Program-made: the position numbers and the translations under genes | NCBI GenBank assembly: GCA_012728655.1 | Contig: JAAYEQ010000039.1 | Location: 1-33,511 of the forward strand | From: Syntrophomonadaceae bacterium | GTDB lineage: Bacteria > Bacillota > Syntrophomonadia > Syntrophomonadales > DTU052 | Reading direction: 5' to 3' | Length of the DNA: 33,511 nt | The notes under the pieces: generated by a model | Told to the model about the DNA's origin: nothing | What the model saw: only the letters and a program-made list of their open reading frames with translations | The model's database searches: none | Part shown: piece after piece, positions 1-33,511 of the stretch | How positions within the stretch are numbered: the stretch's first letter is position 1 | Layout: each line of letters starts with the position of its first letter

Positions 1-915
1 CAGGACATCGCTTAGTTCCTTGACAGTGTAGGGCTTGGGCACCATTCCTTTAAAGCCCCATTTCCAGTAATCTTTCATCGCCATTTCGTCAGAGTACCCG
101 CTGCTGACAATGGCCTTTACTCCGGGATCGATTGCCTGCAGGTGCTGCAAGGTCTCGAGACCTCCCATCCCGCCGGGGACGGTAAGGTCCATGATAACGG
201 CCGCGAATCCCTTCCCTTCGTTCAGGGCTTCCCGGTAAATGTCGATGGCCTCCTCACCGTCGGCAGCCAGCACCACATCGTAGCCCATCTGGCTAAGCAT
301 GTTCCCGACGGTTTTCAGTACCTGCACATCGTCGTCCATAACCAGGATCCTCTTTCTGTTCGGGGGTTGTGTTTCCGCGCCGGGAGTGGCGGCCGCAGCC
401 GGGCCGCGAGATGGGGATGGGGGGATATCAACCTGGAAAGCCGCTCCCCCGCCGGAGCCCGTTGATCTTTTTGCATCTGAGCCGTTTATAGCGAGTGCGA
501 CATCATCTTCGATTGGCTGATCCGGTTCCTGGCCGGTCTTAACCGGATAACCGCCCCTGGCGAAGGTGAGCAGTTGCATGGTTAGCGAACGTGCTTCTTT
601 TACCGCCTTTTCGGCCTCATCAAGTACCTCTTGCGCGTCGTGTTCCTCATCGATCAGGATACGGCTCAGGGTAATACTTCCCAGAACCACCGTCATCAGG
701 TTGTTAAAGTCGTGGGCAATCCCGCCGGCCAATTCCTGCAGGCATTCCTGTTTACCGGCCTCCAACAGCTCGTCCGCTTCTTTTCTTCGTCCGACCTCCT
801 TTTTTAATTTTGCTTTTCTTTGGTTCATTTCCGCGGTAAGTTCCGTGATTTTCCGGTTTTCGCGGCAGCCTTGAGCATGGCTTTTTTTGGTGACGTAAGT
901 ATAACGGCGTATCAT
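1..915 (-). CDS. Hybrid sensor kinase/response regulator, partial, apparently lacking its ATPase domain
   Basis: The frame is open from an ATG at 915 (preceded by GGAGGA at good spacing) to the window edge, giving 305 residues with the C-terminus cut off. Residues 1-55 are charged and probably coiled coil, with no PAS or membrane segment. Residues 61-80 hold an H-box (LAGGIAHDFNN, His68) of the histidine kinase dimerisation type. A receiver domain follows from about residue 190, with the acidic MDDD, the phospho-acceptor in IMDLTVPG, SSGYS and the KPY lysine. Between them, where about 150 residues of HATPase_c with N, G1 and G2 boxes should lie, only a short linker is present. It starts like the end of the helical hairpin (QLLTFARGG) and ends like the tail of an ATPase domain (GGGAAFQVDIP). 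I infer an in-frame internal deletion, so the protein could accept or relay phosphate but not autophosphorylate. Confidence 0.8.
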   Translation of the reverse strand, partial: MIRRYTYVTKKSHAQGCRENRKITELTAEMNQRKAKLKKEVGRRKEADELLEAGKQECLQELAGGIAHDFNNLMTVVLGSITLSRILIDEEHDAQEVLDEAEKAVKEARSLTMQLLTFARGGYPVKTGQEPDQPIEDDVALAINGSDAKRSTGSGGGAAFQVDIPPSPSRGPAAAATPGAETQPPNRKRILVMDDDVQVLKTVGNMLSQMGYDVVLAADGEEAIDIYREALNEGKGFAAVIMDLTVPGGMGGLETLQHLQAIDPGVKAIVSSGYSDEMAMKDYWKWGFKGMVPKPYTVKELSDVL

Positions 916-1033
916 CTCAAATCGTCCTCCGTAAGGTTTTTGACAGATAGTGTCATTTAGTTGTGGTGTGATTTCACGGACCCAACCCATTCTATACCAT
1001 TATTTAACAATAATACAATAATTTTTTATTGGG

Positions 1034-1131
1034 ACTTTAGGTCCAGTAAACTTTTGGTTTTGGGACAGTATGCAGGTCAATTAATAGGAATGATCAGTTT
1101 GGGTGGGCAGGGAAGACAGATTCTCCATCCG
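1034..1131. other. AT-rich intergenic stretch with an imperfect palindrome
   Basis: The gap 916-1131 has no gene. It is AT-rich around 1003-1030 and carries a small inverted repeat (GGAC-5-GTCC) near 1043-1055. A weak minus-strand promoter for the kinase (TTGTAT, 16 bases, TATAGA) can be drawn near 989-1018. I see nothing stronger. Confidence 0.3.
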
Positions 1132-1524
1132 CTAGAGGTAGAGATCAATTCCCTGTTTTTCCATCTTGTCGAAGAAATCCTGGCGGCATCCGCAGGGGTT
1201 CTCATGGGGGCATAAACCGGGGTAGCCCCGGCTGATCGCCGTGTTTTTGAGCTTGCTCAGATCCTGAGCCGCCTGACCGGCCAGCCGCGAGCTTACGATG
1301 TACCAGGCAGCGGGCAAGGTCCAAAGAGCCATCAAGCGAACCCCAGATGAACTGGCAAAGAAGGACGCAACATCCCGGCAGGCAACTCCGAACAGGAGAA
1401 CTGTAAGCCCCCAGAATACTATGCTGCTGAGCCGCGCTTTTTGCCGGGCGGACCTCTCCCGAGCCTGGGCTTTTAACAGGGCTTTTTCAAGCTTTTCTGC
1501 GGTTTTCGATACCAGACAACTCAC
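1132..1524 (-). CDS. Small membrane protein of unknown function with a C-terminal cysteine cluster
   Basis: 130 residues starting at GTG, with a GGAAGGAAAGG ribosome site just upstream. The N-terminus (about 1-30) is basic and likely a cytoplasmic helix. Two hydrophobic segments follow, about residues 32-50 and 62-80. The C-terminal tail holds CPHENPCGC and ends in a charged helix. The cysteines, three in ten residues with a histidine, could bind metal, but I do not recognise the family and see no catalytic signature. It is separated by non-coding gaps from both neighbours and is probably monocistronic. Confidence 0.6.
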   Translation of the reverse strand: MSCLVSKTAEKLEKALLKAQARERSARQKARLSSIVFWGLTVLLFGVACRDVASFFASSSGVRLMALWTLPAAWYIVSSRLAGQAAQDLSKLKNTAISRGYPGLCPHENPCGCRQDFFDKMEKQGIDLYL

Positions 1525-1645
1525 CCTTTCCTTCCTCGAACCTTGAAACCGACCGTCTGAACTGCTATCCTGTTTCCACGGATCCTTTTACTTGCACCCG
1601 GTTCAGGACAATCACCTTAAGTTTCTAGGATTGGGGCATTGACCG

Positions 1646-2077
1646 ATGCAGATTCTGTTTGTTGTTCTGGCGATTTTATTACTAATTTTATATTCACCCT
1701 ACCTGCTCAACATTCTCCGCGGGAAGACCGGTGAGTTTGAGAACCGCATGCAGTATGAGGTGACAGCTTCCTTCGATTATTTGCGGGATAACCCCTGGCG
1801 GGTTCTGATACCGGTGGTGGTGATCGCCATATTGCTGGAAGCGGCCTACTTTATTTCCGCTTGGCTGACATTCAAAATGGTGGTCTATCGCGGTATCACC
1901 CTGGGATTCTTGGGGTTTGAGGTATTTCATCTGGTGAGGACTCTGTGGTACCTGCCGGGCTTTGTTTCCGGCAGGGTCAAAGTAGACACCCTGATCATCT
2001 GGCCTCTGGAGCGAACCAGTGCTCTCGCCTTCTCGATCCATGCGGTTCTGGGACTCATATTGACCATCTGGCCGTAA
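1646..2077 (+). CDS. Integral membrane protein of unknown function
   Basis: 143 residues, ATG start fixed by an in-frame TGA six bases upstream, with a purine-rich GGATTGGGG ribosome site. Hydrophobic stretches at about residues 2-22, 55-75, 80-105 and 122-142 suggest four membrane passes, with a charged loop (RGKTGEFENRMQYEV) after the first. No conserved motif that I recognise. One of only four plus-strand genes I call in the window; it converges with the CapA gene downstream. Confidence 0.6.
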   Translation: MQILFVVLAILLLILYSPYLLNILRGKTGEFENRMQYEVTASFDYLRDNPWRVLIPVVVIAILLEAAYFISAWLTFKMVVYRGITLGFLGFEVFHLVRTLWYLPGFVSGRVKVDTLIIWPLERTSALAFSIHAVLGLILTIWP

Positions 2078-2143
2078 AAGAGGCCATGAAAATGAGCCGG
2101 TATTCGCTGCTTTCATACCGTGTCGGCGGGTCCCATCCTTTGA

Positions 2144-3226
2144 TCACAGCACCAGGCTGTTGTCATCGATTGCAGCTTCGGTGCCCAGCTTATGGGTGCA
2201 CTCCTGTACGATCTGCAGAAACTCGCGGGCCTGCTGCCCTTCCATAACATAAGGCTGGCTCTTCTGGATGAATATCGGCCAGACCCGCAGGTCTGACAGC
2301 CCGTCGGCGGTGAGCTGAAGTTCCAGTATCAGACCCTGCCGGGTAGAGAGGTGCTGGTTCTGGTCAAAGATAAAGTTGCCGAGGCTGTATGCGATCAGAC
2401 CGTTCCCGTATCTCTCCAGCCCCTGGATGACATGGGGGTGATGGCCGATTATGAGATCGGCCCCGGCGTCAATCAGGGCCCGTCCCAGCTCCTGCTGACC
2501 GGGATCCGGGTACCTGCTGTACTCGGTACCCCAATGGAGTGAGACAATCACTGCATCCACCCGCGGGCGCAATGCAGCCACATCCTCCAGAATCAGTTCC
2601 TGCTCTAAGGGGGCCACTCCGCTGACGGTTTCCGTAGCCCGGAATGTCCGACGATAACGGTAGTCATAATAGATGTCCGCAAACATGGTATAAGCCAGGA
2701 ACCCGATCCGGAGCCCGTTCTTTTCAATGATTACCGGTTGGCGGGCCTCATCAATGTTCTTCCCTCCCCCCACCGGTTCGATCTGGTTTGATCTCAGGAG
2801 ATCCAGGGTGTCTAGAAAGGCGTCGGTATCGTAGTCCAGGGCATGGTTGTTGGCTACGCTCAGTACGTCAAACCCGGCTTTCTTGAGCCTGGATGCCATT
2901 TCCGGCCGAGCCCGGAAGCATATGCCCTTGCCCGGCAGGGGAGTTCCCCGTTCAGACAGAGGGGACTCCAGATTGCCGAACGCAATGTCGGCATCCTGCA
3001 GTTTATCTTCGATTTTCGCAAAAGGATAATCGGTGCCGTGGGTCTGCATAAGGCGTTCCACATGCCGCGCCAGCATAATGTCCCCAACCGCCACCAGGGA
3101 TACCCGGCGGGATGGTTCCGGCACTGGGGGATTGACCGCCGGAACCGTTTCCTCATCCACTCGCCCGGTCCAGGCCAGTCCTATTACCAGCCCCAGCAAC
3201 ACCAGGCCTGCCAGCCATCTCCTCAT
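2144..3226 (-). CDS. CapA family metallophosphatase-like protein (poly-gamma-glutamate type)
   Basis: 360 residues, the usual size. An N-terminal hydrophobic segment (residues 5-20, LAGLVLLGLVIGLAW) acts as signal or anchor, so the domain is extracytoplasmic. The CapA/PGA_cap domain runs from about 42 to 290: VGDIMLAR, NLESPL, SVANNHALDY, SLHWGTEY and GHHPHVIQGLE carry the Asp, Asn and His residues of a calcineurin-like fold. Family members are linked to poly-glutamate anchoring, but many stand alone as here, with no capBCE nearby, so the substrate is unknown. The start has AGGAGA four bases upstream. The surrounding genes are mostly membrane or envelope proteins. Confidence 0.88.
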   Translation of the reverse strand: MRRWLAGLVLLGLVIGLAWTGRVDEETVPAVNPPVPEPSRRVSLVAVGDIMLARHVERLMQTHGTDYPFAKIEDKLQDADIAFGNLESPLSERGTPLPGKGICFRARPEMASRLKKAGFDVLSVANNHALDYDTDAFLDTLDLLRSNQIEPVGGGKNIDEARQPVIIEKNGLRIGFLAYTMFADIYYDYRYRRTFRATETVSGVAPLEQELILEDVAALRPRVDAVIVSLHWGTEYSRYPDPGQQELGRALIDAGADLIIGHHPHVIQGLERYGNGLIAYSLGNFIFDQNQHLSTRQGLILELQLTADGLSDLRVWPIFIQKSQPYVMEGQQAREFLQIVQECTHKLGTEAAIDDNSLVL

Positions 3227-3369
3227 GTTCTCCTCTCCCTAACTGAAGGATAGGGAAACGGTCCTCCGCCGCAGAATTCATCTCCAGGACTTGATTCCCT
3301 TCTCCTCCGGTCAGTTTATCAGTTTACGACTCGTTAAGCCAGTGTCTTTATTTGGAGCCGCAGAACTCC

Positions 3370-3549
3370 CTATTCTTTTCGCCCTCCAAAGACTGTAAAC
3401 GGATTGTCGCCGTAGTCATTCCCCGCCTGTTGAGAGAAATAAAGCATCAAGCTGCGTGATATTATGCTGTCCATGGGCTCTCCGGAGTAGGTGCTCTCGG
3501 CCTGCAGCCGTTCATATATCTGCTGGGGAAGATTGATTTCCAGTTTCAC
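3370..3549 (-). CDS. Small ribbon-helix-helix (CopG/Arc-like) protein
   Basis: I start this at GTG 3549, eight bases after a strong AGGAGGA site, giving 59 residues; the longer frame to 3654 has no ribosome site and lacks protein character. The sequence reads KLEINLPQQIYERLQAES, then a helix with MDSIISRSLMLYFSQQ, matching beta strand-helix-helix of RHH DNA-binding proteins and antitoxins. The C-terminal 15 residues are polar. No toxin gene lies beside it, so antitoxin is only one option; it may be a lone regulator. It follows the membrane protein gene at 3596 by 46 bases and may be co-transcribed. Confidence 0.6.
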   Translation of the reverse strand: MKLEINLPQQIYERLQAESTYSGEPMDSIISRSLMLYFSQQAGNDYGDNPFTVFGGRKE

Positions 3550-3595
3550 CCTCAATGTCCTCCTGTTCCATCCCGGGTTATGGCAGGTCCTGGTT

Positions 3596-4060
3596 TTAGA
3601 ATAGCCTGTCGATCCGCACTCTATTCTCCGAATCCGCCGGAAGAGTCCGCGCAAACAAGCCCATTAGCAGGATATAGAGGGGCGAGAGGACGTAGCCCAA
3701 AAGAAAATAGAGGGGAAAACCCTGGATACGAATGGGCGGAAGGAGTGACAGCAGCGGCAAAAAGGGAGTGTGCCACATCTGCAAAGCAAAATCAAAGTAA
3801 GATGTCAGGGGGCCGTAGCGCCACCAGCTATGCAGAGCCAGGACGCTGAATATCAGTCCCGGGAGCTGGGCCAGGAAGGCTGTTGCCATTACCTTGCCGG
3901 TGGTCATGCCGTTCCTTACCATACGCCGACTCCAGATAAACAGCACACATACAAAAGCCACCGCTGCCAGGAGGTCCAATCCCGGGAAATACATGGTGAG
4001 CCAGACCAGAACCGCATAAAGCAGGTTGAATGTCAGCAGTCGACAGGCCGTCCAGATCAT
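3596..4060 (-). CDS. Membrane protein of unknown function
   Basis: 154 residues, ATG with AAGGAGAG upstream. Very hydrophobic, about four or five membrane segments (roughly 8-25, 30-45, 60-80, 95-112, 118-140) with short basic loops. No motif I can name. The spacing to the RHH gene downstream suggests they share a transcript. Confidence 0.55.
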   Translation of the reverse strand: MIWTACRLLTFNLLYAVLVWLTMYFPGLDLLAAVAFVCVLFIWSRRMVRNGMTTGKVMATAFLAQLPGLIFSVLALHSWWRYGPLTSYFDFALQMWHTPFLPLLSLLPPIRIQGFPLYFLLGYVLSPLYILLMGLFARTLPADSENRVRIDRLF

Positions 4061-4134
4061 CTCTTCTCTCCTTAAAATATAAAGAACTGCATCATCTGTT
4101 TCGTGGAATTATGGGGCCGTCCCGCGATACGGAC

Positions 4135-4755
4135 TTAAAGGTCACCGTCCTGGGCGATTACTGATACCAGAGGGCTGCGGTACAGGTTGTCCGGGGTGAT
4201 CCACAGATCATGGCCGGAGTCCAGTTCCAGACCGAGGCGGCGGTAAGCTTCCCATATAATCTTGGTGCAGTTCCACACCCGGTCACCGGGCTTGAAGGCC
4301 AGAGGGTAGAAGAGCTGTCCGTCCCAGTCGGCCACCATTTCCACCGCCTGTCGGCGGTTTTCGGCATCGGTGTTGACCCGCAGGATGCAGGCGCGGTCAT
4401 ACTGCCAGAACCTTTCGATCCTCACCTTACTTACTCCGCTGCTCAGCCAGCCCTGCCAGGCAATGCCTTCACCCTCGTAAATGGCTGCGTGGGTAAACTT
4501 CCCGTAGGTGGCCCCGTCATAGCCGCCGAGGAGAATGTCTCCCGGCTCGATAACGCTCAGGTCCAGGTCGTTTCCTCGTCCGGAAGGAATTCCGGATCCC
4601 AGATGACCCTGAGCCAGGGCATCAATCGCCTGTCCGATCACCCGGGAGGAGGTATTCTGCCAGTTGTAGCCGTTGATGCCCATGATAAAGAGAGCCAGGA
4701 TGAGGTCCAGCAGGAGCAGCAGCCACAGGGGGTCATACCGGCGCCCTTTCCGCAT
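4135..4755 (-). CDS. YiiX-like permuted papain-fold (NlpC/P60 superfamily) protein, membrane anchored
   Basis: 206 residues. One N-terminal membrane segment (about 9-26, LWLLLLLDLILALFIMGI) is followed by an outside domain. PGDILLGG, then KFTHAAIY (candidate catalytic His) and, near the end, DRVWNCTKIIWEAY (candidate catalytic Cys) give the His-before-Cys order of circularly permuted NlpC/P60 proteins such as YiiX. These act on peptides, amides or lipids; the substrate here cannot be told from sequence. The ribosome site is weak, so an alternative start is possible. The gene is 75 bases downstream of the VWA gene, with a hairpin between. Confidence 0.7.
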   Translation of the reverse strand: MRKGRRYDPLWLLLLLDLILALFIMGINGYNWQNTSSRVIGQAIDALAQGHLGSGIPSGRGNDLDLSVIEPGDILLGGYDGATYGKFTHAAIYEGEGIAWQGWLSSGVSKVRIERFWQYDRACILRVNTDAENRRQAVEMVADWDGQLFYPLAFKPGDRVWNCTKIIWEAYRRLGLELDSGHDLWITPDNLYRSPLVSVIAQDGDL

Positions 4756-4807
4756 ATCGTCGGGTTTATTAAACCAAGAAATCGCCTGTCCCCCCTTAAA
4801 CGAAACC

Positions 4808-4832
4808 GAGGGATAACCTCATGCTATCCCTC
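4808..4832 (-). terminator. Hairpin terminator after the VWA gene
   Basis: Perfect 8-bp stem (GAGGGATA / TATCCCTC) with a 9-base loop, starting within the VWA stop codon. On the minus strand it is followed by a broken T tract (GGTTTCGTTT); on the plus strand by TTTTTT, so it could work in both directions. Confidence 0.6.
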
Positions 4833-6027
4833 AGTTTTTTGCCCGTAGTTTCTTGACCGCCATGTCAAGCCCCTCGACCGTAAGCTCAAACATTGGAAAT
4901 ATATCTTGCAGCATCTTGATGGTCACGGCTCCCTCCGTGATTTCCCAGTAACGGGCGGGAATCGGATTGAGCCAGACCGATGACGGGAAGTGCTGTTTGA
5001 ATCTCCTCATCCATACGATCCCCGGCTCCTCGTTGAACTGCCCCCAGTCAATGATCCCCCCTCTGGCGGTAAGCTCCGTCGGCGCCATGCTGGCATCTCC
5101 CACCAGCAGGACCCGGTAATCGCTGTCCAGGTTGCGGAGGACATATTTGGTCTCCACCGAATTGCTGACCACACAGCGGGGATCCAGGTACAACAGGTCG
5201 TAGATGCAGTTATGAAAATAGTAGACCTGCAGGTCCTTGAAGTGCTTGGAGCGGTTGGCCGCCGTGAAGAGCTGGTTGCAGAGCCGGGTATACGGGGTCA
5301 TGGAGCCGCCCGAGTCCATCACCAGGAGAACCTTGATCGCATTCTCCCGCGGTCGCTCCCATACCAACTCCAGGCGTCCGGCATTCTTACTGGTAGCCTC
5401 CACCGTCCCCTCAATATCCAGTTCGGTTTTGGGTCCTTCCAGCCGGGTGCTGAACTGCCGGAGTTTACGCAGAGCCATCTGGAACTGGCGGGTATCGAGG
5501 ACGGTGTCGTTGCGGAAATCGCGAAAATGCCTCTCGCCGGCCACTTTGACCGCCGACTTGTTTCGAGATTGTCCGCCGATACGGATGCCTCCGGGATGGT
5601 AACCGGAATGGCCAAAGGGAGAGGTCCCCCCGGTTCCGATCCAGTAGTTTCCTCCGTGGTGTTCCTCCGTCTGTTCCTTCAGGCGCTCCTCCAGCATTTT
5701 TTTCAGGGTCTCCAGATCCAGCTGCTTGTGGTTGCGCCGCATCTCCTCCGTGATCTCCAGCGGAGGAAGGTTTTTGTCGAGCCACTCCCAGATGGTCTCG
5801 GGCAGATCCTCGGGGGTTTCCACGCCATGGAAATACTCGGCAAAAGCCAGATCGAAGCGGTCGTAGTGAGCCTCGGTCTTGACCAGCACCGCCCGGCACA
5901 AGTGATAAAAGGTGGTAAGACTGGAACCGGCCAACCCCATCTCCAGGGCATCAAGCAGAGTGTACCATTCGTTCATGGAGACCGGCACCCCGTGTTTTTT
6001 CAAAATGTAATAAAAATCGGTAAACAC
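4831..6027 (-). CDS. CoxE-like von Willebrand factor A domain protein, partner of MoxR
   Basis: About 398 residues from GTG 6027, which lies 11 bases after the MoxR stop; a longer frame to 6102 would overlap MoxR by 64 bases and lacks homology-like sequence. The N-terminal half (about 1-170) is helical and charged, with a Gly/His-rich stretch (HHGGNYWIGTGGTSPFGHSG). The C-terminal VWA domain carries a metal site read as VMDSGGSM, the D-x-G-G-S form typical of CoxE-like proteins instead of classic DxSxS, then GDASMAPTEL. Such proteins work with MoxR AAA+ chaperones in maturing or remodelling metalloenzymes or membrane complexes. No target gene is next to the pair, so its client is unknown. Confidence 0.85.
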   Translation of the reverse strand: MFTDFYYILKKHGVPVSMNEWYTLLDALEMGLAGSSLTTFYHLCRAVLVKTEAHYDRFDLAFAEYFHGVETPEDLPETIWEWLDKNLPPLEITEEMRRNHKQLDLETLKKMLEERLKEQTEEHHGGNYWIGTGGTSPFGHSGYHPGGIRIGGQSRNKSAVKVAGERHFRDFRNDTVLDTRQFQMALRKLRQFSTRLEGPKTELDIEGTVEATSKNAGRLELVWERPRENAIKVLLVMDSGGSMTPYTRLCNQLFTAANRSKHFKDLQVYYFHNCIYDLLYLDPRCVVSNSVETKYVLRNLDSDYRVLLVGDASMAPTELTARGGIIDWGQFNEEPGIVWMRRFKQHFPSSVWLNPIPARYWEITEGAVTIKMLQDIFPMFELTVEGLDMAVKKLRAKN

Positions 6028-6038
6028 CCAATCACACC

Positions 6039-6908
6039 CTATCTTGTTTGAAAGGACTGCCGGTGTGCTATCCGCGACTGCGGGCGGTTGTTCAGGTGCC
6101 ACAAGAGTGCGTCCAGATCCTGATTCTTCTTGAGCAGAACCCCCAGGAAGGGAAGCTCCTCCTTAATGCGTTTGGGGCTGATGCCTCCGATCACGAGGGC
6201 CTGCAGCCAGTCCAGGAGTTCACTGGTGCTGGGCTTCTTCTGGATCTCGGGAATAGTCCGCAGCCAGTAAAACGCCTCCAAACACTGTTCCATCAGTTTC
6301 TTGTCCAGGTCCGGGTAATGTACCTTGATAATTTCCTTCATGCCTTCCGGATCGGGGAAAGCAATATAGTGGAAAATGCACCGGCGCAGAAAGGCATCCG
6401 GGAGTTCCTTTTCCGCATTGCTGGTAATGACCACAATGGGCCGGTGCTTAGCAACTATAGTCTCCTTGGTTTCCGGAATATAAAAACTCATCTGGTCGAG
6501 TTCCCATAACAGGTCATTGGGGAACTCCAGGTCAGCCTTGTCGATCTCGTCTATCAGCAGGACCACCTGTTCGTCGGATACGAAGGCCTCCCCCAGTTTT
6601 CCCAGTTTGATATAGTGCGAGATGTCGCTGACATCATGATCGCCGAACTGGCTGTCATATAGCCTCTGCACGGTATCGTAAACATAAAGTCCTTCCTGAG
6701 CCTTGGTAGTGGACTTGATGTTCCAGATGATTAGCCTCTTGCCCAGTCCTTCGGCAATGCTCTGGGCCAGCATCGTCTTGCCGGTGCCCGGATCACCCTT
6801 GATCAGAAGCGGTTTTTGCAGGGCGATGGCGATGTTCACGGCATTGCGCAGTTCATCGGATACTATGTAGTTGCTTGAACCCCTGTATTCACCAAAGCTT
6901 TTTGTCAT
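6039..6908 (-). CDS. MoxR-type AAA+ ATPase
   Basis: 289 residues from ATG 6908, chosen because GAGGGAT lies eight bases upstream; an ATG at 6929 has no ribosome site. Walker A is GDPGTGKT (about residues 38-45), Walker B is VVLLIDEIDKAD, sensor 1 is VVITSNAEKELPDAFLRRC with the arginine finger. The length and the late winged-helix part fit the MoxR family. Coupled to the VWA gene downstream, the usual two-gene arrangement. A possible promoter lies upstream (TTGACG about 17 bases before TTAATC). The gene diverges from the deacetylase at 7073. Confidence 0.93.
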   Translation of the reverse strand: MTKSFGEYRGSSNYIVSDELRNAVNIAIALQKPLLIKGDPGTGKTMLAQSIAEGLGKRLIIWNIKSTTKAQEGLYVYDTVQRLYDSQFGDHDVSDISHYIKLGKLGEAFVSDEQVVLLIDEIDKADLEFPNDLLWELDQMSFYIPETKETIVAKHRPIVVITSNAEKELPDAFLRRCIFHYIAFPDPEGMKEIIKVHYPDLDKKLMEQCLEAFYWLRTIPEIQKKPSTSELLDWLQALVIGGISPKRIKEELPFLGVLLKKNQDLDALLWHLNNRPQSRIAHRQSFQTR

Positions 6909-7072
6909 TCTCCTATCCCTCAATTCCATTATCGCGTATATTACGTTAACAGATTAACAAACCCCGGCCTCTTTCGTCAATTTTGCTGGAATCATTATCC
7001 TGCCGGTCCTGAGAGGTTATGAACCCCCTTCTGTCGAATTGTGTAAACATATTCAGGAGGGAGGGGAATAAG

Positions 7073-8014
7073 ATGAGAAATCGGCCGGGTTTGCAGATCG
7101 CTGTCGGTCTGGTGGTGCTGATCGGCCTGGTTTTCCTGGGAGCCAAATATGGTCCCACCTTACTTGACAATAATCAGGTCACGTCCCCGGTTGAAAATGT
7201 CGATCCGTCAACAGAACCCAATGAAACCGAGCAACCGCAGGAGCCTGTGGAACCGGCGAATCCCGAGCCTGAGCCGGGAAACCCGAATACCCCGTCCCAG
7301 GAGCCTGAGAGCCCGAATGTGCCTGCCGGGACCCTGAGCAACGCCAAGATGAGTTGGTACTTTACCCGCAACAACAATCATCAGGTGCCGGCGATCCCGA
7401 AGGAGGCCAAAATCATAAGCAAGTACGGGGGCATGTATGTGGGTGATACCTCACGCCGGGTGGTTTACCTAACCTTTGACAACGGTTATGAAAACGGCTA
7501 TACCACACCGATACTGGACACCCTGCGGGACAATCAGGTCAAAGCTTCATTCTTCGTAACCGAAAGCTATATCAACAAGAACCCGGAGATTATCAAACGC
7601 ATGGTGGCGGAGGGTCATGCTGTATGCAACCATACCTCAACCCACCCCAGTATGCCGGACATATCCGATTCCCAGATCGAAAACGAGATCAGAAAAACGG
7701 AAGAAGCCTTCCAGCGGGTGACCGGTACCCGGATGGCACCCTACCTGCGTCCACCCAGCGGTGAGTACAGTGAACGGACCCTGGCCGTGACCCAGAAACT
7801 GGGCTATTCCACGGTATTCTGGAGCATGGCGTTTAAAGACTGGGATGTCAATAATCAGCCCGGTGCCGATTACTCCTATAACCACGTAATGACCAATGTT
7901 CATCCGGGAGCCATAATTTTGCTGCACGCGGTGTCGTCCAGCAATGCCGAGGCTTTGGATCGGATCATAAAAGACCTTAAAGCGGAAGGGTACGAGTTTT
8001 CCCTCCTGCCCTAA
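7073..8014 (+). CDS. PdaA-like polysaccharide (peptidoglycan) deacetylase, membrane anchored
   Basis: 313 residues from ATG 7073, seven bases after GGAGGGAGGGG; an ATG at 7019 has no site. A membrane helix at about residues 8-26 is followed by a Pro/Glu-rich spacer with P-E-P repeats (about 42-85), probably spanning the wall. The NodB domain covers about 120-305: LTFDNGYENGYT (metal Asp), HTSTHPSM (His ligands), RPPSGEY, FWSMAFKDW and ILLHAVS. The DNGYENGYT form is typical of PdaA, which deacetylates N-acetylmuramic acid for spore cortex lactam formation. A role in sporulation is inferred. The spacer is unusually acidic and repetitive. Confidence 0.9.
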   Translation: MRNRPGLQIAVGLVVLIGLVFLGAKYGPTLLDNNQVTSPVENVDPSTEPNETEQPQEPVEPANPEPEPGNPNTPSQEPESPNVPAGTLSNAKMSWYFTRNNNHQVPAIPKEAKIISKYGGMYVGDTSRRVVYLTFDNGYENGYTTPILDTLRDNQVKASFFVTESYINKNPEIIKRMVAEGHAVCNHTSTHPSMPDISDSQIENEIRKTEEAFQRVTGTRMAPYLRPPSGEYSERTLAVTQKLGYSTVFWSMAFKDWDVNNQPGADYSYNHVMTNVHPGAIILLHAVSSSNAEALDRIIKDLKAEGYEFSLLP

Positions 8015-8026
8015 GTACCGGGGCGG

Positions 8027-8043
8027 GGGGACCCTCGGTCCCC
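8027..8043 (+). terminator. Short GC-rich hairpin after the deacetylase
   Basis: A 7-bp perfect stem (GGGGACC / GGTCCCC) with a 3-base loop 13 bases after the stop codon. No U-tract follows, so termination is possible but not certain. Confidence 0.4.
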
Positions 8044-8157
8044 GTATCATCTATGGGTATTGCAAATTGATCTTATTCAATGTTAAGCAAAAAATACTTA
8101 TCGTTGATTCGTCCAAACAAGATTCCAAACAGCTCCAAAACCGTTTTCCAAAACCGT

Positions 8158-9780
8158 TTAGAAAAGATAGTCTGTAGTTAAGAATTTAGACTTGTGTTCG
8201 CGTGTGATTTCGGCAAACAGGTTTTTATTCAAATCCGTGTTTTTCGCCGCCACCATGGTGCGGATGGAAAAAACCCGCAGAGCGTCGGTTACCGATAAGG
8301 TCAGTTCAGCCGAGTCTTTGCGCCCGGTAAACGGGAAATTGTCAGGGCCTCGCTGGCACTGACAATTGATGTTAACCCGGCAGACCTGGTTGACAAGCAG
8401 GTCGATCAACTCCCCGATTTTATCGGGGTCCTTGCCAAAAACACTCGCCTGCTGGCCGTATTTTGATTCCATGATGTAACGGACCGGGGTTTCAATATCC
8501 GCAAAGGCAGCTATCGGAATTACCGGTCCGAACTGCTCCTCGTGGTAAACCCTCATTTCATTGTTAACGGGTGCAAGAATGGCGGGATAAAACAGGGTTT
8601 GGCAGGACGCGCCCCCGCCTTCATTGACCACCTGGGCTCCTTTTTGCAGCGCATCTTTAACCAGGCCGTCAAGATAGCTGATCCTGTCCATTTCGGGCAT
8701 GGGTGTTATTTCCACCTTGTCCTCCCAGGGCATCCCGATCTTCATATTGCTGACGGCGGTGACGAACCGCTCCATGAACTCATCCGCAATCTTATAATGA
8801 ACAAAGAACATTTTCAGGGCTGTACACCGTTGACCGTTAAAAGATAATGCTCCCAGCAGGCACTCTTTTACCGCCACGTCGAGGTCGGCATCGGCCAGAA
8901 TTATTGCCGGGTTTTTTGCTTCCAATCCCAGGCAGCTGCGAAGGCGGTGCGGCTGGGGGTGAAGCTTTTTCAGCATGCCAGCCACTTTGCTGCTGCCGAT
9001 AAAAGCCAGCACGCTAATCCCACCCGAAGTCATAAGTGGTTTGGCTACTACCTCCCCCTTGCCGTAGACGGTGTTCACTACCCCGGGCGGGAAACAGTCT
9101 CGGAAAATCTCCAGCAGGGGACGGTGAACCAAAACGCCGAACCGGGGCGGTTTAAAGATAACCGGATTGCCCATGATGAGAGCCGGAATCATGGTAGTAA
9201 AAGTCTCGTTCAGGGGGTAGTTGTAAGGGCCCATGCAAAGCACCACCCCCAGGGGTGCCCGTTTGATCTGACCGATAACACCTTCTTCACTGGTAAACCG
9301 GGATGACAACCGGTCGAGTTCTTTAACCGCTTCGATGGTGTCATTGATGTAGGCTATCGTGCGATCAAATTCCGTTTCCGAATGGTGGCGTGACTTTCCG
9401 ATCTCCCACATCAACAGCTTTACCATCTCCTGACGCTGCTTCTTCATCCGGCCGACAAACTCTTTAACGTGATCGATGCGATCGGCGACACTCATGGCAG
9501 GCCATTTCCCGCGGCCGTTGCTGTAAGCCTCAACCGCGGCCCGCAGCGCTTCCATGGCTTCTTTTTCGCCCATCAACGGATAGCTTCCAAGTCGTTTTTG
9601 TTCCAGGCCATTGCCTGTTCTTATAAAAATCGGAGACCGAACCTCCTGCATCGGCCCCTTCCAATGCCGGATTTCACCGTTAATTAGGTACTCGGTCTGA
9701 TGAATGTCCGCAAGCTGATACTCGGTAGGGATATCCGATTCCTTCGGGAAGATATCATGGAGCACACCGTTCATGTACAT
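8158..9780 (-). CDS. Aldehyde dehydrogenase, GapN-like (NADP-dependent non-phosphorylating glyceraldehyde-3-phosphate dehydrogenase)
   Basis: 540 residues from ATG 9780, six bases after GGGGA; ATG 9786 touches the site and is less likely. ALDH superfamily throughout: GPYNYPLNE (cofactor and substrate loop), NPVIFKPP, AFIGSSKVAG, the nucleophile in FNGQRCTALK, and EEQFGPVIPIA. FPFTGRKDSAELTLSVTDALRVFS near the C-terminus is the GapN-type ending. The segment that normally reads LELGGK, with the general-base Glu, reads LGLEAK, so that Glu is Gly and an acidic residue sits two positions later. Family knowledge gives glyceraldehyde-3-phosphate plus NADP to 3-phosphoglycerate; other aldehydes are possible. 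The gene diverges from the aldehyde ferredoxin oxidoreductase gene. Confidence 0.8.
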   Translation of the reverse strand: MYMNGVLHDIFPKESDIPTEYQLADIHQTEYLINGEIRHWKGPMQEVRSPIFIRTGNGLEQKRLGSYPLMGEKEAMEALRAAVEAYSNGRGKWPAMSVADRIDHVKEFVGRMKKQRQEMVKLLMWEIGKSRHHSETEFDRTIAYINDTIEAVKELDRLSSRFTSEEGVIGQIKRAPLGVVLCMGPYNYPLNETFTTMIPALIMGNPVIFKPPRFGVLVHRPLLEIFRDCFPPGVVNTVYGKGEVVAKPLMTSGGISVLAFIGSSKVAGMLKKLHPQPHRLRSCLGLEAKNPAIILADADLDVAVKECLLGALSFNGQRCTALKMFFVHYKIADEFMERFVTAVSNMKIGMPWEDKVEITPMPEMDRISYLDGLVKDALQKGAQVVNEGGGASCQTLFYPAILAPVNNEMRVYHEEQFGPVIPIAAFADIETPVRYIMESKYGQQASVFGKDPDKIGELIDLLVNQVCRVNINCQCQRGPDNFPFTGRKDSAELTLSVTDALRVFSIRTMVAAKNTDLNKNLFAEITREHKSKFLTTDYLF

Positions 9781-9962
9781 CACCATTCCCCACGCGTAAT
9801 GTCCGTTTTATCTTGCTCATAATGGATTCTTTTAATTCCGGCCGTGAAGAGCTTAAATAACAGGAAGGAGTTTCGGCAAAACTACTGTTCAACAACTTAA
9901 GGATTTAATCGATTGCCCAAAAAATCTCATTAAAACCGGTTGCGACGCCCGTGGTTATGAGC

Positions 9963-9990
9963 TTGATTTATTTTTCACAAGTGTTATAAT
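9963..9990 (+). promoter_or_regulatory. Strong sigma-A type promoter
   Basis: TTGATT at 9963-9968 and a perfect TATAAT at 9985-9990, spacer 16 bases. Predicted start near 9997. No gene follows until 10284; a terminator comes after about 110 bases. Confidence 0.7.
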
Positions 9991-9996
9991 ACCCTT

Positions 9997-10106
9997 AAAT
10001 CAATATGACCCCAGGCCGCAAGAGATAGAAAATGGCCTGGAGCCGGCTTTCACATCCCCTAAAGACCCATTAAAACCCACCTCCCCCAGTGTGGGTTTCT
10101 TTCTTT
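9997..10106 (+). ncRNA. Candidate small RNA or attenuated leader of the oxidoreductase gene
   Basis: A promoter at 9963-9990 and an intrinsic terminator at 10073-10106 delimit about 110 bases. It contains a 7-bp hairpin, CCAGGCC (10011-10017) with GGCCTGG (10034-10040) and a purine-rich 16-base loop, then the small palindrome AGCCGGCT (10041-10048). No credible reading frame with a start and ribosome site is present. It does not match the riboswitch or SRP, 6S or tRNA patterns I know. It could be a stand-alone small RNA, or a conditional terminator controlling the aldehyde ferredoxin oxidoreductase gene downstream. Confidence 0.45.
10073..10106 (+). terminator. Intrinsic terminator
   Basis: Perfect 8-bp stem AAACCCAC / GTGGGTTT, 10-base loop, then CTTTCTTT. 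It sits about 180 bases before the oxidoreductase start, so it either ends a small RNA or attenuates that gene. Confidence 0.8.
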
Positions 10107-10283
10107 CCGGCAAAGCTTGCCTTTGATGCTTCGCCGCATAATGAAAGCACCACTTTGACTACTCAATTCGTTTCATGCACCGCAAGGGTAATCCTCCTTT
10201 AGGCAGTTGCCCTATCACCCTGAATAATGGTCGGGGATTAGTCCCAAACTATGAGGAGATTTGGTATAAGGGCGGTATGGGTA

Positions 10284-12110
10284 ATGATAACTGAGGGTAC
10301 AATTAGGGTTTTGACTATCGATCTTGCCAGTAAATCCTGGGAGGTTAAGGAGAGGCCCGATCTTTTTCATTTCTTGGGCGGCGTGGGCATCGGGATAAGG
10401 TTGCTGGATGAAAATGTCCATTACGACCGGGATCCCCTGGCCAGCGAGCAGCCGGTGATTTTCTGCGTGGGCCCTCTTTCGTCAATATATCCGGTGGTTA
10501 CAAAAACCGTCTGCATGTTCCGCTCCCCGTTAACCGACGAACTGGGAGAAAGCTACGCCGGCGGCAGACTGGCTCTGGCCATGGTGTACTCCGGGTACGA
10601 CGCCATAGTCATCAAAGGGGATTCCCCCCGGCCGATATATTTAAGCATCAGCCCGGAACGGATCGAGTTCCGCAACGCCGAACCTCTGTGGGGGGTGGGA
10701 ACCGAGGAGACCGGGAGGTACCTGCGGGAGAAGGAACCGGGACACGGTTTCCGCTCCATAGTAAGAATCGGTCCGGCCGGTGAGAACCTGGTGCGCTTTG
10801 CCAACCTGAACGTGGATACCTTCCGTCATTTTGGCCGCCTGGGACCGGGAGCGGTATTCGGCAGCAAGAACCTTAAAGCGTTGGTGGTGTTCGGCGACCG
10901 GGATTACCCCATCCCCAAAGAGCAGCAGAAAGCCTACCGCAACCTCTATAAGAAGATCCACGACCGGGTAACCAAAACCGACGTGATGGAGAAATACCAT
11001 GACCTGGGAACCACGGTAAACATCCTTAAGCTTAATGCCATGAAAGGCCTTCCCACCCGCAACCTGCAATCGGCCACTTTCGAAAAGGCCCAGGAGATAT
11101 CGGGGGAAGCCTTTGCCGAAAAGAAGCTGATCCGCAAGCTGTCCTGCAGCAGTTGTCCGGTAGGATCGATCCATATCGCAGCCCATCGCCGCCAATTCAG
11201 TGACAAGGGCCATGAATACGAGACGTCACAACTGGCCTACGACCACGAACTGGTCTTTGCCCTGGGCAGCTTCCTGGGCACCGGCAGCCAGGAGGATTTC
11301 CTCACCCTGCTGGAAGCCGTGGAAGACCTGGGTTTCGATGTTATGAGCGCCGGCGTGCTGCTGGGCTGGCTTACGGAGGCCTTTGCCAACCGGCTGGTGG
11401 GGGAGGAGGAACTTGGTACCCGTTTGGAGTTCGGCTATACCGAGGGCTACCTGCATGTCCTGCGGAATATAGCCCGGCCGAAAAATGAACTCTACCGTCT
11501 GCTGGGCAAAGGGACCGAAGCCGCGGCGGAGCAGTTGGGTGGACTGGATTATGCCTGCACCCTGGGGCGTACGGAAATGACCGGTTATCATACCGGGTAC
11601 GGGGCGGTTCTGGGGCAAGCCGTCGGCGCCCGGCACTCGCACCTGGACAATGCCGGGTACTCGCTGGACCAGACCAAAAAGCACACCGACCCGGCTTCCT
11701 TCGTGAAAGCGATGTTCGAGGAAGAAATCAACCGCTGCATCACCAACTGCCTTATTATGTGCCTCTTCGCCCGTTCGGTCTACGATTATCCCACCATCGT
11801 CGAAGCTCTGAGCACCGTCGGGATTAAAAAAAGCGAAGAGGAACTAAAGGAGCTGGCACGGGAAATCTACCGCCACAAGATCATGGTCAAACAAAAGATG
11901 GGGTTCGATTTCCGCAAGCTGCGCTTCCCCAAGCGCTTCTTTGAGACGGAATGCCTCAACGGGATACTGAAGGAAGAAGTAATGCAGGAGATGCTGGACC
12001 TCTATATCCGGGAGGTGGAACAGCTTATGGCCGGTTGGCAGGGTCCTTGGGAAAAACCGGCACCCGTACAGACTGCCGGCGAAGGCCCCCGGCCTGTTCC
12101 CCCTTCGTAA
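10284..12110 (+). CDS. Aldehyde ferredoxin oxidoreductase (tungsten/molybdopterin), with a Cys-to-Ser cluster ligand
   Basis: 608 residues from ATG 10284, eight bases after AAGGGCGG; the frame also allows ATG 10251 without a site. The family is clear: N-terminal domain (about 1-200) with SPLTDELGESYAGG, the pterin-binding FGRLGPGAVFGSKNLKA at about 183-199, then the cluster and C-terminal domains. The enzyme oxidises aldehydes to acids and reduces ferredoxin. The [4Fe-4S] site normally reads CxxCxxxC plus a late Cys. Here it reads CSSCPVGS: Cys288 and Cys291 are present and residue 295 is Ser (TCG at 11166-11168), with the late Cys at about 493 (IMCLF). Serine can ligate iron, so the cluster may form with altered potential. 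The last 20 residues are a Pro-rich tail. No separate ferredoxin is adjacent. Confidence 0.92.
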   Translation: MITEGTIRVLTIDLASKSWEVKERPDLFHFLGGVGIGIRLLDENVHYDRDPLASEQPVIFCVGPLSSIYPVVTKTVCMFRSPLTDELGESYAGGRLALAMVYSGYDAIVIKGDSPRPIYLSISPERIEFRNAEPLWGVGTEETGRYLREKEPGHGFRSIVRIGPAGENLVRFANLNVDTFRHFGRLGPGAVFGSKNLKALVVFGDRDYPIPKEQQKAYRNLYKKIHDRVTKTDVMEKYHDLGTTVNILKLNAMKGLPTRNLQSATFEKAQEISGEAFAEKKLIRKLSCSSCPVGSIHIAAHRRQFSDKGHEYETSQLAYDHELVFALGSFLGTGSQEDFLTLLEAVEDLGFDVMSAGVLLGWLTEAFANRLVGEEELGTRLEFGYTEGYLHVLRNIARPKNELYRLLGKGTEAAAEQLGGLDYACTLGRTEMTGYHTGYGAVLGQAVGARHSHLDNAGYSLDQTKKHTDPASFVKAMFEEEINRCITNCLIMCLFARSVYDYPTIVEALSTVGIKKSEEELKELAREIYRHKIMVKQKMGFDFRKLRFPKRFFETECLNGILKEEVMQEMLDLYIREVEQLMAGWQGPWEKPAPVQTAGEGPRPVPPS

Positions 12111-12292
12111 TCTCGGCCCGCTTCAGCCCCCCTTAAATTCCTTGGCCGTGTTTCCCGCGTTCGGCCGTTCCGGGAGGCTGAACATAACGGCATGGTGTTT
12201 TCCCAAGGACCGCTGTTTAAAACTGCAATCTTAACGTAATGCGTCTTCTCTCCTGTCTCTGCCAAGGGATCCGTTCCGGTTAGGTTTCGTTC

Positions 12293-12535
12293 CTACCTGG
12301 GATTGAACTTAAACCCGAAACGTATCAGGGCATACAGGCTGAGCAAGGCCCAGGCGCCCTCCAACAGTATGAATCCCGCCTGCAGTTCACGAACGGCTAT
12401 AACCATTAGAATACCTGAGCCGATAAAATTCATCAGGTTATACAGCGGGTCCTCGCGGTCAGCTCTTCCCAGCTGCATCAGCGCATAAGCCACAAGTATC
12501 AGCAGTGCTCCGGCCAAAGAAATCCATTGCCACAT
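12293..12535 (-). CDS. Small membrane protein, CBU_0592-like
   Basis: 80 residues, ATG after GGAGGAGAG. Three hydrophobic segments (about 4-20, 33-50, 54-72) separated by LGRADREDPLYNLMNF, a pattern seen in the CBU_0592 family of short membrane proteins with no known function. It stands alone between the oxidoreductase and the CBM protein. Confidence 0.7.
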   Translation of the reverse strand: MWQWISLAGALLILVAYALMQLGRADREDPLYNLMNFIGSGILMVIAVRELQAGFILLEGAWALLSLYALIRFGFKFNPR

Positions 12536-12687
12536 GGTTTTCTCTCCTCCGGTGTTTTTAACTCATTCTATCAGTTTGCCCCTGCGCCTGCGTCCCTCGG
12601 TTTGGCAGGTCTGGAATAAATAATAAGGATAAGGTTAACCGGCGGTGCAAGAATAACACTAAACCTGATAGAAGGGAGGCGTTATAA

Positions 12688-13005
12688 CTGTCCAAAGTCA
12701 ATTTTTCAGGAGGAGTTTCTATTGATCCTTTCCCGCCGGCCGCAGGTGACAGCGTTTCTATAACCTATTCGGGCCTGCTCGCCAAAAGCGGAGCAGACCG
12801 GGTCTTTGCCCATATAGGTTATGGCTCGGGGAAATGGTCAAACATCAAGGATATTGAGATGACCCGACAGGGCGAGCAGTTCGTGACCCAAATCAAGATG
12901 GAATCAGAAGATGTGTTTAACGTTTGCTTCAAGGACTCAGCCAATAACTGGGACAACAACAGCGGAAGAAATTGGAGTGCCAGGATTGCCAGTCGTCGTT
13001 ACTAG
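12688..13005 (+). CDS. Small CBM25-like carbohydrate-binding domain protein, apparently starting at CTG
   Basis: Translating from CTG 12688 gives 105 residues: SKVNFSGG, DPFPPAAGDSVSITYSGLL, SGADRVFAHIGYG, WSNIKDIEM, then NVCFKDSANNWDNNSGRNW near the end. The aromatic residues and the DNNSGxNW ending fit the CBM25-type starch-binding fold. There is no ATG, GTG or TTG in frame before the domain, and TAA lies directly upstream. A strong AGAAGGGAGG site sits at the right distance from CTG, so I take it as the start. There is no signal peptide and no catalytic domain, so the protein is probably cytoplasmic, perhaps binding a storage polysaccharide. Such lone modules occur in clostridial genomes. 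Confidence 0.75.
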   Translation: MSKVNFSGGVSIDPFPPAAGDSVSITYSGLLAKSGADRVFAHIGYGSGKWSNIKDIEMTRQGEQFVTQIKMESEDVFNVCFKDSANNWDNNSGRNWSARIASRRY

Positions 13006-13298
13006 TACCCCTGCTCGTACCAACTCCTCCCCGGTTCCGGTCCGCACCCGCGGGCCGGGACTCTTTTTTCGGCCCTACGAATCCCACAACCTCTACGTGT
13101 TTGAAGGCTTGCGCAATTTTATCATTATCCTGAATCAAGGCAGGACTTGGACGATAAAAGGTACCCTGACCGTCACCTTACTACATCGGGATACATCCCA
13201 TAATCCGCTTCCAAGAGGTGAAAATATCTCCATGTGACTTTTTTACAGCGGATACCCATTTATATAGTAGGCAGATGAAAGCGAAAGGAGTAAAATAG
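13006..13298. other. Stretch without a convincing gene
   Basis: A plus-strand frame (12911-13237) overlaps the CBM gene and runs on with a Thr/Pro/Ser-rich piece and a low-similarity tail. It has no ribosome site at its ATG and its first half is the shifted CBM reading. I treat it as non-coding. TA-rich sequence near 13258-13270 may be promoter-like but is not clear. Confidence 0.4.
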
Positions 13299-13328
13299 AG
13301 CAAGCAAGGGGAAAACCCCCGGCTTGCC
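13299..13328 (-). terminator. Terminator downstream of the NlpC/P60 gene
   Basis: On the minus strand the stem is GCAAG-CC-GGGGG / CCCC-TT-GCTTGC with a TTTT loop, followed by TCTATTTTACT. It lies 44 bases after the stop of the NlpC/P60 gene and fits as its terminator; no plus-strand T tract is present. Confidence 0.55.
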
Positions 13329-13371
13329 CCGGTAGCGGTACGTGGGGACTATCCCCGGCGGCACGTGCCCG

Positions 13372-14100
13372 CTAAGGATAGACTACAGGTTTCTGAGGCG
13401 GGAGCTGGTATTGGGCAGGTATGATCGGGTCGCGAGCTTTGTATTTCTTGACCGGGAAGATCCGACGGGCTTCCAGAAAGTGTTCGCCGTACCACCAGGT
13501 AAAGCTGTTGGTTATACCGATGGCGGTGGGACGCCCGGACACGGTGTGAATTATGCAGGGTTTACCGTTGATCTTTCCCATATATAAGGCAACGTGGCTG
13601 ATGTATCGGTTGCCTTTGGAATCCTTGTTCCAGAACAACAGGATATCGCCGACCCAGAGCTTATCGACTCCAACCAGCTCCCATTTTTTTGTGCTTCCCG
13701 GCTGCAGCCGGGAGTAGACTCCGGCTACCTTTCTTCCCACCTTGTCATAATCCCTGGCCTTGGTGGTTATGTCAAATCCGAAGTCTTTGTAAATCAGGGA
13801 AACAAAGTTGGAACAGTCAATCCGGCCATCCTTCGCATAGTTGGAGTGCCCATAGACCATGTAACCGTTTTCCATATACCAGATGGCCCTTTTGATCAGC
13901 TTCTGCCCCAGCGTACCTTTATAATTTGCAAAAAAGGCCTTGACGATTGGAACCTCGTGCTTCTGGTAAGCCGGCATGTTGGCGTAATACGCGGCTATGT
14001 ATTCATTGCTGGTTTTGGCTGAAACTTCGGGAGCCGCGGTTGCGCCAATGCCTATAAGCATGGCCAGACATAAGCATAAAACCGTTATTTTTCTAAGCAT
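13372..14100 (-). CDS. Secreted NlpC/P60 cysteine peptidase or amidase
   Basis: 242 residues from ATG 14100, five bases after AGGAGG; the GTG at 14106 overlaps that site. A signal peptide (about 1-28, hydrophobic core VLCLCLAMLIGIGA, cleavage near VSAK) sends it outside. The NlpC/P60 domain has DCSNFVSLIY (nucleophile Cys), GDILLFWNK, ISHVALYMG (His) and IIHTVSG (third residue). It likely hydrolyses peptidoglycan stem peptides or related amides. The C-terminal tail is Pro-rich with QLPPQKP. It lies 170 bases after amtB on the same strand, separated by a gap with a second ribosome-site-like element, and is probably a separate unit. Confidence 0.85.
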   Translation of the reverse strand: MLRKITVLCLCLAMLIGIGATAAPEVSAKTSNEYIAAYYANMPAYQKHEVPIVKAFFANYKGTLGQKLIKRAIWYMENGYMVYGHSNYAKDGRIDCSNFVSLIYKDFGFDITTKARDYDKVGRKVAGVYSRLQPGSTKKWELVGVDKLWVGDILLFWNKDSKGNRYISHVALYMGKINGKPCIIHTVSGRPTAIGITNSFTWWYGEHFLEARRIFPVKKYKARDPIIPAQYQLPPQKPVVYP

Positions 14101-14269
14101 ACGCACCTCCTGCCAACAAACTTGAATCGAATCCTTGTACTTGCTTTATCTGCTGCCCTCCTTTCCTCTGGTTTTCTGTGTATTTAACTGGTTCGACCAG
14201 GAGGTGCGCTCCCCTTTAGGTAAATGGTGGCAAGGCTCAACCGGTCCGATAACGGCGGGCGGAAAACGG

Positions 14270-15592
14270 CTAGGCCTGCTCCCCGTGCAGGGCCATATCC
14301 AATCCCATTTCTTCCTCCTCCTCGCTAACCCGCAGGGAGGTAAACAGCTCGATAACCTTGAGGAGCAGGAAGGTTACGCCGCCGGAATAAACCCAGGTAA
14401 CGGCTACCGCCACCAATTGAGCCAGCAGGAGGTGCCAGTTGCCAAAGAGCATACCGTCAGCCCCGGCCGGGTTTATCGCCATGGAAGCGAAGACACCGGT
14501 AGCAATAGCCCCCAGAGTTCCACCCACTCCATGGATTCCGAACACATCGAGGGAATCGTCGTACCCCAGCTTCACTTTAAGCCTGCTAACCGCCAGGTAA
14601 CAAACCGGTGAAACCAGCAAACCAATGGCGATGGCTGCCAGGGGACTGACAAAACCGGCCGCAGGAGTTATGGCTACCAAACCGGCCACGGCACCGCTGG
14701 CGGCTCCCAGGGTGGTGGGTTTACCGTGATCAAGCCATTCGGCCGCCACCCAGGACAGGGCCGCCGCCGCAGTACAGGTATTGGTGACCAGAAAGGCGTG
14801 CGCCGCCAGCCCGTTGGCCGCCAGGGCACTCCCGGCGTTGAATCCGAACCAGCCGAACCACAGCAGCCCGGCTCCGAGGACGGTCAAGGGCAGGTTATGA
14901 GGAAGGATCGGATTATGCCCGTAACCTATCCGCTTGCCCAGTACCACCGCCGCCGCCAGGCCGGCGATGCCTGAACTGATGTGGATCACTGTGCCCCCGG
15001 CGAAATCGAGGGCTCCGAGGCCTGACAACCATCCTCCCTCTCCCCAGACCCAGTGGGCAACCGGATCATATACCAGCGTGGTCCAGAGGAGAATAAATGC
15101 CAGGAAGGCAGAAAACCTCATGCGTTCGGCAAAGGCGCCGGTTATCAGGGCAGCGGTTATGACGGCAAACATCATTTGAAACGCCGCAAAAGCCATATGA
15201 GGAATGGTGGTGGCGTAGGTGCCGCTGGGCTCCTGACCTACCCCGCTGAATCCCAGCCACTCCAGGCCGCCGATCAGGTGCCCGATATCGGGACCGAAAG
15301 CCAGCGAATACCCCAACAGGACCCACTGCACCGATACCAGTCCCATAACCATCAAGCACTGCATCAGTACGCTCAGAACATTCTTCTTCCTGACCATACC
15401 GCCGTAGAATAAGGCCAATCCGGGGGTCATGAGCAGCACCAGAGCCGCACACACCAGGATGAATCCGGTATCCCCCACGTTGATGCCCGCTGTCTCCGCC
15501 GCCCTGACCGGCTGCGGGTTGGAAATTACGAATAAAAATACTGTGCTTAATAACAATATCAACCTTTGTGACCACATTTTAAGCAGTTTCAT
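14270..15592 (-). CDS. amtB: Ammonium transporter (Amt/MEP/Rh family)
   Basis: 440 residues, ATG after GGGAGGG. A signal-like N-terminus (about 1-31) precedes eleven membrane segments. The pore histidines are in GGTVIHISSG and DVFGIHGVGG, and the family stretches DTGFILVCAALVLLMTPGLALFYGGMVR and GLLWFGWFGFNAGSA are intact. It lets ammonium in as ammonia or by facilitated transport. The C-terminus (about 405-440) is acidic with EEEEEMGLDMALHGE, the tail that PII contacts. The PII gene lies upstream on the same strand, as in most glnB-amtB pairs, with a regulated-looking hairpin leader between them. Confidence 0.97.
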   Translation of the reverse strand: MKLLKMWSQRLILLLSTVFLFVISNPQPVRAAETAGINVGDTGFILVCAALVLLMTPGLALFYGGMVRKKNVLSVLMQCLMVMGLVSVQWVLLGYSLAFGPDIGHLIGGLEWLGFSGVGQEPSGTYATTIPHMAFAAFQMMFAVITAALITGAFAERMRFSAFLAFILLWTTLVYDPVAHWVWGEGGWLSGLGALDFAGGTVIHISSGIAGLAAAVVLGKRIGYGHNPILPHNLPLTVLGAGLLWFGWFGFNAGSALAANGLAAHAFLVTNTCTAAAALSWVAAEWLDHGKPTTLGAASGAVAGLVAITPAAGFVSPLAAIAIGLLVSPVCYLAVSRLKVKLGYDDSLDVFGIHGVGGTLGAIATGVFASMAINPAGADGMLFGNWHLLLAQLVAVAVTWVYSGGVTFLLLKVIELFTSLRVSEEEEEMGLDMALHGEQA

Positions 15593-15749
15593 TGTAAACC
15601 CTCCCTATCTAAGAGTTTTTCAGCACACACCGGCAGTCGGCCCGTCGTTCCCTGAAAAAGGATCGAGAGAGGATGTGTCGATGCCGTCGTTTCTCCCATC
15701 CGGAGTGGAACAAGTTCCCGACCGCATTTACGATGGATCCCTCGTAACG

Positions 15750-15803
15750 AAAAAAGGCGCTTGTCGGTGAGTTCACCTCAATTAACAAGCACCTTTGCTC
15801 TTT
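15750..15803 (-). promoter_or_regulatory. Candidate ANTAR-responsive terminator leader of amtB
   Basis: On the minus strand a 12-bp terminator (AAAGGTGCTTGT with ACAAGCGCCTTT, then TTTTTT) spans 15796-15750. Its 5' arm can pair instead with upstream bases as AAGAGC-AAAGGU-GCUUGUU, giving a six-base loop with A at position 1 and G at position 4. These two folds exclude each other. The architecture matches the second hairpin of ANTAR target RNAs, and an ANTAR regulator is coded in the same island. No clear first hairpin was found here. Confidence 0.5.
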
Positions 15804-15874
15804 TTGCATGTTATTCCCGGATGCAGCTTCGCCGGATGTCTTCTCCAGCACCGAAAATCTATATTCCTCTGTGT

Positions 15875-15916
15875 GGTCGAGCTCGACCGCTTCCCCGGGG
15901 CGGTCGTCCGCCGGGG
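15875..15916. repeat. Two adjacent strong inverted repeats after the PII gene
   Basis: GGTCGAGCTCGACC (15875-15888) is a perfect 14-base palindrome. A GC-only hairpin (CCCCGGGGCGG with CCGCCGGGG around a TCGT loop) follows at about 15893-15916. They lie between PII and the amtB leader and may slow or process the transcript. Neither has a T tract. Confidence 0.5.
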
Positions 15917-15967
15917 CGCTGTTTATGCCGCTGCTCGGCTATTCCTTGATGAATCTGCCCTTTTTGT

Positions 15968-16306
15968 CTACAGGGCGTCATCACCGCGTTCCCCGGTGCT
16001 GATGCGAACAATTTCCTCCAGCGGGTAGATGAAAATCTTGCCATCCCCGGCCTGGCCGGTCTGGCAGACCCTGAGGATAACTTCAATGATTCTTTCCACC
16101 CAGTGATCTCGACAGATGAGTTCCACCTTGACCTTGGGATAAAGGTCCACCAGATGCTCATGGCCGCGGTGATACTGTTTTTGCTCCCGCTGCAGACCCT
16201 TGCCCATAACTTCATAGATCGTCATTCCCCGGACCTTCAAGTCGGTAAGGGCGGCCTTCAGCTCTTCCAACTTGTTGGGTCTGATGATAACCTCCAGCTT
16301 TTTCAC
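15968..16306 (-). CDS. glnB: PII signal protein
   Basis: 112 residues from GTG 16306, seven bases after AGGAGGT; the longer upstream frame crosses the leader hairpins. The family reads cleanly: KKLEVIIRPNKLEELKAAL, a T-loop GLQREQKQYHRGHEHLVDLYPKV, the core GDGKIFIYPLEEIVRISTGERGDDAL with the ATP/2-oxoglutarate site. The Tyr51 that enterobacteria uridylylate is His51 here, so modification at that position is not expected. PII senses 2-oxoglutarate and ATP/ADP and probably gates AmtB, whose gene lies next downstream. It may also act on GlnA or the ANTAR pathway. Confidence 0.93.
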   Translation of the reverse strand: MKKLEVIIRPNKLEELKAALTDLKVRGMTIYEVMGKGLQREQKQYHRGHEHLVDLYPKVKVELICRDHWVERIIEVILRVCQTGQAGDGKIFIYPLEEIVRISTGERGDDAL

Positions 16307-16363
16307 CAGAAACACCTCCTTTAAAACCCATCCGGTGTTACAGGTTGGCGAATGCTGACCTGT

Positions 16364-16417
16364 AAAAAGGGTGCTCCCACACCTCTCCTGGTGTTGACAG
16401 CACCCTTGCTTCTGAAC
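16364..16417 (-). promoter_or_regulatory. Candidate ANTAR-responsive terminator leader of glnB
   Basis: Minus-strand terminator AAGGGTGCT / AGCACCCTTTTT (16407-16364) with an inner 5-bp hairpin. The competing fold is GC-AAGGGU-GC extended by GUU/AAC with an internal loop (16417-16393): a six-base loop with A1 and G4. A further hairpin, ACAGGT / ACCTGT (16363-16340), follows the T tract. The placement, between the glutamate synthase genes and glnB, suggests expression of the last two genes is set separately. Confidence 0.5.
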
Positions 16418-16511
16418 TATATGCCGTAATTTCGGAAATAACCAACCCCACACCGTACAGGAAAACCAAATTTCGCCTGCATAAGGCTTATTCAGACCGG
16501 TTTCGGTTTCC

Positions 16512-17246
16512 TCAGGCTCCAACATACATGGACCCGTAGGGGCGACGGGCCCGGGGAGTCAGTTTGACGAACCCGTCTTTCAGGACAGCGGCGGCATCAA
16601 GCCCAAAAAGCCCGGCAAACCTGGCTATGTTTCCGGCAATCAATGCCAGGTCCTCATCATCCGGTGAGGAAACCACCACCCCCTTTCCCGCGTATCCCGG
16701 AAAACTCCGGGCGTTAACGAAGATCGAACCCCCGTACATGCCGACTCCGCACTGCCGGCCCACAGCCGCAGCGTCGCTGTCCAGCCCCAGCACGATTATG
16801 GTACCTCCCGCCATATACTCTCCCAGAAAGTCGCCGGCGGTTCCCCCGATAATCAGAACCGGTCCCTGTCCTTCCCCGGCTTTAATATGCACGCCGGTTC
16901 GTGACCCCACATCACCCCGAATCAAGATCTCTCCTCCGCACATTCCATACCCGAGTATGTCTCCGGCGCGGCCTTCCACAATTATGGAACCGGCGTTCAT
17001 GGTGTTGCCGGCACAGTCCTGGACATTGCCCTTTACCGTAATCTCAGGTCCGTTCATGTATGCTCCCAGGTCGTTGCCACCCGTTCCGTTCAACTCGATC
17101 TTCAAGGGTCCTCTTAAACCGCAGGCGATGTAACGGTGGCCGTTGACATTGGACAACGACAGCCTGGTTGCGCCGCCTGCCACCGCCTCTCTGATGCGGG
17201 AGTTAAGCCGGCGATAGTCAAGTCCCTTCGCGTCTATGGCGTACAT
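16512..17246 (-). CDS. Glutamate synthase GXGXG domain subunit (archaeal-type, alpha domain 3)
   Basis: 244 residues. The right-handed beta-helix of GXGXG repeats is seen from about 60 to 205: GNTMNAGSIIVEGRAGDILGYGM, GGEILIRGDVGSRTG, GGTAGDFLGEYMAGGTIIVLG and GVGMYGGSIFV. In full-length GltB this domain couples the amidotransferase and FMN domains; here it is a separate subunit, as in archaea and several Clostridia. It lies 25 bases after the flavin reductase gene and has an AGGAGG-like site (GGAGGTAGTGCG) before ATG. Confidence 0.92.
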   Translation of the reverse strand: MYAIDAKGLDYRRLNSRIREAVAGGATRLSLSNVNGHRYIACGLRGPLKIELNGTGGNDLGAYMNGPEITVKGNVQDCAGNTMNAGSIIVEGRAGDILGYGMCGGEILIRGDVGSRTGVHIKAGEGQGPVLIIGGTAGDFLGEYMAGGTIIVLGLDSDAAAVGRQCGVGMYGGSIFVNARSFPGYAGKGVVVSSPDDEDLALIAGNIARFAGLFGLDAAAVLKDGFVKLTPRARRPYGSMYVGA

Positions 17247-17271
17247 CGCACTACCTCCTTCACAATGAAAA

Positions 17272-18510
17272 TTACAGCCCGGTGATTGCCGTGGGCAGGC
17301 AACTTCTCACGTCTACTCCGTTCAGGCGGGGCTGGAGCAGCAGGGATTCATGGCCTTCAATGCGCACCCGCTTCCGGATCATCCCGGTAATGATTCCCAT
17401 ATTGTCCACATGGTTTATGGCTATCAGACCGGTTACACCCCCGTCCTGAAGGACAATCTTTCTGTAGTACGGAGGATTGTCGCCAACTGCGCAAAGCCCT
17501 TCCGCCCTGGAATCTCCAGCGGTCATGATCGCCATATCCAGGAGGCTTACGGAGTTTACCGCCAGGGAACCCCGGTATACGGCCTCATGACCCGCCATAT
17601 TCATTCCGGCGATCCTCCCCTGCTCCCAGGCCAGCGGCAGGATGGGAACCACTTTTTTATCCCCGGACAGCAATTCTTGGGCTTGAGCCACATCGCCGGC
17701 CGCATACACCGACGGTATGCTGGTCTCCTGGTGCTCATCAACCAGGATTCCCTGCCCGGTATCGATACCCGTACCAGCGGCCAGAGCCAGATTTGGTCTA
17801 ACCCCGGCGGCGATTATCACCATATCGCAATCAAGATGGCTGCCGTCCGTAAATACGACCTCTTTAACCCGGGGAGTGCCTTCCAGAGATGAAACCTCCA
17901 TCCCCAGTTTGCATTCCACGCCTTTGCTTCGCAGATGCCGTTCCACCATTTCCCCTCCCACCGGATCCAGGATGCCGGAGAGTGGGTAGGGCGCCAGATC
18001 CACCACCGTCGGCTTGGCGTTAAGGTAATACAGGGCCTCGGCGGCCTTTAATCCCACCAGGCCGGCCCCGATCACCGCCACCCTTATGCCGGGCATCACC
18101 TGGAGCCGGATCCTTTCAACATCCTCCAGGGTGTAAAACCCCACCACATTGTCGCGGCCAGCAGCCAGGCGGTCATACAGCAGGGGAGTACCGCCCACGG
18201 CCAGCAGAAGCTTGTCATAGGGGATTTTTTCTCCGCTCTCCAGTGTCACTACCCCATCAGGGGCCAGGTTACAGGCTTTTCCGGTTATCACCTGCACCCG
18301 GTTCCGCTGATAAAACTCGGGTTTTCGGTAGTACAGTCCCGCTCGGTCAATTTTCCCCGCCAGGTAGTAGGAGATGAGCGGCCGGGAGTAATAGGGGTCC
18401 GGTTCATCACTGATCACGGTAATGGAGCCTTCCCGGTCAAACTTTCGTATGCCTTCGATTGCTCCCACTGAGGCAATAGAGCCTCCGATAATCACATAGC
18501 GCATTCTCAT
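17272..18510 (-). CDS. NAD(P)/FAD-dependent oxidoreductase of the glutamate synthase cluster
   Basis: 412 residues, class like NirB/rubredoxin reductase. FAD-binding GGSIASVGA at the N-terminus, NAD(P)-binding VAVIGAGLVGLKAAEAL at about 145-161, and the second FAD motif IPSVYAAGDVAQA near 267-279. It probably feeds electrons from NAD(P)H or ferredoxin to the FMN subunit. ATG 18510 overlaps the ferredoxin stop (ATGA), a sign of coupled translation; ATG 18504 is also possible. No redox-active cysteine pair is seen, so it is not a disulfide reductase. Confidence 0.9.
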   Translation of the reverse strand: MRMRYVIIGGSIASVGAIEGIRKFDREGSITVISDEPDPYYSRPLISYYLAGKIDRAGLYYRKPEFYQRNRVQVITGKACNLAPDGVVTLESGEKIPYDKLLLAVGGTPLLYDRLAAGRDNVVGFYTLEDVERIRLQVMPGIRVAVIGAGLVGLKAAEALYYLNAKPTVVDLAPYPLSGILDPVGGEMVERHLRSKGVECKLGMEVSSLEGTPRVKEVVFTDGSHLDCDMVIIAAGVRPNLALAAGTGIDTGQGILVDEHQETSIPSVYAAGDVAQAQELLSGDKKVVPILPLAWEQGRIAGMNMAGHEAVYRGSLAVNSVSLLDMAIMTAGDSRAEGLCAVGDNPPYYRKIVLQDGGVTGLIAINHVDNMGIITGMIRKRVRIEGHESLLLQPRLNGVDVRSCLPTAITGL

Positions 18511-18995
18511 CCCTCCCTGGTCGTGGATTCAACAACTTCAACTTCTCTCAGAATCAGGGCCCGGTTGGGGCAGGCCGCTACACAGGCCGGAAACTCCCGC
18601 TCCAGGCAGAGGTCGCATTTGTAGGCCTTCCCCCGCCCCGTCCCGGGACCGATGATGGCCCCTTCCGGACAGGCGATCACACAACTCCAACAGCCCACGC
18701 ATTTCTGCTCATCGATAAGGACGACACCGGTTTCCTCATCCCGGGTGGCGGCTCCGGAGATGCAGATCTTCACGCACTCGGGGTCCTCGCACTGAAGGCA
18801 CCTGACGCTGCGAAAACTCATACCGTCAGCGGAGCTTTCAACACTCATCCGGGGCACCGGTCTGCTCCCGGTCTTCATCGCCTTGACAATGCTTAAAGGA
18901 TAGGCGGAATGGGCTACCTGGCAGGCAAGGCGACAGAGGCCGCAGCCCATACAGTATTCATCCTGTGCTTCAACCCGGCGAACAACTGCTGTCAT
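18507..18995 (-). CDS. Four-cluster [4Fe-4S] ferredoxin-like subunit
   Basis: 162 residues with four cysteine groups: CMGCGLCRLAC, CLQCEDPECVKIC, CVGCWSCVIACP and CDLCLEREFPACVAACP. This is the HycB/DmsB-like pattern of electron-transfer subunits. It probably passes electrons between the flavoprotein and the FMN subunit. Its start overlaps the end of the FMN subunit gene by four bases. Confidence 0.92.
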   Translation of the reverse strand: MTAVVRRVEAQDEYCMGCGLCRLACQVAHSAYPLSIVKAMKTGSRPVPRMSVESSADGMSFRSVRCLQCEDPECVKICISGAATRDEETGVVLIDEQKCVGCWSCVIACPEGAIIGPGTGRGKAYKCDLCLEREFPACVAACPNRALILREVEVVESTTREG

Positions 18996-20491
18996 TCTCC
19001 CACCGCCTTTATTCCCAGGATTTCCAGCTCCCGCTCGGTAAGCCCCAGCCCCCGCAGCATCAAGCGGTTGCCCCGCAGGCTTTCAATGGCGTTCATTCCC
19101 ATGCCGCCCAGGAACTCCGCCAGTTCGTGTTTCCAAGCCCGAAGGAGGTTTTCCGCCCGCAGGGTGCCGATATCAGGATTAAGCCTCCGGGCCAGGCGCG
19201 GATTTACCGTAGCTATGCCCCAGTTGCACTTCCCGGTATAGCAGTTCTGGCACATGTGGCAGCCCAAGGCTACCAGGGCCGCAGTTCCGATATATACGGC
19301 GTCGGCACCGAGAGCGATGGCTTTGGCGACATCGGCGCTGTTGCGGATTCCGCCCGATACCACCAGGGAAACCTCGTTGCGGATCCCCTCCTCCCGCAGC
19401 CGCCTATCCACCGCCGCCAGGGCAAACTCCACCGGTATACCCACATCGTTGCGTATGCGCAGGGGAGTGGCGCCGCTGCCGCCCCGGTAGCCGTCGATAA
19501 CCAGAATATCGGCTCCGGCCCGGGCCATCCCCGAGCAGATCGCAGCAACGTTGTGAACGGCCGCGATCTTCACCGCCACCGGCTTGCGGTAGGCGGTGGC
19601 CTCTTTCAGCGAATAAATAAGCTGGCTCAGGTCTTCAATGGAGTATATGTCATGGTGAGGGGCCGGCGAAATGGCATCGCTGCCCGGGGGTATTTTCCTG
19701 GTCCGGGCCACCTCACCGGTTACCTTTTCTCCCGGCAGATGGCCCCCGATGCCCGGCTTGGCCCCCTGCCCGATCTTAATCTCAATGCAGGCCCCTTCTT
19801 CCAGGTATTCGGGCGAAACCCCAAAGCGGCCCGAAGCCACCTGGACAATGGCGCGGTCCCGGTAAGCGCGTACTTCGGGGTGGAGTCCGCCCTCCCCCGT
19901 ATTCCAATAAGTCTTCTGACTCATGGCAGCCCGCGCCAGCGACTTATGGACGTTGAGGCTGACCGAACCAAAAGACATTGCCGCGAACATTACCGGGATC
20001 TCCAGTTCAAGCTGCGGGTACTTCTCAGGAGCATCCAGGCTGTTCTTCCGATTAAGCGGCGGTTTGCGCCCCAGAAAGGTTTTTAGCTCCATGGGCTCCC
20101 GCAGGGGATCAATGGAGGGGTTGGTAACCTGGCTGGCATTCAGCAGGATCCGATCCCAGTAAACCGTATCGGGGCGGCTGTGTCCCATACCGGACAGAAG
20201 TATACCCCCTGAATCCGACTGCAGGTGTATTTCGTTGATAACCGTGGAGGTCCACAGCCCGTGTTCCCGGGTCCGAGAGGCAAAGGACACCACCCGGAGG
20301 GCTCCGGTGGGACACAGGTGAACACAGCGCTGGCAGCCCACACACTTAATATCATCGGCACAAACGCTTTCGTCATAAGGATCCCGGAAGTGGACCTCGT
20401 TGGCGCACTGGTTGACACAAACCCCGCATCCTACACAGCGGTCGAAATCCCGTCCAATCTCAAATTTTGCTTTTTGCAGCTTCAGCATCAT
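18992..20491 (-). CDS. Glutamate synthase FMN-binding subunit with N-terminal ferredoxin domain (archaeal type)
   Basis: 499 residues from ATG 20491, after GGGGGAAGCG. An N-terminal 2x[4Fe-4S] module has CVGCGVCVNQC and CVGCQRCVHLCP. The glutamate synthase TIM barrel follows from about 90: MSFGSVS, GEGGLHPEV, KIGQGAKPGIGGHLPG, AGADILVIDGYRGGSGATP and VSGGIRNSADVAKAIALGADAV. The [3Fe-4S]-type region CHMCQNCYTGKCNWGIAT is near 415-432. It condenses 2-oxoglutarate with ammonia from the amidotransferase and reduces the product to glutamate, with reduced ferredoxin as likely donor. Overlaps the amidotransferase gene by 32 bases. Confidence 0.94.
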   Translation of the reverse strand: MMLKLQKAKFEIGRDFDRCVGCGVCVNQCANEVHFRDPYDESVCADDIKCVGCQRCVHLCPTGALRVVSFASRTREHGLWTSTVINEIHLQSDSGGILLSGMGHSRPDTVYWDRILLNASQVTNPSIDPLREPMELKTFLGRKPPLNRKNSLDAPEKYPQLELEIPVMFAAMSFGSVSLNVHKSLARAAMSQKTYWNTGEGGLHPEVRAYRDRAIVQVASGRFGVSPEYLEEGACIEIKIGQGAKPGIGGHLPGEKVTGEVARTRKIPPGSDAISPAPHHDIYSIEDLSQLIYSLKEATAYRKPVAVKIAAVHNVAAICSGMARAGADILVIDGYRGGSGATPLRIRNDVGIPVEFALAAVDRRLREEGIRNEVSLVVSGGIRNSADVAKAIALGADAVYIGTAALVALGCHMCQNCYTGKCNWGIATVNPRLARRLNPDIGTLRAENLLRAWKHELAEFLGGMGMNAIESLRGNRLMLRGLGLTERELEILGIKAVGE

Positions 20492-21617
20492 CGCTTCCCC
20501 CTTCCCCGGCATACAGCGGTTCCCGTTCCGGGTGGGTCAAATCGACTTTCCCCCACACGGGCTCCCCTCCCCGGGGCGACCAGATACGGTTGATACCCGT
20601 AAGAATCTTTCTAATGGCCGCCTCCTCGCTGGCCACGGCTACGAAGTCCTCATTTTCCGCCGCCACCATCGGCCGCAGTTTAAGCCGGTCATTGAGTGCC
20701 ATTATCCCGTCGGGCGTGGCCAGCACGATGGAAAACGGCCCGTTCAGCAGCAGAGAAGAAAAAACCGCTCGTATCCTGGTTATCCGGTTTGCCGTTTCCT
20801 CCTCCATCATGGCGAGCTCATCCCAAAGCGGAGGTGCCACGATGAGGGCCGCTTCTTCCTGAGACATCCCCAACCGGCGACAGAGGAAATCGAATATGTA
20901 GGCAATCACCTCGGTATCGGTCTGCAAGCTGCAGCGGTAACCGTACATCTCGATAAATCTCCGGTTGGCATCATAAGAAGATATCTCCCCGTTATGGATT
21001 ACCGTTGTTTCCAGGAGGGCAAACGGGTGCGCTCCTCCCCACCAGCCGGGGGTGTTGGTGGGAAACCGACCGTGGGCGGTCCACAAATACCCCCGGTACT
21101 CATCCAGGCGGAAGAAATCCGCAATATCCTCGGGGAACCCAACCCCTTTAAACACTCCCATGTTTTTGCCGAAGGATACGATGTAGGCCCCGTTGGATGC
21201 GGCATTCACCCCGGTTATAAAAGAGACCATAAATTCTTGGCGCCGGACCGGCTCCTCTGCCAGCAAGCTGTTTTCCGGGCTCACAAAATACCTCCATATT
21301 ATTGGTGGATTGTGTATCTCATCATTCCTGCGGGTGGGAATGGGTCCGGTACTGACCACCCGAAAATGCCGGCGAAGCTGGTACTCAAACTCTCTTTTCT
21401 CAGGGATACCATCGAAGAAAACATGGACCGCGTAGTAGTCCTTCATCTCCGGATAGATCCCATAGGCGGCAAATCCTCCTCCCAGGCCGTTGGAACGTTC
21501 GCGCATCACCGCAATGCAGTCGGCAATCCGCGTGCCGGCAAAGGGTAGGCCGCGGAGGTTGACCAGCGCGGCGATGGCGCAACCCGCAGGGATTCGTACA
21601 TCACCCTCTCTCAGCAT
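20460..21617 (-). CDS. Class II glutamine amidotransferase subunit of glutamate synthase
   Basis: 385 residues from ATG 21617, after GGAGGAGAGGTG; a GTG at 21659 is an alternative. GATase_2 features: RIPAGCAIAALVN holds the nucleophile Cys, about 12 residues from the chosen start, so a short propeptide must be removed to expose it. RSNGLGGGFAAYGIYPE, TAHGRFPTNTPGWWGGAHPF and VIHNGEISSYDANRRFIEMYGY, DTEVIAYIFDFL complete the glutamine site. It releases ammonia from glutamine for the FMN subunit. About 100 bases of non-coding sequence separate it from glnA. Confidence 0.92.
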   Translation of the reverse strand: MLREGDVRIPAGCAIAALVNLRGLPFAGTRIADCIAVMRERSNGLGGGFAAYGIYPEMKDYYAVHVFFDGIPEKREFEYQLRRHFRVVSTGPIPTRRNDEIHNPPIIWRYFVSPENSLLAEEPVRRQEFMVSFITGVNAASNGAYIVSFGKNMGVFKGVGFPEDIADFFRLDEYRGYLWTAHGRFPTNTPGWWGGAHPFALLETTVIHNGEISSYDANRRFIEMYGYRCSLQTDTEVIAYIFDFLCRRLGMSQEEAALIVAPPLWDELAMMEEETANRITRIRAVFSSLLLNGPFSIVLATPDGIMALNDRLKLRPMVAAENEDFVAVASEEAAIRKILTGINRIWSPRGGEPVWGKVDLTHPEREPLYAGEGGSDDAEAAKSKI

Positions 21618-21719
21618 CTTTTTCACCTCTCCTCCTGTAAGAGAAAGCTCATCCGGCACCTGCCCCAGTAGGCCATGTAGGGAGGTAGGCTAACGGCACC
21701 GGATGCAGCTTTCAAAGCT

Positions 21720-23054
21720 TTAGAACACCGACAGGTACTCGTCAAGTTCCCACTGGTGCACCGAACAGCGGTACCTATCCCACTCGACTCTCTTGGCCTC
21801 GGCCAGCTTGTTGTAAATGTGAGGCCCAAGAGCCTTCTTTATTACCTCATCATTGCTCAGTTCCTCCATGGCCTCCGCCAGGCTGCTGGGGAGGCTTGCG
21901 ATCCCCAGGCTTTCCCTCTCCTTCTGGGTCATGTGATAAATATTGCGGTCAACAGGGGCCGGGGGCTCAATCTTATTCTTTATCCCGTCCAGACCGGCTG
22001 CCAGCATTGCGGCAATCGCCAGGTAAGGGTTGCACGACGGATCGGGGTTGCGCACTTCGATACGGGTGCTGGACCCGCGCTTGGCCGGGATCCTTATCAA
22101 ACAACTGCGGTTGAAATGGGACCAGGCCACATACACCGGTGCCTCGTATCCGGGGATCAGACGTTTGTAGGAATTGACCAGCGGATTGGTAACCGCGGTC
22201 AGGGCCCGGGCATGCTTGATAATGCCGCCGATGTAGTACCGGGCCACATCACTAAGCCCGTTGGGATCATCAGGGTCGTGGAAAGCGTTTTTCCCATCCA
22301 GGGTAAACAGCGATTGGTGGCAGTGCATGCCGGAGCCGTTAATATTCGCCACCGGTTTGGGCATAAAGGTGGCATGAAGTCCGTGACGCTGAGCTATTGA
22401 TTTGACCACCAGTTTAAAGGTCTGGATCTTATCGGCGGTGCTGACAGCCGTGTCATACTTGAAATCGATCTCGTGCTGCCCCGGTGCCACCTCATGATGA
22501 GAGGCCTCGACTTCATAGCCCATTTCCTCCAGGGTTAAAACCATGTCCCTCCTGGCATTTTCCGCCAAATCCGTCGGCCCCAGGTCAAAATAGCTGGCCT
22601 GGTCATGGGTTCTGGTGGTGGCATTGCCGGATTCATCCTGCAGGAACAGGAAGAATTCAGCCTCCGGTCCCACATTCATGACAAAGCCCATTTCCTGAGC
22701 CTCCTTGGCTACCCGCTTCAGGGCCAGACGCGGGCATCCTTCAAACGGACGGTAATCCTTGTCATACACGTCGCAGATCAGGCGGGCTACATCCAGATTG
22801 GGTGACCTCCAGGGAAATATTACGAACGTTGACGGGTCCGGTATAAGGTACATATCCGATTCCTCAATGCGAACAAAGCCCTCAATGGAAGACCCGTCAA
22901 ACATCAACTCCCCTTCCAGGGCCTTCTCCAATTGGCTGATGTGTATGGCCACATTTTTCAAATGGCCCATCAGGTCGGTAAACTGCAGGCGGATAAACCT
23001 TACCCCGTTGGCCCGTGCTTTTTCTAAAACCTCACGACTAAGCTCATTTTTCAT
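21720..23054 (-). CDS. glnA: Glutamine synthetase type I (GSI-alpha)
   Basis: 444 residues, the length of the Bacillus/clostridial GSI-alpha class. Conserved parts: [20 protein letters not shown] (metal Glu), [49 protein letters not shown] and [16 protein letters not shown]. The C-terminus ([12 protein letters not shown]) is of the GSI-alpha form, and I see no adenylylation Tyr region, so control is likely feedback and transcriptional. It makes glutamine from glutamate, ammonia and ATP. ATG 23054 overlaps the stop of the ANTAR gene (ATGA), so the two are translated together. Confidence 0.97.
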
Positions 23055-23620
23055 AATTCACTCTCTCCCTTCCCTGATGTTTTACTTAAGGCAATAACCG
23101 CTTCAGCAACGGCTTTAAGCGGCAGACCCCGGTCCATGCTGGTCTTCTGTAAAAAGCGGTGGGCTTGCTCCTCGCTCATCCCCTGTTCCAGCATCAGAAT
23201 TCCTTTGGCGATGTCAACCGCCCGGCGCGTAGCCAGTTGTTTTTGCAGCCTTGCCACCTCCTGCAAAAGCCTCATCCTTTTTCGGTAGCCGGTGAGGGTT
23301 GATTCGATGGCGGGGATGAGGTTGGTGGCGGTTACCGGTTTAAGGATGTAGCTAAAATCCTTGATCCAGGGATCAGCACTTGATGCCAGTATCAAAACCG
23401 GTGCCACACCGTCTTCCTCCAGTATCATAGCCACCTGTCCGACCCTGCCCCCTTCCAGCTCGCTATCCATAATTACCATTTCCGGCGATTGACTCCGGCA
23501 GATGCGCAGGGCTTCTGATGCGTTATGGGCTTCACCGCTGACTGAATACCCATTATGGAACAGCAGTTCTCTTATGGTGTTCCTGGTGCCGGGGTCGGAC
23601 ACGGCCAGCAATACCCTCAC
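23051..23620 (-). CDS. ANTAR-domain response regulator (NasT/AmiR type), RNA-binding antiterminator
   Basis: 189 residues from GTG 23620; the longer frame starts inside the leader terminator. The receiver domain (about 1-110) keeps an acidic residue (VSDPG), phospho-acceptor IMDSEL and the lysine in YILKPV. A coiled linker ([18 protein letters not shown]) leads to the ANTAR domain: [46 protein letters not shown]. Such proteins bind tandem hairpins with six-base loops and stop terminators forming. A kinase is not adjacent. Four candidate targets lie in the same island, including one just upstream of this gene, which suggests autoregulation. Confidence 0.92.
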
Positions 23621-23642
23621 GCTCTCCACCCCCCTTAGAAAC

Positions 23643-23746
23643 AAAAGGTGTCTCTACTCTAGGTAGAAAGACACCTTTGCCCTTACCAAAAATCTTTATT
23701 TTCCCGGTAATTATGACCAATCAAGGATATCGTCTTTGATTTCCTT
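23643..23746 (-). promoter_or_regulatory. Candidate dual-hairpin ANTAR leader of the glnA operon
   Basis: P1 lies at 23746-23723: AAGGA-A-AUC closes on GAU-A-UCCUU around the loop AAAGAC (A1, G4). P2 lies at 23687-23662: GGU..AAGGGC with GUCUUU..ACC around AAAGGU (A1, G4). The terminator (23678-23643), AAAGGTGTCT with AGACACCTTTTG, uses the same bases as P2, so P2 and terminator exclude each other. Of the four candidates only this one shows both hairpins. The linker between P1 and P2 is about 35 bases, longer than I would expect. Confidence 0.6.
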
Positions 23747-23774
23747 TTCAGCCGCTTGACCTTGCACCCACCGC

Positions 23775-23797
23775 TTAATTCCGCATCGTGGAATTAA
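23775..23797 (-). promoter_or_regulatory. Perfect 8-bp palindrome downstream of the glnA-operon start, likely IclR-family operator
   Basis: TTAATTCC-N7-GGAATTAA, core CCGCATCGTGG. It falls about 20-45 bases into the predicted transcript. The other operator (23864-23880) shares TTCCGCAT and GTG.AA. Confidence 0.6.
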
Positions 23798-23823
23798 ATT
23801 TCATTATTTGTTGGGCTGACTTA

Positions 23824-23853
23824 ATTGTATATCGGAGTCGAGTGGTATGTCAA
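23824..23853 (-). promoter_or_regulatory. Promoter of the ANTAR-glnA-glt operon
   Basis: Minus strand: perfect TTGACA at 23853-23848, spacer 18, TACAAT at 23829-23824. Start predicted near 23817. It lies between two palindromes, as expected if a regulator controls access. Confidence 0.7.
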
Positions 23854-23863
23854 ATGAAATTTT

Positions 23864-23880
23864 ATTCCGCATAGTGAAAT
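23864..23880 (-). promoter_or_regulatory. Second copy of the IclR-type palindrome just upstream of the -35
   Basis: Imperfect palindrome read on the plus strand as ATTCCGCATAGTGAAAT, flanked by AAATTT-like arms on both sides. It shares TTCCGCAT and GTG.AA with the site at 23775-23797. The gene for an IclR-family regulator ends about 155 bases further upstream. Confidence 0.5.
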
Positions 23881-23956
23881 TTTTTGATGAAAGCCAGGGA
23901 TGCCTACTGCCGAAAAACCGGCTTGGCACCTCAAACCACAGGGCGTGGCTCAATGC

Positions 23957-24008
23957 AAAAAGGCGTCCCGCGCATGTATTTACACCATACGCAAGGACGC
24001 CTTTGTCC
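23957..24008 (-). terminator. Terminator after the IclR gene that can also form an ANTAR-type hairpin
   Basis: Terminator AAAGGCGTCC with GGGACGCCTTTTT (24004-23957) beginning about 30 bases after the IclR stop, with a long AT-containing loop. Its 5' arm also forms GGAC-AAAGGC-GUCC (24008-23995), a perfect 4-bp stem with an A1/G4 six-base loop. It may simply end the IclR transcript; if the ANTAR protein binds it, IclR reads through into the glnA operon. Confidence 0.6.
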
Positions 24009-24034
24009 GCCGACGGTATTCAGTTGGGAATCAG

Positions 24035-24856
24035 TCAATCACCCTGATACCCGAGCTTCCTGGATAGACGCAGGGCGACATCCTTTACGATCGGAATCAG
24101 TTCGTTGCTGATATACGAGGGTGTCATCCTCATGCTGGGCCCGGATACGCTGATGGCCGCCACAACTTTGCCGCCATGAGTCTTAATGGGCGCGGCCACA
24201 CACCTGACATCTTCATCCCGCTCACCCAGGTCCAGGGCATAACCTTCCCGTCTCACCCGGGCCAGCTCTTTGGCCAACATCTTGGGGTCGGTTATGGTGT
24301 CACGGGTGAACCGCTCCAACTTGGTGGTGGCCAGGTAGTGGTCCAGTTCTTCCTGGCTGAGCGCTGCCAGGAGTACCTTTCCCGATCCGGTACAGTGAGC
24401 CGGACCCCGATTGCCCACCCGGGCAAACATCTTTACTATCACTATATTATTCGATTCGATCTGATCGATGTATACCACCTGGTAGTTGTCCAGGACCGCC
24501 AGATTCACCGTCTCATTGCATTGCTCCAGCAGTTCCTGCATAAAGGGGGCGGCCACCGCTTTCAGATCCATGGAATCCGCCGCGGCATTGCCGATGTAAA
24601 ACAGCTTGAGCGACAGCCGGTAGCGGCTGTCCTCATCCTGTTCCACAAAGCCCCTCACCAGAAGGGTGTTCAACAGGCGGTGGGTGGTGCTGGGCTTCAG
24701 ACCCACCTTGTCGGCCAGGTCCCCCAGGTTTATGGGACCCCCATAATCGGCCATGGCCTCAATGATGTTGAGCACTCTCTCCACCGACTGAACCGTTTTG
24801 GGCTCGTCTCCCACTGACGACGAGTCGCTGATTTCCACCAGATTGTCAACGCTCAT
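24035..24856 (-). CDS. IclR-family transcriptional regulator
   Basis: 273 residues from ATG 24856, six bases after TTGGAG; the upstream TTG (24868) overlaps that site. Winged helix-turn-helix at about 22-80: LGDLADKVGLKPSTTHRLLNTLLVRGFVEQ. The effector domain (about 90-270) contains NETVNLAVLDNYQVVYIDQIES, RVGNRGPAHCTGSGKVLLAALS, LDLGERDEDVRCVAAPI and the ending AAISVSGPSMRM. The ligand of this family is a small carbon compound; which one cannot be read from sequence. Its location beside two palindromes around the glnA-operon promoter suggests it controls that promoter. Confidence 0.93.
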   Translation of the reverse strand: MSVDNLVEISDSSSVGDEPKTVQSVERVLNIIEAMADYGGPINLGDLADKVGLKPSTTHRLLNTLLVRGFVEQDEDSRYRLSLKLFYIGNAAADSMDLKAVAAPFMQELLEQCNETVNLAVLDNYQVVYIDQIESNNIVIVKMFARVGNRGPAHCTGSGKVLLAALSQEELDHYLATTKLERFTRDTITDPKMLAKELARVRREGYALDLGERDEDVRCVAAPIKTHGGKVVAAISVSGPSMRMTPSYISNELIPIVKDVALRLSRKLGYQGD

Positions 24857-24892
24857 CACGATCTCCAATCAATTCCTTATATTAGTTATACT

Positions 24893-24921
24893 ATTTTAGC
24901 CCATTTATAGGGCAGAATCAA
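24893..24921 (-). promoter_or_regulatory. Promoter of the IclR gene
   Basis: Minus strand: TTGATT (24921-24916), spacer 17, TAAAAT (24898-24893). A small palindrome (GCCCTATAAATGGGC) fills the spacer. It lies in the gap after the nfnB stop, so the regulator has its own promoter. Confidence 0.55.
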
Positions 24922-24941
24922 AACCTGCCGATTCGGCCGCG

Positions 24942-27184
<2,243 letters not shown>

Positions 27185-27227
27185 TATAACCCTCCTATGG
27201 CACGAACTTTACAAACTCTCAAGCTAC

Positions 27228-27253
27228 ATTATAACGCATATTTCAGCATATTA
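27228..27253 (-). promoter_or_regulatory. Promoter of nfnAB
   Basis: Minus strand: perfect TATAAT at 27233-27228, about 45 bases before the ATG. A TTTAAT-like -35 lies 16 bases upstream, weak. The sequence further upstream is AT-rich. Confidence 0.5.
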
Positions 27254-27350
27254 AATTCTTTGATAGCAAGTAATTTGATTGAAAATAATTTAACAATAGC
27301 CGCGACCAAGCACTGAGCTGGGTTGACAGCGGAATCTTTGGCGGGCAGGG

Positions 27351-27372
27351 GTTGCAGTGTCGCCATCATGGC
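27351..27372 (+). repeat. Direct repeat A, copy 1
   Basis: GTTGCAGTGTCG.CATCATG.C. A second copy, differing at two or three positions, is at 27417-27438. They lie 66 bases apart in the non-coding gap between nfnA and phoU. Confidence 0.6.
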
Positions 27373-27416
27373 CGATGACCGGAACTGGAGCCAAACCGCG
27401 AGAACAGCGGAAACGC

Positions 27417-27438
27417 GTTGCAGTGTCGTCATCATGCC
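27417..27438 (+). repeat. Direct repeat A, copy 2
   Basis: See copy 1 at 27351-27372; the shared core is GTTGCAGTGTCG.CATCATG. Confidence 0.6.
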
Positions 27439-27528
27439 TGGCGACCATACGATGAAAACCCGGGGTGGACAGGGATGGCAATCGTCGTCGGCCGAATCGG
27501 CAGAGGCGGGTAAGCGGTGAAAGGTAGG

Positions 27529-27553
27529 GTTTTGGATTATTATGTACACCGAG
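27529..27553 (+). repeat. Direct repeat B, copy 1
   Basis: GTTTTGGATTAT.ATGTA..CCG.G. A second copy is at 27593-27617, 64 bases downstream, where it overlaps the end of the phoU remnant. Its two copies share about 21 of 25 bases. Confidence 0.6.
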
Positions 27554-27592
27554 TATTTCCGAGTTCGAAACGTGAAAATACGGCCACTCACC

Positions 27593-27617
27593 GTTTTGGA
27601 TTATCATGTATGCCGGG
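27593..27617 (+). repeat. Direct repeat B, copy 2
   Basis: See copy 1 at 27529-27553. It overlaps the last codons and the stop of the phoU remnant, so the repeat or the PhoU ending was altered by the other. Confidence 0.6.
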
Positions 27618-27998
27618 CATGGCGCCGGCTCTCGCGGGAAATACGGTTGAAATCCACCAGAACGCCGTCGATCATGTAGACCACCATTTCCCCGACATTG
27701 GTTATGTGGTCGGCAATCCGCTCCAGGTGACCTGCGGCCAGAAGCAGGCAGAGAGCCTGGTTGATGGTCCTGGGGTCTCCATCATGTAGGCTATCAGTTC
27801 ACGGAATACTTGGTTATAAAGGGCGTCAATGATTTTCTCATCCTCAATCAGGGTCCAGGCCAATGCGGTATCCTCTTCAATATACGACTTGAGGCTGCGC
27901 CTGAGCATATCGCGGCAGATTTCCCCCATGCGCGGGATGTCAATCAGCAGTTCACCCTGCAGTGCCGTCAGCTCCCGGTTTAAACCGCTTCTGCTCAA
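27604..27998 (-). pseudogene. phoU: PhoU, broken by an internal deletion and a frameshift
   Basis: TTG start at 27998 after AGAGGAGGTG. The N-terminus SRSGLNRELTALQGELL is the first PhoU helix, but it runs straight into IDIPRMGEICRDMLRRSLKSYIEED, which is normally about 85-90 residues further on, so the first three-helix half is nearly all missing. A second lesion is a one-base deletion near 27777: the frame reads through MMEDP as MMETP and would continue for 30-odd wrong residues to a stop at 27702. Reading on in the correct frame restores DPRTINQALCLLLAAGHLERIADHITNVGEMVVYMIDG. As coded, the protein cannot have the two-domain PhoU fold. Confidence 0.85.
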
Positions 27999-28011
27999 GG
28001 ATACACCTCCT

Positions 28012-28389
28012 CTAACCAAATCTCCCGGTAATATAGTCCTCGGTTCGTTTATCCCTGGGATTGACAAACAGCCTCTCCGTTGGCTGAGCTTCAATCAGGT
28101 GCCCGGAGAGGAAAAATGCGGTGGTATCCGATACCCGGGCCGCCTGCTGCATATTGTGAGTAACTATAACAATAGTGTACTGGTGTTTCAGCTCGATGAT
28201 AAGTTCCTCCAGCCTGGAGGCGGCAATTGGATCCAGAGCCGAAGCCGGCTCGTCCATCAGGATTATCTCGGGTCTGACCGCCAGGACGCGGGCGATGACC
28301 AGGCGCTGCTGCTGCCCGCCCGACAGGGCGAAAAACAGGATCAGGACCACATAGGATAGGACCAGCCGCCGTTTAAACGTATTAACCAT
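28012..28389 (-). pseudogene. Fusion of a PhoR-like kinase N-terminus to the C-terminal half of PstB
   Basis: 125 codons, ATG overlapping the phoB stop by eight bases. Residues 1-22 read as the start of a PhoR-like kinase ([21 protein letters not shown], one membrane helix). From residue 23 the protein is Pst[20 protein letters not shown], Walker [14 protein letters not shown], and the H-loop [13 protein letters not shown], to GRFG. Walker A is absent, so no ATPase activity is expected. The join implies loss of most of phoR, all of pstS, pstC and pstA, and the front half of pstB, in the common order phoB-phoR-pstSCAB-phoU. Confidence 0.85.
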
Positions 28390-29083
28390 CGGTCCCTCCC
28401 TCAAACTTGTAGCCGATGCCCCGAACTGTCCTGATGTAGCGCGGATTGCTGCTGTCGGGTTCAATCTTGTCCCGGAGTTTGCTTATGTGTACATCCAGAA
28501 CCCGGGTATTACCCGTATGGTTGTAATTCCATAACGCACTTAACAGGTAACCCCGCTTCAACACCCGGTTGCGGTTACGAACCAGGATCTCCAGCAGTTC
28601 AAACTCTTTCAAGGTCAAATCGATTTTAACCCCATTGCGGAAAACCTCGTAGGTGGCCGTATTCAACACCAGGTCACCGACCTCCAGCGTCTCCGACCTG
28701 GAGGGAGCCGGTTCCGGTCTGCGTCTTCTCAGGACCGCCTTGACCCGGGCCATCAGCTCCCTGACGCTGAAGGGCTTGGTAACGTAATCGTCAGCACCCA
28801 TCTCCAACCCGAGTATCCGGTCAATTTCTTCATCCCTGGCTGTAAGCATGATAACCGGGATATAAATCTTCTCCTCCCTCATCAGCCGACATATCTCCAG
28901 CCCGTCCTTCCCCGGCAGCATGAGGTCAAGCAGGATCAGGTCCGGTTTCTCCGCATTAATCAGTTCCCAGGCCCGATTGCCATCCAGGGCTTCGATGGTT
29001 TCATATCCCTCTTTTTGCAGATTATGAGTAATAAGACGTACCAGGGATTCCTCATCGTCAACCACCAGAATCCTGGCTTTCAC
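28382..29083 (-). CDS. phoB: PhoB-like response regulator (OmpR family)
   Basis: 233 residues from GTG 29083 after GAGGAAGGGAT. Receiver domain with DDEESL, phospho-acceptor [14 protein letters not shown] and KPF, then a winged helix from about 133 with [24 protein letters not shown] and the final [10 protein letters not shown]. This intact gene is the first of a phosphate-response operon whose kinase is destroyed just downstream, so it needs another phosphate donor or is an orphan. Confidence 0.93.
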
Positions 29084-29149
29084 ACCGATATCCCTTCCTC
29101 TCGCCGGCAGTCCCTTGGTATTCTCCGGCGGATACCGGTATTTGCACGG

Positions 29150-29554
29150 TTACCGTTCATTATCCACCACCGCCATGGTACAGCGGGAGATGCACACCAG
29201 CTTCTCCTCTTCATCATAGATCCTGATATCCCATACCAGGGTGGAACGGCCTACATGGACGGGAACCCCGATAGCCGTTACCACCCCGTCGCGCTTGCTG
29301 CGGATATGGTTGGCGTTTATCTCCAGGCCCACCGCCCGCTGACGGGTGGGATCGATGAACAGATAGCTGCCGGTGGAGGCCACCGTTTCCGCAAGAACCA
29401 CCGAAACCCCGCCGTGCAGAATGCCCAGCGGCTGGTGGGTTTTCGGGGTAACCGGCATGGTGGCGACCACTCGTTCCCGCGTTAATTCTGTGATCTCAAT
29501 CCCCAGCGTTTCCAGGACCGAAGTATTGGCCAGTACTTTGTTTATTTCTTCCAT
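29150..29554 (-). CDS. PaaI-type hotdog-fold acyl-CoA thioesterase
   Basis: 134 residues, ATG after GGAGGATGACC. The hotdog core HQPLGILHGGVSVVLAETVASTGSYL contains the conserved His-Gly-Gly of this family and the catalytic Glu in AETVAS. GLEINANHIRSKRDGVVTAIG follows. It cleaves acyl- or aryl-CoA; the substrate is not given by sequence. Upstream of phoB by 66 bases and maybe co-transcribed. Confidence 0.9.
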   Translation of the reverse strand: MEEINKVLANTSVLETLGIEITELTRERVVATMPVTPKTHQPLGILHGGVSVVLAETVASTGSYLFIDPTRQRAVGLEINANHIRSKRDGVVTAIGVPVHVGRSTLVWDIRIYDEEEKLVCISRCTMAVVDNER

Positions 29555-29681
29555 AGGTCATCCTCCATTCCGCCAATTAGGGGGATTTGTTTTTATTGGA
29601 TTGCCCAGTCAATAAATGTCAGCCTGCCAACATTAACCGTCTGTCAGGCGATGTTAATAACAGCTCGTTTATGACATTATG

Positions 29682-30326
29682 TTATACCTCTCCGGTATCA
29701 ATCTGTCGATACAAGCGGCCAAAGAGGTTGGCAAATATTACGGTCAGGTAAAAAGTACCGACGATGGCAACTATCCATCCTATCAGGGGTATTGTTGCTA
29801 TCATCCCCATGATGGAACAAAAAAACCAAAACAGCACCACCGCCACCAGGTACTGACCGAAGTCGGTTTTAATTCGCCTCCAAATCTCGCCGAACTCAAA
29901 GGCGGCTCCCAGCTTATCCTCAGCCGCATAATGAGCAATAGCCATCGGCAGGACAAAAGCCAGGACCAGGGCCACCACTATGGTTAAAAGAGTCAGAAAT
30001 CCTCCGGCAACTCCCCATCCGACATTACCGTATCTGAACGCGCTCAATACGCCCCCTCCCCCCAGGAGCATGAGCAGCCCCGGGATCAGCATGTAGATGA
30101 GGCCGATTATAAACAAAATGAAACCCTGTACGAATTTTGCTCCCCAGTCCTCCCAGTCCGGCAGAGTCATCTCCCCTCTAATGCCGGCGCGCGTAGATTC
30201 GAGAGCATACCCGGCTACAAAAAAGTTGATTATTGGCACCAGGCTCAAGGCGCTGCCGATCAGGAATTTTTCTCCCCATTTAGGGTCGTCAAACGGATAT
30301 TTCAGGAGCTCTCCCAGGTCGAACAT
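29682..30326 (-). CDS. DUF4013 membrane protein
   Basis: 214 residues from ATG 30326, after GGAGGAGGAGAG; the upstream start at 30377 has no site. Starts MFDLGELLKYPFDDPKWGEKFLIGSALSLVPIINFFVAGYALE, the DUF4013 opening, with six or seven hydrophobic segments after. Function unknown. Genes of this kind occur in many Firmicutes and archaea. Confidence 0.85.
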   Translation of the reverse strand: MFDLGELLKYPFDDPKWGEKFLIGSALSLVPIINFFVAGYALESTRAGIRGEMTLPDWEDWGAKFVQGFILFIIGLIYMLIPGLLMLLGGGGVLSAFRYGNVGWGVAGGFLTLLTIVVALVLAFVLPMAIAHYAAEDKLGAAFEFGEIWRRIKTDFGQYLVAVVLFWFFCSIMGMIATIPLIGWIVAIVGTFYLTVIFANLFGRLYRQIDTGEV

Positions 30327-30590
30327 CAAACTCTCCTCCTCCCCAGTTCGCCACTTTTTACCAGCATACAACACCAACCGGCCTTCACGTCAAGACCGCA
30401 TGGCACCCGACAGGACCTCGTTTTTGCCCTCCTTTCCGCCCTGCATAATTTGTCCGGTTCTCCTCGAACCCCGATTACAGGCACATCCTCAAGCCCGCCC
30501 TGGGGCCAAGCATCATTCATTCCCAATTCACCGCGACGGCTTACATCCTTCAGCCCTCGTGCCCGGCTGGGCTTTCTGCCTTTCGGCTTC
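30327..30590. other. Gap between the DUF4013 and znuB genes
   Basis: 264 bases without a gene. Near 30556-30580 an AGCCC / GGGCT hairpin is followed by TTTCTGCC on the plus strand; on the minus strand no T tract follows. No clear promoter was seen. Confidence 0.3.
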
Positions 30591-31496
30591 TCACCCCGCC
30601 TTATGGTCGGGGCTCGATTTTATGCGGTCCGTTCTAGAGCCATATTTATTCCACCTGGAACTTACGGTTTTCCAGGCAATGGTACCCAGGTAGAGGACGA
30701 AAATGCACAAAACGATGGTGGCACCGGTAGCCGTACCCCAGTGGTAGGAGAGGAACAGCCCGGCCAGCCCGGCAACAATACTAATTACTACCGCCAGGAA
30801 ATGATAGGATCTCATGTTGACTGCCAGGTTGCGAGCCGAAGCGGCGGGCAGTATGAGCAGGGCATTTATGATCAGGATACCGATCCACTGGATGGAAATG
30901 GTCACGAACATAGCCAGAAGGACGGAGAACAGCATCTCGACAACATACACATTAACCCCCCGGCTGCGGGCTACCGCCTGATTGATGCTGGTCAGAAACA
31001 GACGGTTAAAAAACAGCCCCCAGAAGAGGAGTACCACCAAGAGGGCGAAGGCAAGCAGGGTCAACTCCTGGGGAGAGATGCTCAGCAGGTCTCCGATCAG
31101 GTAATTGGAATAGCGGTTAAAACCTCCGCCGCGGGAAAGGATCACCACTCCCAAAGCCACGGTGGTGGAAAAGAACACACCGATGACCGTGTCCACGGAG
31201 GCCCCGGTCTTATGCCGGGTCCAGGTAATGCCAATGGCCAAAACCGCGGCGAAGATGAGCATTGCCCACAGGGGATCCCCCAATCCCAGCACCACCCCGA
31301 TGGCTATTCCTGTCAGGGCCGCATGACCGATAGCGTCGGAAAAAAAAGCCATATTGTTGTTTACCACAATGGTGCCAAGAAATCCAAAGATGGGAGATAC
31401 CAACAGCACGGCCAAGAGGGCGTTCTTCATAAAATCAAACTCAACCCAGCTAAAGGGGAAGATGCTGTCAACCAGGGTATACCAAACTTCAATCAT
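30591..31496 (-). CDS. znuB: Zinc/manganese ABC transporter permease
   Basis: 301 residues from ATG 31496 (spaced after AGGTGAAGTCC); the longer frame to 31577 overlaps znuC. ABC-3 family: eight or nine membrane helices, with NNNMAFFSDAIGHAALTGIAIGVVLG in the second helix and the motif GVFFSTTVALGVVILS, YLIGDLLSI, ILIINALLILPAASARN. It forms the channel for ZnuA-delivered metal. The C-terminal tail is charged (RTDRIKSSPDHKAG). Confidence 0.92.
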   Translation of the reverse strand: MIEVWYTLVDSIFPFSWVEFDFMKNALLAVLLVSPIFGFLGTIVVNNNMAFFSDAIGHAALTGIAIGVVLGLGDPLWAMLIFAAVLAIGITWTRHKTGASVDTVIGVFFSTTVALGVVILSRGGGFNRYSNYLIGDLLSISPQELTLLAFALLVVLLFWGLFFNRLFLTSINQAVARSRGVNVYVVEMLFSVLLAMFVTISIQWIGILIINALLILPAASARNLAVNMRSYHFLAVVISIVAGLAGLFLSYHWGTATGATIVLCIFVLYLGTIAWKTVSSRWNKYGSRTDRIKSSPDHKAG

Positions 31497-31506
31497 GGAC
31501 TTCACC

Positions 31507-32307
31507 TCAAGGTTCAGGGTGGTGGATGGCCGTAGCCGCCTCCTGGCCGTGGTACACCCCGTTCCACTGCCGACCAAAGAGGTTCACAAAACTCCGGTTG
31601 TGAAAAACTTCCGCCGGCGTTCCTTCCGCCAAAACCGTCTTGTTCAACAGGACTATCCTGTCGGCGTATTGGGCTATCATCTGATGATCGTGGGAAACCA
31701 TGATTATCGAAAGGTCATGCTCTCTCCGCAGATCCGACACCATGTCATAGAATAGCTTAAGCCCCCGGGGGTCCACTCCGGCAACCGGTTCATCGAGCAA
31801 CAGCAGGTTGGGAACCGGGTTGAGAGCACAGGCCAGGAGCACCCGTTGCAATTCTCCCCCCGACAACTCGGATATCCTGCGATCGATCAGGTGTTCCGCC
31901 TGCACCCGCGCCAGGCTTTCCCAAACCCGCCGGCGGTTGCCGGGCGAGTGAACCAGCCATACCGGAACATTGGAGATGCAGGCGGTGCAAAAATCAAGCA
32001 CGCTGGCCGGTACCCCCGAACCGAAATCAAGTTTCTGCGGCACATATCCGATCAGGGGGTGGCCTGTTCTCAGCCCCCTGCCGTCCAGAAAACTCATGTT
32101 TCCACTATAGGGAAGCTCCCCGACAATCGCTTTCAGCAATGTGGTCTTGCCGGCACCGTTGGGGCCGATAATCCCGGTCAATTCGCCGCAGTGAATGTGC
32201 AGGTTAACATCGTACAGCAGCACATTCCCGCCGATACTGACCCCGAAGTTTTCCAGCTTTGTGCAGCAGAAAGCACAGTTGTCATTGATACATTCTCGAT
32301 TGTTCAT
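31507..32307 (-). CDS. znuC: Zinc/manganese ABC transporter ATPase with a cysteine-rich N-terminus
   Basis: 266 residues. Walker A GPNGAGKTT (about 49-57), Q-loop YVPQK, signature ELSGGELQR, Walker B LLLLDEPVAGVDP, switch His in MVSHDHQMI. Before the ABC domain lies CINDNCAFCC, a Cys-rich 15-residue extension that may bind metal. The start overlaps the end of znuA by a few bases and znuB follows after 10. Seen in clostridial metal transporters. Confidence 0.93.
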   Translation of the reverse strand: MNNRECINDNCAFCCTKLENFGVSIGGNVLLYDVNLHIHCGELTGIIGPNGAGKTTLLKAIVGELPYSGNMSFLDGRGLRTGHPLIGYVPQKLDFGSGVPASVLDFCTACISNVPVWLVHSPGNRRRVWESLARVQAEHLIDRRISELSGGELQRVLLACALNPVPNLLLLDEPVAGVDPRGLKLFYDMVSDLRREHDLSIIMVSHDHQMIAQYADRIVLLNKTVLAEGTPAEVFHNRSFVNLFGRQWNGVYHGQEAATAIHHPEP

Positions 32308-32308
32308 A

Positions 32309-33247
32309 TTAACTCAGTGCCTCCACCAACACCCGTAAATTGCTCCTCATGATCTCGATATATGCTCCGGGCTCGTCGGCGCCGGTAACCGCCGGATCCA
32401 GCGTGTAGACCCCGACTCCGGTTTCCCGGGCGATGGTCCGGGCGGCTTTGGTTGAATACTGCGGCTCCACAAATATTGCCTTGACCCCGGATTCACGGAT
32501 AAGTCTTATGGTTGCAGCCAGTTCGGCCGCACTGGGCTCGGACCCCGGTTCACGCTCCACCACGGTCACGATATTCAGGCCGAATTCCTCGGCAAAATAG
32601 GGAAAGGCTTCGTGAAAGGTTGCTATATCCTTGTTGGGCAACTGCGCGATTGTTTCCCGCATCTCTTCTCTCAGCGTTTCAAGCTCCTTGATGTAACGGG
32701 ACGCATTCTCCCGGTATGTCGGACCGTTCCTGGCATCGAGTTCTGCCAACTGGTCGGCGATGTTTTGCACCTGCTTCATGGCCAGGGATACGCTCACCCA
32801 GATGTGAGCGTTCTCCTGCCCGTGTTCATCCCTGATAAGGGATATACCCCGGCTGGAGTCTATGATCTTCAAGTCCGGCTGCTGCTCGATCACCTGATCC
32901 AAAAAGCTTTCCATCCCGGCCCCGTTTATCACCAGTATCTCAGCCCGGCGCAGCCGCTTGAGATCGTCGGTTGTCAGGTGGTAGTCATGGAGGCAGCCGG
33001 TTACGGTGCCGGTAATGTTGACCACCTCCACTCCCGGAACATCAAGGGTAATATTACGGACCATTATGTAGATGGGATAAAACGAGGTGGCAATCACCAG
33101 TTTCTCAGCCCCGGCATCGCTTTCGGCCGGAGAACCGCCGCAGCCTGCGAGCATCAGCAGGGGCAGGACAAGCAGCAATCCGGCGACAACCGTAATCTTC
33201 ACTCGGGATAAGAAAACCAACCTGCTGCCCGCTTTCCTTGTCTTCAC
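32309..33247 (-). CDS. znuA: Zinc/manganese-binding lipoprotein of an ABC transporter
   Basis: 312 residues from GTG 33247. N-terminus basic, then a hydrophobic stretch ending in LMLAGC (lipobox, Cys about 36), so it is a membrane-anchored binding protein. The ZnuA/TroA fold: VIATSFYPIYIMVRNI, LHDYHLTTDDLKRLRRAEILVINGAGMESFLD, HIWVSVSLAMKQVQNIADQL, ATFHEAFPYFAEEFGL and IFVEPQYS. His residues in HDYH, AHIW and TFHEAF are metal ligand candidates. No long His-rich loop is present, which leaves Zn or Mn both possible. The operon is znuA-znuC-znuB. Confidence 0.93.
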   Translation of the reverse strand: MKTRKAGSRLVFLSRVKITVVAGLLLVLPLLMLAGCGGSPAESDAGAEKLVIATSFYPIYIMVRNITLDVPGVEVVNITGTVTGCLHDYHLTTDDLKRLRRAEILVINGAGMESFLDQVIEQQPDLKIIDSSRGISLIRDEHGQENAHIWVSVSLAMKQVQNIADQLAELDARNGPTYRENASRYIKELETLREEMRETIAQLPNKDIATFHEAFPYFAEEFGLNIVTVVEREPGSEPSAAELAATIRLIRESGVKAIFVEPQYSTKAARTIARETGVGVYTLDPAVTGADEPGAYIEIMRSNLRVLVEALS

Positions 33248-33354
33248 CGGTCAATCTCTCCATTCCTTAACAACCACGGCTGAGATTTCTTCAGTCACAT
33301 TCGGCAGATGCCACGGTTCTTATTTCATTATACCGCGGCACCCGCAGTAGTCTC

Positions 33355-33383
33355 ATTATTTCTTAACTCCTGGTCCCTGTCAA
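33355..33383 (-). promoter_or_regulatory. Promoter of the znu operon
   Basis: Minus strand: perfect TTGACA at 33383-33378, spacer 17, AATAAT at 33360-33355. A second TATAAT (33332-33327) without a good -35 is nearby. I see no Zur-type palindrome over it. Confidence 0.6.
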
Positions 33384-33511
33384 GATTAAGTGGGTAAACT
33401 CCCGCATAGTTTTTTCCAACCTCAAGCAATTAGATAACTGGCTGAGGTTAATGGCCGCAGAACGTATTTGACCCACATTTGGCCCGATGATGGTCCTTCC
33501 AGCAGTGGCAA
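33363..33511 (-). CDS. Possible C-terminal end of an upstream gene (window edge)
   Basis: A minus-strand frame open from the window edge to a TAA at 33363-33365, about 48 residues (IGPNVGQIRSAAINLSQLSN, then LRLEKTMREFTHLILTG). It may be the tail of a gene beyond the window, but it could be chance; the znu -35 lies inside it. Family not recognised. Confidence 0.25.
   Translation of the reverse strand, partial: ATAGRTIIGPNVGQIRSAAINLSQLSNCLRLEKTMREFTHLILTGTRS

Follow-up and report, generated by a model that had tools for sequence, protein, structure and literature searches.

Results

Organization of the locus

The analysed DNA (the window) is a 33,511-nucleotide stretch from a Syntrophomonadaceae bacterium, in which the minus strand carries, in this order, nfnB, nfnA and iclR, a terminator-like hairpin (23958-24004, between iclR and box 1), a promoter, and the genes for ANTAR, glnA, split GOGAT, glnB and amt (Table 1). 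Two related palindromes bracket the promoter. The perfect one, TTAATTCCGCATCGTGGAATTAA (8-bp arms, N7, 23775-23797, identified by sequence inspection), contains box 2 and is centred near +31 relative to the start, while its imperfect copy, box 1, is centred near -55; the two boxes are 77% identical and 86 bp apart from centre to centre. iclR ends at 24035, which is 155 bp upstream of the boxed promoter region. The original prediction of a perfect and an imperfect palindrome, one on each side of a TTGACA/TACAAT promoter, with an IclR-family gene ending just upstream, proved correct in all these respects; third half-sites, mirror symmetry and a second target upstream of gdhA were absent from it.

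Table 1 Features of the locus with their positions in the window
Feature	Position	Strand	Description	Basis
iclR	24035..24868	-	277 aa, proposed operator binder	Pfam HTH_IclR + IclR_C
Box 1 ATTCCGCATAGTGAAAT	23864..23880	.	Upstream box, half-sites H1/H2, centre ~ -55	Sequence; kept in G003
H3	23854..23860	.	ATTTCAT (minus strand), abuts -35	Placement with respect to box 1 shared by 17 other promoters
-35	23848..23853	-	TTGACA	Sequence; position consistent across 18 promoters
-10	23824..23829	-	TACAAT, spacer 18 from TTGACA	Sequence
H4	23798..23804	.	ATGAAAT (minus strand), mirror third half-site, ~+13 to +19	Sequence; 100% kept in G003
Box 2 core ATTCCGCATCGTGGAAT	23778..23794	.	Downstream box, H5/H6, ~+23 to +39	Sequence
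P1	23723..23746	-	Leader hairpin, hexaloop AAAGAC (A1, G4), candidate ANTAR target	
P2	23644..23686	-	Leader hairpin, hexaloop AAAGGT, overlaps terminator-like hairpin just before ANTAR gene	
ANTAR gene	23051..23620	-	Response regulator, operon gene 1	Pfam ANTAR 2.7e-20
glnA, split glutamate synthase genes, glnB, amt	14270..23054	-	Remainder of proposed target operon	

Box 1 fully matches WTTYCRYW3RYGRAAW, the motif given for the WTT-11-AAW subgroup of IclR group 1 in the main text of Suvorova and Gelfand 2021 (PMC8222616), and in box 2 GAT replaces the W3 core. H3 and H4 each lie in register, 20 bp from the outer half-site of their own box, and the layout is mirrored around the promoter as H1 H2 - 3 bp - H3 - promoter - H4 - 3 bp - H5 H6. 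Searched in the window, the regions upstream of iclR and nfnB yielded no such site.

The ANTAR gene likely starts at the GTG at 23620, and its longest ORF begins at 23644. Its leader contains two hairpins with A1/G4 hexaloops joined by a linker of about 36 nt, the second overlapping a terminator; ANTAR control of nitrogen genes, which the original prediction took as given, can on this basis be called plausible rather than established. In the sister genome G003, P2 is kept and P1 contains two mismatched pairs. An Rfam scan of the window detected no known RNA. A similar hexaloop/terminator precedes the ANTAR-gdhA operon of G038.

The GS-GOGAT operon lies beside iclR only in G000 and G003 (block 14106-24035) and is missing in the sister G001, where iclR is followed by a homolog of the gene at window 13372-14106 and the gltS homolog is absent. 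The operon was therefore gained here or lost in G001; its promoter nevertheless shares the operator layout with gdhA. A close gdhA ortholog and a GOGAT operon or split GOGAT were sought in G001 (L031), and none was found, with iclR being kept. Given G001, the IclR protein may have other targets.

Recurrence of the boxes in the genome

The pattern TTYCRCNNNGYGRAA occurs exactly at 7 places in the 2.31 Mb genome, compared with 2 for a control pattern. Two of the seven are the boxes at this promoter, and among the remaining five the CAT core is found only on contig C57, upstream of gdhA, where a one-mismatch partner lies 79 bp off. The window genome thus has a second box pair, at gdhA. Scattered single sites elsewhere (L056-L075) are mostly intragenic and were set aside as chance. 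In 518,571 bases of collected loci, 20 box-pair combinations were detected, compared with none in five dinucleotide shuffles. All 20 lie upstream of gdhA, ANTAR-gdhA, ANTAR-glnA or Glu_synthase genes, a restriction that partly reflects the selection of many of the loci, which were taken because they contain iclR or a site, although not for containing a pair. The check put forward with the original prediction, a search for the same site elsewhere in the genome and in relatives, thus returned matches at gdhA, in the sister operon and in other families.

Conservation of the operator layout in relatives

In G003 both operators are retained at a distance of 86 bp despite insertions in the DNA upstream of them; identity to the window is 94% for each 17-bp box and 100% for the third half-sites, against 77% between the two boxes. 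Box pairs at an ANTAR-glnA promoter occur in the window genome and one sister. Elsewhere, the gdhA promoters of seven genomes carry two boxes 78-81 bp apart, the ANTAR-gdhA operon of G038 has a pair 73 bp apart, and promoters of stand-alone glutamate synthase genes are bracketed by a box pair in other Bacillota families. In family f16, iclR is followed by a 546-aa Glu_synthase gene whose promoter has both operators exactly 79 bp apart. G431 contains glnA, ANTAR, gdhA and iclR together with a Glu_synthase gene that is preceded by an array of four IclR boxes (L148 6996-7237; spacings 74, 76 and 77 bp).

Eighteen promoters have in common the order box 1 - 3 bp - H3 - TTGAC. In all 18, a distance of 18 or 19 bp separates the -35 from the centre of box 1, and this distance is their most constant feature. 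H3, offset by +20 from H1, agrees in four or more of its six positions in 18/18 promoters, and H4 does so in 17/18; a third half-site in fixed register beyond an inverted pair is the PcaU-like three-box arrangement. A second box with an inward mirror half-site is found 73-86 bp away in 17 promoters, and in the eighteenth (L180) box 2 is degenerate. Across the 398 genomes, the H2-H3-(-35) pattern has seven exact matches, all in genomes with an IclR ortholog and five beside iclR; at one mismatch it yields mostly noise. The pattern also occurs, with no obvious second box, in G268 and G158 (L177 612-634; L179) at a putative hydrogenase gene, which judged by eye resembles a monomeric iron hydrogenase.

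The gatCAB promoters of G000, G003 and G001 share GTGGAAT-CCR-ATTTCAT (L063 ~3044; L195-L197 ~1140-1175), and G002 has a version with three half-sites. gatCAB is possibly a weak third target.

The IclR-family protein

The protein encoded by iclR has an N-terminal HTH_IclR (9e-17) and a C-terminal IclR_C domain (4e-55). Its top NCBIfam model is BhcR (NF045644), at 223 bits and thus under the cut-off of 350. Orthologs are present in 9 of the 63 genomes of the order, with matches in 34 of the 398 of the phylum, and the IclR tree placed the window protein among those of its order (SH-aLRT 98), within the Bacillota proteins. Bacillota orthologs differ very little in the recognition helix (LKPSTTHRLL), and a GERDE..RC stretch is conserved in most of the closer ones. 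iclR lies beside Glu_synthase genes in f16, f70 and f133 and beside gdhA or ANTAR elsewhere, including G058, G043 and G044, where iclR immediately follows a co-oriented gdhA.

The keto-acid pocket of IclR/AllR consists of Gly160, Ala161, Asp212, Ser239 and Ser241 in E. coli IclR numbering (PMC11323563). In the window protein, Gly, Asp and both Ser are kept, making a keto-acid effector plausible from the sequence; position 161 is Ser, where IclR/AllR have Ala, and the identity of the effector therefore stays at the level of a candidate. Physiologically, 2-oxoglutarate would make sense in this role.

Discussion

A proposed glutamate-synthesis switch

Because the sites are kept in the sister operon, are common to gdhA and glutamate synthase promoters and often lie beside iclR, the palindromes are best read as candidate operators of the adjacent IclR-family protein. 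More specifically, each is likely the outer portion of a three-half-site operator of this protein, the two operators being mirror images, and the conserved job of the protein would be the control of glutamate synthesis. The analysis itself documents where the sites lie, how they are arranged and conserved, that they are confined to glutamate genes and that they are linked to iclR; binding, repression over activation, the effector and any looping are inferred.

In the proposed mechanism, two IclR dimers or one tetramer, probably the latter, would occupy H1-H2-H3 upstream, abutting the -35, and IclR would also sit on H4-H5-H6 just past the start, with the promoter held between two operators and RNA polymerase kept out or blocked. 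Release of IclR would come from a small keto acid signalling nitrogen shortage, for which 2-oxoglutarate is the obvious candidate. Transcripts that have started would next meet the leader terminator, which the ANTAR protein could open. The proposed target here is the ANTAR-glnA-GOGAT-glnB-amt operon, and elsewhere gdhA and glutamate synthase. Box spacings across the promoters (73, 77-81 and 86 bp) do not hold to a single helical phase, which argues against a rigid loop.

The main rival to repression is activation by the same protein from the same sites, in which the upstream three-box operator would recruit polymerase in the manner of PcaU or PobR and the downstream operator would be an auxiliary or roadblock element. 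The upstream operator is indeed of the three-box type known for PcaU, PobR and HmgR (PMC8222616), its distance to the -35 is so constant, and one gdh match (L155) has the upstream operator part only. However, the promoters have good -35 and -10 elements, nearly all of them retain the second operator (about +13 to +39), which suits repression better, and another gdh (L149) has the downstream box only. We therefore regard a mainly activating role as rather unlikely, though deserving of serious consideration.

The remaining explanations fare less well. The original prediction had IclR add carbon control to the glnA operon, in line with the many IclR-family members that govern aromatic or sugar-acid catabolism (PMC8222616) and with a pocket resembling those of keto-acid binders. 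This was not borne out: every paired site found precedes glutamate/ammonia assimilation genes, no pair occurs at any catabolic operon among the collected loci, and conservation points to gdhA, glutamate synthase, ANTAR-glnA and perhaps gatCAB as targets. The target indicated by paired sites at glutamate genes is glutamate/ammonia assimilation, and carbon control seems improbable. It is also quite doubtful, and slightly more so, that the operators belong to another IclR paralog or to a regulator of another family instead of the adjacent gene. At first look the genome contains further IclR-like candidates, and f16 genomes have two IclR paralogs; against this, only one protein of the window genome passes 1e-40, the motif is the one published as the consensus of IclR group 1, and iclR adjoins site-bearing genes in several families. 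Chance or RNA hairpin formation can be given hardly any credence as the origin of the palindromes. Box 2 does sit in the transcribed leader and could fold, and with two mismatches allowed the window is no richer in the box pattern than shuffled sequence, but box 1 has the same sequence while lying outside the transcript, upstream of the promoter, and the conservation of pairs in many genomes with none in shuffles contradicts such an origin.

With paired sites at glutamate-making gene promoters of several Bacillota families, the arrangement looks like a nitrogen/glutamate switch that has apparently gone undescribed, and not like carbon control. We further lean towards the broader view that one IclR protein, widespread among anaerobic Bacillota, acts through mirrored three-box operators on gdhA, glutamate synthase and glutamine synthetase, and that the ANTAR-bearing GS-GOGAT-ammonium transporter operon has come under its control as well in this genus. 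To our knowledge, the choice between glutamate dehydrogenase and GS-GOGAT in syntrophic and acetogenic anaerobes is poorly understood. If the proposal is true, a single IclR-family protein with conserved operators at all these promoters would be a missing regulator, many uncharacterised IclR genes would gain a function, and the effector, whether 2-oxoglutarate or another keto acid, would be directly testable.

Comparison with known systems

The combination of a REC-ANTAR protein with a leader of dual A1/G4 hexaloops, the second over a terminator, resembles the ANTAR antitermination motif of EutV (PMC8934654). Unlike in EutV-type systems, the leader here, whose role is predicted, precedes the nitrogen-assimilation operon of the ANTAR gene itself. 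E. coli IclR at aceBAK belongs to the same protein family and responds to keto acids (glyoxylate and pyruvate), whereas its target is the glyoxylate bypass and both sequence and layout differ. It has two operator boxes at one promoter. NdgR/LtbR of Actinobacteria, with the motif KTYCRSMWYSYGRRM (PMC8222616, main text), is likewise an IclR-family regulator of amino-acid biosynthesis; its described targets, for LtbR, are leucine and tryptophan biosynthesis. The operators of PcaU, PobR and HmgR share the inverted pair with an external direct half-site (PMC8222616, main text). In contrast to the proposed regulon, these proteins govern aromatic catabolism. They are not known to flank a single promoter with two mirror-image three-box operators.

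In the open literature we found no IclR-family protein described as controlling gdhA or glutamate synthase in these bacteria, although supplementary regulon tables may already list one, and the main text of PMC8222616 names no glutamate-synthesis regulon. Nor did we find a report of mirrored three-box operators around a promoter for the IclR family. The box motif and three-box sites are thus already known, and the mirrored geometry and the glutamate-synthesis regulon are the parts for which we found no report. As in the group-1 motifs of PMC8222616, the box here is of the WTT-11-AAW type, and its main text predicts three-box sites of alternating direction for 32 ortholog groups. The tandem sites described there are 18-22 bp apart, whereas here two mirrored three-box operators lie 73-86 bp apart around the promoter.
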